Shown here: positions 1 to 56,996 of the stretch, one piece after another
Layout of the letters: the number at the start of each line of letters is the position of its first letter
Numbering within the stretch: the first letter of the stretch is position 1
Virus record (IMG/VR): IMGVR_UViG_3300037140_000192
Location: 1-56,996 of that record
Origin: a virus
Direction: 5' to 3' (one strand)
DNA length: 56,996 nt
Notes under the pieces: generated by a model
Told to the model about the DNA's origin: nothing
Databases searched by the model: none
The model's input: only the letters and a program-made list of their open reading frames with translations
Program-made: the position numbers and the translations under genes

Positions 1-443
1 GTCCGATTGGGTGCTGTCAGGAATTGTAACCCTGTTGATCCGTGAAAACGTGTTGGCGGCCAAGGGGGCGTACTTTGATATCAAAAGGCGCAACGCCCCC
101 TTGTACCCTGTTGATCCGTGAAAACGTGTTGGCGGCCAAGGGGGCGTACTTTGATATCAAAAGGCGCAACGCCTACAAGGATGCGTACCTTTCCAAACTG
201 CCGGGCCTGATGTGTTTTCTGACCGATCTCAAGAACAAGTCCAAGATGGGTAAGCGCCATGAGCCGCAGCTTTCTTTCCTCTGCGCCAAGGCGCTGGAAA
301 CGCATCTGAAGGCGATGGGTATCTTTGGGGTGTCGACCATGCTGTCACAGATTGATCGGATACCAGAAGCGCTCGATTCACAATACCCAGGATATGTATC
401 GGCTGGTCTGTTTGGGTTTATTGTAGCGAAGGTCGATCAATAG
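1..443 (+). pseudogene. 3' part of an unrecognised gene, frame broken by a 76-bp tandem duplication
   Basis: An open frame enters from the left edge (codons from base 2) and reads through the first repeat copy to a stop at 118-120. The downstream frame, ending at the TAG 441-443, is only in register with it if one 76-bp unit is removed. With one unit deleted, the product reads continuously, with ...IRENVLAAKGAYFDIKRRNA joined to YKDAYLSKLPGLMCFLTDL. The soluble, Lys-rich C-terminal part matches no family I recognise. A GTG at 42 could start a 133-residue product, but its first 22 residues would be out-of-frame repeat sequence, so I do not believe that start. Either the gene is genuinely frameshifted, or the first ~100 bases are an assembly or template-switch artefact at a contig end. 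Confidence 0.55.
29..173. repeat. 69-bp perfect direct repeat, two copies 7 bp apart
   Basis: Bases 29-97 recur identically at 105-173 (period 76), separated by CCCTTGT. The repeat contains the 12-bp palindrome TTTGATATCAAA (74-85). The segment 61-70 (CAAGGGGGCG) is also the reverse complement of 94-103, which spans the junction between copies. A direct repeat with inverted sequence at the joint is typical of template switching. Confidence 0.9.
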
Positions 444-472
444 GGTGCGTATGTTAGGCTGAGGGAGAAACC

Positions 473-673
473 ATGCGTGATCGATACACAGTTTTAATGG
501 AAGCCCCGTTGTCTGACCATGACGGGGTGCGCCGGTTTTATGTAATTTTGAATGCCGCGACCGGGCAACAGCTTTTCCTTAAAATGAATTTGACGCGCGA
601 TCAGGCCGACGCTGTTTGTGACGAACTGAACGAAGCATTCTGGTGCGGGTCCAAGGGTGAACCCAGCCAGTGA
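473..673 (+). CDS. hypothetical small protein (66 aa)
   Basis: The start ATG is preceded by GAGGGAGAAACC, a good ribosome-binding site. The product is an acidic, soluble 66-residue protein with no signal peptide or membrane segment. Its pattern (RFYVILNAATGQQLFLKMNL followed by a helix) suggests a small alpha/beta fold. The stop overlaps the GTG start of the helicase gene by 4 bp (GTGA), so it is probably translationally coupled to it. I do not recognise a family. Confidence 0.7.
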   Translation: MRDRYTVLMEAPLSDHDGVRRFYVILNAATGQQLFLKMNLTRDQADAVCDELNEAFWCGSKGEPSQ

Positions 674-2103
674 CCGCCGGAAAGCTGACGACTAATATCC
701 AGGAAGGACTCGTCACGTTGCTTTGCTTCAACGAGGAGCAGGGCAAGATCGCGGCGGGAATTCTAGACACAAGTTTACTGGAGCCACCTTTTGACGATCT
801 TGCCGACCGTGCGATAGCCTACCGAAAGCAATATGGTAAGCCGCCCGGAATCGCCCATGTTGATGATCTCTTTGACCATATTCTCAGTGATCCAAAACAC
901 AAACGCTTACATTTATACCAACAGATTCTCGGCGGTGTCGTTGAGCACAGCAAAAGCATTAACGCCCCCTATATTCTTTCCCGCCTGAACGCCTTTACAC
1001 GAGAACAACATTTGAAGGCTGCGGTTATACAAGCTGGCGAGCGTTACCAACAGGGCGGCCCCACGCTAATCACAGACGTCGAGCTGATCTTGCACAAGGC
1101 TCTGAAGCTGAAACAGGAGCCGTTGGATAGCGGGGTATTTCTTTTAGATAAAAAGCGTATCTTGGGTTTTCTCAATCATCAGGTTACCAGCATTGCCTTG
1201 GGTATCCCTGAATTGGATCGACGTGGTATAGGACCTGTTCCCGGTGAGATGATGGCGTTCATGGCAGCTAAAGGGCGTGGAAAAACCTTTTTTTGCATCC
1301 ATGCCGGGGTGATGGCGCTGCTCCAGGGTAAGAAAGTAGTCCACATCACCCTGGAGATGTCGGAGGATCGTATTATGCCGCGCTATCTGCAACGTCTGTT
1401 TGCGGTGGCAAAGCGCAATGAGGAATTTGAGATTACCAAGTTTGTGCTGGATAAGAAAAATACCATCACGGATTTTGCCCGTGAAACGCAGAAGCCTGAA
1501 TTGTATTTTGCTGACCCGCGTATTGACAAGAAGCTGGCCCGCAAGATGGACGAGTGGGGTGAGCGTTTTGGCCGGCTTGTGGTCAAATCGTTTCCATCCG
1601 GGATGCTGACCGTGGGCCAGCTTGAGGCGTATCTGGATGGCCTGGAAGCTTCGCATAAGTTCACCCCTGATGTTTTGATTATTGATTATCCAGATTTGAT
1701 GAGCATTGACGACCGGCAAGATCATCGCATCGCCCTTGGTCGGTTATACGTCGAGCTGCGCGGAATTTTTGGTGCCAGGAATGTGGCCGGTATCGTGCCT
1801 ATACAAACTAACCGCAAGGGGGAGAGTGCCCGCTTGGTTACGTCGGAATTGATTGGTGAGGATTACAGCAAGTCGCAGACGGCGGATGTGGTGCTGACCT
1901 ATAACCAGACTGCGCTTGAGCGCGACCTTGGGCTGGCCCGGATTTTCGTCGATAAGGCGCGAGGCGATGAGGACAAATTCTCTGTTCTGATTTCACAGAA
2001 TTACAAGACCGGACAATTCTGCGTTCAGAGTGCATTTATGCCCCATCAAACTTATTGGAAGATGGTCAAGAATGCGTCAGGGGTTGAAGAGCAGGAAGAT
2101 TGA
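670..2103 (+). CDS. DnaB-like replicative DNA helicase
   Basis: A 477-residue RecA-fold ATPase of the DnaB/phage replicative helicase type, which would unwind DNA at the fork as a hexameric ring. The Walker A loop is AAKGRGKT (about residues 199-206), the DnaB-typical HITLEMSEDR follows (225-234), and the Walker B strand is VLIIDYPDL (334-342). The N-terminal ~160 residues are helical, as in the DnaB primase-interaction domain. The start is GTG, overlapping the previous stop (GTGA). The primase gene lies about 10 kb downstream. Family membership is firm; assignment as the replicative rather than an accessory helicase is inferred from the rest of the replisome being present. Confidence 0.88.
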   Translation: MTAGKLTTNIQEGLVTLLCFNEEQGKIAAGILDTSLLEPPFDDLADRAIAYRKQYGKPPGIAHVDDLFDHILSDPKHKRLHLYQQILGGVVEHSKSINAPYILSRLNAFTREQHLKAAVIQAGERYQQGGPTLITDVELILHKALKLKQEPLDSGVFLLDKKRILGFLNHQVTSIALGIPELDRRGIGPVPGEMMAFMAAKGRGKTFFCIHAGVMALLQGKKVVHITLEMSEDRIMPRYLQRLFAVAKRNEEFEITKFVLDKKNTITDFARETQKPELYFADPRIDKKLARKMDEWGERFGRLVVKSFPSGMLTVGQLEAYLDGLEASHKFTPDVLIIDYPDLMSIDDRQDHRIALGRLYVELRGIFGARNVAGIVPIQTNRKGESARLVTSELIGEDYSKSQTADVVLTYNQTALERDLGLARIFVDKARGDEDKFSVLISQNYKTGQFCVQSAFMPHQTYWKMVKNASGVEEQED

Positions 2104-2113
2104 CCGGCCTTTC

Positions 2114-2452
2114 TTATAGGTTTTCAGTGTTAGGCACATGCTTGCCACAATAAGGAACGCGATCAACAAAGATTAGGCGGCCGCTTCGGACAGTGCATGG
2201 CTCGCCATTCTTCTTTACTCCTTGGCACCGGAACGGCACCCTTCGGCGCGTACGCTTCCCAGAGTTTTCATCTCCAAAACCGCAGTTTTCAAAATCGTCC
2301 AGCTCGCTCACTGTCCTGCGGCCCTCGTTATTCAGGTGGACGGGGAATTGTGGGGTACTCCCGCCCGGTTGGCTCACAATGCCCACGCACCAGCAAAACC
2401 AGCTTATAGCCCCTTGACGGGTAATTGTCCATAGCTTATGGAATGTTTCCAT
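2114..2452 (-). CDS. small zinc-motif protein, the only supported minus-strand gene
   Basis: On the minus strand the C-terminal ~40 residues show a C-x6-G-x2-C ... C-x2-H arrangement (FRCQGVKKNGEPCTV, then VPYCGKHVP), the pattern of small phage zinc-binding modules of the DUF5763 kind. The range given is the maximal ORF (112 aa). A GTG at 2311, preceded by GAGGG, would give a 65-residue protein starting at the polar SELDDFENC segment and is the more likely start, since the upstream part looks non-native. It fills an otherwise empty stretch on the + strand between convergent and divergent neighbours. Function unknown. Confidence 0.5.
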   Translation of the reverse strand: METFHKLWTITRQGAISWFCWCVGIVSQPGGSTPQFPVHLNNEGRRTVSELDDFENCGFGDENSGKRTRRRVPFRCQGVKKNGEPCTVRSGRLIFVDRVPYCGKHVPNTENL

Positions 2453-2990
2453 GAAATCACAAAAACCAGCCCCGAAACCAATTAGATACTACGCCGGGAC
2501 CAAGAAGGTTTTCGCCCGCATGGTGGACATGGGCATTCGCGGCAAGGATATTTACGAAGGCTGGGAGCCGTCCGAGCATTGGTCGAAGATCACGCTCAAG
2601 AGCGGCGAGCGCCTTGGCACCGTGGACGGCCTTCGCAGCTTCGGCGGCAAGGTGGCGATCCGCAAGGCGCTGGAACGCTTCCACGGTCAGGGCGTGACCA
2701 TCGTGGACATTGTGACCGGCCAGGACAGCAAAACCCACGGCGTCACAATGCGCGATGCTGCACTGGAGCCTGAGAAGCCTTCGGCGGCATATCTGGCAGA
2801 GAAGCGCCGCCAAGAGATAGTGGACCGCGCCAAAATGTCCGAGCGCGAAATGATGGTTCACTGGCGCAATCCAAAATTGAAGCTGGCGGAAGTGTTGGCC
2901 CTGATCGGCCTGACCCGCAGCTTGGCATATCAGCTTTTGAAGCCGCGCGGCGTTGGCGTCGGGCGTCCACCGAAACACTTAGCAGACTGA
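2451..2990 (+). CDS. hypothetical protein with C-terminal helix-turn-helix
   Basis: 179 residues, basic. The middle contains GQGVTIVDIVTGQDSKTHG and the C-terminus a helix-turn-helix candidate (LAEVLALIGLTRSLAYQLLK) followed by a basic GRPPK tail resembling an AT-hook. The layout loosely recalls the DNA-binding end of serine recombinases, but no catalytic serine motif is seen at the N-terminus. It is the first gene of the small-gene operon; GGAATG upstream of the ATG may be the ribosome site. DNA binding is an inference from the C-terminal helices. Confidence 0.7.
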   Translation: MKSQKPAPKPIRYYAGTKKVFARMVDMGIRGKDIYEGWEPSEHWSKITLKSGERLGTVDGLRSFGGKVAIRKALERFHGQGVTIVDIVTGQDSKTHGVTMRDAALEPEKPSAAYLAEKRRQEIVDRAKMSEREMMVHWRNPKLKLAEVLALIGLTRSLAYQLLKPRGVGVGRPPKHLAD

Positions 2991-3002
2991 AGGAGCGATT
3001 TC

Positions 3003-3455
3003 GTGGAAGATGACTTCAACGACCTGAGCGGAATGTTTCAGGATAAAACTGGAAAGGCCAAGACGATGGCGAGTGAGCAAATCGAATTTATGGTGAACCG
3101 CTTCCTCGGTTGGAAACTGCCGCAAGACTTTCATCCTGACGCGGGCGTTTCCTTTGAGCCGGAGTTCAACAAGGAATGGAACGCGAAGCAAGGCAAGCCG
3201 CCGCAGCGGCACGAACCCGTGGGTACGAATCTATTGAGCGCCACGCAAGCCGAGGCGATGGTTCGTTACATGCTCGAAGGCGTTCCCAGCCTTGGCGAGG
3301 AAGTGAGCGCCGGGCGCATCCGCGAGCTATGGAAAGAATGCGGCGGGATGCTCGACAAAAAGAAAGGGCGATTTTGGATTGAGCCAGAACACGCTGCCGA
3401 CCTTATCCGCAAAATCATCAGCGCGATTACGTCTATCGCATACAAAAGTCAGTAG
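3003..3455 (+). CDS. hypothetical protein (150 aa)
   Basis: GTG start preceded by AAGGAGCGATTTC. Soluble, charged protein with no recognised motif. Residues about 70-120 (NLLSATQAEAMVRYMLEGVP... RIRELWKECG) are predicted helical, and the end is a basic helix. Part of the early small-gene string. Confidence 0.75.
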   Translation: MEDDFNDLSGMFQDKTGKAKTMASEQIEFMVNRFLGWKLPQDFHPDAGVSFEPEFNKEWNAKQGKPPQRHEPVGTNLLSATQAEAMVRYMLEGVPSLGEEVSAGRIRELWKECGGMLDKKKGRFWIEPEHAADLIRKIISAITSIAYKSQ

Positions 3456-3466
3456 GGGAGCCAGAT

Positions 3467-3652
3467 ATGTACGCAAAAACATTTTGGGGCGGCTTTGTCG
3501 AAGGCAATCTGGACAAGCTGGCGGTTGATACTGGCTGGGGCGGCTACGGCAATGGCGAACTCACTCTCATGCCCGCAATCTTTGCTACCCGCAAAGCGGC
3601 GCGCGAGAAATATCAAGACGTTCGCCGCGTTGATGTAACCACTCAAGAATAG
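3467..3652 (+). CDS. hypothetical small protein (61 aa)
   Basis: ATG preceded by TAGGGGAGCC, in which the previous gene's TAG stop forms part of the Shine-Dalgarno. The N-terminal half is Gly/aromatic-rich (FWGGFVEGNLD, TGWGGYGNGEL), followed by a basic helix (ATRKAAREKYQDVRRV). No family recognised. Confidence 0.65.
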   Translation: MYAKTFWGGFVEGNLDKLAVDTGWGGYGNGELTLMPAIFATRKAAREKYQDVRRVDVTTQE

Positions 3653-3662
3653 GGGGGCGATT

Positions 3663-4169
3663 TTGTTGATAACGCGCACATGGGCCATGCCGAACAAGTG
3701 GACGTTCGGGATACCGGCCATCAAAGACCTACTGGTGAAGTATGCCGGGAACGGTGTCGGCTGGGCTGACCCGTTCGCGGGGCAAAGCACCTTCGCGGAA
3801 TTTCGGAATGACTTGAACCCAGGGAACGGCCAGCCTTCGCAAAAGGAAGCCTACGAGTTCATGCTTGACCTTCCTGGCGCGTCTTTGAACGGCGTGATTT
3901 TTGACCCGCCGTATTCTCTGACCCAAGTGAGCCGCTCCTACGAGGACATGGGCTACAAGTTCAAAGGGAAAGAAAACCCGACGGGCGGGTTCCCGAAAGT
4001 CAGGGATGAAGTTGCGCGCACAATCAAGATGGGCGGCCATGTAATTTCGTTCGGCTGGAACACGGTCGGTATCGGCAAGAAGCGCGGTTTTGAGATTGTG
4101 GAGATTTTGATTGTCAGCCACGGCGGCAACCGAAATGATACTCTCTGCACCGTGGAACGATATAATTAG
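3663..4169 (+). CDS. short DNA methyltransferase-like protein with DPPY motif
   Basis: 168 residues. ADPFAGQSTFAEF (35-47) resembles the AdoMet-binding motif I region, and IFDPPYS (79-85) is the catalytic (D/N/S)PPY motif of N6-adenine/N4-cytosine DNA methyltransferases; it ends in a GHVISFGWN strand. It is shorter than free-standing methyltransferases (usually >220 aa) and has no visible target-recognition domain, so specificity is unclear. The likely start is TTG at 3663 or 3666, which fits the spacing from GGGGGG at 3653; ATG at 3687 is an alternative. A second methyltransferase lies at 19910-20947. Confidence 0.75.
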   Translation: MLITRTWAMPNKWTFGIPAIKDLLVKYAGNGVGWADPFAGQSTFAEFRNDLNPGNGQPSQKEAYEFMLDLPGASLNGVIFDPPYSLTQVSRSYEDMGYKFKGKENPTGGFPKVRDEVARTIKMGGHVISFGWNTVGIGKKRGFEIVEILIVSHGGNRNDTLCTVERYN

Positions 4170-4178
4170 GGAGCGACC

Positions 4179-4409
4179 ATGCCCGCCATAGCAAAGAACA
4201 GAGACGCCGCGCCATTCTACTGCGTGGACAATGCTGCCACCGTATTTGTCAAAGAGGGCAATTTCTTCCGCGATCAGGGCGGATTGAAAGATGACTGGGG
4301 CAAGCGTTGGGTTGGCATCGAGGCCACAACCTTGGGTGAAGCCCGGCGCTATGCCGCCGCCCATGTGTTCGAGAAGACGCTTTCCAACCTTTACGCTGAC
4401 GAGGAATAG
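4179..4409 (+). CDS. hypothetical small protein (76 aa)
   Basis: ATG after TTAGGGAGCGACC, a stop-fused Shine-Dalgarno. Soluble protein with alternating charged and aromatic residues, ending in a helix (LGEARRYAAAHVFEKTLSNL). No recognised family. Confidence 0.65.
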   Translation: MPAIAKNRDAAPFYCVDNAATVFVKEGNFFRDQGGLKDDWGKRWVGIEATTLGEARRYAAAHVFEKTLSNLYADEE

Positions 4410-4413
4410 CCCA

Positions 4414-4773
4414 ATGCAGTTTCAAGATTTCAGTGTTTTCAACCGCCGCCGCTGCGAAGCGGTCAACGGGTTCAATCACAAGTTGGAAAGCTGGTCGCTG
4501 TCCGACTGGTTCACGGCTACGCTGGGCGAGCTTGGCGAAGCGGCGAACATCGCCAAGAAGTTGAACCGCGTGCGCGACGGCATTCCCGGCAACAAAGAGA
4601 CACCGGAAGAATTGCAGACCGCCCTTCGGCGTGAGGTCGCGGATACGTTTGTCTATCTCGACCTGTTGGCGCAGCGCGCGGGGTTCAGCTTGGAAGACGC
4701 CGTGATCGAGAAGTTCAATATCACTTCTGCCAAGATCGGCTACGAGAATGTTCTATTCAACCGTTCACTATAA
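4414..4773 (+). CDS. MazG-like nucleotide pyrophosphohydrolase
   Basis: 119 residues of the all-alpha NTP pyrophosphatase fold. LGELGEAANIAKKL carries the first acidic ExxE-type metal motif, and EVADTFVYLDLLAQRAG the second ExxD helix. Such enzymes hydrolyse (d)NTPs or alarmones such as ppGpp; in phages they are thought to clean nucleotide pools or damp starvation signalling. The ATG at 4414 is chosen because the sequence upstream is non-native in character and overlaps the preceding gene. A second MazG-like gene lies at 30791-31114, next to the recombination genes. Confidence 0.82.
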   Translation: MQFQDFSVFNRRRCEAVNGFNHKLESWSLSDWFTATLGELGEAANIAKKLNRVRDGIPGNKETPEELQTALRREVADTFVYLDLLAQRAGFSLEDAVIEKFNITSAKIGYENVLFNRSL

Positions 4774-4786
4774 GGGGAGCGAAGCC

Positions 4787-4987
4787 ATGCAGATTGTTTT
4801 CAACAACGACGACTTCACCGAAAGCCTCATCATCGGCTTCAAGGGTAAGCACCAACTGCCGCTGCTCGCCGTGGTCAAAGAATATCGTGACGCTGACGGA
4901 AACCTTCTTGGCGCAGATATGGTCTGGTCCACTTACAGCCCGATAAGATTTTTCCGCAATCTGTTCAAACGCCTTCGGGCAAACTGA
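4787..4987 (+). CDS. hypothetical small protein (66 aa)
   Basis: ATG at 4787 is preceded by AAGGGGAGCGAAGCC. The product begins QIVFNNDDFTESLII and ends in a basic amphipathic helix (IRFFRNLFKRLRAN) that could bind membrane or nucleic acid. No family recognised. Confidence 0.65.
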   Translation: MQIVFNNDDFTESLIIGFKGKHQLPLLAVVKEYRDADGNLLGADMVWSTYSPIRFFRNLFKRLRAN

Positions 4988-4997
4988 GGAGCCGGTC

Positions 4998-5309
4998 ATG
5001 GGAATGAGAATGTGCATCGTCTGTAAGCGGGAAGTGCCGCAGGGTTACGAGCAGGATCATTTGCGGGTAAACCATCTTGGACCGCATACCTTCTGGTTCG
5101 ACATGCGGAAATACATCACGATGGAACCGTCAATGCGGGCTATGGAAGTAAAGAGGCTAGCGGACGCCACTCCGCTTTACCAGATGTTTGAAGAGCGCGA
5201 TGGCAAGCAGGTCTATTTCGGGGACAGTGAATCTGTCGATCTAACGCATGGGCCACACTTCTTTGCGGTGCCCCCGGCAACAATGTTCTGCGGCAGCGGC
5301 GTGGATTAG
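4998..5309 (+). CDS. small protein with N-terminal zinc-finger-like motif
   Basis: 103 residues. CIVCKREVPQGYEQDHLRVNH near the N-terminus gives a C-x2-C ... H-x4-H spacing close to a classical zinc finger, so nucleic-acid or protein binding is plausible. The remainder is unrecognised. ATG after GAGGAGCCGGTC. Confidence 0.65.
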   Translation: MGMRMCIVCKREVPQGYEQDHLRVNHLGPHTFWFDMRKYITMEPSMRAMEVKRLADATPLYQMFEERDGKQVYFGDSESVDLTHGPHFFAVPPATMFCGSGVD

Positions 5310-5319
5310 GGGGCTTGGC

Positions 5320-5496
5320 ATGGGTAATCCAGCACTGATCTCTCGCACGGTTGTTGATATGAACGATGGAAACTACCTGATTACCGAAAGGTGGGACCAC
5401 ATGCACCCGCAATGTCCGTTCGTGGTGTCGAGCCACAATCCATACGTCTCACAGCTACAGTCTGGAATCATCCAGAAAATTGAACCTAAAGAATAG
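5320..5496 (+). CDS. hypothetical small protein (58 aa)
   Basis: ATG at 5320 follows TTAGGGGGCTTGGC, with the upstream TAG embedded in the G-rich ribosome site. Polar product with an internal CPFVVSSHNPYVSQLQSG stretch. No recognised domain. Upstream in-frame sequence overlaps the previous gene and is not native in character. Confidence 0.6.
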   Translation: MGNPALISRTVVDMNDGNYLITERWDHMHPQCPFVVSSHNPYVSQLQSGIIQKIEPKE

Positions 5497-5507
5497 AAGC
5501 CGGGACA

Positions 5508-5720
5508 ATGGCGACGGTCAAATGCTACACCACAGGTTGCCACAACCGGATCGAGCCGGGCAGCAAATACAATAACTGGAATTTGTGGTGTACCCCATGT
5601 CACGCCGACGCCGACCCCACTACCAAAATGACAAAGCAGCAGAAGCAAGAATATCTTCAATATAAATTCGCCCAACGCGTCTTCCGTGATGGCCGCGCTG
5701 GCAAACTTCACCACCTATAG
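5508..5720 (+). CDS. small zinc-ribbon-like protein
   Basis: 70 residues with four cysteines in the N-terminal half (VKCYTTGCHNRI ... LWCTPCHAD), consistent with a zinc ribbon of C-x4-C / C-x2-C type, followed by a Lys/Gln-rich helix and a basic end. Nucleic-acid binding is a guess from the metal motif. Confidence 0.65.
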   Translation: MATVKCYTTGCHNRIEPGSKYNNWNLWCTPCHADADPTTKMTKQQKQEYLQYKFAQRVFRDGRAGKLHHL

Positions 5721-5735
5721 AAAGGGCGCGCGGCT

Positions 5736-5900
5736 ATGTTGGTTAAAATTATCCCCGTGCTAGATAAAGACGGCGATGTTGTTTTGTGGGACGGGTACGT
5801 TGGTAAAAAGTGGATTGGGTCTCGCCGAACCTCAGTTCAAATATGGGAACAAATTGACAGGCTGTTCGCAATCAATCCAGAATTGTCATCAACATTTTAG
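5736..5900 (+). CDS. hypothetical microprotein (54 aa)
   Basis: An ATG at 5736 behind AAAGGGCGCGCGGCT opens a 55-codon frame to the TAG at 5898-5900. It reads MLVKIIPVLDKDGDVVLWDG..., then a WEQIDRLFAINPEL helix. It fills exactly the gap between its neighbours, and its stop forms part of the next Shine-Dalgarno (TTTTAGGAGCGA), which supports it as a real gene. Confidence 0.6.
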   Translation: MLVKIIPVLDKDGDVVLWDGYVGKKWIGSRRTSVQIWEQIDRLFAINPELSSTF

Positions 5901-5909
5901 GAGCGATCC

Positions 5910-6098
5910 GTGCCGAAAGACTTTGATAGCATCAGCGATCAGCTTGGCTTCGCCAGTGGAGCCGATGCGGGCCATGTTGTTCGCTTCTTTCGGGGCACAG
6001 AGTTTTTCTTTGACGGTGTTCGGTTCAACCCCGGCACTTACGAGCTGCGGAAGGTATCGGACAAGAATGCGATGCCTTCCGGCGAAACACTATTCTAA
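5910..6098 (+). CDS. hypothetical small protein (62 aa)
   Basis: GTG start after TAGGAGCGATCC. Soluble protein with two short beta-like segments (HVVRFFRGTEFFFDGVRF, TYELRKVSD). No family recognised. Confidence 0.6.
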   Translation: MPKDFDSISDQLGFASGADAGHVVRFFRGTEFFFDGVRFNPGTYELRKVSDKNAMPSGETLF

Positions 6099-6111
6099 CG
6101 AAGGAGCATCT

Positions 6112-6369
6112 GTGACCACGACGCGCCAACAGCTTCTGGGATGGATCGAGCATTGCGAGCGCGAGCACCCCGGTAAAGCCACCAACATTCCAGTATGGCT
6201 TTGTTCAATGGATGCGCTGCACGAAGCTGAGATTGATGGTTTTGTTTCTGCGATTGGGAAGCAGCCATTTATCGCCCGTGATGGTTCATCGCTTGTGATC
6301 TACGGCTTGACCGACAAAGGCCGACAGGAATTTTATGGAAACCTTCCGCGCGCTGGCGCTGAAACATAG
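6112..6369 (+). CDS. hypothetical protein, possibly winged-helix (85 aa)
   Basis: GTG at 6112 behind AAGGAGCATC. The order of helices followed by SLVIYGLTDKGRQEFYG, where the LTDKG turn is typical of the wing of small winged-helix proteins, suggests a DNA-binding fold, but this is a weak resemblance. In-frame sequence upstream overlaps the previous gene. Confidence 0.6.
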   Translation: MTTTRQQLLGWIEHCEREHPGKATNIPVWLCSMDALHEAEIDGFVSAIGKQPFIARDGSSLVIYGLTDKGRQEFYGNLPRAGAET

Positions 6370-6377
6370 GAGCGAAG

Positions 6378-6599
6378 ATGCGTTCGTGCCGGACATGCAG
6401 ATTTTTAGCGGTGATGCCGAACGCCGCTGGCAAGCGCGTTCCTCGCAAGGGAAATACGTATTGCTGCAATGTCGAGGTGCCGAGTGTTTTGCTCCCTGAC
6501 TGCATTACAAAGGCTTATGGATTTTCATGGCCGCCATCGCGGACGCGCGTTGAACCGACTGGTGGGGCGGCCTGTCCATTCTACAGAACCAACAATTAA
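6378..6599 (+). CDS. cysteine-rich small protein (73 aa)
   Basis: Contains CRTCRF near the start, CCNV in the middle and single cysteines in LPDCIT and AACPFY, so a zinc-binding or iron-sulphur site is plausible. ATG after TAGGAGCGAAG. Family not recognised. Confidence 0.6.
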   Translation: MRSCRTCRFLAVMPNAAGKRVPRKGNTYCCNVEVPSVLLPDCITKAYGFSWPPSRTRVEPTGGAACPFYRTNN

Positions 6600-6611
6600 G
6601 GAGACGCCGAG

Positions 6612-6812
6612 ATGCTTGTCACTGACCTAACCCGCCGCGCACATGCCTATCGCAAGATGGCGCGCGATCTTCTTGGAAAAGGCTGGGAAGAAGTCGGTGA
6701 AGGTGGCGGCAAATTATGGGAGTTGTACCGTGGCTATCGTACAGACTACCGAATTGTAGATGTGAAAATCGCGCCGGGCGGCAAAAGTCTATTCGTGAAG
6801 ATTGAAAGATAG
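6612..6812 (+). CDS. hypothetical small protein (66 aa)
   Basis: ATG after AAGGAGACGCCGAG. An N-terminal basic helix (RRAHAYRKMARDLLGKGW) is followed by beta-like strands ending in SLFVKIER. No recognised domain. Confidence 0.6.
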   Translation: MLVTDLTRRAHAYRKMARDLLGKGWEEVGEGGGKLWELYRGYRTDYRIVDVKIAPGGKSLFVKIER

Positions 6813-6825
6813 GAGCATCGGATTG

Positions 6826-6924
6826 ATGGACTGGGAAACAGACGTGGTTCTAATTTTCCTCGGCATTCTTTTTATTCTTGCCGGGCTTAACTTAATGGGC
6901 GCGTTTTCGCGCCGTGAAACATAA
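6826..6924 (+). CDS. single-pass membrane microprotein (32 aa)
   Basis: ATG at 6826 (or TTG at 6823) following TAGGAGCATCGG. A short acidic N-terminus (MDWETD) is followed by one hydrophobic segment (VVLIFLGILFILAGLNLMGA) and a basic end (FSRRET), which predicts an N-out/C-in topology. Small inner-membrane protein of unknown role. Confidence 0.55.
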   Translation: MDWETDVVLIFLGILFILAGLNLMGAFSRRET

Positions 6925-6932
6925 GAGCCGGA

Positions 6933-7100
6933 ATGTCTGACAATATAACCTACGAACAGCGCCGTGATGGGTTCGAGGCCGTGGTGTTCGATGCTGCGGT
7001 GACGTTGCTTCGTCAACTTGAACGCGCAAAAGATTATCAGGAGCTGATGGAGATTGGCGCGCGCATCTCCAAGATTCCAGAACTTCTCACCCCACAATAG
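6933..7100 (+). CDS. hypothetical helical microprotein (55 aa)
   Basis: ATG after AGAGCCGGA. Almost wholly helical and acidic (FEAVVFDAAVTLLRQLERAK, DYQELMEIGARISKI). The stop TAG is the start of the next ribosome site (AATAGGAGCAGGG), as in the neighbouring genes. Confidence 0.6.
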   Translation: MSDNITYEQRRDGFEAVVFDAAVTLLRQLERAKDYQELMEIGARISKIPELLTPQ

Positions 7101-7108
7101 GAGCAGGG

Positions 7109-7285
7109 ATGGACATTACAGAATATCCTAATCGTGTCGCCGTTGCGGTCCGTGCTGGATGCGATGCTGCCGAAATTCACTTGGTATGTTCCTACCCAAC
7201 ATGCAACTGCAAGGGCTTTCCGCGCGGTGTGAAGGCTGCGCTCCAAGTCTGGGAAAATATTACGCCAGCACTAGAGAAGAAATAG
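7109..7285 (+). CDS. hypothetical small protein with cysteine cluster (58 aa)
   Basis: ATG after TAGGAGCAGGG. CDAAEIHLVCSYPTCNCKGF gives C, C-x4-C-x-C, a possible metal site, followed by a helix ending LEKK. Its stop overlaps the GAGGAG ribosome site of the next gene. Confidence 0.58.
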   Translation: MDITEYPNRVAVAVRAGCDAAEIHLVCSYPTCNCKGFPRGVKAALQVWENITPALEKK

Positions 7286-7296
7286 AGGAGTTTCTT

Positions 7297-7482
7297 TTGA
7301 CGCCAATGATGTTCAATGTTCTGGAACGCTTGCGCGATGGGAAAGAACGCCAGATTAGTTCCCATTACTGGCAATCTGCCCTTGCACTTTGCAGGCGCGG
7401 ATTTGTGATAACGCGATCTACCGGAAAACAGTATTTTGCCAAGATCACTGACGCCGGGCGGTTGGCGATCGGCAACAAATAA
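7297..7482 (+). CDS. winged-helix-like small protein (61 aa)
   Basis: TTG at 7297 sits 6 nt after GAGGAG; ATG at 7306 is the alternative. The product runs FNVLERLRDGKERQI, a helix over ALALCRRGFV, then FAKITDAGRLAIG, which resembles a minimal winged helix with an ITDAG wing. A DNA-binding role is inferred only from this shape. Confidence 0.6.
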   Translation: MTPMMFNVLERLRDGKERQISSHYWQSALALCRRGFVITRSTGKQYFAKITDAGRLAIGNK

Positions 7483-7673
7483 TGAGTCGAGATATGGCAG
7501 AAAAGCCGACAGCAGATGAATTGGCAGAAGCTCTGCGCACTGCGCTCGGTCAACTTCGCGCTGAGAAATACCCTGTTGATGCCTATATGCTCAACGAGGT
7601 TGATATTCTCCAGCGTTATGATGCTCCAAATGGCTCTCGCGTCCTCGCTTCGCTCGGTAGCAATGGGGGTTGA
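7482..7673 (+). CDS. hypothetical small protein (63 aa)
   Basis: Start overlaps the previous stop (TAATG), indicating coupling. Mostly helical and acidic (TADELAEALRTALGQLRAEK, LNEVDILQRYDAPNG). No family recognised. Confidence 0.6.
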   Translation: MSRDMAEKPTADELAEALRTALGQLRAEKYPVDAYMLNEVDILQRYDAPNGSRVLASLGSNGG

Positions 7674-7795
7674 GGTTGTTGCCGTCCGGCCTAATCTTTC
7701 TTCTCGAAGAGAACACAACCAAAGTCGGGCAGCGCAAAATCGATACGAAGCTTTGGCGCACAGCGCTACACATAATTAAGGGAGACACGGCATGA
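7670..7795 (+). CDS. probable microprotein with TTG start (41 aa)
   Basis: A frame opened by TTG at 7670 overlaps the upstream stop (TTGA) and ends in a TGA overlapping the downstream ATG (ATGA at 7792-7795). Its translation (GLIFLLEENTTKVGQRKIDT, then KLWRTALHIIKGDTA) looks more protein-like than the other two frames. A second TTG at 7676, 6 nt after GGGGG, is the alternative start. No ATG or GTG is available, so I rely on the flanking overlaps. Confidence 0.45.
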   Translation: MRLLPSGLIFLLEENTTKVGQRKIDTKLWRTALHIIKGDTA

Positions 7796-7926
7796 TTATC
7801 CCGATCACCGGAAAGCGATTGCGTGGGTTGTCCCAACTTCCTAAATGGGCACTCTGGCTTTTGCTGGCATGGGTTGTCGTATGCGTATCCGGCGCTGCGA
7901 TGTTTTTAGTCCTGATGATTATCTAA
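7792..7926 (+). CDS. single-pass membrane microprotein (44 aa)
   Basis: ATG after AAGGGAGACACGGC. A basic N-terminus (TGKRLRGLSQLPK) is followed by a long hydrophobic helix (WALWLLLAWVVVCVSGAAMF) running nearly to the C-terminus, which predicts an N-in inner-membrane protein. Last gene of the early small-gene string. It could be a lysis or superinfection-exclusion factor, but nothing proves it. Confidence 0.55.
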   Translation: MIIPITGKRLRGLSQLPKWALWLLLAWVVVCVSGAAMFLVLMII

Positions 7927-7964
7927 CGCAAAGTAAGGGGTGTGGTCGGGGTATGTCTTAAATC

Positions 7965-9521
7965 ATGCTCCACCCTGATGCCGTCAAGGAATTTTTCCGC
8001 CAACCCCGTACATCGTTGGCCTGGGTAAAGCAATTATCCGAACAGACCCTTGACGATGAATTAAAGGCAATTGGGTTCAGGCCGGCGGATCGATCCAAGC
8101 CTTTACGCAAACATCAAAAAGCCTGCATCCTGTTGTGCCTGGCCTACCCTCAGCTCGCCCTGTGGCTTGATATGGGATTAGGCAAGACGCGGATTATGCT
8201 GGAGGTGATGCACCACCTTTTCAGCAAGACCAAAGCCAACCCCACGATCCTGATTCTGGTGCCGTCTGAATCTGCTGTCTACAATTGGGAAGATCAGATC
8301 AAGAAATGGAAGATGACTCTTCCTTACGATGTGATTGGCAATTCCTCCAGCGACCAAAAATGGCTTACCTTTGCTGAATTAGATTTCGGATTCCTCGTTC
8401 TGACATACCCAGGGATTGCCTCGTTGCTGTCCAAGAAGACCGTCAACAAAAAGGGCAAGATCAAGCTGGCCCTGAATCAGAAAGCGGTTGATCGCTTTGC
8501 TGCCAATATAACGGCTGTGGTTTACGATGAATCGACAAAACTTGGGAATATGGGGTCGCTGACTTTTCGCATTTGCCGCGCCATATCCAAGAAGGCTAAG
8601 TATCGCTACGCCCTGGCCGGCAGACCGTTTGGGCGTGACCCAACGATGTTGTGGTCGCAAATGTATTTAGTTGACCGGGGTGAAACCCTCGGGGACACGC
8701 TAGGGCTCTTCCGCGCCGCGTTCTTTACAGAGAAGAAGAATTACTGGGGCGGTTATGAATATGTTTTTTGTAAAGATAAAGAGAATGTGTTGAGGGAAAT
8801 TTTAGAGAATAGATCAATTACCTATTCCTCTGCCGAATGTCAAAATCTCCCATCAGTTACCCGTATTATAGAAAAGGTATCGTTGCCAGAAGACGCGCGG
8901 GCTTATTATGACAAGGCCCTGTTTGCTCTCCGCGTTGCAAGAGGCGACAGTATACAAATACGAAATATGTTTCTTCGCATGAGACAAATTAGTGGGGGTT
9001 TCTTAGGATGGAAAAACGATGAGACGGGGGAAAAGGCTGAGTTGGTATTTCCTTCAAATCCAAAATTGGACCGCTTGGTTGAATTACTGATGGAATTGCC
9101 CGTTAACCGGAAGGCTGTTGTATTTCACGAATTTGTTCACAGCGGTAGGGAAATTTGCAAGGCGCTGGAAAAGGCCAAGATTAAAGCTGGGTGGTTATAT
9201 GGCGGGACCAAAGATAGTCGCGCCCTGCAAAAGCAATTTGATGATGATCCGCGAATGACGGTTCTGGTGACTAACTGGCGGGTTGGCGGCATGGCCCTTA
9301 ACCTTCAGGTCGCTAACTATTGTATATATTACGAGAGTCCCGTGGGTGTGGTTGATAGAGAACAATCTGAGCGTAGGACGTTTAGGGAAGGACAAACGCT
9401 TCCTGGTTTTCTGATAGATTTGGTATGTAAGGGTACTGTTGACCAACGCATTCTCGATTTCCACAAGCAGGGTGAGGATGTTTTCAGGGCGCTCTTGCGT
9501 GATCCCGGCAAAGTAATATAA
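7965..9521 (+). CDS. SNF2-family / superfamily 2 DNA helicase
   Basis: 518-residue DNA-dependent ATPase. The Walker A is DMGLGKT (69-75), motif II is VVYDEST (DEAH-like, about 185-191), and the C-terminal RecA lobe ends with EQSERRTFREGQ, matching the SNF2 motif VI (Q-x-R-x-x-R-x-G-Q). Phage members (T4 UvsW-like and others) act in recombination-dependent replication or fork restart. Codon usage from about 8750 to 9010 and 9310 to 9420 is more A/T-rich than the gene's first half. A homing endonuclease cassette follows 10 nt after the stop. Confidence 0.85.
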   Translation: MLHPDAVKEFFRQPRTSLAWVKQLSEQTLDDELKAIGFRPADRSKPLRKHQKACILLCLAYPQLALWLDMGLGKTRIMLEVMHHLFSKTKANPTILILVPSESAVYNWEDQIKKWKMTLPYDVIGNSSSDQKWLTFAELDFGFLVLTYPGIASLLSKKTVNKKGKIKLALNQKAVDRFAANITAVVYDESTKLGNMGSLTFRICRAISKKAKYRYALAGRPFGRDPTMLWSQMYLVDRGETLGDTLGLFRAAFFTEKKNYWGGYEYVFCKDKENVLREILENRSITYSSAECQNLPSVTRIIEKVSLPEDARAYYDKALFALRVARGDSIQIRNMFLRMRQISGGFLGWKNDETGEKAELVFPSNPKLDRLVELLMELPVNRKAVVFHEFVHSGREICKALEKAKIKAGWLYGGTKDSRALQKQFDDDPRMTVLVTNWRVGGMALNLQVANYCIYYESPVGVVDREQSERRTFREGQTLPGFLIDLVCKGTVDQRILDFHKQGEDVFRALLRDPGKVI

Positions 9522-9530
9522 GGTCTGTTT

Positions 9531-9608
9531 GCGGCTAGGTTGATCCCCGAAAACCAGTCCATCCAACTGGCTGCCGCGCTTTTTCCCAGGATAGATCGAA
9601 CCGGGAGG
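9531..9608 (+). promoter_or_regulatory. structured leader of GIY-YIG gene (copy A)
   Basis: The sequence folds as a three-way junction: P1 GCGGC 9531-9535 with GCCGC 9573-9577; a small P2 (GG 9538-9539 with CC); P3 CCAGT 9554-9558 with ACTGG 9566-9570, closing a 7-nt loop CCATCCA. Loop bases ATCC can pair with GGAT at 9589-9592. It ends in GAACCGGGAGGTT, which includes the ribosome site. The same architecture recurs at 51621-51696 with different stem bases. See findings. Confidence 0.5.
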
Positions 9609-9613
9609 TTTTG

Positions 9614-10477
9614 ATGAAACGTTTAGGCATATATTACGTTTACCAATTCCGCCGTCCTAATGGCGTGCTGTGTTATATTGGGGTAAGCAAAAGAAAACAG
9701 CGTAAAGAAGAACATTTGAGAGCAGCAAAGCGACCCGCAAAGCGAAAGAATATTTTTAGAAACATCATTCGTAAATACGGTGCTGAAAATCTTTTGTATG
9801 AAGTTTTTGCCGGGGGTCTGACTAAATCAGAGGCGGTTGCTTTAGAAATAAGATTAATTACTAGATATGGTAGACTTGATCTTGGTACTGGTACTTTAGC
9901 AAATATGACGTGCGGGGGTGATGGTTTAGTAGCCCTTTCTGATGATGCCAGAAAGAGAAGGGCGATGGTACTTAAAGAGACGTTGGCAAAACCGGAGGTA
10001 AAAGCAAAGAAAAGAGAAGCTGCTTTGGCAACTTTACGGAAACCGGGTTTCTTAGAGAGAAGAAATAAAATTCTTAAAGCGGCTCATCTTCGGCCTGATG
10101 TGAAGGAAAGATGTAGGGTAGCCCACGCGGATGTAGTTTGGCGTAAAGGACAAAGCACCAAAGCAAAGGAAGCGTATAGTCGTCCGGAAGTGAAAGCTAA
10201 ACACAAAGCGACAAGGGCCGATCCAAAGTGGCGTGCTAATTTAGGTAAAATTCTTAAAGCGGCTAATGCAAAACCTGGTGTGAAGGAACGGAGAAAGGTC
10301 GCTGTTAAACAGGCTATGGGGCGGTCAGATGTAGTGGCAAAATTAAAAGCCGCCGGTATTAGGTATTCTGCCCGCTGGGAGAATGACTTAGATTTTCGTA
10401 AAAAGACTTGTGCTGCCATGAGTGCTGGCTGGGTCAAATGGCGGGAAAAGCATGGTAAACCCCCTAAGCCCAAATAG
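9614..10477 (+). CDS. GIY-YIG homing endonuclease (free-standing)
   Basis: 287 residues. The N-terminal nuclease has the GIY equivalent in GIYYVYQF and YIG in CYIGVSKRKQ, followed by an Arg-containing helix and a conserved Glu region (SEAVALEIRLI). The C-terminal half is made of repeated basic segments (KPEVKAKKREA, RPDVKERCRVA, RPEVKAKHKAT, KPGVKERRKVA), like tandem DNA-binding NUMOD3-type modules. It would nick or cut a specific target so that the gene copies itself into phages lacking it. ATG at 9614 has GGGAGG upstream. Lower GC and different codon use from its neighbours suggest horizontal transfer. Confidence 0.85.
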   Translation: MKRLGIYYVYQFRRPNGVLCYIGVSKRKQRKEEHLRAAKRPAKRKNIFRNIIRKYGAENLLYEVFAGGLTKSEAVALEIRLITRYGRLDLGTGTLANMTCGGDGLVALSDDARKRRAMVLKETLAKPEVKAKKREAALATLRKPGFLERRNKILKAAHLRPDVKERCRVAHADVVWRKGQSTKAKEAYSRPEVKAKHKATRADPKWRANLGKILKAANAKPGVKERRKVAVKQAMGRSDVVAKLKAAGIRYSARWENDLDFRKKTCAAMSAGWVKWREKHGKPPKPK

Positions 10478-10606
10478 TACTAATATGTACAAGGGCTTAC
10501 AACTTGCCCTTTGGGGGCTTGCAAAGGCCCCCGGAAAAGCCCATTATTCCCCTGCGACCCAGGCCGCCGGAAACGGCTCGGGCGCTGCAATAGAAAGGGA
10601 AATCAG
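10478..10606 (+). other. structured non-coding segment after the GIY-YIG gene
   Basis: 129 bases without a convincing gene but with consecutive inverted repeats: AAGGGC 10491-10496 with GCCCTT 10506-10511; GGGGGC 10513-10518 with GCCCCC 10527-10532; and CCC/CCG 10558-10566 with CGG/GGG further on around a GGAAA loop. No run of T follows, so these are not standard rho-independent terminators. They may be the 3' part of the mobile cassette or an RNA element. Confidence 0.4.
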
Positions 10607-10855
10607 ATGACCAATTATCGCCGGGAAAAGAGGGGCTTTGACCAGATGTGGCGTCATGGCCCGATGAATTATGCGACTTATGAAGCCTACGAGCTTGGGC
10701 AGACCGCCGCGCAATACGCTTGTGCTAAATCAGCCCTTCCGAAGCGCCTTTATACCAATCCATATCCCGAGCACGCTAAAATTCGGCGGGCGGCTTGGAA
10801 TGATGGTTACAATAAAGCCGATTTGATGGGCGATTATCACGGACGCAATATATGA
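10607..10855 (+). CDS. hypothetical protein, weakly ribosome-modulation-factor-like (82 aa)
   Basis: ATG at 10607 after AAAGGGAAATCAG. Basic protein with YEAYELGQTAAQYACAKS in the middle and an end segment IRRAAWNDGYNKADLMGDY. The W-x-x-G-x-x-x-A ending is a pattern seen in ribosome-modulation-factor-like small proteins. The resemblance is faint, so the function is unassigned. The stop overlaps the next start (ATGA). Confidence 0.6.
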   Translation: MTNYRREKRGFDQMWRHGPMNYATYEAYELGQTAAQYACAKSALPKRLYTNPYPEHAKIRRAAWNDGYNKADLMGDYHGRNI

Positions 10856-11019
10856 CCTGCGCCCCCCAAAACAATGACGATGGAATCTTAGCCGATATTG
10901 GCAAGATTTTGGATCGCGCCGACGAATTAGAAAGGCGCGCGAAAGCAAATCCGCCAAAGGAAATGATCCCTTATCCTGAATTTATTCGCCGTTTGCGGGA
11001 AAGGCAGGCAAAGCAATGA
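10852..11019 (+). CDS. hypothetical microprotein (55 aa)
   Basis: Linked to both neighbours by ATGA overlaps (10852-10855 and 11016-11019). Central acidic/basic helix (ILADIGKILDRADELERRAK) and a basic C-terminus (FIRRLRERQAKQ), likely a small coiled-coil or nucleic-acid-associated peptide. No family recognised. Confidence 0.62.
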   Translation: MTCAPQNNDDGILADIGKILDRADELERRAKANPPKEMIPYPEFIRRLRERQAKQ

Positions 11020-11297
11020 CCCCCACCCTCGGCCCCTGCGGCCTGCCCAGCGCCCCCATAACCCGCGAACAGTGGGAAGATGAAATTGTCCTCGCCGCTG
11101 ATTACTTTTCCGTGATTGACTACCGCACGCGGGGCAAAAGCATCCGTGAGGAATACCCTTCCCTGCGCCAAGCGATTGACGCGGCCAAGGGCAAAGCCAA
11201 GCCGCTGGTGTATGCTGTACACAAAGCGGGAAGAAGCGTCATGATCAGCCCCAAGGATTACGAGCGCCTGTTAATCGCTAGAGGAGAAACGCCATGA
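11016..11297 (+). CDS. hypothetical protein (93 aa)
   Basis: Soluble protein with REQWEDEIVLAADYFSVIDY in the first half and KPLVYAVHKAGRSVMISPKD in the second. No catalytic motif is obvious. ATGA overlap with the previous gene and a 4-bp overlap with the next, so part of the same operon. Confidence 0.65.
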   Translation: MTPTLGPCGLPSAPITREQWEDEIVLAADYFSVIDYRTRGKSIREEYPSLRQAIDAAKGKAKPLVYAVHKAGRSVMISPKDYERLLIARGETP

Positions 11298-11497
11298 AGA
11301 TTCACCCATCAATTACCGCTGATCGGATCATGGAAGCGTGCGAGCGCCGCGATACAGTCATGGACAATCCGGGATTTTGTATTGCTTGCGGGGAAGACGC
11401 TGACGGCTGCGAGCCCGATGCACGCGGCTACGAATGCGAATGTTGTGGACGCAGGTGCGTATACGGGGCCGAAGAACTTTTGTTGATGGTGGTGTAG
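11294..11497 (+). CDS. small double zinc-knuckle-like protein (67 aa)
   Basis: The cysteine pattern CIACGEDADGC ... YECECCGRRC gives at least two Cys pairs, consistent with a zinc ribbon, after a helical N-terminus (ITADRIMEACERRDTVM). This family of tiny phage proteins is common but uncharacterised. ATG overlaps the upstream gene; ribosome site GAGGAGAAACGCC. Confidence 0.65.
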   Translation: MKIHPSITADRIMEACERRDTVMDNPGFCIACGEDADGCEPDARGYECECCGRRCVYGAEELLLMVV

Positions 11498-11632
11498 ATG
11501 AAAAATTACATTGATCCGCATGATGTGCTTTTTGGCCATCGCAAACGCCCGGCCCCGTTCTGGCATATTTTAATTGCCGCTTGTTTCGTGGGTGCGGTGT
11601 TGGGGGCGTTCGTCGCGCTCGTTTTGCCATGA
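11498..11632 (+). CDS. membrane microprotein (44 aa)
   Basis: Begins directly after the TAG of the previous gene. A polar, His/Arg-rich N-terminus (DPHDVLFGHRKRP) is followed by one membrane helix (FWHILIAACFVGAVLGAFVALVL). Its TGA overlaps the ATG of the next membrane protein (ATGA), so the two may act together. Confidence 0.6.
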   Translation: MKNYIDPHDVLFGHRKRPAPFWHILIAACFVGAVLGAFVALVLP

Positions 11633-11844
11633 GAACGCTACTTGCCCTGATCCTACTATTCATGATGTTCGGTTGGTTAGGCATACTGTTTGCCGGCCTG
11701 GGGATTGTGGCGGCTTTGGCCTGGATCATGAATAATATTGGGTTGGTGATTTTGTTTATAGTGCTTTTCGCTGTGGGGAAATGGCATCGGTTTGCCCCCC
11801 GGAAAGACATCCTCAATTTACGAGAGGATGAAATTGTAAAATGA
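11629..11844 (+). CDS. two-helix inner-membrane protein (71 aa)
   Basis: ATG at 11629. Two hydrophobic segments (LLALILLFMMFGWLGILFAG and VAALAWIMNNIGLVILFIVL) are separated by little polar sequence, then a basic cytoplasmic tail (KWHRFAPRKDILNLREDE). A holin-like topology is possible, but there is no endolysin next to it. Confidence 0.62.
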   Translation: MRTLLALILLFMMFGWLGILFAGLGIVAALAWIMNNIGLVILFIVLFAVGKWHRFAPRKDILNLREDEIVK

Positions 11845-12104
11845 GCCCGCGCCTGAAACTGATCAAATGCAGCGATGAGTCATGGCAGGAATTACTTGTC
11901 GCAATGAACCGGACTCAGGACGAGGTTGAGGTCAGCGCCCACGGCCTCGATGATACTTTGCGTTGCCATGAGCATTACGCTGGCGAAGAGGCCAAATCGG
12001 TTAAGGGTATGGTAACCAAGCTGGGTCGGAAGAAATGCACGGTGGTCAGGAAAAGCCTGTTTCAATTTGTGCAGGAACATGGGTCTGTGTGTGGTAAAGG
12101 ATAA
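11841..12104 (+). CDS. hypothetical protein (87 aa)
   Basis: Overlaps the previous gene by 4 bp. Charged, soluble protein with isolated cysteines and a His-rich stretch (RCHEHYAGEEAK), then a basic helix (MVTKLGRKKCTVVRKSLFQF). No recognised fold. Confidence 0.62.
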   Translation: MSPRLKLIKCSDESWQELLVAMNRTQDEVEVSAHGLDDTLRCHEHYAGEEAKSVKGMVTKLGRKKCTVVRKSLFQFVQEHGSVCGKG

Positions 12105-12316
12105 TGGTTGATGTAGTTCGTCGATTGCAGACTAATCCGCCGATTGATAGCGGGTGGTATTACGCTCAATGGAAAGATACGCCGTGGGCAAATATCCACC
12201 CTGTTTGGGTAACAGGTTCGCATCAAGTTAAACGGCAGATGGGTAAAGGACTGACGCCTATCGGGGCATTCGATTGGTTTGGCCCTGTTCCAATTTGCGT
12301 GCAGAAAAAGAAATGA
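12104..12316 (+). CDS. hypothetical protein (70 aa)
   Basis: TAATG overlap with the preceding gene. Aromatic-rich (GWYYAQWKDTPWANIHPVWV), which suggests a small beta-rich domain. The stop overlaps the primase start (ATGA), tying its translation to the primase. Confidence 0.62.
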   Translation: MVDVVRRLQTNPPIDSGWYYAQWKDTPWANIHPVWVTGSHQVKRQMGKGLTPIGAFDWFGPVPICVQKKK

Positions 12317-13314
12317 GCTTTTCGTGGGAATCGTTTTTGGTGCAAAGGGGAATTGAATTTGACCGTAAGGGTTATGATTTGTATCTTCACTGCCCCCTAT
12401 GCGGTTCATCCGATTCTGGTAAGCATCTTGGCGTTTCCCTGCGTGGAAAAGGCTGGGGTTGTTGGCGGTCGAGTAATCATAGGGGTCGGTCTCCGATCCG
12501 TTTGATTCAGGCCCTTGTGGGCTGTTCCTATGCCGAGGCCGCCCGCCTATGCGGCGAGGGGGCTAAAGGCCCGTCAGCGGCCCCCACAAGCGGCCTGGAT
12601 GGGGTTTTAGAGGCCCTGAAGGGGATAGATAGCGCCCAGGCCCGCGCCCCCCTGAAAATGCCCCCTGAATTCTGTCGGGCTTGGGGAAGCAAGAGTGCCC
12701 ACCTTTTCCTTATCTACCTAGCTAGCCGGGGCTTTACCGCGCGCCAGATCGACCGCTTGATCGAGGACTACGATCTGCGTTTTGCCATGAGGGGCGATTA
12801 TACCTATCGAATCGTAATTCCGGTAAGGGACGAAGCTGGGGCGTTGTTTACATGGACCGCGCGGTCAATCGCAGACGACGCCAAACCGAAATACAAAACC
12901 CTGACCCGCCACTCTGAAAAAGCGGGCGACGGCCCTTTGGCGCTGGGTCCAATTACCGACACGCTGTTGGGCTACCCCGCGTTGTCGGAGGGTGGGGAAA
13001 TACTCGTCATCGCAGAAGGTCCGCTCGATGCCATGAACCTGTCGCTGCACGCCAGCGCAACGGGGTCGCGCGCCACATGTATTTTTGGCAAGGCGGTGAG
13101 CGCGGCCCAGATTGATTTGTTGGCTGACCTTCGCCACAGCTACGAAAAGGTATTCTTGCTGCTCGACCCCGATGCCTCGATTGACTCTCTGGCGGTATCT
13201 AGATCGCTTACCGCCTTGGGGATTAAAACTTGGACTACGGACGGCGATTGCGATCCTGGGGAAATGTCGGGGTCAGCAATTAAGCAAATGCTGAAGGAGA
13301 TGAGGGCGTCATGA
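12313..13314 (+). CDS. DNA primase (zinc finger + TOPRIM)
   Basis: 333 residues. The N-terminal zinc-binding domain has C27/C30 (HCPLCGSSDSGKH), C50 and H56 (GWGCWRSSNHRG). The C-terminal half has TOPRIM signatures: EILVIAEGPLDAMNLS (catalytic Glu) and VFLLLDPDAS (Asp-x-Asp). This is the architecture of DnaG/T7 gp4-type phage primases, which make RNA primers for lagging-strand synthesis. ATG at 12313 overlaps the previous stop; the longer upstream frame is not native. Helicase and primase are separate polypeptides here, unlike T7. Confidence 0.85.
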   Translation: MSFSWESFLVQRGIEFDRKGYDLYLHCPLCGSSDSGKHLGVSLRGKGWGCWRSSNHRGRSPIRLIQALVGCSYAEAARLCGEGAKGPSAAPTSGLDGVLEALKGIDSAQARAPLKMPPEFCRAWGSKSAHLFLIYLASRGFTARQIDRLIEDYDLRFAMRGDYTYRIVIPVRDEAGALFTWTARSIADDAKPKYKTLTRHSEKAGDGPLALGPITDTLLGYPALSEGGEILVIAEGPLDAMNLSLHASATGSRATCIFGKAVSAAQIDLLADLRHSYEKVFLLLDPDASIDSLAVSRSLTALGIKTWTTDGDCDPGEMSGSAIKQMLKEMRAS

Positions 13315-13568
13315 ATGCGTGGGAAACTATGCAATCGCTGGGGCGTGATCCTAGTAAAGTAACACGCTTACGGAATGGTGCAAAGTTTGAGTATGCCCAC
13401 ACTTATAATTATCGTATTTGCGGATTTTATTTAGATTGTACTGGCGCGCGGACTGAGGGTCAGTGGCGACCGAATGGTTATATATCAGGAAAGAAAAGTG
13501 ATCAGTTTCCTGAATTAGCTCTTGATTGGGGCAGCATGAGCCTTGCAAAAGAGGGGAAAGCCCCCTAG
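13311..13568 (+). CDS. hypothetical protein (85 aa), possibly read through into the next gene
   Basis: ATGA overlap with the primase. Beta-rich, aromatic N-terminal part (AHTYNYRICGFYLDC). It ends at TAG 13566-13568, and the same frame then stays open for 45 codons to the ATG of the sigma-like gene at 13704. The bridging translation (RLIVEQTDGNRLCVPSQTRV...) looks protein-like and has no alternative start codon. Confidence 0.62.
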   Translation: MNAWETMQSLGRDPSKVTRLRNGAKFEYAHTYNYRICGFYLDCTGARTEGQWRPNGYISGKKSDQFPELALDWGSMSLAKEGKAP

Positions 13569-13703
13569 CGTCTAATCGTCGAGCAGACCGACGGAAACCG
13601 GCTCTGTGTACCCTCGCAGACTCGTGTTTCGTTTCCGGGCGACCGTGGCGTCCCGTTTGCAACCACGGACTTTTATCAGGGCAATCGAAAGGGCTGGGAA
13701 CCA

Positions 13704-14417
13704 ATGGCACAGAGACGACCGCCGCCGAAATATCTAGATCGCGGACTCAAACAATACATTTACAAACAGGCCAGAAAGAACCTGTGGCGGGTAGCCGCCT
13801 TCTACGAACTCAGCGACCTCATTCAAGATGGATTTTTGGCCTATGCAATATGTCGGGAACGCTACGGCTACAAGGTCGAGAATCAAAAACATTTTATGAG
13901 CCTTTGCCAGCGAGTGTTCAGCAACCACATCACTGACCTTGCAAACGCGCGAACCAAAGCCCCCAAGGAAACCCCCATCTCTCAATTTGCCCGCAAGAAC
14001 CCCGCTACATCAGATGCGGATTTGCTGGAAATGGTCGGCGGGTCTGAATGTGGGGACGCCGAAATGATCGCGACTCTGAAATCAGCGTCAGAGGAAATCC
14101 GGACCTTGATGCGGGTCATCACGGAAGAGCCGACCGCCCCCAAGGTGATCACCGCCGGGCTAAGGCTTACTACGAACGAGAAACTGAACGCCCTCTTGGG
14201 TACATGCGGCCACGACTTTGAAGGCCAGCTCCGCAGCTTGCTGGGTCTTGACCCGGGCCAGCCTAAATATACAACCGGGTTTACTTATGGGGGTGACCTT
14301 GAAGAGTGCAAACGCGCGCCCCGCGTTTATGCCGCCCCCGAGCCTAAGAAGTACGGTAAGCGCAAGGTCTACCAAACCGAGCGTTATGCTTTCCGTTTCA
14401 CTATGGTAAGCACTTGA
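13704..14417 (+). CDS. sigma-factor-like protein
   Basis: 237 residues, basic. Residues about 30-85 (ELSDLIQDGFLAYAICRERY, then a helix FMSLCQRVFSNHITDLANAR) resemble sigma-70 region 2 (D-L-x-Q-x-G core), as in small phage sigma-like regulators. The C-terminal half lacks an obvious region 4. It would redirect host RNA polymerase to later phage promoters. The resemblance is moderate; an alternative is a structural or DNA-binding protein that merely shares the DLIQ motif. It is followed by a candidate promoter. Confidence 0.5.
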   Translation: MAQRRPPPKYLDRGLKQYIYKQARKNLWRVAAFYELSDLIQDGFLAYAICRERYGYKVENQKHFMSLCQRVFSNHITDLANARTKAPKETPISQFARKNPATSDADLLEMVGGSECGDAEMIATLKSASEEIRTLMRVITEEPTAPKVITAGLRLTTNEKLNALLGTCGHDFEGQLRSLLGLDPGQPKYTTGFTYGGDLEECKRAPRVYAAPEPKKYGKRKVYQTERYAFRFTMVST

Positions 14418-14450
14418 CATATTAGACGTATTACATTCCGTACGTATAAG
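14414..14450 (+). promoter_or_regulatory. candidate promoter upstream of the H1-like gene
   Basis: A perfect TTGACA lies at 14414-14419, and TATAAG at 14445-14450 is the best -10-like hexamer, but the 25-bp gap is too long for a standard sigma-70 promoter. The A/T-rich stretch between contains two TACGTA-like palindromic segments (ACGTATTACATTCCGTACGTATAA). The next gene has a near-perfect AGGAGGT ribosome site (14463-14469) and its own terminator, so a dedicated promoter here is plausible. Confidence 0.3.
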
Positions 14451-14478
14451 TATTGCCTACACAGGAGGTCCACCCCAA

Positions 14479-15180
14479 ATGGCAATTAAAAAGAGTACAA
14501 TATCTGCAATCGAGACGGAATTGCGCGAGGTCACGGGTCTAAAGCCCGGCGCAAAGGAAAAGCGTCAAGCCTTTCTGAAGAAGCTGGCGGCCAAGGTCAA
14601 TGACATGTCCGATGAGGACAAGGACAAGACCTACGACGGTCTGACCGGCCTAGCGCAGGACTGGATCAATGCCGCTAACGCAGCCATGAAGAAGGATCAG
14701 GATTACCCTGACTTCGATTGGCAAGACCCGGTCGATACTGAGAAACCGAATGTTATTACTGAAGATGTTGTCTTTGGTGAAGAAAGCGAACCTGAAATGC
14801 CTGCCAAGAAAACCGCCAAGAAGGCTGCGGTGAAGAAAGTCGCCGCCCCCAAGAAAGCCAAGGTACCAGTTGTCAAGGCCGCCAAGGTCGCCAAGGTCGC
14901 TAAGCCCAAAACTAATGGTGCTGCGAAGAAAGCATCCAACGGGAAGTCGGCCAGCTACGAGACTGGGACTAAATCGGTGTCGGCCCCTTGGAAGGCGATC
15001 TTCAAGGCCATTGCCAAGAAGGGCGATGCCGGGATGCCGGTCGCCGGCATTGCTGCCGAGTGCGAAAAGAATGATGTCAAGCTGCATTACGCGCGCTTTT
15101 GCCGGGCTGGTTATCTGGCGCGGGCCGAGCGCGGTCATTACAAGATCACGGCGTCCGGGAAAAAAGCCGCCGACATCTAA
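14479..15180 (+). CDS. histone H1-like Lys/Ala-rich DNA-binding protein
   Basis: 233 residues in three parts: an acidic helical N-terminus (to ~100), a low-complexity Lys/Ala/Pro/Val region (~110-155, many KKA/AAK/PKKAK units) like bacterial H1/AlgP-type tails, and a C-terminal ~65-residue winged-helix-like domain (PWKAIFKAIAKKGDAGMPV, ending ARAERGHYKITASGKK). It probably binds or compacts DNA, or modulates transcription. It has the strongest ribosome site seen (AGGAGGT) and is a mono-cistronic unit with a terminator directly downstream, consistent with high expression. Confidence 0.7.
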   Translation: MAIKKSTISAIETELREVTGLKPGAKEKRQAFLKKLAAKVNDMSDEDKDKTYDGLTGLAQDWINAANAAMKKDQDYPDFDWQDPVDTEKPNVITEDVVFGEESEPEMPAKKTAKKAAVKKVAAPKKAKVPVVKAAKVAKVAKPKTNGAAKKASNGKSASYETGTKSVSAPWKAIFKAIAKKGDAGMPVAGIAAECEKNDVKLHYARFCRAGYLARAERGHYKITASGKKAADI

Positions 15181-15201
15181 ACCTATTACTCCTCTACCTT
15201 G

Positions 15202-15242
15202 GGCTCGCTGGGTATGTCTTATCTAGCGAGCCTTTTCTTTTT
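15202..15242 (+). terminator. rho-independent terminator
   Basis: A perfect 8-bp stem GGCTCGCT (15202-15209) / AGCGAGCC (15225-15232) with a 15-nt loop is followed immediately by TTTTCTTTTT (15233-15242). It lies 21 bases after the H1-like gene's stop. Confidence 0.9.
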
Positions 15243-15252
15243 GAGGGTACCT

Positions 15253-16272
15253 ATGAAATTTGACCGCCGTGAATTATTCACCGCTCTTAAAAACTGCAAA
15301 CCCGCTCTCGCGGACAAAAACCCCTTAACGCAACTGTTGTGTTACTACTTCACAGGGGAATCGCTCTTCGCCTACAATAATATCATCGGAATAGACGTGC
15401 CGCTGGAGACTGACTTTAAGGGTGGCGTCCAGGGCGCGTTGCTTTACGGCATGGTCAGCAATTCCCTCGCCAAGCAGGCTGAGATCACTTTGGATGGTAA
15501 CGACTTCCTTTTGAAGCTGGGTGGATCGAAAGCCAAGTTTCCGTCTCTGCCACCCGATAGTGCGGTCTGGGAATTCCCACAGCTACCCAAAAAACACATC
15601 AAGTTGGATCAAAAGCTGTTGGATGCGATCCAACATGTCCTGATCAGCGCCACGGATGAAACCGGGGTCAGCTTCATTAGTGAAAAGGACCGCTTGCGAT
15701 TGTACTCCACCAACGACCGCAGCTTGGCCTGGTCGGTGGTTAACGGCACCGATCTGCCGAAGGTGCGGATGGAAGTGCCGCCCGCCTTTTGCCAACAGGT
15801 GCTTGAGCTTTGCGCTGCTGGCGGTAAGTTGTACCTTGAGGAAGATGCGGTCATGGCCGTAGCCGAGAACGGCACCGCCATATTTTCCCGCCTGATCCAT
15901 AGCGAAAAGCCGCTTGATTATGATAGTGCCTTAGCAAATGTCCTGCCGGAAAATTACCATAAAAAGGTCACCGAAATCCCCGGACGCTTGGCCTTGGCGT
16001 ATGACCGTGTGCTGGTGCTTTGTGGCGTTTTGCCGATAGGGGTTAAGCATACCGTGGCTGATGCGATGCTTTCTCTTGAGCTGGATACCAATGCCGGCGA
16101 GTTGCGAGAAAAGGTGCCGCTGGAAGGCGCGAGCTATAAAGCCGAATCAGCGTTTGATGTGGCGCTGGTCAAGAAGGGTCTTTCCAAAATGGACAAGATT
16201 TTGTTTACCGATAACTGCGTCATCATGACGATGGGTAACCATTCGGGGTTTGTTGTCAGCGGAATGGTGTAG
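15253..16272 (+). CDS. sliding-clamp-like protein (DNA polymerase III beta type)
   Basis: 339 residues. The opening MKFDRRELFTALKNCKPAL matches the usual start of beta-clamp domain 1, and the end (CVIMTMGNHSGFVVSGMV) resembles the clamp's terminal strand. The overall length is close to the ~360-residue family, and duplicated alpha/beta segments are visible. It would encircle DNA as a processivity factor for the PolA-type polymerase downstream and be loaded by the clamp loader at 21269. ATG at 15253 is chosen because the longer frame runs into the terminator. The beta-clamp call is by pattern and gene context; a PCNA-like clamp is less likely. Confidence 0.65.
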   Translation: MKFDRRELFTALKNCKPALADKNPLTQLLCYYFTGESLFAYNNIIGIDVPLETDFKGGVQGALLYGMVSNSLAKQAEITLDGNDFLLKLGGSKAKFPSLPPDSAVWEFPQLPKKHIKLDQKLLDAIQHVLISATDETGVSFISEKDRLRLYSTNDRSLAWSVVNGTDLPKVRMEVPPAFCQQVLELCAAGGKLYLEEDAVMAVAENGTAIFSRLIHSEKPLDYDSALANVLPENYHKKVTEIPGRLALAYDRVLVLCGVLPIGVKHTVADAMLSLELDTNAGELREKVPLEGASYKAESAFDVALVKKGLSKMDKILFTDNCVIMTMGNHSGFVVSGMV

Positions 16273-16273
16273 C

Positions 16274-16615
16274 GTGGAAATTAGAACACAGGGGGATTGG
16301 TGGGCGGCTGTTGATTCGCATTGGTCTAATATCCTTGATATTTTTGATCGATGTGGCGCCCCAATGAGTCGAGGTCCTGAAGGCTTGTGGTGGTCTGATG
16401 GTATTGGATTAGAGCCTGTAATTCACGAAAAGACAATGATCCGCACTCTTGAGGACGCCAAGGCAGAAAAGGATCACGAAACCTTGCATTCGTTTTTTGA
16501 GAAGGCGTGGATGGCCGCCCCCGATAGCTCTTATATTCACGGGTGGCCTTCGTGGGGAATGCTGTGTGATTTGTGTAGCGAGTATTGGGTGTTTCAACCT
16601 GAAGAAGTAAAATAA
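16274..16615 (+). CDS. hypothetical protein (113 aa)
   Basis: GTG at 16274, immediately after the clamp-like gene's stop. Trp-rich soluble protein (QGDWWAAVDSHWSNIL, GLWWSDGIGLEPV, HGWPSWGMLCDLCSEYW), with a C-x2-C near the end. No family recognised. No strong ribosome site is visible; translational coupling to the upstream gene is likely. Confidence 0.6.
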   Translation: MEIRTQGDWWAAVDSHWSNILDIFDRCGAPMSRGPEGLWWSDGIGLEPVIHEKTMIRTLEDAKAEKDHETLHSFFEKAWMAAPDSSYIHGWPSWGMLCDLCSEYWVFQPEEVK

Positions 16616-16621
16616 CATCAC

Positions 16622-17341
16622 ATGGGATTCTTTGGGGCGCAGACTCTCGCCAAGGCACAAGGCGAGGCCGGATCAAATGACCTTTATCATCGCCCTGAAA
16701 TATGGAAGCCCGTTCCTGGGTCTGATGGGCTATGTGCGAGTAATAATGGACGTACAAAACGGGCATCGTTTATGTCTTCTGATGGGCGCGTGTGGGCTGA
16801 ATCTATAGTAGAACATTCAGGAAAAGTTAGAGCTTATGCAAAGATTGGCAAAGATAAACAGATTGCTGTGGCTGCTGTTGTTTTGCTGGCGTTTAGGGGA
16901 CCACCACCAACTAAATATGGATCAGGAAAAGGATGCAGTCTTGCTCGTCATTTGGATGATGATTGTACAAATAATTATTTGGAAAATCTTGCGTGGGGAA
17001 CAAAAGGAGACAATATTCGTGATGCACATAGAAATGGTAGAAAAATATGGGTAGGTGGAAAACCATTGTCTAAAGTGCATAAGAAAAAAATATCTATAGC
17101 TTTGCGCGGCAAACCCCACACTGCCGAGCATAATCGAAAAGTCGGTGATTCACTTAGGGGTAGTAAAAGTAGTTCGTCAAAACTTACTGAAGATGATGTT
17201 CGTTTTATTATTGAGAACTATAAACCGTATCATCAAGAATTTGGCGGGGGAGCGTTAGCAAAAAGGTTTGGGGTTGGTAAAGCAACCATAAGCCTTATCT
17301 GTTCTGGTCAGACGTGGAAGCATGTTTGTAGGGGTAAATAG
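16622..17341 (+). CDS. HNH homing endonuclease fused to a copy of the DNA polymerase N-terminus
   Basis: 239 residues. Residues 1-24 (MGFFGAQTLAKAQGEAGS and on to DLYHR) are 19/24 identical to the start of the polymerase encoded next door. Then come a NUMOD4-like domain (EIWKPVPGSDGLCASNNGRT), an HNH nuclease (LARHLDDDCTNNYLENLAWG), a basic NUMOD3-type segment (KVHKKKISIALRGK) and a C-terminal helix-turn-helix (GALAKRFGVGKATISLICSG). This is the layout of phage HNH homing endonucleases of the I-HmuI kind. A/T-rich codons mark it as foreign. It appears to have captured the ancestral ATG start of the polymerase. Confidence 0.85.
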   Translation: MGFFGAQTLAKAQGEAGSNDLYHRPEIWKPVPGSDGLCASNNGRTKRASFMSSDGRVWAESIVEHSGKVRAYAKIGKDKQIAVAAVVLLAFRGPPPTKYGSGKGCSLARHLDDDCTNNYLENLAWGTKGDNIRDAHRNGRKIWVGGKPLSKVHKKKISIALRGKPHTAEHNRKVGDSLRGSKSSSSKLTEDDVRFIIENYKPYHQEFGGGALAKRFGVGKATISLICSGQTWKHVCRGK

Positions 17342-17343
17342 GT

Positions 17344-19908
17344 TTGGGGTTTTTTGGGGCACAGACGTTAGCAAAAGCCAGCGGTGATTCTGGGTCTGTT
17401 GATTTGTATCGCAGGTTGGGTTGCCGTGGATGCCCGCTGAATACAGCCGACCTTGACCACCCCAAGATGAAAGCGTCGGGCGATAAGCAGCCTGACATCT
17501 ACATATTGGGGGAAGCCCCTACCGCCGAGGATGATAAACAGGGCGAGCATTTTGCCGGCACATCGGGCCAGCTTTTGCTCAAACAGATTCCTAAGAAGTG
17601 GCGCGACCGAATACGCTTTAACAATGTCATCAATTGTAGAACGCCAGCCGGACGTGATCCTGAACCTATCGAGAGAGAGTGTTGCAGACCGCGTGTTGAA
17701 AAAGACATCATTGTTGCTCAGCCCCTAGCGATCTTCGGTATGGGGAATGTGCCCCTACATTGGGCGCTCCAACAGAATGGTATTGTCAAATGGCGTGGCA
17801 GGAAAATACCCGTCAAGATAGGTAACCACGTCTGCTGGTATTTCCCCATGCTGGACCCCACCTTTGTGGCCCGCTCAGCCCGCCGCAGCGGGGAATCCAA
17901 GGAGGAGCATGTTTTCCGCCTTGACCTGCGCCGGGCCTTTGCTGAGATCAACGATCTGCCCCCGCCCCCTTTCCATAGCCGGGAAAAGGCGTTCACGGGC
18001 CTCACAAGCGTCGACTGGTGCGATCCACGGGCGGCAGGGGACATTGTCCGCTTTCTGGAAAAGGCCGCCAGCGAGCCTGAATCCGGGCTTGACTATGAAA
18101 CCAGTCATTTGCGCCCTTACCGCCCCGAAACCAAAATCCTGTCCATTGGGATTGCAATCAAAGGTAAGGCGATTGCCTTCCCCTACGACCACCCAGAAGC
18201 CAAATGGAGTAAGCCGGCCAAGGAAATGATCCGGCAGGCTTTCCTCGCGTACCTGAAAGCCCCTGTCCGCAAGATAGCCCACAATTTGGCATTCGAGATG
18301 GAATGGACGGCGGTCAAATTTGGTAAGGAATTGTTGCGCGGTACCCAATGGGGTGACTCGATGGTCCAAGCCTATACCCTGGACGAAAGGGTGGGTGGTA
18401 AGCCGGATCAAGAGCAGGCATCAAAGGATACGAGTTGCCTTGGGTTGGGTTTCATCACACTCAACCGCTTTGGTATTAACATCAAGACGCTGTCTAATGT
18501 CGATACTAAAAACATGGAAAGCGAACCGCTGGAAGCGATCCTACCCTACAACGCGGTGGACGCCAAATACTGTCTCGAGCTGTTTTGGAACCAGGCCGAG
18601 GAATTGGAGCTGGATGGACTGACTAAACTATACCAGCGCCGCATTCGTCGTATTCCTACGCTTGTCCTAACACAAATCAAGGGGATGCCGGTCGACTTTG
18701 AGCAGGCCGACCGCCTCGATGACAAATTGAGCACGGCCATTGCCAAGGCGACAAAGGCCATCGCGACCGATCCGGATGTGGCAGCCTTCCGTAAGAAATA
18801 CAAAAAGGACTTTAAGCCCGGATCGGATACCGACTGTGTCAAGATGTTCCGCGATATTGTGGGGTCGGATGCTGGCAAGAGCGAAGGCTACAACGGCGGC
18901 GAGGCCAGCTATTCCGTAACCAAATCCGTGCTGGAAAAGATCGACGCCCCGATTGCCAAAAAGGTGTTGGACTGGCGCGCGCCGTCCAAGCTGGCGTCAA
19001 CTTATGTATGGCCCAAGGGTCACAAATACGTTTACCCTGATGGAAAGCTGCATCCGATATTGAATGGATTCAGTACGGTTACAGGTCGGTCGAGTTCAGA
19101 GGACCCAAATTCACAAAATCTGCCCAAGAGAACTGATGATGGAAAAGAAATCCGTCGTCAGATCGCCGCCCCTGAGGGCCATCTGCTTTGCTCCGTGGAT
19201 TACGGGCAGATTGAGGGTCGTTGTATAGCGATGGAGTCACAGGACAAAGTTTACGCTAAAATGCTCTGGGAAGATTATGACGTGCACATGGATTGGGCCG
19301 AGCAGATTGCTTACGAATTTCCTGTTGTTGTTGGGGGTAAGAAATACATAAAAGACAAAGGCGTCATGAAGGGTTTTCGCCAGACGGTTAAGGGTGGGTG
19401 GGTTTTCGCCCTGTTCTTTGGCGCGCAGCAATCGACCGCCGAAAGACAAGTGGGTTTGCCTGAGGGATCTCTGGGTAGGCTTTACAAGGAATTTTGGAAG
19501 ACCTTTTCAGGGGTCAAGGAATGGCAGGAACGCATCATCGCTGACTTCAAGGAGCAGGGGTATGTTGAGAATGCAATGGGAATACGACGCCGCGCCCCAA
19601 TCTCACCGAACCAGCTTATCAATGCCCCTATCCAAAATCTAGCGAGTGAAATTGTGATCGACGGAATGAACGCACTTTCGGAAAAGGAAGACTGGTATTT
19701 CCAGCCCATTTGTAATATCCATGATGATCTTACCAGTATCTTTCCAGTTAAGGGTTTTGATGATTATGCCGAGGAAAAGATTGATACCTTGCTGACTAAG
19801 ACCTACCCGTTCCTGAATGTGCCGCTGGTGGTGGAAATGTCCATCGGTCCTAATCTCTGTGATATGGACGAGATTGGTAAGTACGCATCTAACACGTGGA
19901 AAAAATAA
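17344..19908 (+). CDS. family A DNA polymerase with N-terminal UDG-like domain
   Basis: 854 residues in three domains. Residues 1-200 resemble a family 4 uracil-DNA glycosylase: C27/C30 and C98/C114 (spacing of the 4Fe-4S ligands), GEAPTAEDDKQGEHFAGTSG motif 1; the usual HP of motif 2 appears as DP (MLDPTF), so catalysis is doubtful. Residues ~245-420 form the 3'-5' exonuclease (LDYET, AHNLAFE, YNAVDAK). The palm/fingers follow: motif A VDYGQIEGR, motif B around RQTVKGGWVFALFFG, motif C IHDD. The start is an unusual TTG, because the adjacent HNH gene carries the ATG copy. It should be the replicative polymerase. Confidence 0.88.
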   Translation: MGFFGAQTLAKASGDSGSVDLYRRLGCRGCPLNTADLDHPKMKASGDKQPDIYILGEAPTAEDDKQGEHFAGTSGQLLLKQIPKKWRDRIRFNNVINCRTPAGRDPEPIERECCRPRVEKDIIVAQPLAIFGMGNVPLHWALQQNGIVKWRGRKIPVKIGNHVCWYFPMLDPTFVARSARRSGESKEEHVFRLDLRRAFAEINDLPPPPFHSREKAFTGLTSVDWCDPRAAGDIVRFLEKAASEPESGLDYETSHLRPYRPETKILSIGIAIKGKAIAFPYDHPEAKWSKPAKEMIRQAFLAYLKAPVRKIAHNLAFEMEWTAVKFGKELLRGTQWGDSMVQAYTLDERVGGKPDQEQASKDTSCLGLGFITLNRFGINIKTLSNVDTKNMESEPLEAILPYNAVDAKYCLELFWNQAEELELDGLTKLYQRRIRRIPTLVLTQIKGMPVDFEQADRLDDKLSTAIAKATKAIATDPDVAAFRKKYKKDFKPGSDTDCVKMFRDIVGSDAGKSEGYNGGEASYSVTKSVLEKIDAPIAKKVLDWRAPSKLASTYVWPKGHKYVYPDGKLHPILNGFSTVTGRSSSEDPNSQNLPKRTDDGKEIRRQIAAPEGHLLCSVDYGQIEGRCIAMESQDKVYAKMLWEDYDVHMDWAEQIAYEFPVVVGGKKYIKDKGVMKGFRQTVKGGWVFALFFGAQQSTAERQVGLPEGSLGRLYKEFWKTFSGVKEWQERIIADFKEQGYVENAMGIRRRAPISPNQLINAPIQNLASEIVIDGMNALSEKEDWYFQPICNIHDDLTSIFPVKGFDDYAEEKIDTLLTKTYPFLNVPLVVEMSIGPNLCDMDEIGKYASNTWKK

Positions 19909-19909
19909 G

Positions 19910-20947
19910 ATGGCAAAATACAAAAGTCTCTTCGAGAAGGACGCCGTGTTTGAAACCCACGGGGGTGGACTCGTCGATAAATTTGGGATACCGCCGTTTT
20001 CAGTGCTGGATGCGCGGCAGGGTGAATGGCAAGATCGGAAGGCTGCGTGGTTATCCTTGGGGATGGATCGGGTGCTGGGTCGGGCGGAGAATCTTTTACG
20101 ATTCAGTGCCGCTGCCAAAGACCCTCGTTATTTCAAGGAAAAGGTGGATCAGCAAAATCGCGATAAGGCGCGAGGTGGGAACGGGAAGGCTAAGGGTAGC
20201 GCCGAAGGCGCTACCCTTAGGGATGATCCGGTATCCCGAAAGATAAACACTTCTGGCCAAACAGGCACGTCGTCGTTTGACCCCGTGCTTTGCGAGCTGA
20301 TGTATAAATGGTTTGTGCCGAAGGGTGGGTTTGTTTTTGACCCGTTTGTGGGTGGTTGCTGTGCCGGTATTGTGGCATCTAAGTTGGGTTACAAATACTT
20401 GGGAACGGATATCCGACCCGAGCAGGTCGAGGCAAACAACGAACAGGCTCAAAGGATTTGTAAAACCAATACTCCCAAATACGTGGTTTGCGATGCGCGA
20501 AGTTCAGCAAAGGTTGTAAAGCCTGAATCATTGGACTGTATTTACAGTTGTCCTCCGTACGTTGATCTCGAACAATATAGTAATGATCCACAAGATATCT
20601 CCACGTTGAAATGGGACAAGTTTGAGCCCGAGTATTCTGGCATCATAGAAAGTGTCGTTACTCGATTGAAACTAAACCGCTTTGCTATTTTTGTAGTTGG
20701 GGAAGTCAGGGGCAAGGATGGTAATTGTGTGGGGTTTGTTCCTGGGACGATAAATGCTTTCCAACGCGCCGGGCTGCATCTTTACAACGATGCAATCCGT
20801 TTGACGATGTTGGGCAGCCTTAGTATCCGGGCCGGTCGTCCTTTTAACGCCACGCGCAAGCTAGGTCGAACTCATCAGCACGTACTCATATTTCTTAAAG
20901 GGTCCGCTGATAAAGCTGTCGCGGCAATAAAGGAAAGCGGTAATTGA
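19910..20947 (+). CDS. DNA methyltransferase (N4/N6 class)
   Basis: 345 residues. VFDPFVGGCCAGIVASKLG (AdoMet motif I), YLGTDIRPEQVEANN (motif II) and IYSCPPYVDLEQYS (the catalytic PPY motif in SCPPY form) identify an amino-methyltransferase that modifies adenine or cytosine exocyclic nitrogens. The opening segment FGIPPFSVLDARQGEWQDRK is typical of phage methylases of this group. Probably protects phage DNA against host restriction. ATG at 19910 follows the polymerase stop by one base. The coding region contains a perfect hairpin (20190-20220) within a Gly/Lys-rich linker. Confidence 0.82.
   Translation: MAKYKSLFEKDAVFETHGGGLVDKFGIPPFSVLDARQGEWQDRKAAWLSLGMDRVLGRAENLLRFSAAAKDPRYFKEKVDQQNRDKARGGNGKAKGSAEGATLRDDPVSRKINTSGQTGTSSFDPVLCELMYKWFVPKGGFVFDPFVGGCCAGIVASKLGYKYLGTDIRPEQVEANNEQAQRICKTNTPKYVVCDARSSAKVVKPESLDCIYSCPPYVDLEQYSNDPQDISTLKWDKFEPEYSGIIESVVTRLKLNRFAIFVVGEVRGKDGNCVGFVPGTINAFQRAGLHLYNDAIRLTMLGSLSIRAGRPFNATRKLGRTHQHVLIFLKGSADKAVAAIKESGN
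20190..20220. repeat. perfect 14-bp inverted repeat inside the methyltransferase gene
   Basis: CTAAGGGTAGCGCC (20190-20203) and GGCGCTACCCTTAG (20207-20220) are exact reverse complements around the triloop GAA. The element encodes part of a linker (KAKGSAEGATLRD) between conserved segments, so an inserted palindromic element would be tolerated there. The core GGTAGCGC recurs three times at 31866-31958. Confidence 0.85.
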
Positions 20948-20948
20948 T

Positions 20949-21272
20949 ATGAGATTGGTGATTGTGGAAAGCCCATACGCCGGAGATGTTGAGGCTAATC
21001 TAAAATATGCGCGGTCGGCCCTGTGTGATTGCTTGTTAAAGGGCGAAGCTCCGTTCGCATCTCATTTGCTTTACACCCAGCCAGGTATCCTGCGCGATGA
21101 AGTAATTGAAGAGCGCCAATGGGGTATTGATGCCGGTTTGGCTTGGGGCGCTGTTGCCGCTGCTACGGTAGTTTATACGGATCGTGGAATATCGCGGGGT
21201 ATGGAGTACGGAATAGCTGCTGCAAAAGTTGCGGGGCGTCCCATTGAATACAGGACCTTGAGGCATACATGA
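20949..21272 (+). CDS. DUF4406/DUF7768-like nucleoside-processing-fold protein
   Basis: 107 residues. The pattern VIVESPYAGDVEANLKYARS, APFASHLLYTQPGIL, and TDRGISRGMEYGIAAAK is that of small phage proteins with a nucleoside 2-deoxyribosyltransferase-like fold. Exact activity unknown; a role in nucleotide metabolism is inferred from fold only. The stop overlaps the clamp-loader start by 4 bp. Confidence 0.65.
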   Translation: MRLVIVESPYAGDVEANLKYARSALCDCLLKGEAPFASHLLYTQPGILRDEVIEERQWGIDAGLAWGAVAAATVVYTDRGISRGMEYGIAAAKVAGRPIEYRTLRHT

Positions 21273-23266
21273 CCGAATCCCTCTACCTTAAATACCGTCC
21301 CAAGACCTTTGAAGATGTGATCGGTCAGGACGCCGTGGTTACATCCTTGCGGCGTGTCCTCAAATCCAAGAGCAACCACACCTTTTTGTTCTCCGGTCCA
21401 TCGGGTACGGGCAAGACCACGTTGGCCCGCATCCTTGCTACCGAAGTGGGGGCCAAGGACCACGCCATTCAGGAGATCGACGCTGCGACTTTTACCAGCA
21501 TCGATGACATGAGGCGGATTACCGAAACCTTGGGCTACAAAATGCACGGTCGCAGCCAGGCCCGCGTGATTATTGTAGATGAATGTTTTGCTCCAGGAAC
21601 GTTGATTGATGTTGGTAATGGGTTTTTGCCAATTGAGCAGATTGGTGTGGGGCAAGAAATTGTGTGCGGGCTTGGGTTGTCGCGGGTTAGTTCTGTTTTT
21701 CGGTCCAAGATTCCTCTTGCAAGGGTTATGCAAATAAGCATAGGATCATCCTCTATTTGTTGCTCTAAAGAGCATTTGTTTTTTACAGCTAGGGGGTGGG
21801 TTGCCGCGTGCGATCTACAAATTGGTGATGAATTACAGAGCAAAAAGACGTTGGACCAAAACTTGCTCCTCATGTGGGATAAGTTTTCAAGCCAGAGCGC
21901 CAAACAAAATAACTTGCACCACTTGCCTGCGAAGGCAGTGCCCGGTTTGTGGGGAGCCTTTTTATGTGCGTTCAAATGGTTTGGGAATTCAGACTTGTTC
22001 GAAAGTTTGTGGAGACGAGTTGGGGGCATCAAAAAGAACTGGGCCGCGTCCAGATTATTGGAAAGAAGCTGTTTCTCGTGGGGTTTTGGAATCTCGTATT
22101 CGTTCCCCGGAGTATTACAAAAAGCTGGACCGTTTGTCTTCCAAACGGATGCAGAAAAACAACCCCACAAAACGACGGGATGTAATCGACAAAATTATAG
22201 CTACCAGAATAAAAAATGGGACGAACTTAATTCTTCCGGAAAATCGGGGTGGGAATGGAAAACTAACGAAGCCCCAGGTTATGTTACTAAAGCGTTTGAA
22301 CTGTGCGGTAGAGTTTGCTGTTTCTTTGGGGAAAAGGTTACCCGGATACCCTACAAATTACAAAGTGGATTTGGCTTTTCCGCATATAAAATTAGCAATA
22401 GAAGTAGATGGGAAAGGGCACAATTCGGAACGAAATCAAGCGAAGGATCGCAAAAAGGAAAAGAAACTGGAATCTTTAGGGTGGACAGTGTTACGAGTTA
22501 CCAACGAGCAGGTATTGAAATTTTGCCCGCAAGTTGTAACCGAGATCAAGCGTTGTGTGATGGCTATGTCACGTTCTACGATTTAGAGATTGAAAAGCAT
22601 CCGTCATATTTTGTAAATAATGTATTGGTGCATAATTGCCATCGCCTCGGAGCGCCGGCATGGGCGTCCCTGCTTAAATCATTGGAAGAGCCGCCGCCAG
22701 ATACGTGGTGGTGCCTCTGCACGACCGAGCTGGGGAAAATCCCCACCAATATCAAAACCCGCTGCACGGCTTACAACTTAAAAGATGTACCAACCAACCT
22801 GATCATCGACCTGTTAGAAAGCGTAGCCGTTGCCGAGAAAATCCTTCAGACGGGTGCGGGCCGTCAAATCGTATCGCTCTGCGCCAAGGAGGCGCACGGC
22901 AGCCCGCGTGCTGGCCTTGTTGCGCTGGGTGCGTGTGCCGGGGCCAAGACCATCGAGGAAGCCCGTGATCTGCTCCGTAGCGCCGAGGAAAGCACCGAGG
23001 CGGTCGATTTGGCCCGTGCCTTGGTAGCGGGACGGCCCTGGGGTGAAATCAGGGATATCCTGGTTGGTCTGAAGGAAAAGGATGTCAATCCGGAATCAAT
23101 TCGCCACGTTGTACGCGGCTATGTGACTTCGGTCATTATGGGCACCAAGGGCGAGCCCAAAGGTAGCCTGTTCGCCGTGCTGGAAGCCTTCGCGCAGCCT
23201 TTCGCGCAAGGCGATGGGATCAGCCCTCTCGTGCTGGCCTGCGGTACTTTAGTGCTGGGTGGGTAG
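21269..23266 (+). CDS. clamp loader ATPase (DnaX/RFC-like) interrupted by an intein
   Basis: 665 codons. The exteins make a 314-residue AAA+ clamp loader: KYRPKTFEDVIGQDAVVTSL opening, Walker A GPSGTGKT (43-50), Walker B VIIVDE-CH, sensor-1 region and a collar-like C-terminal domain. It would open and place the sliding clamp using ATP. The frame is interrupted at the Walker B motif (VIIVDE|CHRLGAPAWASLLK) by residues 106-456, an intein that must splice out for ATPase function. ATGA overlap with the previous gene. Confidence 0.88.
   Translation: MTESLYLKYRPKTFEDVIGQDAVVTSLRRVLKSKSNHTFLFSGPSGTGKTTLARILATEVGAKDHAIQEIDAATFTSIDDMRRITETLGYKMHGRSQARVIIVDECFAPGTLIDVGNGFLPIEQIGVGQEIVCGLGLSRVSSVFRSKIPLARVMQISIGSSSICCSKEHLFFTARGWVAACDLQIGDELQSKKTLDQNLLLMWDKFSSQSAKQNNLHHLPAKAVPGLWGAFLCAFKWFGNSDLFESLWRRVGGIKKNWAASRLLERSCFSWGFGISYSFPGVLQKAGPFVFQTDAEKQPHKTTGCNRQNYSYQNKKWDELNSSGKSGWEWKTNEAPGYVTKAFELCGRVCCFFGEKVTRIPYKLQSGFGFSAYKISNRSRWERAQFGTKSSEGSQKGKETGIFRVDSVTSYQRAGIEILPASCNRDQALCDGYVTFYDLEIEKHPSYFVNNVLVHNCHRLGAPAWASLLKSLEEPPPDTWWCLCTTELGKIPTNIKTRCTAYNLKDVPTNLIIDLLESVAVAEKILQTGAGRQIVSLCAKEAHGSPRAGLVALGACAGAKTIEEARDLLRSAEESTEAVDLARALVAGRPWGEIRDILVGLKEKDVNPESIRHVVRGYVTSVIMGTKGEPKGSLFAVLEAFAQPFAQGDGISPLVLACGTLVLGG
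21584..22636 (+). mobile_element. intein in the clamp loader (351 codons)
   Basis: Cys1 with block A CFAPGTLIDVGNG, block B CSKEHLFFTARGWVAACDLQ followed by GDEL, block F VTFYDLEIEKHPSYFVNNV and block G VLVHN with C-extein Cys+1 (CHRL): a standard Cys1/Asn-Cys splicing set. Insertion is at the catalytic DE of Walker B, a favoured intein site. The ~250 codons between blocks B and F are W/F/S/C-rich and look like an off-frame translation, because another gene occupies that stretch in the +1 frame. There is no stop codon in the intein frame. Confidence 0.9.
21801..22586 (+). CDS. EDxHD/Vsr-like homing endonuclease nested in the intein in the +1 frame
   Basis: 261 residues from TTG at 21801 (after AGGGGGTGGG) or 252 from ATG at 21828. 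The N-terminus carries paired zinc motifs (TCSSC ... TCTTC; CPVC ... TCSKVC). The C-terminus has a Vsr/DUF559-like nuclease fold: D190 in NYKVDLAF, E201 and D203 and H207 in AIEVDGKGHN, D216 in AKDRKKEK, then LGWTVLRVTNEQV. This fits the E-D-x-H-D pattern of the endonuclease family found with split inteins in fractured genes and with I-Bth0305I. The gene starts within block B and its TAG overlaps block F, so it fills exactly the endonuclease slot of the intein but in another frame. Confidence 0.85.
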   Translation: MPRAIYKLVMNYRAKRRWTKTCSSCGISFQARAPNKITCTTCLRRQCPVCGEPFYVRSNGLGIQTCSKVCGDELGASKRTGPRPDYWKEAVSRGVLESRIRSPEYYKKLDRLSSKRMQKNNPTKRRDVIDKIIATRIKNGTNLILPENRGGNGKLTKPQVMLLKRLNCAVEFAVSLGKRLPGYPTNYKVDLAFPHIKLAIEVDGKGHNSERNQAKDRKKEKKLESLGWTVLRVTNEQVLKFCPQVVTEIKRCVMAMSRSTI

Positions 23267-23306
23267 GGCCGTATGTTATTAACATGATTCATCACTAGGG
23301 GTGCCT

Positions 23307-23555
23307 GTGCAATACATTCTCAGCCAAGAGGAAATGGACGCAAACCGGCAAAAGCTGGATACGTTTCGTTATCTTCCGACAACGGCGAAGCTGCAAGAGT
23401 TCTGCACGATGATCGCCAACACCGTGCCGGTCGCTAAGGGCTGGTACAAAGGCAAGGTGTGGGAGTGCATCCTGACATTGGACCGGGAATGGTATTGCGA
23501 CGATTGCCCCGCGCGGAACGTTTGCCCGCATCCGAATAAACATTGGTCTAAGTGA
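23307..23555 (+). CDS. small protein with C-terminal cysteine motif (82 aa)
   Basis: GTG at 23307, 6 nt after AGGGG (GTG at 23301 is an alternative). The end carries WYCDDCPARNVCPHPNKH, a C-x2-C-x5-C-x-H-like zinc or iron-sulphur ligand set. The N-terminal half is helical. No family recognised. Confidence 0.62.
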   Translation: MQYILSQEEMDANRQKLDTFRYLPTTAKLQEFCTMIANTVPVAKGWYKGKVWECILTLDREWYCDDCPARNVCPHPNKHWSK

Positions 23556-23564
23556 GGAATTGAA

Positions 23565-24089
23565 ATGCCAAAAACACGTGACGAAGACGAAACCAACAGC
23601 TTGCTCGACGATCTGCGGGATGGCCTAAAGATCGACCGCAACGATCTGGATACCGCTTTGATGGAGCAACCGGACGCCTATTGGCGGGTCAGTGAAGCCT
23701 ATGTCATGGCTTGCTCCCGCCGCGATGAGATCAAGATGGAGCGTGATCAGGCAATGGCCGAGCTGGACAGGCAATTCCGCCAGGAAGCGGAAAAGGCCGG
23801 GGACAAGCTGACCGAGAAGTCGTTGCAGAGCCAGATCGACCTGTCGCCCAAGATCATCGACTACCGCAAGAAGTATGCACGCGCCTGTCTGCAAGCCGAT
23901 CTGTTGGCGGGGATGAAGGAATCCTATCGTGACCGTTCCGGAGCTTTGCGCGAGTTGGCCCAGCTATTCGCCAGTAATTACTTTACAGTTTCCACGGGTA
24001 GCCGAGCGCGGGATGAGGCGGGCGACCGCAAGGTAGCCGACATCCGCGAGATTGCCGGTAAGCAGCGCGAAGCACGCAACAAGAGGTAG
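23565..24089 (+). CDS. hypothetical helical protein (174 aa)
   Basis: Strongly charged and helical (DEIKMERDQAMAELDRQFRQ, SLQSQIDLSPKIIDYRKKYA), probably a coiled coil. It lies directly before the single-stranded DNA-binding protein and recombinase genes, so a recombination accessory or mediator role is possible but unproven. ATG after GTGAGGAATTGAA. Confidence 0.7.
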   Translation: MPKTRDEDETNSLLDDLRDGLKIDRNDLDTALMEQPDAYWRVSEAYVMACSRRDEIKMERDQAMAELDRQFRQEAEKAGDKLTEKSLQSQIDLSPKIIDYRKKYARACLQADLLAGMKESYRDRSGALRELAQLFASNYFTVSTGSRARDEAGDRKVADIREIAGKQREARNKR

Positions 24090-24092
24090 TCG

Positions 24093-24248
24093 ATGACATC
24101 GAGGGACGTAATTATTGTTGGCTGCGTGTTGCTGGCCGTAGGTGTATTCGTGTGGGGTTTCATGCGCCTGTATTTCAGTGAAAAGGAATCCCATCTAAAA
24201 CGAGTGATTAAAATCGCAGAAGGAGACGAGACTAATGGCAGCAAGTAA
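24093..24248 (+). CDS. membrane microprotein (51 aa)
   Basis: ATG at 24093. One N-terminal membrane helix (VIIVGCVLLAVGVFVWGFM) is followed by a charged tail (SEKESHLKRVIKIAEGDE). The last 14 bp overlap the start of the SSB gene, whose ribosome site (GAAGGAGACGAGACT) lies inside this frame. Unknown role. Confidence 0.55.
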   Translation: MTSRDVIIVGCVLLAVGVFVWGFMRLYFSEKESHLKRVIKIAEGDETNGSK

Positions 24249-25473
24249 ATTCAAATACCAAGAACGCAGCCCGGAGGATGTCAAGAAACGGGCTACGCAA
24301 TCCGGTAGCACCTACGATAGCTATCTTAATGATCTGGTCCAGTTTGTGAAGGTCGAGGAAGGCGAAAACAATTACCGTATCCTGCCGCCGACCTGGGATC
24401 TCAAATCCGATTGGGGTAATAATTGGTGCCTGGATACCTGGGTCCACCGTAATGTCGGCCCTGACAACGGCGTCTATCTTTGCCCGGCCAAGATGGGGGC
24501 TTTGTTCGATCAGGATACCGCTTGCCCAATCTGCGAGGCGGTTGCCGGCATGGACGAGGACGAGGATGAAAAGGCCATCAAGGACCTCAAAGCCAAGCAG
24601 GAACGCTTGGCCTATATCATCGACCGCTCCGCCGAAAAGGAAGGCCCCAAAGTCTGGCGGCTTGGCTGGCAGCTTGAGAAAGCCTTGCAGCTTCGTATGC
24701 AGAACAAGAAAACCGGGGCTGTGCTGGCGATTGATGATCCTGACAACGGCCACGACATTAGCTTCCGCCGTGAAGGCAAGATGCTAAATACTCGTTACAT
24801 CAACGAGGACATCGACCGCGACCCTTCGCCCCTGCACGAAAAGCAATCGACGCAGGATAAGTGGATGGATTTCATTGTTGAGAATCCGTTGCCTGACATG
24901 CTGATCATCCACGATTACGATTACTTGGATAAGATTTACCGTGGCAAGAAGGGGTCCAAGAAGGATCGTGAAGAAGATGCGGAAGAAGAAAAGCCGACTC
25001 GTTCAAGTCGTAATCGGTCTTCTGAGGAAGGCGAAGATGACACCGAAGCGAATACGCCTCGTTCTGCGAGAAATCACCGTTCAGAGCCGGAGCCTGAAGA
25101 TGAACCCAAGCCCAGGGGATCGCGTGGGCGTAACAATGAGGATGACAATGCCGAAGAAGAAACCAAAGAAGAAAGCCCGCGTCGTTCGCGCCGCGGCGAA
25201 GAAGCCGAAGACGAAACCCCGCGCAGGGGACGCCGCCAAGAGGCTGAAGAAGAAGCGCCGCGTAGCCGCCGCAGCCGGTCCGAAGAGCCCGAGCCGGAAG
25301 ACGACCCGGAGCCGGACCCCGAAGAAGAAAAGCCCCGTGGTCGAGCCCGTGCAAGCCGAGACGCCGATCCCGATTCCGACGACGCCGTCGCCAGCACCCG
25401 AGCCCGACTCCAGCGTTTGAAGCCCAAGGCTGAAGAGGACGACGAGCCGCCGCGTAAGGTAAGGCGGAAATAA
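24235..25473 (+). CDS. gp32-like single-stranded DNA-binding protein with very long disordered tail
   Basis: 412 residues. The core (1-235) shows the zinc ligands H71, C83, C97, C100 (YLCPAKMG, ACPICEA) in the order used by T4 gp32, embedded in an OB-like domain. After about residue 238 the protein becomes a ~175-residue low-complexity tail of Glu/Asp blocks alternating with Arg/Ser (REEDAEEEKP, SPRRSRRGEEAEDETPRRG). Acidic SSB tails bind partner proteins; this one is far longer than gp32's and mixed-charge, so it could phase-separate. It precedes uvsX, as expected for a recombination operon. Confidence 0.8.
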   Translation: MAASKFKYQERSPEDVKKRATQSGSTYDSYLNDLVQFVKVEEGENNYRILPPTWDLKSDWGNNWCLDTWVHRNVGPDNGVYLCPAKMGALFDQDTACPICEAVAGMDEDEDEKAIKDLKAKQERLAYIIDRSAEKEGPKVWRLGWQLEKALQLRMQNKKTGAVLAIDDPDNGHDISFRREGKMLNTRYINEDIDRDPSPLHEKQSTQDKWMDFIVENPLPDMLIIHDYDYLDKIYRGKKGSKKDREEDAEEEKPTRSSRNRSSEEGEDDTEANTPRSARNHRSEPEPEDEPKPRGSRGRNNEDDNAEEETKEESPRRSRRGEEAEDETPRRGRRQEAEEEAPRSRRSRSEEPEPEDDPEPDPEEEKPRGRARASRDADPDSDDAVASTRARLQRLKPKAEEDDEPPRKVRRK

Positions 25474-26499
25474 GTGGCTCCCCGCTTAAAGCTGGATAAG
25501 AAGGAGGGTGGGGTTTACTATGACCCACCCTCCGATCTGAAGTTTATCAGCACCGGCTGCACGCTCCTGAATCTTGTAATATCTGGGCGTCGCAACGGGG
25601 GCTACGTGCTTGGCCGCTTGACCAATATCATCGGTGACAAGTCAACCGGTAAGACGCTGCTGGCGATTGAAGCGTGCGCCAATTTCCTAAAACAATACCC
25701 CAAGGGCAAAATCTATTACCGCGAGGCTGAGTCCGCGTTCGACAAAAGCTATGCCAAAGCCCTGGGGATGCCGGTCAGCCAAATCAGCTTCCTTGATGAT
25801 GATGTAAACTTTGATTCGGTTGAGGACTTTTACGAGGACCTGGATTCCATCCTCGACAAGGCCAAGCCGGGCCAGCCGGGGTTGTATATCCTGGATAGCC
25901 TTGACGCGCTTTCTGACCGCGCTGAGCTGGCCCGCAAGATTGATGCCCCGTCCTATGGCGGCAATAAGGCCAAGCAGATGAGTCAGCTATTCCGCCGGCT
26001 GATCCGCAAGATCAACAAAACCGATATGGCGGTCATCATCATTTCCCAAATCCGCGACAACATTGGCGCGATGTTTGGTGACAAGACTACAAGGTCGGGT
26101 GGTCGGGCGTTGGATTTCTACGCTTCTCAAGTTGTAAAGCTGGCCCATTTGAAAAGCATCAACCAGACCATCAACGGGCAGAAGCGGACGACCGGGATTT
26201 TAATCAAGGCCAAATGCACCAAGAACAAAATCAGCGTGGCGCTGCGGTCGTGTCAGTTTACGCTGGCCTTTGGCTTTGGTGTCGATAGCTTTGCTGCCGG
26301 CATGGAGTGGTTGATCGAGGCCAAGCGTACAAAGGATATGGGCCTGTCGATTGCTGCTGCCGAGCAACTGATTGATGACTCCGTTGACTGGGATGACGTG
26401 GAATACCGCAAACGCAGTGACGAGCTGGATCAGGTGGTGGCGAAAGCCTGGAATGATATTGAAACAAGTTTCCTCCCACGTCGCCGTAAGTATACATAA
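25474..26499 (+). CDS. uvsX: UvsX/RecA-like recombinase
   Basis: 341 residues, GTG start directly after the SSB stop. Walker A GDKSTGKT (54-61), an acidic REAES segment equivalent to the catalytic Glu region, Walker B LYILDSLDALS, and an L2-like loop after IIISQIRDN. Forms filaments on ssDNA and drives strand invasion for recombination-dependent replication with the gp32-like SSB, SNF2 helicase and Mre11/Rad50 homologues in this window. Confidence 0.87.
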   Translation: MAPRLKLDKKEGGVYYDPPSDLKFISTGCTLLNLVISGRRNGGYVLGRLTNIIGDKSTGKTLLAIEACANFLKQYPKGKIYYREAESAFDKSYAKALGMPVSQISFLDDDVNFDSVEDFYEDLDSILDKAKPGQPGLYILDSLDALSDRAELARKIDAPSYGGNKAKQMSQLFRRLIRKINKTDMAVIIISQIRDNIGAMFGDKTTRSGGRALDFYASQVVKLAHLKSINQTINGQKRTTGILIKAKCTKNKISVALRSCQFTLAFGFGVDSFAAGMEWLIEAKRTKDMGLSIAAAEQLIDDSVDWDDVEYRKRSDELDQVVAKAWNDIETSFLPRRRKYT

Positions 26500-27017
26500 T
26501 GCGCGCCGGCGGAGGGAAGCAAAAAGGCGCTGCGTTTGAGAGGCTAGTTTGTGAAAAGCTATCCTTGTGGGTTACCGACGGGAAAAGTGATTGTGCGTTC
26601 TGGCGTAGCGCAATGTCGGGGGGCCGGGCCACGGTTCGCCACGCCAAGGGCAAAAAGACCCAATCGCAATCCGGTGATATATCTGCCGTCGCCCCCGAGG
26701 GCCACGCGTTGGTCAATTACTTTTCGATTGAATGCAAATTCGTAAAGGACCTCAACCTGCAAGCTGCCTTGATGAAAGGCAAAGGCCCGCTGGTGGAATA
26801 CTGGAAGCAGGTCAGCCGTGATGCTGCCAAGGCCGGCAAACGCCCCCTGCTGATCGCCAAACAGAACAATTGCCCGGTCGTGGTGTTTATGTATTACGAG
26901 GAAATGTGGTTGGGTGATCGTTGGCGTCCTCAAGCTGATTTGTATGCTTTTAGTAATGATGAATCGGTGTGTATGATGTTGTTTGAAGAATTGCTAAAGT
27001 TGGACCCGCCCCAATGA
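26499..27017 (+). CDS. PD-(D/E)XK nuclease, putative Holliday-junction resolvase
   Basis: 172 residues. GGGKQKGAAFERLVCEKL (helix with conserved Glu), SGDISAVAPEG (catalytic Asp) and FSIECKFVKDLNLQ (E-x-K) form a PD-(D/E)XK active site in the Hjc-like order. The position between the recombinase and Mre11/Rad50 supports a DNA-junction or end-processing role. TAATG overlap with uvsX. Confidence 0.68.
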   Translation: MRAGGGKQKGAAFERLVCEKLSLWVTDGKSDCAFWRSAMSGGRATVRHAKGKKTQSQSGDISAVAPEGHALVNYFSIECKFVKDLNLQAALMKGKGPLVEYWKQVSRDAAKAGKRPLLIAKQNNCPVVVFMYYEEMWLGDRWRPQADLYAFSNDESVCMMLFEELLKLDPPQ

Positions 27018-27340
27018 CAAACCCAAAGCTGGAAGACTTTGCTAGGGAAATCCTTGAAAGGATTGGCCCTGAAGGGTATGACGATGAGGAAATAAATTAC
27101 CTTGCTGAAAAGCTACAATTTATCCAGGACGACGCCCTGGAAGCATCCGCTCGCGCCTGTGTTGATTGGCGGGCCTTTGTCTTTGAGAAAATGGCAAAGG
27201 GTGAAATCCCCGACCACGAATACAGCCTCAATGTGGCCTGCTCGTCTGTGATCGAGCGCAATATCCGCAGCATGAAATCGGACAGCGAAAAGCCGCCGGC
27301 AAACGAGGACGAGCCCACGCCGGGGAGTGGGCTGAAGTGA
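27014..27340 (+). CDS. hypothetical protein (108 aa)
   Basis: Acidic helical N-terminal part (LEDFAREILERIGPEGYDDE, EINYLAEKLQFIQDDALEAS) and a Pro/Glu-rich tail. Overlaps both neighbours by 4 bp (ATGA-type, GTGA), so translation is coupled within the recombination operon. No family recognised. Confidence 0.65.
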   Translation: MTNPKLEDFAREILERIGPEGYDDEEINYLAEKLQFIQDDALEASARACVDWRAFVFEKMAKGEIPDHEYSLNVACSSVIERNIRSMKSDSEKPPANEDEPTPGSGLK

Positions 27341-28353
27341 TCCTGTTTACGGCGGACTTACACTTTACAGATTTACCCAGGGACGAGCATCGATGGGCGC
27401 TGTTGCCGTGGCTAAAGGAACAGGCCCGTAAGCAAAACGTCGCTACGATTATACTTGGTGGGGATTTGACGGATGCGAAAAATTGTCACAGTGCGGACCT
27501 CACCAACAGGCTGGTCGATGGTTTGCGTGACCTTGCTAGGGCCTGTGAGGTAATAATCATTCGTGGCAATCATGATTACATCGATCCCGCAACCCCATTT
27601 TTCGGGTTCATGGATGGCGAAAAGAATTTGGCTTTTATCAAAGAGCCAACCTATTTGCAGGACATTAGGACATGGCTGCTTCCCAACACCCGCGACTATC
27701 AAACCGATTGGAAGGGGCTGGACTTTAATAAAGCGGAATACATATTTTGTCATCAAACTTTCGATGGGGCGATCAGCGAGATGAATGACCACGCCCTGAC
27801 CGGAATCCCGCCGTCAGTCTTTGGTAAGACCAAGGCTCAAATCTACAGCGGCGACATCCACAAGGCCCAGCGGCTTACTAAGCAAATCGTATACGTAGGA
27901 AGCCCATATAAAGTACGCTTTGGCGAATCCCACACCCCCCGCGTGCTCCTGATCCGCGATGATGGGACGACCAAGGATTTACATTTCCCGACCAAGAATA
28001 AGCTGACCGTGGATTTACAAGGCACAGAACCGTTGGCCGATTCGGCTGCGTGGGAAATCCTGAAAGCTGGCGATCAGGTCAAGGTTCGGGTACATATGCC
28101 CAGAACCGCATATGCCGAGTGGCCCGCGATCAAGCGCAACATTATTGCGGAAGCGGCTGAAATGGGGTTGGAACTCACGGGACCAGAGTTATTGGCCCTG
28201 CCTGAGCCCAAAAAGCCCGCCAAGGGCCGCACAGGGGCCGTCACAGGGGCTTCCGGGCCGATGGATGCCCTAGCGGCCTTCGCCGGGGCAAAGGGCCTGG
28301 ACGGGCCGCTCCTAAAGGCCGGGGAAAGCTTCCTCAAGGCGGCCAGTCGATGA
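27337..28353 (+). CDS. SbcD/Mre11-like nuclease (T4 gp47 type)
   Basis: 338 residues of calcineurin-like metallophosphoesterase. Metal ligands are visible as TADLHF (D7, H9), GGDLTD (D43), RGNHD (N78, H79), FCHQTF and SGDIH. It is the nuclease of the MR complex that trims DNA ends, partnering with the SbcC-like ATPase at 28947. The C-terminal ~50 residues are Lys/Pro/Ala-rich linker plus a short helix that probably binds the partner. GTG start overlapping the upstream TGA. Confidence 0.85.
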   Translation: MILFTADLHFTDLPRDEHRWALLPWLKEQARKQNVATIILGGDLTDAKNCHSADLTNRLVDGLRDLARACEVIIIRGNHDYIDPATPFFGFMDGEKNLAFIKEPTYLQDIRTWLLPNTRDYQTDWKGLDFNKAEYIFCHQTFDGAISEMNDHALTGIPPSVFGKTKAQIYSGDIHKAQRLTKQIVYVGSPYKVRFGESHTPRVLLIRDDGTTKDLHFPTKNKLTVDLQGTEPLADSAAWEILKAGDQVKVRVHMPRTAYAEWPAIKRNIIAEAAEMGLELTGPELLALPEPKKPAKGRTGAVTGASGPMDALAAFAGAKGLDGPLLKAGESFLKAASR

Positions 28354-28553
28354 ATTATACCGTTATCACAAAGAGCGGCCATACAGTCTACTTGAAAGAG
28401 GTTAATTTTGACGTGGCCCTGGATGATCCACTGAATGATCCAAAGGAAAAGATAATTGCTATCGTGCGTTATGAATTTGTTAACGATCCCAAGATGAAGG
28501 GTGACGAATTCATCGCCGGGCTGCTTCGAGGTCTGGAGTCAATTGATGGCTGA
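28350..28553 (+). CDS. hypothetical small protein (67 aa)
   Basis: ATGA overlap with the nuclease gene. Short beta-hairpin-like start (NYTVITKSGHTVYLKEVNF), then charged helices. Lies between the two MR-complex genes. No recognised family. Confidence 0.62.
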   Translation: MNYTVITKSGHTVYLKEVNFDVALDDPLNDPKEKIIAIVRYEFVNDPKMKGDEFIAGLLRGLESIDG

Positions 28554-28950
28554 CCTTGTAGATTTAGAATACCGTCTTTCCAAAGAGATTGTCCCGAATC
28601 GTGCTCTGGACGAAAAGCTAACAATTCTCGGCTACAAAGAGAAAACCCCGATTGATGAATACCCCCATTTGGTGGCCTGGAAAACTGGAGATAAGGTTTG
28701 GTCTACGGAAGCCCCACATATGACGTCATCGCTTGATGCTGCCGTGGCTTTGGTTGATCGCTTGCTGCCGGGTGTTTATTGGTCTTTGGCAACTCCTACA
28801 ATGTACAATTCATTTAGAACTCGGGTGCGTGTCTATCAGGCGGTTGTTGGTACGCATGGAAAAATAGCACGGGATGCCGTTGCATATAATCCGGCTCTTG
28901 CCCTGTGTCTTGCTTTAGTCCGTTCGCTTTTAGAAGAGCAACCGAAATGA
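28546..28950 (+). CDS. phage ABA-sandwich-domain-like protein (134 aa)
   Basis: ATG at 28546 overlaps the end of the previous gene by 8 bp. The pattern of a strand-rich core, MTSSLDAAVALVDRLLP helix, alternating strands (FRTRVRVYQAVVGTH) and a terminal YNPALALCLALVRSLLE helix resembles the phage ABA sandwich (DUF2591) family, whose function is unknown. Confidence 0.6.
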   Translation: MADLVDLEYRLSKEIVPNRALDEKLTILGYKEKTPIDEYPHLVAWKTGDKVWSTEAPHMTSSLDAAVALVDRLLPGVYWSLATPTMYNSFRTRVRVYQAVVGTHGKIARDAVAYNPALALCLALVRSLLEEQPK

Positions 28951-30794
28951 GTGACTTACGCTTCCTTTCCCTGACGCTGGAGAACTTTAAGACGTTTTCA
29001 GGATCGCACGAGGTAAAGCTGGACCGTGATCCTGGGTTATATTTCATCCAGGGCCGTAATTTGGTCGAGCCTGAATTAGGGAGTAACGGTGTTGGTAAAA
29101 GCACAATCTTTGATGCGCTTATTTGGGTATTGTTTGGGAAAACGGGCCGTGACAACCGTCCCGCCGATTCGATCAAGCCTTGGGTTGGTAAAGGCAAGAC
29201 GAAAGTCAGCCTTGAGTTTGAACGTGGTGAGGAAAATTATATCATTGATCGAACCCGCAACCCCAACAGTATCGTGGTTTATGCCGGGTCAACGGATGGC
29301 AAGGAAATAGCGCAAGAGGAAATCCCCAAGCTGATTGGTATGACGGAGGAAATGTTCCGCAGGACAATCGTGCTAGGACAATTCGGCACCATGTTCCTGG
29401 ACCTGCGCCCCGAGCAACAATCGCAGATGTTTACCGAAGCCCTGTCGTTGGACGTTTGGCTTAAAGCGGTTGATCAGGCCAAGGCAGCGACCACCAACGC
29501 CGAAGCCCAGATACGTGAGATCGAAAAGGATCAAGCCGCCAGTGCAGCCTTGCTGGATTCCTTGCGTGATGACATCAGCAATACAATTAAAGCCGCCGAT
29601 GAATTTGACGAGACCAAACAAGCCAATGTCGAAAAGCTGACCAAGGCTTTAGCCGCTGCCGAGAAAGCGGTCAGAGGTGTATTGACCGTCGATAAACCTG
29701 TGGCCCCGATCAACGATGCGTCGGACAAAATCCATAATGATATTAATACCCGCCAAAGGAACGCGGCGGTTCTGGCTCGCGATATTTCGTCCAACAAGGA
29801 AAAGCGTAATCTCTTGCAGGACGAATTGGACTGGATTGATGAGCAGGCCAAAAAGCCCAAGAAGATGTGTAAGGAATGCGGGCAAGAGATCAGCAGCAAG
29901 GAAGCCGCTAAACAAACAGACGGAATTGAGGCCAAGGCGAAGACGCTGGACGATCTGATTGCCAAGCAAAAGGGCGAAGCGGCTAAGATAGCTGGAGACA
30001 TCGACGCCCTGCAAAAGACATTACAGCGTGCAGATGACGCCTTTAAGGTAAGGCAGAGGGCGTATGAAAACGAACACGAGGTGTGGATTAGGGGAATACG
30101 CGAATCAGGTATTGCCGGCGAAGCCCTTAAGGCCGCCATGAGCAATCTGAAGCGGGAAAAGGCCACGGTAAATCATCACCGCGAGTTGTTGATCAACCAG
30201 CGCGCACGTCGGGATAAAGTAAAGGAACAACAGGCCAAGGCGGTCAAGGCGCTGGACGAACAAAAAGGCTTGCAGGAACAAGCTAAGTATTGGGTAGACG
30301 GCTTTAGAGAGCTGCGCCTGTCTATCATTGATGAGACTTTGGTTGAATTGGAAATGAGCGCATCCCGGCACGCGTCTATGCTGGGGTTAGAGGACTGGGG
30401 TATTCGCTTCGAAACCGAAAGGGAAACAGCAAGCGGGAAAGTATCAGCAGGCTTTACGGTTATGCTGTACCCACCGGGACAGGATGAGCCAATCAGATTT
30501 GAGTCCTATTCTGGTGGTGAGTCACAACGCTGGCAGCTTGCAACATCGTTTGCTTTATCAGAAGTACTATTGGCGCGGGCCGGTGTTTCACCCAGCATGG
30601 AGGTGCTTGATGAACCGACTCGAGGTTTGTCTGCTGTCGGGGTTGATGATCTTCTCGATCACTTACGCGATAGGGCTTTGGAATTAGGCCGGGCAATTTT
30701 CTTTGTAGACCACCATTCGTTAGACAAAGGATCGTTTGACGGGACCATGTTGATTACAAAAACCAAAAAAGGTAGCGAGCTGGCCTGGATGTGA
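28947..30794 (+). CDS. SbcC/Rad50-like ATPase (T4 gp46 type)
   Basis: 615 residues: N-terminal ABC half with Walker A GSNGVGKST (45-53), Q-loop near GQFGTMFLDL, two coiled-coil arms (~180-300, 320-460) joined by a zinc hook CKEC (C308/C311), then signature YSGGESQRWQ (~520) and Walker B EVLDEPTRG (~554). Shorter arms than bacterial SbcC, as usual in phages. ATGA overlap upstream; its last codons form one copy of a 27-bp repeat that recurs at the end of the next gene. Confidence 0.88.
   Translation: MSDLRFLSLTLENFKTFSGSHEVKLDRDPGLYFIQGRNLVEPELGSNGVGKSTIFDALIWVLFGKTGRDNRPADSIKPWVGKGKTKVSLEFERGEENYIIDRTRNPNSIVVYAGSTDGKEIAQEEIPKLIGMTEEMFRRTIVLGQFGTMFLDLRPEQQSQMFTEALSLDVWLKAVDQAKAATTNAEAQIREIEKDQAASAALLDSLRDDISNTIKAADEFDETKQANVEKLTKALAAAEKAVRGVLTVDKPVAPINDASDKIHNDINTRQRNAAVLARDISSNKEKRNLLQDELDWIDEQAKKPKKMCKECGQEISSKEAAKQTDGIEAKAKTLDDLIAKQKGEAAKIAGDIDALQKTLQRADDAFKVRQRAYENEHEVWIRGIRESGIAGEALKAAMSNLKREKATVNHHRELLINQRARRDKVKEQQAKAVKALDEQKGLQEQAKYWVDGFRELRLSIIDETLVELEMSASRHASMLGLEDWGIRFETERETASGKVSAGFTVMLYPPGQDEPIRFESYSGGESQRWQLATSFALSEVLLARAGVSPSMEVLDEPTRGLSAVGVDDLLDHLRDRALELGRAIFFVDHHSLDKGSFDGTMLITKTKKGSELAWM
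30762..30788. repeat. 27-bp direct repeat, left copy (end of SbcC-like gene)
   Basis: ACCAAAAAAGGTAGCGAGCT (start) through CTGG matches 31101-31127 with one mismatch; the offset is 339 bp. Here it encodes the TKKGSELAW end of the ATPase. Confidence 0.85.
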
Positions 30795-31114
30795 AACCAA
30801 GCCTGTGGATACCCACGACAAATCTGGTCGACCTTGCCCATCTGGGGAAGCTGGGTGAGGAATTGAACGAATGTGGCGCAGCGGTGTCGCGTTGCATCAT
30901 TCAGGGCATTGCCGAAAGTGAACCGGTCACTCGAAAGTCCAACAAGGAATGGTTGGAGGATGAACTTGCTGATGTTCTCGCGATGATGGAATTGGTGGTT
31001 GAACGCTTTGGCCTTGACAGCGACCGCATGGATGAACGGATAAATCGTAAGGTTAAGATGAAGCGGGAATGGCATCAAATGATTACAGATTACCTTAAAG
31101 ACCAAAAAGGGTAG
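30791..31114 (+). CDS. MazG-like nucleotide pyrophosphohydrolase (second copy)
   Basis: 107 residues, GTG start overlapping the SbcC stop (GTGA). LAHLGKLGEELNECGAAVSR and WLEDELADVLAMMELVVERF supply the two acidic metal-binding helices of the MazG/dUTPase-like all-alpha fold. It differs clearly from the copy at 4414-4773. The gene is bracketed by a 27-bp direct repeat, which suggests it was inserted or duplicated as a cassette. Confidence 0.78.
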   Translation: MKPSLWIPTTNLVDLAHLGKLGEELNECGAAVSRCIIQGIAESEPVTRKSNKEWLEDELADVLAMMELVVERFGLDSDRMDERINRKVKMKREWHQMITDYLKDQKG

Positions 31115-31127
31115 CGAGCTGGCCTGG
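31101..31127. repeat. 27-bp direct repeat, right copy (end of MazG-like gene)
   Basis: Second copy of the 30762-30788 sequence (ACCAAAAAGG then GTAGCGAGCTGGCCTGG). It spans the MazG stop codon and is read in a different frame from the left copy, so protein-level selection cannot explain the match. Confidence 0.85.
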
Positions 31128-31237
31128 GTATAAAAAGGTGTTGCGGGGAAATAAAAAGCTAGTTATGCGTATTGCTCAGTTACCCCCACCACGCCCAAAA
31201 CACCCCTTATTTCAAGCCTTTAGCTAAAGAGGCCACC

Positions 31238-31684
31238 ATGGATCCCGCTTTGGATTGGCGCTGGGGCGGTCCAGACCTAGCCCTGATGCCCTATTTCCGG
31301 GCCTCGTGGCTTCCCAAGATCAGGGTCGAGGAAAGCCCCGACCCCAAGCTGGACGGCCCCTGTTGGCTTTGGCAGGGGGCCAGGGACCAATATGGTTACG
31401 TGGTTTGGAGCATAGGCCCACGCAAGACGCGTAAGTTTTGGGGTGGGCATAGATGGGTTGCCCACCATCATTATGGTCCGATACAAAAAGATCACGAACC
31501 TGATCATCTTTGTTACAAACGAAATTGTATTCAGCCTTGGCACCTGGAAGTCATTTCCAAGTTGTTGAATCTACAACGAGCACACGCCAGGAAATACGGT
31601 AAAGCTCCGCCATTGTCTGAAATAGACTTGGCGGCCTTGGCGGATGGGTATTGGCTGAAGACCCGGCCCGTATGTTATTATTGA
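31238..31684 (+). CDS. HNH homing endonuclease (free-standing)
   Basis: 148 residues. GPCWLWQGARDQYGYVVWS followed by GGHRWVAHHHYGPI and HEPDHLCYKRNCIQPWHLEV fits the HNH_3-type fold (W-x-G ... Y-G ... H-R ... H-x-C ... C-x-x-x-H-L). ATG at 31238 with GAGG upstream; the preceding 120 bases hold no gene but a perfect 12-bp palindrome CTTTAGCTAAAG (31218-31229). It marks the junction between the replication and packaging modules, a usual place for free-standing endonucleases. Confidence 0.8.
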   Translation: MDPALDWRWGGPDLALMPYFRASWLPKIRVEESPDPKLDGPCWLWQGARDQYGYVVWSIGPRKTRKFWGGHRWVAHHHYGPIQKDHEPDHLCYKRNCIQPWHLEVISKLLNLQRAHARKYGKAPPLSEIDLAALADGYWLKTRPVCYY

Positions 31685-32010
31685 AACGCAGCAGTGATGG
31701 GATCATTACCTTTATCAAAGGAATGTGTGTCCCAAGCCCTTCATCGCCCGAGCTAGGGGTAATGATCCTTTCACTGTTACGTTTGACAGAAGGCTGTCAG
31801 AATTGACCCGCTTTCCATGATCTGATTGTAGTTGCGTGGATGGAATACTCCGTATTCCGAGCAGCGGTAGCGCCTGATACCCTTGCCCCGATTAGGGGGC
31901 TGGAGACGTAACAGACCGAGCAATATTAGGGTAGCGCCCTAGTCGCAAATGGTAGCGCAACCATGACAAGCGGGGAGAGTCCCGCACATCATTCTTAAGG
32001 GGTTGGGAAA
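31684..32010 (+). ncRNA. structured non-coding region, candidate RNA or packaging element
   Basis: No credible gene. A long stem is formed by AAACG/CAGTGA/GGATCATTACC (31684-31710) and GGTAATGATCC/TCACTG/CGTTT (31758-31784), with symmetric 3x3 and 2x2 internal loops. Further hairpins follow: TGACAG-AAGG-CTGTCA (31784-31799), GGAATAC-TCC-GTATTCC (31842-31858), GCCCC-GATTA-GGGGC (31885-31900 area), TAGGG-TAGCG-CCCTA (31927-31941) and GCGGG/CCCGC (31970-31985). GGTAGCGC occurs three times (31866, 31930, 31951). It lies between the HNH gene and the packaging genes: candidates are a regulatory RNA, a group I intron remnant or a pac/cos-type region. Confidence 0.45.
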
Positions 32011-32012
32011 TA

Positions 32013-32477
32013 ATGATACACTTCGGGCTAAAATCGTGTGTCGACGACGCGGGTAAGCGTTTTATTCAGCAGCTATGGATTAAGGGCGACAGCGCCCAGG
32101 TCATTGCGAGTAAGATGATACACAATTACCCAAGCATAACGCGACAGGTTGTTGTTGGTATTGTAAGCCGGGCCAGGGCAGCCGGCCAAGAATGGGCTAG
32201 GCTAAGAACAACCAACAACCGCGATTTAAGCTGTCGTATCCAGCGTGTCAAAACCACCCCGATACCCCCACCCCCCACCATAATCTCCATCATCCACGAG
32301 CCTACTTTTGTAGGCCCACAGAATGATTTCCCTGCCCCAGGACATTGTCAATATACCCACGATGATCCTGCGAAGGGATTTCAAATGTGTGGGCATCCAA
32401 CAGGCGATTACCACGACCGCTGGTGTCAGTGGCATAAAGACAACACAATCTACAACAGACAACAGAAGGCAGCATGA
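32013..32477 (+). CDS. GcrA-like transcriptional regulator
   Basis: 154 residues. The N-terminal KRFIQQLWIKGDSAQVIASK, continuing to a VVVGIVSRARAAGQ helix, matches the GcrA helix-turn-helix (W ... G-x-S ... I-A ... tR-x-A-V-i-G). The C-terminal CQYTHDDPAKGFQMCGHP followed by WCQWHKDN matches the GcrA C-terminal segment (C-x-x-P ... F-x-x-C ... Y-C-x-x-H). GcrA binds sigma-70 RNA polymerase at methylated GANTC promoters in alphaproteobacteria, so a phage copy could steer host transcription. This is the main host clue in the window. Confidence 0.72.
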   Translation: MIHFGLKSCVDDAGKRFIQQLWIKGDSAQVIASKMIHNYPSITRQVVVGIVSRARAAGQEWARLRTTNNRDLSCRIQRVKTTPIPPPPTIISIIHEPTFVGPQNDFPAPGHCQYTHDDPAKGFQMCGHPTGDYHDRWCQWHKDNTIYNRQQKAA

Positions 32478-32806
32478 CCCGCACTCGCGCACAGCACCTA
32501 AATGAGGAAGAATTGAACATCCTTCTGGATGTGTGGCGTAAGGGTATGCGCCCCAGCTTTGCCGCAGGTTTGGTACATTGCAGCGAAAGGATCGCGCAAA
32601 AGTATTACAGTTTGTTTCGCTCTGAATACGGCGATACCGCCGGGTATAACCGATTCAAGCCTGAGCGCGTTGTCAAGCACACTAAGCCAAGGGAATCGCT
32701 TAAATACCAGGACGAATCATTCTACGGCCCTGTCCCGCACAGGCAATGCCCCCCACCCAATTGCATTCCCAGCCTTACCAAACAACAGCTGATGGCCGGC
32801 AGATAA
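32474..32806 (+). CDS. hypothetical DNA-binding-like protein (110 aa)
   Basis: ATGA overlap with the GcrA-like gene. N-terminal helix-turn-helix-like segment (LNEEELNILLDVWRKGMRPS, then AAGLVHCSERIAQKYYSLF). The C-terminus ends LTKQQLMAGR, nearly the same ending as the protein at 35319 (LTPQELMSGRANRH), which suggests a shared docking peptide. Confidence 0.62.
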   Translation: MTRTRAQHLNEEELNILLDVWRKGMRPSFAAGLVHCSERIAQKYYSLFRSEYGDTAGYNRFKPERVVKHTKPRESLKYQDESFYGPVPHRQCPPPNCIPSLTKQQLMAGR

Positions 32807-32807
32807 G

Positions 32808-33383
32808 ATGCCGAAAGCCAAGGTCGTACGCAAAGCCTCGAAGAAGGGGAAGAAAAAGCGTACCTACCCAGCCAACGTCAAGGGATCGAAGAAGCAGCGC
32901 CGCAAACACGCCAAAGACGTGCAGCGCGTAGCCCAGGACATCCAAAAGAACGGGGGCCAACCCAGCACCTATGATCCGGCCTTCTGCACAATGGCGAAGA
33001 AGCTGTGCGAAATGGGGGCGACGGACGCTGAGCTGGCTGAATTCTTTGGGGTAACAGTGGTTACCATTTGGAATTGGGGTACAAGACATCAAGAGTTCTT
33101 TAATGCGTGTCGTAGAGGTAAGGACGCTGCGGACGAGCGTGTCGTCCGTGCCGGCTATGCAAAGGCGACAGGGTACAGCTATCCGAGCGAGAAGATCGTG
33201 GTCGTCGGCAAGCGAGTCGTGCGTGTGCCCACAATGGAACACGTGCCTCCTTCGGACAATCAGATCAAGTTCTGGCTTACCAATCGTGACCCTGAGAACT
33301 GGAAAGACCGCAGCGAGACCGGCTTCGATCCTGACAAGCCGTTGAAGATCATCGTCAAGGGCGGATTGCCTACCGGCAAATGA
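32808..33383 (+). CDS. terminase small subunit
   Basis: 191 residues. A very basic N-terminal tail (KKGKKKRTYP, SKKQRRKHAK) is followed by a helix-turn-helix (MGATDAELAEFFGVTVVTIW), then FNACRRGKDAADERVVRAGY and a VPPSDNQIKFWLTNRDPENW segment that is characteristic of this small-terminase group. It recognises the packaging site and recruits the large subunit encoded 0.5 kb downstream. Confidence 0.82.
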   Translation: MPKAKVVRKASKKGKKKRTYPANVKGSKKQRRKHAKDVQRVAQDIQKNGGQPSTYDPAFCTMAKKLCEMGATDAELAEFFGVTVVTIWNWGTRHQEFFNACRRGKDAADERVVRAGYAKATGYSYPSEKIVVVGKRVVRVPTMEHVPPSDNQIKFWLTNRDPENWKDRSETGFDPDKPLKIIVKGGLPTGK

Positions 33384-33865
33384 CATCAATACCCCTGCGG
33401 CAGCTTGAAGCGGACTTGCAAAAGACCGTGGCCGTTACCACGTCCGAGATCGAGACCGAGGAGGGCGACTGTAAGGGGATGTACCTCTTCCGGGAGGACG
33501 ACGGCAGCAAGTTCATGTGGAGCCCGACGCCTACCCGGTACGGGCATCACGACGTTGCGACCGTTGCCGAAGCGGACCACATCATGTTCCTGTGCCCCAA
33601 GTGCTTTACCAAAAACGGGGGGTCTGTAGGGACGCACGCCGTTATGGTGACGTTTGCTGGCCGCAACGTTCCAGACGAGGCAAGCAGCCACGACGCTGAT
33701 GGTAAACCGTCCCGATGGACCGCCAGCGGCACCACGATCGACAATTTGGTCCTGACGCCTTCCATCCTGCTTGATGCCAAACGAAAGCCTACCGAGGGCT
33801 GCCATTGGCACGGCTTTGTGGGGTCTAGCGGTATCCCGGCAGGCCACGCTGGTCCGACTACCTAA
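33380..33865 (+). CDS. hypothetical protein (DUF6527-like, 161 aa)
   Basis: ATGA overlap with the small terminase. IMFLCPKCFTKNGGSVGTHA gives a C-x2-C metal site, and LTPSILLDAKRKPTEGCHWH followed by GFVGSSGIPAG is a C/H-rich ending seen in phage proteins annotated as DUF6527 between terminase genes. Function unknown; a zinc-stabilised accessory to packaging is a guess from position. Confidence 0.65.
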   Translation: MTSIPLRQLEADLQKTVAVTTSEIETEEGDCKGMYLFREDDGSKFMWSPTPTRYGHHDVATVAEADHIMFLCPKCFTKNGGSVGTHAVMVTFAGRNVPDEASSHDADGKPSRWTASGTTIDNLVLTPSILLDAKRKPTEGCHWHGFVGSSGIPAGHAGPTT

Positions 33866-33867
33866 CC

Positions 33868-35163
33868 ATGAGTGCCGCTGGAAAGCATCGGGAAATCGAG
33901 GTAGACCTCCCGACCCTGCATTCAGGACAGGTAAGCTGCTTTGACAACCGCTCCCGCTACTACGCGGTCCGCTGTGGCCGGCGCTGGGGCAAGAGCACCT
34001 TCGGGAGCATCATTGCTGAGGACGCTCTGATCAAGTCGGAGCTGGTCGGTTACTTCGCCCCCGACTACAAGCGCCTCACAGAAATCATTAACGAAATATC
34101 GGAAGTGATTGAGCCGGTAAGGAAATACCCAAGCGGGGGCCGCGACATTATCCGGACCATTACCGGGGGCCGCTTAGACTTCTGGACCCTGGAAGACTTA
34201 TCCGCCGGTCGTTCGCGCAAGTACCACAAAGTCATCATCGATGAGGCTGCGTTTACCAAGCCTAACATGATGGACATTTGGTCCAAGGCGATCAAGCCGA
34301 CTTTACTTGATTACCGTGGATCAGCTTTGGTCCTGTCCAATACCAACGGCGCTGACCCGGATCAATTCTTCTGGAAGATATGTAACGAGCCGGAACACGG
34401 TTTTAAGGAATACCACGCCCCAAGCCAGCAGAACCCGCTGCTGCCGCGCGAGGACCTGGAAGCGTGGGCCAAGACCATGCACCCCCTGGTTTACGCTCAA
34501 GAGATATTAGCCGACTTTGTCGATTGGTCCGGGGTGGCGTTCTTTGCCAAGGACAAGATGTTGGTCAATGGTCAGCCTGTCGCTATGCCCGCACAATGCG
34601 ATTCAGTCTTTGCGGTCATCGATACGGCGGTCAAGACCGGCAAGGATAACGATGGTACGGCGGTTGGCTACTTTAGCCGGTCCAAGTTTGGTAAAGGCTA
34701 CCCGCTTGTATTGCTTGATTGGGACATCCAGCAGATCGAGGGGGCCTTGCTTGAGACCTGGCTACCAAACGTATTTCGCCGGCTTGAAGAATTAGCCCAG
34801 CTTACCCACGCAAGGTCAGGATCAATTGGGGCCTACATCGAGGACAAGTCGTCCGGCTCCATTCTCCTGCAACAGGCCAAGCGGCGTGGGCAAAACGTGC
34901 ATGAAATTGAGTCAGACCTTACCGCAATGGGTAAGGATGAGCGGGCGATCAATGCGTCCGGGTACTTCTTCCAGGAAAAGGTAAAGCTATCTGCCCACGC
35001 GTATGACAAGACTGTGAGCTATAAGGGCGCAACGCGTAATCATTTCCTGTCACAAGTCTGTGGCTTTAGGATTGGTGATAAAACGCCAGGGCGCGAGGAT
35101 GACCTTTTGGACGTGTTTTGTTACGGTATCGCGTTAGCCTTGGGAAATACTGATGGATATTAG
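33868..35163 (+). CDS. terminase large subunit
   Basis: 431 residues. N-terminal packaging ATPase with Walker A CGRRWGKST (36-44), Walker B VIIDEAA (~121-127) and a coupling motif SALVLSNTNG. C-terminal RNase H-like nuclease with the first catalytic Asp in FAVIDTAVKTG, the second in YIEDKSSGS, and a distal D-D in REDDLLDVF. Translocates DNA into the prohead and cuts it. Shorter than T4 gp17 but complete in motifs. Confidence 0.9.
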   Translation: MSAAGKHREIEVDLPTLHSGQVSCFDNRSRYYAVRCGRRWGKSTFGSIIAEDALIKSELVGYFAPDYKRLTEIINEISEVIEPVRKYPSGGRDIIRTITGGRLDFWTLEDLSAGRSRKYHKVIIDEAAFTKPNMMDIWSKAIKPTLLDYRGSALVLSNTNGADPDQFFWKICNEPEHGFKEYHAPSQQNPLLPREDLEAWAKTMHPLVYAQEILADFVDWSGVAFFAKDKMLVNGQPVAMPAQCDSVFAVIDTAVKTGKDNDGTAVGYFSRSKFGKGYPLVLLDWDIQQIEGALLETWLPNVFRRLEELAQLTHARSGSIGAYIEDKSSGSILLQQAKRRGQNVHEIESDLTAMGKDERAINASGYFFQEKVKLSAHAYDKTVSYKGATRNHFLSQVCGFRIGDKTPGREDDLLDVFCYGIALALGNTDGY

Positions 35164-35176
35164 GGAGGACTTTGTC

Positions 35177-35296
35177 ATGCGATCCTTTTCCGATCTTGCC
35201 GGCCCCGTCTTTGCGGTTTACCTCGTTGTTGGATCAGTTGTCTTGATGGGGCTTGGTTTTGTATACGTTGTGCGTTTTGTGGTTTGGGTCATCTAG
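35177..35296 (+). CDS. membrane microprotein (39 aa)
   Basis: ATG at 35177 behind TAGGGAGGACTTTGTC. After a short polar start (RSFSDLAG) the rest is one hydrophobic helix (VFAVYLVVGSVVLMGLGFVY and on to VVRFVVWVI). It fits exactly between the terminase and the next gene. Unknown role. Confidence 0.55.
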   Translation: MRSFSDLAGPVFAVYLVVGSVVLMGLGFVYVVRFVVWVI

Positions 35297-35318
35297 AACA
35301 TTATTCTGGTAGTTTGAA

Positions 35319-35789
35319 ATGGGCGGCCCACGGATGAAATGGTGCAGCTACGAGCTGGCCGTTAAGATGGCTGACCGCTACAACGCCAAGGTGCCGCTTG
35401 AGGACATCATCCAGGAATTTGGTGTCCCTGTTACTCGCCAAGCCCTTTACCAATTGTTGATACGGCGCAAGCTGATCCAGCCCCACGATGGGCACCGCGT
35501 TGACGCTATAGGACGTATTCATCGGACTACCCTATACCACATGACGATGGGGCAGGTCACTGACGCCTACAGCCGGCACAAATCAGGCGAAAGCCTTGAG
35601 AGCCTGGCAAACCGATACGATGTTGTGCCCCAAACCCTGAAAAAGCATTTCGCCCGCCTTGAGGACGAGATGCGTATGGTCAGGGCCGTCAAGGCTGACC
35701 GGGCCAGCAAATCGACTTATGAACCGTCTACATTTATCCGCCAGCTAACGCCCCAGGAACTAATGTCCGGGCGGGCTAACAGGCATTAG
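35319..35789 (+). CDS. helix-turn-helix DNA-binding protein (156 aa)
   Basis: Two helix-turn-helix candidates: DIIQEFGVPVTRQALYQLLI (~29-48) and SLESLANRYDVVPQTLKKHF (~92-111), each with a basic recognition helix. It ends with LTPQELMSGRANRH, the same C-terminal motif as the protein at 32474. Position next to terminase and portal suggests a packaging regulator or a transcription factor of the late genes. Confidence 0.68.
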   Translation: MGGPRMKWCSYELAVKMADRYNAKVPLEDIIQEFGVPVTRQALYQLLIRRKLIQPHDGHRVDAIGRIHRTTLYHMTMGQVTDAYSRHKSGESLESLANRYDVVPQTLKKHFARLEDEMRMVRAVKADRASKSTYEPSTFIRQLTPQELMSGRANRH

Positions 35790-35810
35790 AGGAAATACCC
35801 AACACCCCAA

Positions 35811-37310
35811 ATGGCTACCATCCAGTTTAACGGGTCCAATATAGGTAATCCGTTATGGGACATCATGGCCTGTGACCAAATCCTTCCGGGGTCTGATCCC
35901 AGCTATCAGATGTGTAAGGTAATTTATCAATACCACACTTTGGGTAAGAAGCTTGCTGACACGCCTATCGACATGGCGCAATTCAAACCCCGCATCATTA
36001 CCTGCCCCGATAGCCCTGAGGAAAAGGTCGTCGAAGCCTTTAAGCGGGAATGGGACAAGATCGGGGCCGACGGTCATATTGCGGATACGATGGGGTGGTC
36101 ACGGGTTTACGGTATTGCCAGCATTGCGATGCTAGTTGATGGCTGGGTGTCGACTAAGCCGATGGATTTCAAGGGGCTGGCAAAGGCCGACATCAGCTTC
36201 AATGTATACGATCCGCTGAACACATCCGGCAGCTTGGTCCTCAATCAAAATCCCAATGATCTTGATTTCCAGAAGGTGCGGAGCATTAGCGTAAGCGGCG
36301 TGCCTTACCACCGCAGTCGGACAGTGACTATCCTGAACGAAAAGCCAATCTATATCGGGTATACCACATCCGCCTTTGGTTATGTGGGCCGCTCTGTTTA
36401 CCAGCGCCCGCTCTACCCGCTGAAGTCTTTTATCCAGACCATGGTGACGGACGATTTGGTAAGCCTTAAGGCCGGCGTTATTGTTGCCAAGATGAAGCAG
36501 CCTGGATCGGTGGTGGATCAGGCGATGGCGTTCCTGGCTGGCCTTAAGCGTAATTTTGTCAAGGAAGCGGTAACCGGCAATGTGATCGGTATCACGCCTG
36601 ACGAAGACATCGAGACGCTCAACATGCAGAACGTCAATACTGCCATGTCAGAGAGCCGCAAGAACATCTTGGAGAACATTGCCAGCGGTGCAGACATGCC
36701 GGCCAAGATACTGAATGCGGAAACCTTTGCGGAAGGCTTTGGCGAAGGCACCGAGGACGCCAAATATGTGGCCCGGTACATCGACAAGGTCCGCGTTCAG
36801 ATGCAGCCCCTTTACGCTTTCTTTGACCGCATTGTGATGCACCGCGCTTGGAATCAAGAATTCTACGCCACCATCCAGAATCTCTTCCCCAAGGAATACG
36901 GTAAGACCAGCTACGAAGAAGCGTTCTACAAATGGCAGAACAGCTTCAGCGCAATCTGGCCATCGCTGCTTACCGAGCCTGAATCGGAACTTGTAAAGAA
37001 AGACGATGTACAGCTTAAAGCCATCATCGCGATCCTCGAGGTATTGATCCCCGAAATTGATCCAGACAACAAAGCGGTACTGATTCAGTGGGCTGCGGAT
37101 AATATCAACGACCTCAAGAAGCTGTTCTCTGCCCCGCTTGTTATGGATTACCAAGCCATTGCTGATTACGAGCCGCCCCAACAAGCGGCCCTTGGCCAAG
37201 AGAAGCCGGAAGCCCCGTTCAGCTCCAAGGACAGCACGCGGGGCCGGATTGAAAGCCGCCAGCTCTTGCGCCTGCTCCAGGATCGCCGTGAGGCGGGCAC
37301 AGCGGGCTAA
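35811..37310 (+). CDS. portal protein (DUF1073-like)
   Basis: 499 residues. The segments WSRVYGIASIAMLVDG, MTVGQ-like core, and especially ENIASGADMPAKILNAETFAEGFG are typical of the DUF1073 portal family. It forms the dodecameric ring at the packaging vertex through which DNA passes and to which connectors bind. The order terminase - HTH protein - portal - minor head protein is conventional. The C-terminus is Arg/Gln-rich. Confidence 0.83.
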   Translation: MATIQFNGSNIGNPLWDIMACDQILPGSDPSYQMCKVIYQYHTLGKKLADTPIDMAQFKPRIITCPDSPEEKVVEAFKREWDKIGADGHIADTMGWSRVYGIASIAMLVDGWVSTKPMDFKGLAKADISFNVYDPLNTSGSLVLNQNPNDLDFQKVRSISVSGVPYHRSRTVTILNEKPIYIGYTTSAFGYVGRSVYQRPLYPLKSFIQTMVTDDLVSLKAGVIVAKMKQPGSVVDQAMAFLAGLKRNFVKEAVTGNVIGITPDEDIETLNMQNVNTAMSESRKNILENIASGADMPAKILNAETFAEGFGEGTEDAKYVARYIDKVRVQMQPLYAFFDRIVMHRAWNQEFYATIQNLFPKEYGKTSYEEAFYKWQNSFSAIWPSLLTEPESELVKKDDVQLKAIIAILEVLIPEIDPDNKAVLIQWAADNINDLKKLFSAPLVMDYQAIADYEPPQQAALGQEKPEAPFSSKDSTRGRIESRQLLRLLQDRREAGTAG

Positions 37311-37525
37311 TGGCGGCCATCTCTGCCGAGGTCCTTAAGCAAGCCTCCTTGCAGACCGAAAGGGCCACCATGGCCTTTAACACGGGTATGTCTGAGTACC
37401 AGGATGCCTGTAGGCGCTGCGATTGGCAGATTCTTGATGATAAGAGATTCCAGACCATTACCGCTCTGGAGGGTTTGCTGGATTGCTATGCATCGGTACA
37501 TCGCTTGATGGGAAATGGATTCTAA
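37310..37525 (+). CDS. hypothetical protein (71 aa)
   Basis: Start overlaps the portal stop by 1 bp. Helical (AEVLKQASLQTERATMAFNT, LEGLLDCYASVHRLM). No recognised family; overlap on both sides (TAATG at 37523-37527) places it in the head operon. Confidence 0.65.
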   Translation: MAAISAEVLKQASLQTERATMAFNTGMSEYQDACRRCDWQILDDKRFQTITALEGLLDCYASVHRLMGNGF

Positions 37526-37998
37526 TGGGAAAGCTTCAGGACATTGCCGCGCGGCTGGATAGCCTAAAGGCAAAGGCTGACGCGATTACGCCCTTTATCC
37601 AACAGCACAATAATAACGGTGTGTTTTTCCACGTTATTGGTTCCGATGGGCGTACTAGTTCGATTGAGCGCACACGTGAGGCGGCAGAAAAACAATTGAA
37701 ACGTCTTAGGCCCTCCCCCGATCCGCTTGGCCTGGGGTATAGAGAAGCAAAAATTAGCCTGAATGGTAAGCTGCGTAGCGATGCAAAGGGTTCTGATAAA
37801 TTACGGGATCAAGAGCGCCCCACAGTTATGGGCGCTTATGAACTTGATCGTAAAACACTTACCCCAATTCGTCGGGCAATAAATACAAATCGACCGGGGG
37901 ATTACGGTTCTGATCCTCTCGGTGATGGAAAGTTTCGCATGGTGCCCAGCGGGGATATAGTAGACTACGCTGAGCGCACGCGGCGTTTGAAGAAATAA
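37525..37998 (+). CDS. hypothetical protein (157 aa)
   Basis: ATG at 37525 overlaps the upstream TAA. Basic, with N-terminal helix IAARLDSLKAKADAITPFIQ, then NNGVFFHVIGSDGRTSSIER. The DSLKAKADA segment closely resembles DSLKARADA in the protein at 45592, hinting at a shared interaction helix among head proteins. Function unknown. Confidence 0.65.
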   Translation: MGKLQDIAARLDSLKAKADAITPFIQQHNNNGVFFHVIGSDGRTSSIERTREAAEKQLKRLRPSPDPLGLGYREAKISLNGKLRSDAKGSDKLRDQERPTVMGAYELDRKTLTPIRRAINTNRPGDYGSDPLGDGKFRMVPSGDIVDYAERTRRLKK

Positions 37999-38834
37999 TG
38001 CCCCCCAATAAACGGGACGACTTCTATTCAATTTTGAATGAGGCAGTCGCCAATATGGCGGAGCATGGCTACGACGATCCCGCTCGCGTGGCCTACTGGA
38101 CCAAGCGCCTGCGTGACGCAATTGATACCAGCTTTGTGCCACTCTACAAATTAGATGAAATGTTGCGTGAGGTGCTGACCCTGACTTACAAGAAGATGAT
38201 CGAGCAAGGCAACATCGCACAATTCCACCAAGGCGTGGAACGCTTTACAATAGACCGCATCGCACCCCACCTTCGCGCCGAGCTGGATCGCCGCATCATG
38301 GCGAGCGCCAGCCTGATCAAATTGAATCGCGAGGAGATGACGGAAGCCACCTTACGCCGCTTCCAGGGTTGGGCTACATCCATACCCAAGGGCGGCAGCA
38401 AGGCGACCGATAAGGTTGACGCCAAGAAGGGCATCAAGAAAGCGGTTAAGGGCCTGCCCTTTGAAGAGCGCCGGGTACTCATTGACCAGAACGCCAAGCT
38501 GGTGTCTGCGATCAACGAGATCATCGCAACCGATGGCGGGGCTATTGCTGCCATCTGGCGTCACACAGGACGACGCGCCGGCTATGATCCGCGGCCTGAG
38601 CATATTGCCCGCGAGGGTAAGATTTACGCCGTCAAGAACAATTGGGCGATGAAGGCGGGGTTTATGAACAAAGGTCCCAATGGTTACACGGATAGCATTG
38701 AAAAACCTGGGGAGCTAATTTACTGTTCTTGCCATTACGAGTATCAATACTCAATCTCGGACCTCCCCGCGTCCATGATAACGGCTAAGGGTCGCGACGC
38801 CCTCAAGGCTGTGCGCGAACAACAGAATGCCTAA
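37998..38834 (+). CDS. minor head / capsid morphogenesis protein (Mu F-like)
   Basis: 278 residues. The C-terminal block HTGRRAGYDPRPEHIAREGK, then KPGELIYCSCHYEYQYSI, matches the phage Mu gpF / SPP1 gp7 'head morphogenesis' domain (D-x-R-x-x-H ... P-G-x-x-x-x-C-x-C). Such proteins sit with the portal at the head vertex. Overlaps the next microprotein start by 8 bp. Confidence 0.78.
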   Translation: MPPNKRDDFYSILNEAVANMAEHGYDDPARVAYWTKRLRDAIDTSFVPLYKLDEMLREVLTLTYKKMIEQGNIAQFHQGVERFTIDRIAPHLRAELDRRIMASASLIKLNREEMTEATLRRFQGWATSIPKGGSKATDKVDAKKGIKKAVKGLPFEERRVLIDQNAKLVSAINEIIATDGGAIAAIWRHTGRRAGYDPRPEHIAREGKIYAVKNNWAMKAGFMNKGPNGYTDSIEKPGELIYCSCHYEYQYSISDLPASMITAKGRDALKAVREQQNA

Positions 38835-38913
38835 GATGTTTTACAGTTTCATCACGTGGATGATCCTGATTGGCATTACCGCTTTGGCTTTTGCCTATTT
38901 CCTTTCCCCCTGA
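38827..38913 (+). CDS. membrane microprotein (28 aa)
   Basis: ATG at 38827 (or 38836) opens a tiny frame that is almost all membrane helix (FITWMILIGITALAFAYFL). It occupies the space between the minor head protein and the next gene. Marginal because of length. Confidence 0.4.
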   Translation: MPKMFYSFITWMILIGITALAFAYFLSP

Positions 38914-38928
38914 AAAGGACAAACCCGA

Positions 38929-39300
38929 ATGGCTCTTACGCCTCTGAAATCTTACCCAAATTGTGGGACGATGCCCGCTGTGCCACCTATTCCATTTCCC
39001 GCGAGCTTGGTAGCCACTACCGGGACATGGTCATCTGATCTTATGCCGGCAGGTTTTGGCGGGATAGTTTTCTACGCAACATCTGATCAGGCGGTAACTC
39101 TTACGGTTACCCGCTACGCCGATCTGGCCGGGACTATCCTGATTGATGTATCGACCCAGGCTTTGGTTATTGCAACGCCGGGGTCTGTCGGCACTACAGA
39201 CAAGGTGCCTTACCTTTCCTTTGTAGCTGCCATTGCCAACACCACAGGATCGACCGCGAATATGACCAACATGCAAATCTTGACGGGGCAATTCCAATGA
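38929..39300 (+). CDS. hypothetical virion protein (123 aa)
   Basis: Thr/Ala/Val-rich beta-type sequence (SDQAVTLTVTRYADLAGTIL, VPYLSFVAAIANTTGSTANM), typical of small tail or decoration proteins. Stop overlaps the fibre gene start (ATGA), so it is likely made with it. Confidence 0.6.
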   Translation: MALTPLKSYPNCGTMPAVPPIPFPASLVATTGTWSSDLMPAGFGGIVFYATSDQAVTLTVTRYADLAGTILIDVSTQALVIATPGSVGTTDKVPYLSFVAAIANTTGSTANMTNMQILTGQFQ

Positions 39301-41675
39301 TCAGAAAATTACTCTTTGCCGCACCGCTATTTGCGTTTGCGTTTATTGGCCCTGCTGTTTCACAAGGGATCAGCTCTGGTGCTGGCCCGCAATACCGGGT
39401 CGTCGCGTCATGCGGAGCGCCTACCTATACGGTGGGGTCTTTGCTTCAAGGCACGATGGATGCGAACGGTAATGCGTGCGGTACCGGTGGCGGTACCGGT
39501 AGCGGAACAGTTACCCATGTTGGCGCGACTTTTGTTGGCGGCCTGCTTTCAATTGCCGGCTCCCCGATTACAAGCACGGGTACCTTGGCGTTTACGGTTG
39601 CCGGCACCAGCGGCGGTATCCCGTATTTCAATAGCAGCAGCACGTGGCTTTCCAGCGGGGTGCTTGCGACGAGCGCCTTGGTGATTGGTGGCGGGGCTGG
39701 ATCAGCGCCATCGACTACTACAACCGGGACCGGTATTCTTACAGCCCTTGGGGTAAACGTTGGCTCAGCCGGCGCTCCTGTTCTATTCAACGGTGCTGGT
39801 GGAACTCCGTCTTCGCTTACGCTGACGAATGCGGGCGGGCTCGTAGCTTCGACCGGAACGACAGCGACTGGTACGCCCGGCAGCACAACGTATCTTCGCG
39901 GCGACAATACGTGGTCCACCCCCGCCGGGTCCGGCGGCCTAACGGTTGGATCGACGACCATAACTTCCGGTACGAGCGGGCGCGTGGAAATCGACACGAG
40001 CGGTGTTCTCCAGGAGCTTCCTTACGGCCTGACCGGCAACAGCACCATCGTTGAGACAACAAGCGGTGGCCTCCTCACCCCTTCGATCCTTCCGTTGGCC
40101 ACGACGGCGGCCTTCGGCGGCGTCAAGTGCGACGGGACTACGATCACCTGCACGGGGGGTATTATTACATCGACCAGTAGCGGTTCACCCCTAACTACCC
40201 AAGACCTTCTCGGCAACAGCGTTACCAATACCGCAACACTATCGGCTGGCCTTGGCTTTACGGTAAGCGGCAGCGCGGGCAGCGCCACATTCACCGAAGC
40301 ACAGCTTACCAATCACGCCGCCGACAGCAATTACACGATGGCGAGTACCGATAAGGCGGCTTGCTTCTCGACCACGTTCACCGCAAATCGCACTCTCTCG
40401 CTGCTGGCTACGACCAGCTACACGACCGGGCAGGAGATTGTGGTTGGCGATTGCGGCGCGGTTGGAGCCACTTATCATCTTTTAGTCGCTCCAAACGGCA
40501 CCGACACGATCAACGGCGTCAATGCCTCCATCCAGGTAGACAATACCTACGGCTGGTACATTCTGAAAAAGGTTGGGACCGGCGCATGGTCAGCGATCTC
40601 GGCAAACATCGTTCCGGCCTTTACGCCAGTCACGAACAATTTCCTTACTGGATTGAGCGCCAATGGTGTGTGGAGTTCGGCGCAGCCTGCGTTCACCAAT
40701 ATCAGCGGAGCAGTTGCCGCCGCCCAGATGCCTGGCGCGACCGTTACGTTTGGCACGCTGACCAATGGCGATTATTGCACTTACACATCTTCCGGCACGG
40801 TCATTAATTGCAACACAGGTGCTGGCAGCGGCGTTTCGAGCGTTGACATTATCGCCGGAACCAACGTTACGGTTTCCGGTACCTGCAACAGTTCTTCGTC
40901 CATATCTTGCACGATAAATTCATCGGGCGGCGGCGGATCATCTGTTGTCTATAACAGCATCGGCGGTTGCACCCTCTCGAATGATGGCGGCACACCTAAC
41001 AGCATTCTTGACATTGCAGCTTGCCAAGCGGCTGACAGCACTAATACCGATGAACTGACGGCGGCAGCCTTCACCAAATCAACCGCTGGCGCTTGGGCAT
41101 CGGGCTCTGGCAGCAATGGCATGGGGAACGGCCTCACGATTGCTAATTCGACTTGGTATCACGTCTGCGAATGGAAAAACGCCGGGACAACGGATTATTC
41201 GTTCGACACTTCGGCAACATGCGCCAACAAGCCAAGCGGTATTACCGGGTCAGAATATCGACGGCTTGGTTCGTTCAAGACGGACGGCTCTGCGCATATC
41301 ATTGCCTACACGCAACGAGGCGGAAATTTCATCTGGACAGCGCCGGTTGGAGATTTAAGCAGCGCGACATTAAGTTCTGGAACAACTGCCACAACTTTAA
41401 CAGTTCCTCTTGGCGTGAATGTCATAGCAAAGTTCAATTACTATTGCGGATCGTCACTTGCTATAGCCACTGTCTTATTCGACCCAACCGCAGGCAGCAC
41501 CACCAATGGGAATAATAATTATCAGTGCTACACGAATGCGTACGTGCCATCCACAGTTGCTTTTGCAGAAGTCGGCACAAACACATCTTCGCAAATTGAC
41601 ATAAATACCAATGGAACGGAGGCAGGTGTCGCTCTCAATACGCTTGGTTGGTACGATTATCGCGGCGGGAATTAA
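39297..41675 (+). CDS. tail-fibre-like protein with Sec signal peptide
   Basis: 792 residues. It starts with a clean signal peptide (IRKLLFAAPLFAFAFIGPAV, cleavage near VSQ-GIS), then long Gly/Ser/Thr-rich beta repeats (GTVTHVGATFVGGLLSIAGS, PITSTGTLAFTVAGTSGGIP) like those of receptor-binding tail proteins in alphaproteobacterial phages, and a C-terminal domain with several cysteines. A signal peptide on a virion protein is unusual: export to the periplasm or surface of the infected cell is implied. ATGA overlap upstream, direct junction to the glycanase downstream. Confidence 0.72.
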   Translation: MIRKLLFAAPLFAFAFIGPAVSQGISSGAGPQYRVVASCGAPTYTVGSLLQGTMDANGNACGTGGGTGSGTVTHVGATFVGGLLSIAGSPITSTGTLAFTVAGTSGGIPYFNSSSTWLSSGVLATSALVIGGGAGSAPSTTTTGTGILTALGVNVGSAGAPVLFNGAGGTPSSLTLTNAGGLVASTGTTATGTPGSTTYLRGDNTWSTPAGSGGLTVGSTTITSGTSGRVEIDTSGVLQELPYGLTGNSTIVETTSGGLLTPSILPLATTAAFGGVKCDGTTITCTGGIITSTSSGSPLTTQDLLGNSVTNTATLSAGLGFTVSGSAGSATFTEAQLTNHAADSNYTMASTDKAACFSTTFTANRTLSLLATTSYTTGQEIVVGDCGAVGATYHLLVAPNGTDTINGVNASIQVDNTYGWYILKKVGTGAWSAISANIVPAFTPVTNNFLTGLSANGVWSSAQPAFTNISGAVAAAQMPGATVTFGTLTNGDYCTYTSSGTVINCNTGAGSGVSSVDIIAGTNVTVSGTCNSSSSISCTINSSGGGGSSVVYNSIGGCTLSNDGGTPNSILDIAACQAADSTNTDELTAAAFTKSTAGAWASGSGSNGMGNGLTIANSTWYHVCEWKNAGTTDYSFDTSATCANKPSGITGSEYRRLGSFKTDGSAHIIAYTQRGGNFIWTAPVGDLSSATLSSGTTATTLTVPLGVNVIAKFNYYCGSSLAIATVLFDPTAGSTTNGNNNYQCYTNAYVPSTVAFAEVGTNTSSQIDINTNGTEAGVALNTLGWYDYRGGN

Positions 41676-42650
41676 ATGCGACTAACTATCGTCGTCGCCC
41701 TATGGGCAAGCCTCTGCGCCTTTGGCGGCGTTGTTCCGACTGAAAACCTAACCCCGCCGATTGAAGCCAGCGCCAATCTATTCTCAACGCTTGCCAGCAA
41801 TCAGGACGCAGCTACCGGCTTTGACATTGACCAAACCGGAACAGCCGCCGGCCATATGTGGCACAATGGACTGTGGCAAGGAGCGCCGAGCTTTTATTCG
41901 GTGCCATCTTCTTACATCAGCGTTGACGCAAGCGGGAATATTCATCTGCAATGGGTAACAGCCTTTGCAACAACTGGATGCCCACTACCGACTACAAACC
42001 CCGGAACGCTTTGCCCGTTGCCTACAATTTCGTCCGGCGATAGATCGCTTTCGACCTACCGCGCTTTTGGTCATGGCTATTATGAGTGGGTCGTAAGATA
42101 CACGCCGAACAACACTGCCGCATGGGGTGCAGAATGGTTACTCGGGCTCACGACCGGGAAAAATTGTCTGGCACAAGGCTTTCCCACATTACCCGTATCT
42201 GGAACAGCGCCACCGTATAGCGAAATAGACAACGAGTGGAGCTACAATACCGACAGCACGTTGCATGTGACCTTGCATCAGACAAACGGCCCCGGCGATG
42301 CACAGTGCAATGGGACGACCAACAGTTCTGGTGCGTCTGGCTCAGTATCGCCCGGCGACCCAACAGTGTTTCACACAATCGGAATTTTATGGTGCGGAAC
42401 ATTTGTGGGATCAGGGGCATGTGGCGGAGGGCCGGGGATTGTCTGGTATTACGATCATAGTGTCGTGACCAGTGGCTCAACTACCGCAGACACAGAAAGC
42501 CAGCTTCACATTGTTAATATGTGGATGGCCGAACAATGCGGCGGGGGACAGCCGAACTGTGGTTCGCCACCCAGCGCTATTGATATGTATATCCAATCTT
42601 TCCGCTATTGGTCTTGCGCATCGTGGCAAGCAAACGCATTGGGCTGCTGA
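41676..42650 (+). CDS. GH16-like glycanase (putative polysaccharide depolymerase) with signal peptide
   Basis: 324 residues. A short hydrophobic leader (MRLTIVVALWASLCAFGGVV) precedes a jelly-roll with GHGYYEWVVRYTPN, AAWGAEWLLGL, SEIDNEWSYN and FHTIGILW. The motif E183-I-D185-N-E187 is the nucleophile/Asp/acid-base E-x-D-x-E signature of the lichenase/carrageenase clan (GH16), so it probably cuts beta-glycans of a capsule or exopolysaccharide. It starts at the base after the fibre gene's stop. Substrate cannot be told from sequence. Confidence 0.7.
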   Translation: MRLTIVVALWASLCAFGGVVPTENLTPPIEASANLFSTLASNQDAATGFDIDQTGTAAGHMWHNGLWQGAPSFYSVPSSYISVDASGNIHLQWVTAFATTGCPLPTTNPGTLCPLPTISSGDRSLSTYRAFGHGYYEWVVRYTPNNTAAWGAEWLLGLTTGKNCLAQGFPTLPVSGTAPPYSEIDNEWSYNTDSTLHVTLHQTNGPGDAQCNGTTNSSGASGSVSPGDPTVFHTIGILWCGTFVGSGACGGGPGIVWYYDHSVVTSGSTTADTESQLHIVNMWMAEQCGGGQPNCGSPPSAIDMYIQSFRYWSCASWQANALGC

Positions 42651-42653
42651 CCC

Positions 42654-45443
42654 GTGACTAAATATCGCGCGAAATTATTGGCCACTACCATTGCGGCAGA
42701 CGGCACAAACCCATCGCGCAGGAGGTTTATGGTGGGGCTCGCGCTTGCCGTCTCCTGCACGGCAATGCCTAAGCCGGTCAAGGCCCTTAACATGGGTGTT
42801 ATCCCGCCGGTCGGCTTTCCTGTTGGCGGCCTTGTCGCTACGGTTACGATGGCTCCGGCAAATGGCGGGGGTGTCTATACCTTCGACATGGCGAGCGCGA
42901 CGAACCTCGGGGATTTCGTCGGGCCGAGCTTCACGATGCACCACTACCGGCTGATGGTGGCCGGGTGTCCCCTCCGACTTTACTTCAATCCGGACGCAGC
43001 AAGCCCAGCATATTCTGGTCGAATTGAACTCATGGTCGAGTTCGGGACCGCCTTCAGCGGTAGCCCCTATAATTTAATTTATGATCCAAGCGTCAGTTAC
43101 GCATACAGCGTTGTCTTAAAGAAAAATGGCACAACAATTCTGACTCAGAATGTTCCTGTCCATTATTGGTGGACACGCTGGCGGTATCAGTCGGCACGCC
43201 GTCCGATAGCCAACACCCCGGCTACGATAATGAGTAACGGCTGGCATCTCCCAATGAGCCAGACACCCTACACTGGGATCACCTACCCGTTCACGAACAA
43301 CAGTTCTGGTTCCACTTGGGACCCAGGTAAAGGTGGCCCTGGTGGTCCTGTTGTTTACACCGGCCCGATGAGCCTCGCCGGGATTTATCCGGCAATGGGG
43401 GCCACCGGCGAACGCGATGACCTCGGGGCTATTTCCGAGTCTCAGGGCCAGTGGCTCATCAACCCAAGCGGTGTTGGTTCTCCGACATACGGAAGCGTAA
43501 CTTACGCTAATGCGTTTCTTGACTGGGCTGAAGGGTCAAATGCCATCCCGAATTGGTATCGAGATGAGACGTCATCTGGGGATACACTGATAAATTTAAC
43601 GACCTATCCGGGGGCAAACTCTTACGGGGCTTACGGTCAAGGTGGCCTTACCCCTTTTGTTAAGGGCATCGGGTGGCTCGCGAGCAACTCACCCGCCGCC
43701 GCAATCTTTACTGCCGAGGTTGCCGGGGCATTCAGCGGAAGCACGACCTCTGGCACCACTATGATAATGGGGTCTGGCATTACTGGCACACTCTGGCCGG
43801 GGGATTATATAACCGGGTCTGACGGAACAAATACTATTTATTTTGGCGTCACAATCGTCAGCCAGCTAACAGGAACCCCTGGCGGCTCTCCTGGAGCGAC
43901 GTTCCAAATGTCTGGCGCGGCCAATCCCGGAAATCTAACCAGTTGTACAATGTCCTCACAATCAGGCGTGATGAATGTAACCGCCGTTGCCTCCGGTGTT
44001 GTTGGGCCTTACCAGCAATTTCCTAACGGTGCCCTCCAAAGCAGATCGATACTAAGCCAACTTAGCGGAACGCCTGGCGGGATCGGTACATACGCAATAG
44101 ATGGCCTATTTGGATATCCCAGCCCCATTACTAGCCAGTCCATGGATACGATAGTTCTCAGTCCTGTAGTTATGGATGAGAGTCACTATCCGAATACTGC
44201 AAGTATCGCAGCTTTGGCGACATGGGACCCGTGTTTTATAGAAGCTGCCCAAAAAGATTGCAATGACGGCTTCATGGAGACGCAGTATTATAATTTTTAT
44301 AGTCTATATGGAAATTTTAACCACTTCGGCTTTGGGAACAGTCCTGTCATACAACCGCAAATAACGCGCGACGCAGCTTGGGCCTTTCGATCCCTCATCA
44401 ACGCCTGGTTTGTCACCCATACCTACGAGCAGACATACGGTGCGGTTCCTGCGTGGCTTCTTCCGTCCTCGGTGTTTCTAACCTTATTGAAAAGTAACTG
44501 TGCGTATTTTACAGAAATCTTCATCACACAGCCCGGAGTGACCGGGGCCAACGTTTTCCCGGCGTTCTCTGGAAACATAGGACGGCTAGGACAGAACGAG
44601 AACTGGCAGAATGACTATTTCAATACCTCTATGATGCTCGGGCAGCTTCTTGAGACGACTGCTGGAGTCTCGACAGGTCTTACTACGTTGTTCGCCTTTG
44701 CGCTAAACAACACGCTTTGGAGAACGAACGGAACATCGGGTTGGCCCGTGGCATACTGTGGTCCTTACTTCCTAGCCAACGACTATCTCTATCAAGACCT
44801 CGGACCGCCCCCGCGTAACGGATTGTTGCCTGCGGGAGATTATTACTTACAGTCTGCCGGAGATGCTTCGACTACTGGAGCCTGGGGAGTTTATCACTGG
44901 AATAAAGCCGCGCTGTGCCGCTCAGTATTCACAGGATACATAAGTGGGACGACGTTAACTGTAACCGCCATATCTACTGATGCGTCTGAACTTGCAGCCG
45001 CAAGTGCTACGTTTGGGGCAAGCGCGCCATTCTTTGGCAGCATCAATCCCGGGCCGCTTTCTGGGGCGGGTGTAACAATCGGTACGCATATTACTACGCA
45101 GGGGGGTTCTCCGTTAGGGCAAGTCGGGACTTACACCGTAGACACCTCTCAGACAGTGGGTAGTTCTGGAAGTCCGATCACAATGTATGCCCAGGGGTAC
45201 AACACGGCTGCCCTAACCCAAGCTATGATAGACGCGCTTGCTATTGACCAGTTTAATGGTGGGTATCGAGTCGGACTGACTGCGTCAGTGGACTATACCT
45301 GCTACCCGTTTGGCGTCTTGGCTGGGGCTTCACAACTCGGATACGCAAACACCAAGACCTACGCCGGTTATGTTGCAACGATGCTCCACAACTCAAGCAA
45401 TTATATCGTCGGGGCGCGGTACGCCTACGACGTAGCGCCGTGA
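42654..45443 (+). CDS. large Tat-signal tail/surface protein
   Basis: 929 residues from a GTG. Residues 20-45 (NPSRRRFMVGLALAVSCTAM ... KPVKA) form a twin-arginine signal (S-R-R-x-F). The mature part is aromatic- and Gly-rich, with repeated segments of the type GTTMIMGSGITGTLWPGDYI / TIVSQLTGTPGGSPGATFQM and GTTLTVTAIS / GTHITTQGGSPLGQVGTYTV, which are common phage-tail beta modules. The middle (WAFRSLINAWFVTHTYEQTY, NENWQNDYFNTSMMLGQLLE) resembles helical barrels of glycan-active enzymes. Function inferred: host-surface interaction or degradation. Confidence 0.6.
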   Translation: MTKYRAKLLATTIAADGTNPSRRRFMVGLALAVSCTAMPKPVKALNMGVIPPVGFPVGGLVATVTMAPANGGGVYTFDMASATNLGDFVGPSFTMHHYRLMVAGCPLRLYFNPDAASPAYSGRIELMVEFGTAFSGSPYNLIYDPSVSYAYSVVLKKNGTTILTQNVPVHYWWTRWRYQSARRPIANTPATIMSNGWHLPMSQTPYTGITYPFTNNSSGSTWDPGKGGPGGPVVYTGPMSLAGIYPAMGATGERDDLGAISESQGQWLINPSGVGSPTYGSVTYANAFLDWAEGSNAIPNWYRDETSSGDTLINLTTYPGANSYGAYGQGGLTPFVKGIGWLASNSPAAAIFTAEVAGAFSGSTTSGTTMIMGSGITGTLWPGDYITGSDGTNTIYFGVTIVSQLTGTPGGSPGATFQMSGAANPGNLTSCTMSSQSGVMNVTAVASGVVGPYQQFPNGALQSRSILSQLSGTPGGIGTYAIDGLFGYPSPITSQSMDTIVLSPVVMDESHYPNTASIAALATWDPCFIEAAQKDCNDGFMETQYYNFYSLYGNFNHFGFGNSPVIQPQITRDAAWAFRSLINAWFVTHTYEQTYGAVPAWLLPSSVFLTLLKSNCAYFTEIFITQPGVTGANVFPAFSGNIGRLGQNENWQNDYFNTSMMLGQLLETTAGVSTGLTTLFAFALNNTLWRTNGTSGWPVAYCGPYFLANDYLYQDLGPPPRNGLLPAGDYYLQSAGDASTTGAWGVYHWNKAALCRSVFTGYISGTTLTVTAISTDASELAAASATFGASAPFFGSINPGPLSGAGVTIGTHITTQGGSPLGQVGTYTVDTSQTVGSSGSPITMYAQGYNTAALTQAMIDALAIDQFNGGYRVGLTASVDYTCYPFGVLAGASQLGYANTKTYAGYVATMLHNSSNYIVGARYAYDVAP

Positions 45444-45462
45444 CCGGGCGGCAGGCTTACGC

Positions 45463-45585
45463 ATGACCAAACCTAAACCCAAGAAGCGCAAGCCCGTCGT
45501 TGCGCCCGTACCAATGAAACCGCCCCCGCCCCCGTTATCCTTTTGGGAAAAGCTGATGAAGTATGTATCCGGTATAAGGAGTTAA
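45463..45585 (+). CDS. basic Pro-rich microprotein (40 aa)
   Basis: ATG at 45463, product MTKPKPKKRKPVVAPVPMKP then PPPPLSFWEKLMKY... The Lys/Pro-rich start and an amphipathic end suggest a small nucleic-acid or membrane-associated peptide. Stop TAA lies inside the next ribosome site region (AAGGAGTTAA). Confidence 0.45.
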   Translation: MTKPKPKKRKPVVAPVPMKPPPPPLSFWEKLMKYVSGIRS

Positions 45586-45591
45586 TTGTAC

Positions 45592-46770
45592 ATGTCTGAA
45601 ACTGCTTCAGGACGGGACGCGTGGAAGTCTGGCAAGGCCAAAAGCAATCCGCATCCTGCCGGGTCCAAGGCTAACGGGGAGTGGCAAAGGGGCTATGATG
45701 CTGAAGCTAAGGTGGCTGAGAAGTCTGCCAAAGGCTCTACTAAAGACGACGCCACCGATGCCGCCCTGCGATCCTTGTCCATGCTCCGCGATGAGCTGAC
45801 CAAGGTGAGGGCCGAACAGCGCAAGGTCCAAGGCCCTGAAAAATGGACCTACGACGATTACATCCGCGAGATCAACGCCAAGATCGACAAGCTGCAAGCG
45901 GTAGCGGCTAGGGCGGATGCGGAACCAAATCCGTCAGCCTCTATTGCTCGCCTAAAGAAAGAGCTTATAGGCGAAGAAGATCCTGATCGTATTACCACAA
46001 TAAAAAAGCGTATCAGAGAATACGAAAAGATTGTCAATAGCGGTAAAGCCGACAGCGAGACGACAGCCGGCGTGGTCAAGGGCATTGCGGAAAAGCCTGG
46101 CATCGGTCCCAGGCCGGACGCAGCCCTACGCTCTTGGACTGTTACTTTATCAAAGGGTGATGACCGTAAAGAACATCGCGTCAGGGCCACAAACGAACAA
46201 GATGCTGTCCGAATCGCTCACGAACGGATGGGCGATAAAGAAGCTGGAAAGTGGAAAACGGTTAATTCCTTTCGGAATGATGCGGTTAAGCCGGACGGCG
46301 AAAAGTTGCGTAAGATACTGGACCGCACCGATAGCTTGAAGGCGAGGGCCGATGCTGCTGACCCCGAATACTGGGTAATTGATTACCGTAATAAAGAGTC
46401 GCCCAACGACAATAAGAATGGGTCAAAACGGTATTCGTCTGAAAAGGCAGCTAAGGAGGAAGCCAATCGTGGTAATCGAATTGATAAGGTTGGGGGTGTG
46501 TATTCTGTAAGGCATGTTGCTGCCCGTGGCGACAGCACCGATACCAAGGTCAAAGCTCGCGTCGGGCTGCGGATTGGGGCGGACGCCGAACCAGCGGACA
46601 TTGACAAAGAATACAAACAACTCAAGGCGGCCAGTCGCCAATACCTTGAAGGCGAGGTCAAGCGCAATCACCGCATTTACGATACTAAAGGGTCATCCAA
46701 ATCCGATTTGATCAGCCAAATTCTGAATGACAAATTCAGCCGTAAAGATTTGGATGCTTGGGGTAAATGA
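45592..46770 (+). CDS. hypothetical head-cluster protein (392 aa), RMF-like N-terminus
   Basis: ATG at 45592, 10 nt after AGGAG; TTG at 45586 is the alternative. Begins GRDAWKSGKAKSNPHPAGSK and ANGEWQRGYDAEAK, the G-x-x-A ... NP ... W-x-x-G pattern of ribosome-modulation-factor-like modules. The rest is charged, coiled-coil (VRAEQRKVQ, IARLKKELIGEEDPDRITTI) with a middle alpha/beta segment (TVTLSKGDDRKEHRVRATNE). It may be an internal head or scaffold-associated protein. ATGA overlap with the protease gene. Confidence 0.65.
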   Translation: MSETASGRDAWKSGKAKSNPHPAGSKANGEWQRGYDAEAKVAEKSAKGSTKDDATDAALRSLSMLRDELTKVRAEQRKVQGPEKWTYDDYIREINAKIDKLQAVAARADAEPNPSASIARLKKELIGEEDPDRITTIKKRIREYEKIVNSGKADSETTAGVVKGIAEKPGIGPRPDAALRSWTVTLSKGDDRKEHRVRATNEQDAVRIAHERMGDKEAGKWKTVNSFRNDAVKPDGEKLRKILDRTDSLKARADAADPEYWVIDYRNKESPNDNKNGSKRYSSEKAAKEEANRGNRIDKVGGVYSVRHVAARGDSTDTKVKARVGLRIGADAEPADIDKEYKQLKAASRQYLEGEVKRNHRIYDTKGSSKSDLISQILNDKFSRKDLDAWGK

Positions 46771-47897
46771 TTACCGCCGCCGGAATCCTCTTCATCGCGC
46801 CCAACGGCAACTGCTTACTATTAAAGCGTTCTGACAAAGGCGACATGCCGGGTTACTGGTGCTTCCCCGGCGGCAAGCAGGAAGGCGATGAGACCCTAGA
46901 GGAATGCGCTGTCCGCGAAGCCAAAGAGGAATGTGGTTCTATCCCCAAGGGGGATTTGACCCCTTGGACCCGCTCCATTAGCGCCCCACAGGCCCTTGCC
47001 AGCCCTATTCCGGCCCCTGCCCCCATAGCAGCCCTGGAAAGCCCGCCACAACCCACCACAGCCCCGCTCGTTGCGACCCCGCCCCAGGAACAGACGGACT
47101 TCACCACGTTTATACAGCAGGTCGATGATGAGTTTATGGTAAAGCTGGACGGGGAACATGTAGGCTGGTGCTGGGCACCACTGAATAACCCGCCCCAGCC
47201 TTTACATCCAGGCTGCCAGATTGCGATTGATCGTCTTACCATGAACGAGACCGGGGTGGCCCAGGCCATTGCCGATGGTCGACTTACAAGCCCGCAGCAT
47301 TACGACAACATGTGGCTCTTTGCCATTCGTATTACAGGAACCGGGGTTGCCTACCGCCACAAGCACAAGGAATTTGTCTGGCGCGATCCCGCCCTTTACA
47401 TGACCCCTGAATTCTTGGCCCGCTGTAATGGTAAGCCAGTCATCATGGAGCACCCTAAGAAGGGCTTTTTGAATAGCAAGGAATTTGCCGACCGCATCAT
47501 CGGGACAACCGTGCTGCCTTACCTGAAAGAGGTCGAGCAGGAGGTTTGGGGCATCATCGCCATTTACGATGACGAAGCCGCCACCATGATGCGGGATGAA
47601 CAATTATCTACATCACCCTGTGTCGTCTTCCGCGATCCCACGGTTAACAATACCGTTGAATTGGAAGATGGTAGCAAACTGTTGATTGAGGGCTTGCCAA
47701 GTCTTTACGATCATATTGCGGTCGTTCGCGCCGGGGTCTGGGATAAAGGTGGCGATCCTGTTGGTGTTCTTAACCAAGAGATTGCTGCGGATGCTGTTGA
47801 AGAGGAAAGTCGTCCACTTTATAATGATCGACAGCTTGGTCGTGCCTTTACTCTTTTACATATTCACTCTAAAAACGTGGTAACCCGCTCACGATGA
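46767..47897 (+). CDS. Nudix hydrolase domain fused to DUF2213-like prohead protease
   Basis: 376 residues. A complete Nudix box G36-x5-E-x7-REAKEECG lies in GGKQEGDETLEECAVREAKE; a Pro/Ala-rich linker interrupts the domain before EHVGWCWAPL. From ~165 on, a DUF2213-like segment (NGKPVIMEHPKKGFLNSKEF, LPYLKEVEQEVWGIIAIYDD, LSTSPCVVFRDP, YDHIAVVRAG), a family found where prohead proteases and scaffolds are encoded. The last ~40 residues (DRQLGRAFTLLHIHSKNVVT) look unlike the rest and abut the GIY-YIG gene, so the C-terminus may be truncated or replaced. Confidence 0.75.
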   Translation: MITAAGILFIAPNGNCLLLKRSDKGDMPGYWCFPGGKQEGDETLEECAVREAKEECGSIPKGDLTPWTRSISAPQALASPIPAPAPIAALESPPQPTTAPLVATPPQEQTDFTTFIQQVDDEFMVKLDGEHVGWCWAPLNNPPQPLHPGCQIAIDRLTMNETGVAQAIADGRLTSPQHYDNMWLFAIRITGTGVAYRHKHKEFVWRDPALYMTPEFLARCNGKPVIMEHPKKGFLNSKEFADRIIGTTVLPYLKEVEQEVWGIIAIYDDEAATMMRDEQLSTSPCVVFRDPTVNNTVELEDGSKLLIEGLPSLYDHIAVVRAGVWDKGGDPVGVLNQEIAADAVEEESRPLYNDRQLGRAFTLLHIHSKNVVTRSR

Positions 47898-48727
47898 AAG
47901 TTAAGGTTTCAAAAAGAATATATTACGTTTACGGTCTTTACCGGGATGTAAAAATGCTTGATCCTTTTTATATTGGAAAAGGGCAGCGTCGTCGTATAAA
48001 CTTCTCCGCCGCTGAAAATGTTGATGAGCATTGCACCAATATCCGCAAGCGAAATGCAATAAGAAAACGTATCCGTGAATTGGGGTTTGTACCAAGAAAA
48101 ATTATTCGCGGGCGTCTTTTGGAAAGAGACGCCCTTGCGTATGAATCCATACTAATTCTTAAATTTGGTAGGATTAATAACGGTACGGGCCGCTTGGCTA
48201 ATCTCACTGATGGTGGTGAGGGTATGTCCGGTCATATTCCTTCAAAAGAAACCAATGAAAAAAGACGAGCTTCCTTAACAGGTCGTAAACGCTCCCTGGA
48301 AGAATGTGCTGCTATTAGTGCGGGGAAGAAAGGTATTCCTGCGTGGAATAAAGGTAAGCCTTCCCCAAGGAAAGGTATACCAATTACCCAAGAGCATCGC
48401 GACAGTATAAGCCGGGGCCGCTTGGCAAGCAGCAAACCAAGCGAAGCCGCTAAGAAACTTTGGGCGGATGAAGCATACCGGGCTTCGATGTCTGGAAAGA
48501 ATAGTCCGATGTATGGGCGACCCCCGCCGGCTACAGCGCGTGAAGCTACTACAAAACGCAATAACAAGAATTGGGCCGATCCAATTTATCGCGCAAAACA
48601 AACAGAAATTAATCGCAAAGCAGCTAAAGATCGAATGTCTGACCCTGTTACGCGTGCCAGAACAATCGCAGCGGTAATCGCGTCTAATAAAAGACGCGCC
48701 AAGAAGAACAAACAAGCCGCTATTTAA
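47894..48727 (+). CDS. GIY-YIG homing endonuclease (inserted between protease and scaffold genes)
   Basis: 277 residues. GIY-YIG nuclease: YYVYGLYRD, FYIGKGQRRR, catalytic-type Arg/Glu helix (LAYESILILKFGRI), LTDGGEG. It is followed by NUMOD3-like repeats (GRKRSLEECAAISAGKKG, GIPITQEHRDSISRGR) and a basic helical C-terminus. ATGA overlap with the protease gene. A/T-rich codons in the first half point to recent acquisition. Confidence 0.83.
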   Translation: MKVKVSKRIYYVYGLYRDVKMLDPFYIGKGQRRRINFSAAENVDEHCTNIRKRNAIRKRIRELGFVPRKIIRGRLLERDALAYESILILKFGRINNGTGRLANLTDGGEGMSGHIPSKETNEKRRASLTGRKRSLEECAAISAGKKGIPAWNKGKPSPRKGIPITQEHRDSISRGRLASSKPSEAAKKLWADEAYRASMSGKNSPMYGRPPPATAREATTKRNNKNWADPIYRAKQTEINRKAAKDRMSDPVTRARTIAAVIASNKRRAKKNKQAAI

Positions 48728-48822
48728 TTCTACTTTTCCTAACCCGGACCAGCCTGCCCGCACTTGTTGGCCGGACCCATTACTATTTGCGGAATACCAC
48801 TCAAACCAAGGAGACGAATACA

Positions 48823-49680
48823 ATGGCAGACGTTAATAATGCCGACAAAGAGAATGCCGAGAAGGCGGACGCGGATGGCGGCCAGATGCTCGACAAAATC
48901 TTGAAAGGTGTAGACAGCGCGTGCTCTGCGATGGACAGCCTTAGCAAACGCATGGACGCAATGGACGGGCGCATGGACTCCATCGAGGACATGAAGAAGG
49001 CCAAGCCCGACGCCGACGAGGACATGGAAGAGGATGAACCCAAGCGTGTTGCTGCGGACAAGAAAGCCCGCAAGGACAGCAAGAAAGCCGATGCCGAGGA
49101 CGACAAGGAAGAAAAGGCTGACGCTGAAGACGACAAAGAGGAAAAGATGGCCGACAAAAAAGCCGATGCCGAGGACGAAAAGAAGGAAGAGGCCAAGGCT
49201 GACTCCGCCGCCCTTATGGCTGAAATCAATTCCCTCAAGGCCCGCATGGTTCCCCGCTCCGACGCGGATTACCGTTCGCTCATCGCCAGCCAGGCCAAGT
49301 TTGATACCGTCTACGCAGCGTTTGGCGATGCAGCCCCGCGCTTCCTGGACGGCGAGGCCCTACTTGCGTACCGCCGCCGTGTCACGACCGATCTGAAAAA
49401 GCACAGCGCGGTCTGGAAAGGCGTCGATCTGGATACCATCAAGAGCGACGAAGCTTTTGACATCGCGGAAAACCAGATCATGTCCGACAGCATGGGCGTG
49501 GCTTTGAATCCCACGGACATCCCGGTTGGTGTCCTGCGGGAAATCAAGAATCGCGACAAGACCGGTCGTGAGATCAGCACCTTCTACGGTCGTTCGAAGG
49601 ATTGGATGGGTTCATTCTCCGGTCCGGGTCGCAAGGCACGTATTGTTGCCCGGCCCAACGGCAACAACACCCTGAACTAA
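48823..49680 (+). CDS. scaffold-like acidic coiled-coil protein
   Basis: 285 residues; ATG at 48823 after AAGGAGACGAATACA. Residues 1-60 are helical, 60-130 are alternating Lys/Asp/Glu repeats (KADAEDDKEEKADAEDDKEE), and the C-terminal 150 form a folded domain (YRSLIASQAKFDTVYAAFGD, LLAYRRRVTTDLKKHSAVWK). The low-complexity charged coiled-coil plus conserved end matches the C-terminal part of DUF2213 protease-scaffold proteins, so this was probably one gene with 46767-47897 before the endonuclease inserted. The 95-base gap upstream holds an imperfect stem around GGACC/GGCCGG. Confidence 0.68.
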   Translation: MADVNNADKENAEKADADGGQMLDKILKGVDSACSAMDSLSKRMDAMDGRMDSIEDMKKAKPDADEDMEEDEPKRVAADKKARKDSKKADAEDDKEEKADAEDDKEEKMADKKADAEDEKKEEAKADSAALMAEINSLKARMVPRSDADYRSLIASQAKFDTVYAAFGDAAPRFLDGEALLAYRRRVTTDLKKHSAVWKGVDLDTIKSDEAFDIAENQIMSDSMGVALNPTDIPVGVLREIKNRDKTGREISTFYGRSKDWMGSFSGPGRKARIVARPNGNNTLN

Positions 49681-49693
49681 GAGGAACAAAATC

Positions 49694-50572
49694 ATGGTTG
49701 CGACTATCAACATTCAGCCCAATCTGACGACCAATGCAGCGGGTTCATTTCCGAATCCGTCTACCGGCGGCGTCATTCAGGGCACGGCTTACGGCGATCC
49801 CGCTGTCCGCTATCAGCTTGCCGGCGGTATCCTGGCAAGCACCGAAACCCTCCCCATGTGGGGCGGCGTTGCCATTACCGAGTACATTTCCCAGCCGGTC
49901 TCAGCAGGCGGACCGTTCAATACCGCCCTGGGGAATTCCATCATCCGGGCGACGACCGTAGCGGCCATTACCGGCTTCTCGGTCTTCGATCAGAACTACT
50001 CCGCCATTACCACCCCGACCTCGGAAGTGGGTCTGGTGGGCTCTGGCGGGATGGTCAACTTCTACCGCTACGGCTCCAACGCCCGCATCGCGGTGGCTTG
50101 CGATCCAACCCTGGTCGATCTCGAAACCGGCGTCATCAACCCGAATGTAAGCTGGGACCTGGTCAATCAGCTCCTTGTTCCTTACGTGGGCACGCTGACC
50201 ATCAGCTCCGGTACCTACAATAACACGACTGGCGTTGTTACCTTGACCATGTCGGCCCCGATTGCTTTCGGTCCCGGCGATTCGATCATTGTGTCAGCCC
50301 TGACAGGTACCGGTTCGTACGCGGGCCTTGATGGCACGTTTACCGCTTTGGCCGGCACTACGGGATCAACCGTGGTTTACAATGCCGGTGCAGGTGTGGG
50401 CGCTTCCACGATTACCGGCGGATCGCTGACTTTGGGTTCGGGCGCATCACATGCCCTGAATGCCCGAGTGCTGGAAGTCATTTCGTCCAACAACATGACC
50501 GTCACCTATAACGCGACTACGGGTAATGCCTCGTGGAATCGGAATAGTTGCGCGGCCATCATTCTGATCTAA
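49694..50572 (+). CDS. structural protein, decoration-like (292 aa)
   Basis: Starts 13 bp after the scaffold-like gene with AAGAGGAACAAAATC. Gly/Thr/Ser-rich beta protein (STGGVIQGTAYGDPAVRYQL, SGGMVNFYRYGSNARIAVAC). Residues about 165-245 (TLTISSGTYNNTTGVVTLTM ...) form a domain also found in the sheath-like ORF at 55859. Position directly before the major capsid gene fits a head-decoration or minor capsid protein. Confidence 0.65.
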   Translation: MVATINIQPNLTTNAAGSFPNPSTGGVIQGTAYGDPAVRYQLAGGILASTETLPMWGGVAITEYISQPVSAGGPFNTALGNSIIRATTVAAITGFSVFDQNYSAITTPTSEVGLVGSGGMVNFYRYGSNARIAVACDPTLVDLETGVINPNVSWDLVNQLLVPYVGTLTISSGTYNNTTGVVTLTMSAPIAFGPGDSIIVSALTGTGSYAGLDGTFTALAGTTGSTVVYNAGAGVGASTITGGSLTLGSGASHALNARVLEVISSNNMTVTYNATTGNASWNRNSCAAIILI

Positions 50573-50585
50573 GGAGACATAAAAC

Positions 50586-51608
50586 ATGTCAAGTCTTGCA
50601 CCAGCCCTCGTTACCGTTAGCCCCCACTATATGGAGCCCCGGATCATCCTGCCCTATACCCAGGCCAGCGGTGCGTTCGATACTCTCTATGGCGGGGAAA
50701 TGCAGACCCGCCTGTCGGACGGCGATCTGTATGCTTATGTAAAACGCATGGACGTCCGCAACAAGGTTGCTGCCGGCCAGTCCGCCTACAACAACCTGCC
50801 GTCGATCAGCACCACCATCTCGCTGGTATCCACGCCCACCTATCTGCTCCGGGTGCGCGCGGAATACGATCATCACGATACCGCTGCCAACGCCCGATGG
50901 GGCGTCAGCATTGTCGAGGCCCAGCGCCTCGGTATGCGGCAGGGTCATTTCCAGCTTGCCCGCACGGGCCTTCTCTCTGGCTTTAATCCGGCCAACGGCG
51001 AGGGCTTGCTCCACGCATCTGGAGCGACCACCGTCAGCCTGCCCCCGGATGCGTTTAACAACGATACCATCGTCACCTACGACAACGGTCAACTGGCTTT
51101 CTACATTCTCAGCCAGATTCTTGCGATCAAGACCCGTACCAATACCCTGGGTATTGGCCGCAAGTTTACCATCCTGGGACCGCAGCGTGATCTGGGCCAG
51201 ATGGAATACCCCAACATCGTCCAGCTTACGCAATTCCAACGCGTGGGTGCCGGCACGACCTCGACCGCCGGTGTGGTCAAGGAAGTTCTGGATACCAATG
51301 ATGATGAAATTCTGTGGTGCTATGACGACACCCTGATCGGTGCTGGCAGCGGCGGTGCGGATGCCATTATCATCACCATGCCAGAAGTCCAGAAGCCGGA
51401 TGGCGGCAAGATCAACACCAACGAGTTCGCCAAGCTGGAGCCGGGCTTCGACGCCTGCACCCTTCAGTACAATGACATGGCAGCCCCGCGTGAGATTCCG
51501 ACGCCCATCCCCGGCGGCGCAATCGATGTGTTGTCCGAATGGCGCATCTCTTCCGGCTGGGCCGTCCGCCCGGAAGCTGTAACTGTGTTATCAGCGACCT
51601 ACGAATAA
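50586..51608 (+). CDS. major capsid protein (DUF2184-like)
   Basis: 340 residues; ribosome site AAGGAGACATAAAAC. Patterns PHYMEPRIILPYTQASGAFD, MQTRLSDGDLYAYVKRMDVR, YLLRVRAEYDHHDTAANARW and the C-terminal LSEWRISSGWAVRPEAVTVL are typical of the DUF2184 HK97-fold capsid family used by several alphaproteobacterial phages. Assembly subunit of the head shell. A homing-endonuclease cassette follows 12 nt after its stop, in the manner often seen next to essential virion genes. Confidence 0.78.
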   Translation: MSSLAPALVTVSPHYMEPRIILPYTQASGAFDTLYGGEMQTRLSDGDLYAYVKRMDVRNKVAAGQSAYNNLPSISTTISLVSTPTYLLRVRAEYDHHDTAANARWGVSIVEAQRLGMRQGHFQLARTGLLSGFNPANGEGLLHASGATTVSLPPDAFNNDTIVTYDNGQLAFYILSQILAIKTRTNTLGIGRKFTILGPQRDLGQMEYPNIVQLTQFQRVGAGTTSTAGVVKEVLDTNDDEILWCYDDTLIGAGSGGADAIIITMPEVQKPDGGKINTNEFAKLEPGFDACTLQYNDMAAPREIPTPIPGGAIDVLSEWRISSGWAVRPEAVTVLSATYE

Positions 51609-51620
51609 CGTAGTTAGATC

Positions 51621-51696
51621 CGGCTAGGGGGATACCCCGAAGAGTAGGCTATCCACCTACCTGCCGTGTCTTCACTTTGGATTGAACCGGGAGGTT
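51621..51696 (+). promoter_or_regulatory. structured leader of GIY-YIG gene (copy B)
   Basis: P1 CGGC 51621-51624 with GCCG 51663-51666; P2 GGGG 51627-51630 with CCCC 51635-51638; P3 GTAGG 51644-51648 with CCTAC 51656-51660, closing loop CTATCCA; loop ATCCA pairs with TGGAT 51678-51682. It ends GAACCGGGAGGTT before the GTG. All five P3 pairs differ from copy A (9531-9608) yet stay complementary, while loop and junction bases are kept. Confidence 0.5.
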
Positions 51697-51699
51697 CTT

Positions 51700-52305
51700 G
51701 TGGCAAAAAGAATACCGTGGTGCGCGTTCTGTGTTTACATTTATTTTCGTTTGACTGGAATTCCTTGTTATGTTGGACAAGGAAATAAAGACCGACCTTT
51801 TAAGCACATTAAAAGAGCTTTACGAGGTCAACACACTAATCTTCATCTGGCCCGCATTATTCGTGGAACAAAAGGTAAGCTACCTGTTTGTGTAATTAGA
51901 ACTGGCTTAACGCGTAAAGAAGCCGTTGAAATGGAAATGGCTTTGATTAAAGTAATAGGTCGGGAAGATTTAGGAACAGGCCCGCTTGTTAATCGAACGG
52001 ATGGTGGGGAAGGCCCTACAAATATGATTTTTTCCAAATCTGCCAGAAAGAAAATTAGTCAAGCCGGGTTGGGTAACCAATACGCTGTTGGTGGATCGAA
52101 AGACCCCGAAGTTCGACGCAAAGCAGATGCAATTCGTTCAAAAGCATCTTTAGAGATGTGGGCCGATAAGAAACGACGTGCAGAAATTGTCACGGCTCAA
52201 AAGGCTTTTTGGACACCAGCAAAACGTAAAGCACAAGGTAAACGAATATCTGAATGGGTACGTGCTGCCAAACTAAGAAAAGCACTAGAACTACTTACTA
52301 CTTAA
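51700..52305 (+). CDS. GIY-YIG homing endonuclease (downstream of major capsid gene)
   Basis: 201 residues from GTG at 51700 (GGGAGG 6 nt upstream). FCVYIYFRLTGIPCYVGQGN holds the GIY-like and YVG elements; catalytic helix EAVEMEMALIKVIG, then NRTDGGEGPTN. The C-terminal part is a short basic NUMOD3-like region (SKSARKKISQAGLGNQYAVG) and a basic helix. Its own leader and A/T-rich codons mark an inserted cassette. Related to, but not a close copy of, the gene at 9614. Confidence 0.8.
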   Translation: MAKRIPWCAFCVYIYFRLTGIPCYVGQGNKDRPFKHIKRALRGQHTNLHLARIIRGTKGKLPVCVIRTGLTRKEAVEMEMALIKVIGREDLGTGPLVNRTDGGEGPTNMIFSKSARKKISQAGLGNQYAVGGSKDPEVRRKADAIRSKASLEMWADKKRRAEIVTAQKAFWTPAKRKAQGKRISEWVRAAKLRKALELLTT

Positions 52306-52326
52306 ACCATCTAACAGGAGGTCCAA

Positions 52327-52896
52327 ATGCAATTCAATTCCACTACAGCAACCGGGGCGCTGTACATTGCCAACGCCCGCAAACAAGATCATCTCTTTGA
52401 ATTCCGCCTGAGCGGTCAAAAGACCCCAAGGCGTTACCCGATTCCGTCGCTAACCCAAGTTAATATCGGGGGCCGCAACGGGCTGACTGGCATGGAGATC
52501 GAACAGATCGTCAAACAGCACCGCAAGTATGGGTTGGTATCGGTTGATGAAATTGACCACACCCGCCCGTTCATTGGCCTGATCTACTCAACCAACAAGC
52601 CAGTCAGCGTCGCCAACCTGCAATTTACCATCAAGCACAACGACGAGGTGCTGATGGAAAGAGGTCAGGAAATTCGCAAGGCGGCGGCCATCGCTACCAA
52701 TAACGCGCTGGAAAGCAGCCCGGAATTGAAGCGTATGGGGGCGAATATTGATGAGCTGGAAATGACTATCGTGGAGCAGGAAACCAAATCAAACCCGGAG
52801 CCGACTTTGGCCGAGGGCGTGGTGGTCTCCAAGGATGCCCGCGAAGAGAACGAGCCGCAAGGCAAGCGTCAAGCCCGCAAGGCACGTAGCCGGTGA
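52327..52896 (+). CDS. hypothetical head-tail protein (189 aa)
   Basis: ATG after ACAGGAGGTCCAA, a near-consensus ribosome site. Beta-rich N-terminal region (STTATGALYIANARKQDHLF, RRYPIPSLTQVNIGGRNG), helical middle, and an acidic then very basic tail (AREENEPQGKRQARKARSR). No recognised family; position after the capsid gene suggests a head-completion or structural role. Confidence 0.65.
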   Translation: MQFNSTTATGALYIANARKQDHLFEFRLSGQKTPRRYPIPSLTQVNIGGRNGLTGMEIEQIVKQHRKYGLVSVDEIDHTRPFIGLIYSTNKPVSVANLQFTIKHNDEVLMERGQEIRKAAAIATNNALESSPELKRMGANIDELEMTIVEQETKSNPEPTLAEGVVVSKDAREENEPQGKRQARKARSR

Positions 52897-53387
52897 GTAT
52901 CACTGACCCGCCGACCTTGGCGGGCTTCTCAAGTTGGGTATACGGTGTGATGGGGGTGCCGGTATCGGCACTCCCCACCAACTCCCCTGCCCTGGCTTTC
53001 GCCTACGACTTTGCAATCGCAATTGTTAACCCGGCCTTGGCTGGGCAATCGTGGGGGCCATGTTATCCAGGATCGTTCTATAGTGGTCCTTTGTATACCG
53101 CAGCGGTTTATAATTTGGGTGGGGACAACCTGATCAACTATGCCCCCGACACAGGAACAACGACCCCGCCCACCTATTGGGCTATGCTCCGAGCGCAGTT
53201 CAAGATCAACGCGTTTGTTGCTGGGGTGATTTCCAGCACGTCGGATCAGAGTACATCGGAGAGCCTTGAGGTGATTGAGGCGGCTAAGACTTTCCTTCTG
53301 TCGGACCTTCAGAATTTGAAAACTCCGTATGGTCGCGCGTACCTTGCAATCGCGATGCGATTTGGGTCGTTGTGGGGACTGTCATAG
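52893..53387 (+). CDS. putative head-tail connector protein (164 aa)
   Basis: GTG overlapping the upstream TGA (GTGA). Aromatic/Pro-rich N-terminus (GFSSWVYGVMGVPVSALPTN), then SFYSGPLYTAAVYNLGGDNL and a helical end. The pattern of a conserved small protein after the capsid gene fits a head-completion or connector role, but I do not recognise a family. Confidence 0.58.
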   Translation: MSITDPPTLAGFSSWVYGVMGVPVSALPTNSPALAFAYDFAIAIVNPALAGQSWGPCYPGSFYSGPLYTAAVYNLGGDNLINYAPDTGTTTPPTYWAMLRAQFKINAFVAGVISSTSDQSTSESLEVIEAAKTFLLSDLQNLKTPYGRAYLAIAMRFGSLWGLS

Positions 53388-53389
53388 AA

Positions 53390-53875
53390 ATGCCAATCTT
53401 ACATCTCGGAATTTTAGATTTACCTTACAAACACCCACCCAAGACGCAAGCCAAGGCCCGCAAGGGAAAGGCTGCCCGCCCAAAGAAGGGTGTCAGCACG
53501 ACGACTACTGGTGAGGTGGCTGAGATATTGGAACGGAAATATCACGTGATGGAAGTGTATTTCCAGCTAAACGAAAAGCCTATTGTGGCTGATCTGACTG
53601 CAAAGCTGCAAAGCTCCCTGGACAGGGTCATGATGGGTGGGCCAATCCCCACCAACCCTTTCGCTGGGGCCACAGATAAGATCGAGACGGGCTTCAAGAA
53701 ATTCCTCAGCAATCAGGAGATGGAGCAGATTGGCTACCCCGGCGTGCCAACAATGGCCGCGCTGAAAGGGGTCAACCCGCGCCTTGCCCATCCCTATGCC
53801 AAAGGCAATCCACGCCGACCTTCTTTTATTGCGACGGGCCAGTACATGACAAATTTTAAGGCATGGATTTCGTAA
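53390..53875 (+). CDS. putative tail-completion/morphogenesis protein (161 aa)
   Basis: ATG at 53390, just after the upstream TAG. A basic linker (TQAKARKGKAARPKKGVSTT) is followed by a folded part (YHVMEVYFQLNEKPIVADLT, LDRVMMGGPIPTNPFAGATD) and a C-terminus with GYPGVPTMAALKGVNPRLAH. Probably a virion morphogenesis factor, from its position only. Confidence 0.6.
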   Translation: MPILHLGILDLPYKHPPKTQAKARKGKAARPKKGVSTTTTGEVAEILERKYHVMEVYFQLNEKPIVADLTAKLQSSLDRVMMGGPIPTNPFAGATDKIETGFKKFLSNQEMEQIGYPGVPTMAALKGVNPRLAHPYAKGNPRRPSFIATGQYMTNFKAWIS

Positions 53876-53876
53876 C

Positions 53877-54200
53877 ATGATACCCATGAAATCGACCCAA
53901 GACAAAGCCATTCAGAACCCCACGTCCCATCAATTTATTCCTGGGTTGGGTTACATTGACCACGGCGAAGAGGTCGGGGGGAAAAGGATGCTCCCCGCTT
54001 TTAAAGCGTGTCGTCCTGGACCGAAAGCCAAGGAAGAATCGTTGCACAATCTGACCAACGCTTACGGGACAAACACGGTCATGCGCTGGCGCGGCGGCGC
54101 GTGGTGGCATCCTACCTCAATCAGGGCTGGTAACCGCATGGCTTGGGGGCCTGAGTATTTTGGCAAACAAGGCTGGACCTATAAAGGACCCGCTAAATAA
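53877..54200 (+). CDS. hypothetical protein (107 aa)
   Basis: Starts two bases after the previous stop region. Basic, Gly/Trp-rich (NTVMRWRGGAWWHPTSIRAG, PEYFGKQGWTYKGPAK). No recognised fold. Ends directly before the next ATG (54201), so the operon is uninterrupted. Confidence 0.62.
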   Translation: MIPMKSTQDKAIQNPTSHQFIPGLGYIDHGEEVGGKRMLPAFKACRPGPKAKEESLHNLTNAYGTNTVMRWRGGAWWHPTSIRAGNRMAWGPEYFGKQGWTYKGPAK

Positions 54201-55277
54201 ATGGTTGGCGTTGCCGAGGCGTCCGGCACACAAGGGACACCGCTAGAAGCCGCCATCAAGCTGGGGCTGGACACCCTTTCGCTTGACCAGACGATCACGT
54301 TCAACAAATACGTGCGCCTGGTCCTGCCTTTGGATGGTTTCGTCTTTTGGGTCAAAGCCGGTCTGGTCGCATCGACCCATTCAGCCCTTTACAATACCTC
54401 GCTCTATAACGAGGCCAATTACAACGCACCGTATTTACCGCCCCCCGATCCCTCGACCCTGTCGATCACGATCCAAGGCTCGCTGCATTACGCCACGATG
54501 ATGCAGCAAGAGTCCGCTGAGAACTTTTCGATCAATCAGGTGGTGTTTACCGCCGAGAGCAAGATCGACGCCTTCAATCAGATTGGCCCCAATGTCCTGT
54601 ATATTGCAGAGCCTTTGGACCCGCCGCTGGAAGGCATCCGCTTTGCTTTCTCACAGCGCGCCCCGTACTACGAGCAGGCCAATCTGTACCATTATTCCGG
54701 TCAGGCGATCTACGCCGACATGGAAACCCAGATCATCGACGAAGTAGAACAGATCAATACCAGCCAACAGATTGTCTCCAATAGCCTGCCGATCTGGTTG
54801 TCAATGAACAATTGGGATCAAATGCCTTGGGATGCGTTTGGTAATGATGTCCCGCTGTTCCCGTCCTTTTTGGCCCAGCAAAACCTGCGCCCACCCTTTG
54901 GCACGGTCCATATTGGGGAAGAGGATACCGAAGCGTTGCAGGATTTTCCTACGCTGGGGCCGACCTATTCGCACAGCCAGCTTTGCCGAGACAAGGTCCG
55001 GATCACTTTTTACGGTCTGAATAACAATACCGCGTTGGGCTTCCAGGATTTTGTCAACCAGTTCAGCACCAACTACGGCACGCTGGGTATTACCAACATG
55101 CCGGTTATGCGCGACGAAAAACGACAACAGACAGAGCTGCTCGCCATCGCCCAAAAGAAGTCAATTCTGTTTGATGTAACATATAATCAGTCGCAAGCCC
55201 GCAACATTGCCCGGCAACTGATCAAACGGGCAATCCCATCCTACATCTTTGGTTCCAACCTGTCCTACAACATCTAA
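54201..55277 (+). CDS. hypothetical tail structural protein (358 aa)
   Basis: Soluble protein with alternating beta and helical parts (TFNKYVRLVLPLDGFVFWVK, STLSITIQGSLHYATMMQQE, FAFSQRAPYYEQANLYHYSG). The length, position before a sheath-like ORF and absence of enzyme motifs suggest a baseplate, neck or tail protein. No family recognised with confidence. Confidence 0.62.
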   Translation: MVGVAEASGTQGTPLEAAIKLGLDTLSLDQTITFNKYVRLVLPLDGFVFWVKAGLVASTHSALYNTSLYNEANYNAPYLPPPDPSTLSITIQGSLHYATMMQQESAENFSINQVVFTAESKIDAFNQIGPNVLYIAEPLDPPLEGIRFAFSQRAPYYEQANLYHYSGQAIYADMETQIIDEVEQINTSQQIVSNSLPIWLSMNNWDQMPWDAFGNDVPLFPSFLAQQNLRPPFGTVHIGEEDTEALQDFPTLGPTYSHSQLCRDKVRITFYGLNNNTALGFQDFVNQFSTNYGTLGITNMPVMRDEKRQQTELLAIAQKKSILFDVTYNQSQARNIARQLIKRAIPSYIFGSNLSYNI

Positions 55278-55290
55278 GGAGAATAAGTTA

Positions 55291-55824
55291 ATGTCTCAGA
55301 ACCCGATTCCCGCCCTTGCCTACGGTACCAGCCCGACCAAAGCCGCCGTCCTCATTCAAACCGATGCCAACGGCGACGTCATTGGTAGCGGCGGCGACGC
55401 TCTAGTAGTCACGGGGGCCGCTGTCATGTCGAACGCCCTCCACGTCTTCAGCGTGATTGGTGGCCCGATCCAGATTCTTTCCCTCGTTTCAATTTGCCAG
55501 ACGGCGAATGATTCAACCGCTTCAACCGCGCAATGGGCGACGCTGTCAACCTTGGGCGCTCTTGCCGGCACTATCTCTGCCGCGTCCGCGTCCCTCGCCT
55601 CTGCTGCAATTGGCGAGATGCTCGTTCTTCAGGGCACGGCGCTAAATACGGCGTTACTACTGGAAGCGACTGGCGTGGGCATCACGGCGGTTCCTGGATC
55701 TATTGTCGTCCAAGCGGGTGCGATCAACCTGACCATTGCCGTAGGCTCCACGACCGGCACATGGAAGCACTACATGCGTTATCGCCCGATTGCAGCCGGG
55801 GCAACCGTCACCAATGCGTTCTGA
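55291..55824 (+). CDS. hypothetical virion protein (177 aa)
   Basis: ATG at 55291 with AAGGAGAATAAGTTA. Ala/Thr/Val-rich beta sequence (NPIPALAYGTSPTKAAVLIQ, GVGITAVPGSIVVQAGAINL, GTWKHYMRYRPIAAGATV). It resembles small structural or decoration proteins of phage virions. Family not recognised. Confidence 0.6.
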   Translation: MSQNPIPALAYGTSPTKAAVLIQTDANGDVIGSGGDALVVTGAAVMSNALHVFSVIGGPIQILSLVSICQTANDSTASTAQWATLSTLGALAGTISAASASLASAAIGEMLVLQGTALNTALLLEATGVGITAVPGSIVVQAGAINLTIAVGSTTGTWKHYMRYRPIAAGATVTNAF

Positions 55825-55858
55825 TAATGCCTGACCGCAAACACAAGGAACTCATTAC

Positions 55859-56996
55859 ATGACAAATAACATCACTACGGTCCAGGTCAGCGTACTAGTT
55901 GCCCCAGCACCGGCTACGCTCCAGGAAACCGGGGCACTTATCAGCCAGGGGGGAACCACGCTGACCGCCGGCAACAGCGCGTTGCTGACCCAGCTTGCTG
56001 ATCTGACGCCTTTGCTGGCGGGGGCGATCACCCTTTCCAGCCTAACATCGGCTGGCGCAGTCGCGACTGCAACCATTGCAACAACCACCATCGCTTCCGG
56101 TACTTATAACTCGACCTCGGGCTTGGTGGTTCTTACGCTTACCGCCAGCCTTGGGGAAGGGCCAAATACCTGGGTTTCAATTAGTGCCTCGGCGGGTACG
56201 GGCAGCCATACTGCTATTGAAGGTAATTTCCTCGCGGCGGTGGGCTCAGCCGGCACTACGCTGGAGTACACTGTTGCCCCGGCTTTGACCATGACTATCA
56301 CAGGTGGTAATGCCCAAATCGATCTCGGTACCGTTGCTGATACCTTTTGGACCACCGTCGCAGGGTCAACTATAGCGGGGTACAACGGCACGGTTTTGGC
56401 AACCGTTGCCACAGCCACCACGTTTACTTACGCCGTTGCCAGCGGGCTAACCTCGCCGGCTACCGGCACCATTACCTATACCCCGCGCGGGATAAACGAG
56501 TTGGTGCAGATGGTGACAACCTTCTTTGCTCAGGGGTCGAGCATTGGGGTTTGTGTGCTGGAGCTTGGAGCTGGTGAAGCCGCCGCCGGTGTGACGGCGC
56601 TTATCACCTACATTACTGCCAATCCCAACAGCGCGTATACGGCGGGGGCGGATGGTTATTTCTACGCTTACCTGATTCCGCGCTCATGGGATGGTGTTGG
56701 CTCGTTTGTTTCCTTCCTGGCCAACTATGAAAGCAATACGGCACAGACCTACTTCTTTGTGACTACCACGCTTTCAAATTATCACTACTATACCAAGACC
56801 ATGAAGGATGTCTTCGCCCTTATTGAAGCGCCGGCAACGACGCCTACTGAATTCAGTCAAGCGTCGGCCTTCTACAACCTATTGAATCAGAACCCGTCCG
56901 CGACCAACAAGGTGCCACCCTTTGCTTTCACTTTCCTGTATGGGGTGACATCCTATCCCACCAAAGGCAACAGCGCCCTGCTTTCCACCCTTAAAG
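55859..56996 (+). CDS. tail-sheath-like protein, partial (runs off the right edge)
   Basis: An ATG at 55859 opens a frame that stays open to the last base (379+ codons). The N-terminus (NNITTVQVSVLVAPAPATLQ, TGALISQGGTTLTAGNSALL) resembles DUF3383-type contractile tail sheath proteins. Residues ~65-145 (SGTYNSTSGLVVLTLTASLG ... MTITGGNAQ) are a module shared with the protein at 49694. The later part (GVTALITYITANPNSAYTAG, WDGVGSFVSFLANYESNTAQ) fits the sheath core. If right, the phage is a myovirus. Confidence 0.6.
   Translation, partial: MTNNITTVQVSVLVAPAPATLQETGALISQGGTTLTAGNSALLTQLADLTPLLAGAITLSSLTSAGAVATATIATTTIASGTYNSTSGLVVLTLTASLGEGPNTWVSISASAGTGSHTAIEGNFLAAVGSAGTTLEYTVAPALTMTITGGNAQIDLGTVADTFWTTVAGSTIAGYNGTVLATVATATTFTYAVASGLTSPATGTITYTPRGINELVQMVTTFFAQGSSIGVCVLELGAGEAAAGVTALITYITANPNSAYTAGADGYFYAYLIPRSWDGVGSFVSFLANYESNTAQTYFFVTTTLSNYHYYTKTMKDVFALIEAPATTPTEFSQASAFYNLLNQNPSATNKVPPFAFTFLYGVTSYPTKGNSALLSTLK

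Follow-up and report, generated by a model that had tools for sequence, protein, structure and literature searches.

How can an intein carry an endonuclease that lies outside its own reading frame? Inteins are usually described with the homing endonuclease (HEN) fused in frame, and PMC3943268 likewise treats the endonuclease of an intein as fused to it, with PI-SceI as an in-frame example. The window analyzed here, that is, the whole 56,996-nucleotide stretch of the viral record IMGVR_UViG_3300037140_000192, differs from this description. We assign a probability of about 0.9 to the reading that its clamp-loader gene holds a stable, mobile intein whose HEN is a separate overlapping gene, with splicing and separate translation of the HEN predicted from sequence.

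The clamp-loader ORF (21269..23266, plus strand, 665 aa) is unbroken across N-extein, intein, and C-extein (Table 1). It matches phrog_5846, a phage DnaX-like clamp loader (E 5.2e-55), and its exteins match Pfam DNA_pol3_delta2 and AAA. The Cys1 codon (21584-21586) directly follows VIIVDE, the Walker B motif of the clamp loader, whose Walker A motif is GPSGTGKT. The intein starts with Cys-Phe, its last residues are VHN ending at 22636, and the +1 extein residue is Cys. The ORF and the alignment thereby confirm the Cys1 intein with a Cys+1 extein that the first-pass annotation had read in this gene. The HEN ORF has a TTG start and lies +1 to the intein frame (21801-21584 = 217 = 3x72+1). It contains Cys motifs and a C-terminal DUF559/Vsr-like domain, matching Pfam DUF559 at 4e-12 and, weakly and under the cut-off, NCBIfam Vsr at 4.9e-4, so that the complete EDxHD/Vsr-like endonuclease claimed for the +1 frame is borne out as well. 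Its start had been placed at the GDEL site of block B; this site (ATG 21828, 252 aa) stands as an alternative, and the upstream TTG behind AGGGGG may be the start. In the Pfam comparison proposed for both frames, the extein domains and DUF559 are recovered and the intein remains below the cut-off of Intein_splicing (25.7 bits against 35.8), a model that gives one sub-threshold match on the window's own record, to the C-terminal half. The contig IMGVR_UViG_3300037141_000243 is identical to the window at 9,995/9,995 compared bases and may represent the same virus.

Table 1. Positions of the clamp loader, the intein and the overlapping endonuclease gene in the window.
Feature	Position	Strand	Basis or remark
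N-extein, DnaX-like clamp loader	21269..21583	+	Walker A GPSGTGKT about 21395-21418; Walker B VIIVDE ends 21583
Intein, 351 aa, Cys1...His-Asn, at Walker B between DE and C	21584..22636	+	
N-terminal Hint half, blocks A and B	21584..21853	+	pLDDT; Cys1, Phe2, His64 invariant in alignment
Overprinted linker, intein frame, stop-free	21854..22474	+	Low model confidence; codon and selection tests
C-terminal Hint half, blocks F and G, ending VLVHN	22475..22636	+	Alignment and pLDDT
AGGGGG, Shine-Dalgarno-like, 5' of the HEN TTG	21791..21796	+	Duplex -8.7 kcal/mol
EDxHD/Vsr-type HEN ORF, 261 codons and TAG	21801..22586	+	+1 relative to intein; alternative ATG 21828
HEN catalytic core E201, D203, H207, D216	22401..22448	+	Invariant in alignment
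C-extein of clamp loader, +1 Cys, with stop	22637..23266	+	

Structural models support both assignments. The HEN model has a mean pLDDT of 83, with 93-98 over residues 191-260 (ten-residue blocks), and its best PDB match, the sole one at E <= 0.001, is 3r3p, the catalytic domain of I-Bth0305I, which was deposited as a mobile intron protein. The E value for 3r3p is about 8e-4 by structure and 8.4e-4 in a profile search, which also returned 3hrl at 8.8e-14. Residues E201, D203, H207, and D216 of the EDxHD core are invariant in 21/21 aligned HENs; alignment and 3r3p matches together indicate a Vsr-like fold with an E-D-x-H-D core. The intein model (mean pLDDT 68) is confident in both Hint halves, with 88-98 over residues 1-100 and 87-97 over 301-351, and falls to 37-57 in the linker across residues 111-290 (ten-residue blocks); the model places some helices within 92-159. 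Among solved structures, the gp41-1 intein (6qaz; E 4.1e-7 for the model and 1.3e-21 for the profile, with the best stretch in the N-terminal half) is the closest to it. Residues C1, F2, H64, and N351 are invariant in 48/48 aligned inteins, and the +1 residue is Cys or Ser in 86/86 loci. By its residues and predicted fold, the window insert is a class 1 Hint intein, which would be expected to splice.

The same arrangement recurs in relatives. HEN searches covered viral_contigs, genome_contigs, and isolate phages; as a scan with the intein alignment yielded no usable pattern, inteins were sampled via the HEN. The relatives kept were 28/28 and then the best 80 of 282, 258, 331, and 273 among the matches listed. 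Two loci (L198 and L201) came from a helicase DNA search and cluster with phages found by HEN. A first round grouped 195 loci into 151 clusters at 90% HEN identity, and 85 of the 93 clusters with a HEN score of at least 85 have both Hint halves, the same phase, and 0 intein-frame stops. The second round left out three loci that repeat the window (L029, L030, and L203) and four without HEN (L196, L197, L200, and L202); its 353 input loci, 352 of them with a HEN at threshold, gave 247 clusters. After 56 weak clusters without same-strand Hint, mostly Rhizobiales in the first-round list, had been set aside, 191 remained. Among these relatives, 177/191 clusters, whose definition at 90% identity does not make them phylogenetically independent, carry the HEN in the +1 phase within an intein frame that has both Hint halves and is stop-free. 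In six more (L017, L042, L048, L182, L222, and L256, four of which lie at contig ends), one half was detected and the intein frame contains no stop. The eight exceptions comprise three loci with both halves and intein-frame stops, namely L008 (1), L279 (26), and L322 (15), L025 with one Hint half and 14 stops, and L028, L047, L225, and L315 without Hint. The openness of the intein frame in relatives, on which the first-pass annotation had made its claim depend, thus holds with few exceptions. In-frame fusion of HEN and intein was found in 0/191 clusters among the relatives kept, with nested loci as the source of the Hint profiles, such that other intein types with HENs, or fractured forms, could escape them.

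Isolate phages also show the nested +1 HEN, which lacks an annotation of its own in nine isolate records (phi673, MR14, phage 24, 1.194.O, 159E43-1b, 1.088.O, K391, 103E44.1, and CP-T1). That a sequencing or assembly indel has displaced a HEN truly in frame with the intein has practically no chance of being correct, given one phase in 177 clusters, the lack of any in-frame fusion and the like arrangement in isolate genomes. A plasmid search returned nine records, each matching at most 36% of the HEN; eight of them are annotated as DUF559 and one is unannotated. Group I/II introns were considered as well, and six loci (L025, L028, L047, L008, L193, and L190) gave no Rfam match at gathering thresholds. 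Mantel correlations of 0.65 (HEN-Hint), 0.68 (HEN-extein), and 0.65 (Hint-extein) do not tell whether the HEN is inherited with the intein or with the host gene.

How is the intein frame kept open? The odds of an open frame had been put at a naive 5e-6; that openness is unlikely by chance stands, and the figure itself gives way to a stronger one. With the HEN protein fixed and flanking codon usage, 16.1 intein-frame stops are expected in the window and P(none) is 4.4e-9, or 2.5e-11 under the HEN's own codon usage (calculated on locus row L001, identical to the window there). The 177 loci would be expected to contain 2,523 intein-frame stops and contain 0, compared with 2,362 expected and 3,255 seen in the third, unused frame; as these loci were classed open by absence of stops, the fairer measures are the proportion 177/191 and the 91 first-round loci, in which up to one stop was permitted (so that L025, L028, and L047 fall outside) and 1 stop is seen against 1,412 expected from flanking usage or 1,035 from own usage. 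The avoidance is visible at single codons. HEN codons that precede AA, AG, or GA end in T in 0/12,231 cases in the 177 loci, compared with 7,756/31,192 elsewhere. Exteins of 86 of these loci, used as a control, show no avoidance (2,944/12,807 versus 7,931/34,752). The corresponding counts are 390/2,395 versus 2,063/9,115 in 57 distant relatives without same-strand Hint (one being the antisense L193), 14/85 in L025, 14/67 in L028, 2/51 in L047, 26/100 versus 54/162 in L279, and 15/90 versus 45/155 in L322. Values for L322, L047, and the distant relatives are thus a little reduced but not close to zero. Stop avoidance at the codon level could not result from an indel and, together with the single phase in 177 clusters, isolates included, rules this artefact out.

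The phase itself follows a simple rule. Each intein codon consists of the third base of one HEN codon and the first two bases of the next, and hence any endonuclease protein is double-codable: a stop in the used phase needs T at the HEN third base, and a change from NNT to NNC is always silent. Accordingly, unavoidable stops occur in 0/86 HENs in the used phase and in 83/86 in the other sense phase, where Met followed by Ile, Met, Thr, Asn, or Lys forces TGA; the motif M+[IMTNK] is present in 170/177 HENs. The antisense phases hold unavoidable stops in 75, 71, and 0 of 86. For the window HEN the numbers are 0 in the used phase and 1 in the other sense phase.

Which of the two frames is under selection was asked at the outset, and substitutions between close relatives point to the HEN frame. 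Four pairs were counted (L194/L198 and L194/L199, with one shared member, L195/L201, and L026/L027; the site table was given six pairs, of which L165/L188 was skipped for unequal length). They show 55 substitutions over about 516 sites (0.107 per site) that are silent in the HEN and change the intein, compared with 5 over about 583 sites that change the HEN and are silent in the intein. A further 17 substitutions over about 1,489 sites change both frames, and 6 over about 24 sites are doubly silent. Moreover, identity in the intein frame is lower than HEN identity in 15/15 non-identical pairs, that is, the 18 pairs given without L165/L188 and L009/L010 (zero-length flank) and L012/L013 (identical). 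Purifying selection is therefore mainly on the HEN frame and the linker is held more loosely. Together with a linker that for the most part has no confident fold, this bears out the proposal that the linker is overprinted.

The linker, too, may be under some constraint, as HEN-silent/intein-changing sites change less than doubly silent ones, although numbers are small. This difference and conserved stretches such as the ISNKLQSG-like one would fit a linker that is itself a selected functional domain. We consider such a domain very improbable: judging from the alignments, the ISNKLQSG-like stretch is encoded by roughly the DNA that specifies the HEN motif GYPTNYKVD in the other frame, and both the consistently lower intein-frame identity and the low pLDDT of this region argue against it.

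A few relatives have a different organization. In L279 and L322, the N-terminal half ends just past block B, a likely ATG for the C-terminal half falls within the HEN gene at its 3' end, and both halves keep the phase of nested loci. These two loci (L279 together with L345) resemble, as judged from sequence, fractured genes that share HEN family, intein type, and phase with the nested loci; they may not be independent because their HENs are 55% identical. L025 has a decayed linker and an intact endonuclease ORF and looks like a released HEN. Nested and fractured states in this family differ by stops and starts. The first-pass annotation had suggested a precursor of, or a reversal from, a fractured gene; the link between both states is supported by L279 (with L345) and L322, and the data favor neither direction of change.

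These loci also bear on the possibility that the window is a transitional state, in which a fractured gene with split intein and free HEN has lost its stops by chance or will soon gain them. The shared phase, HEN family, and intein type of the fractured-looking loci are in its favor, as are the single stop in L008 and the identity of the closest solved intein, since gp41-1 sits in a fractured gene. However, fractured forms are rare (2 or 3 of 191), and openness in 177/191 clusters, maintained by codon choice, looks like a stable state, which renders a passing stage improbable. The same 177 nested, stop-free clusters support the stable overlapping-gene design that had been listed among the options for this locus. 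Fractured phage genes with split inteins and a Vsr-like/EDxHD HEN between the intein halves were reportedly described by Dassa and colleagues in 2009. They are said to resemble the window in HEN family, phage setting, gp41-1-like intein, and position of the HEN between the halves, but to have these halves as separate genes, whereas the window has them in one frame overlapping the HEN, a single ORF (21269-23266) in place of separate split-intein ORFs. Dassa et al. (2009) is among the works cited in PMC12350094.

Shine-Dalgarno-like duplexes of <= -6 kcal/mol precede the first HEN start in 31% of 87 loci, compared with 13% of 1,032 late in-frame and 10% of 691 third-frame control starts. When the best early HEN start is considered, 52/86 loci reach this value; 33/86 beat a same-locus null at p<0.05 and 53/86 are not below it (median per-locus p 0.195). 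The block B Gly-Asp codons form the ribosome-binding site in L009, L016, L019, and L039, and a G[DE] pair overlies this region in 23/86 loci. These signals suggest that the HEN is likely made separately by internal initiation. Alternatively, +1 programmed ribosomal frameshifting near block B could yield a fusion of N-extein, Hint, and HEN. In its favor, all 177 nested clusters have their HEN in the +1 phase, and the HEN frame is already open 5' of the chosen start, by a median of 10 codons. Against it, the stop-avoidance rule alone accounts for the +1 phase and strong Shine-Dalgarno-like sequences precede HEN starts in many loci, making frameshifting unlikely.

Insertion sites and allele comparisons suggest that the element is mobile. 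The 86 loci are inserted between DE and C, between DEAH and C, or within a few residues thereof (86/86), in host genes that are mostly clamp loaders and helicases (Helicase_C 39, DNA_pol3_delta2 32, and SNF2 15). In-frame insertions that relatives lack are seen in three isolate pairs, all phages other than that of the window. The phi673 and phi674 helicases, 99.1% identical where aligned, differ by a 906-bp intein and by Val to Cys at +1; phage 24 and vB_VchM-138 (96.4%) show the same kind of intein difference with Ala to Cys at +1; and 1.194.O and 141E35-1 (86.8%) differ by a clean 1,068-bp insertion, at a site where 268E42.1 has a 450-bp mini-intein. Furthermore, inteins are more similar than their N- and C-exteins in L026/L027 (99.0% versus 78.6 and 78.0), L194/L198 (95.8 versus 78.2 and 76.4), L194/L199 (97.4 versus 93.4 and 82.2), L198/L199 (94.4 versus 78.2 and 80.6), and, with weak contrast, L195/L201 (95.3 versus 90.0 and 92.1), a contrast to which the double constraint on the overlap may add. 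Empty sites and these transfer signatures are consistent with homing.

Taken as a stable, mobile intein with a separate overlapping HEN gene, the locus might function as follows. Host gene, intein, and linker would be translated as one frame, and the two Hint halves would assemble with a loosely structured linker between them and carry out splicing of the clamp loader, as expected from the family. The linker would be the HEN gene read out of phase and kept mainly stop-free. The HEN would be translated alone by internal initiation from ribosome-binding sites within the 5' coding region of the intein and would cut intein-free alleles at Walker B codons, and repair would copy the whole element, as empty sites and transfer signatures suggest.

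Known systems share parts of this design. Canonical inteins of the PI-SceI type resemble the window in Hint blocks, a HEN between the splicing halves, and a conserved insertion site, but there the HEN is in frame, whereas a bifunctional arrangement of this kind is absent from the window, with its +1 HEN, and from the 191 clusters. I-Bth0305I, intron-associated according to PMC3943268, is the best structural match of the window HEN and also a profile match, but is described there without double coding of an intein. PMC11855218 (2025) presents out-of-frame HNH endonucleases, the ShiLan domain and the Pacc40 insertion, in actinophage methylases; its authors find no intein, intron, or splicing and no detectable RBS for these insertions. 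This is the closest report in the literature searched: as in the window, a homing-type endonuclease is out of frame and its insertion adds no host-frame stop. In contrast to these HNH endonucleases without an intein or splicing domain, the window has a DUF559/EDxHD HEN inside a complete Hint intein, and window-type inserts, unlike ShiLan as described there, recur across ATPase families in one phase. For overlapping reading frames, PMC11855218 cites Gosselin et al. (2025; 10.1101/2025.01.02.630785) and Gorbalenya (1998), of which the former, the bioRxiv work "Actinobacteriophage Inteins ... Non-Canonical Architecture", may cover out-of-frame HENs in true inteins. No description of an out-of-frame HEN in a splicing intein was identified in the literature searched, a search that lay outside bioRxiv and most subscription papers. 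The combination of a genuine intein and an out-of-frame EDxHD gene that overlaps it appears new here, with priority uncertain in view of Gosselin et al. (2025) and Gorbalenya (1998).

What does such an arrangement mean for inteins? Splicing and mobility would be uncoupled as proteins and share one DNA segment, leaving either free to evolve and to be expressed independently. The phase rule for overprinting is simple, and the analysis reveals an endonuclease gene that is not annotated separately in any of the nine isolate phage records examined for it. The design of the window would also be a route to or from split inteins. More broadly, the chances seem evenly balanced that these loci represent a widespread, undescribed class of double-coded inteins, in which any HEN might fit an open frame via silent changes, nested and fractured (split-intein) forms might interconvert by point mutations without indels, and the nested form might be the source, or the sink, of natural split inteins.

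At the site where phage 1.194.O carries a nested-HEN intein in its helicase gene (an intein overlapped out of frame by the gene for an EDxHD/Vsr-type homing endonuclease, HEN), and which is vacant in the related phage 141E35-1, the L200 locus holds an insertion resembling a HEN-less mini-intein. At L022, two inteins appear to reside in a single host protein; the first lies close to the P-loop and the nested-HEN intein is at Walker B.

Coordinates of features in the window and in the compared loci
Locus	Position	Feature	Remarks
L200 (Vibrio phage 268E42.1)	301-2385	region with a 150-aa insertion, mini-intein-like	no HEN
L022	2242-5613	host protein, apparently with two inteins	
L315	2938-3582	HEN-family member	no intein
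L193 (Vibrio phage 1.266.O, MG592631)	2833-3612	EDxHD-like HEN ORF	antisense to Hint/intein-bearing gene; HMM score 37
Window	17344-19908	Family A DNA polymerase ORF	
Window	19817-20947	gene with N6_N4 DNA methylase domain	

In the polymerase ORF of the window, the N-terminal part contains a domain of the uracil-DNA glycosylase superfamily, and the ORF encodes an exonuclease domain as well. The clamp loader lies two genes downstream of the methylase-domain gene.

In L315, the helicase gene directly downstream of the HEN-family gene is partly overlapped by it and uninterrupted, an arrangement possibly reflecting intronless homing. The Hint/intein-bearing gene of L193 lies opposite the HEN ORF, with the major capsid gene two genes away. 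This antisense pair is apparently a double-coding arrangement of a different kind from the nested-HEN inteins.
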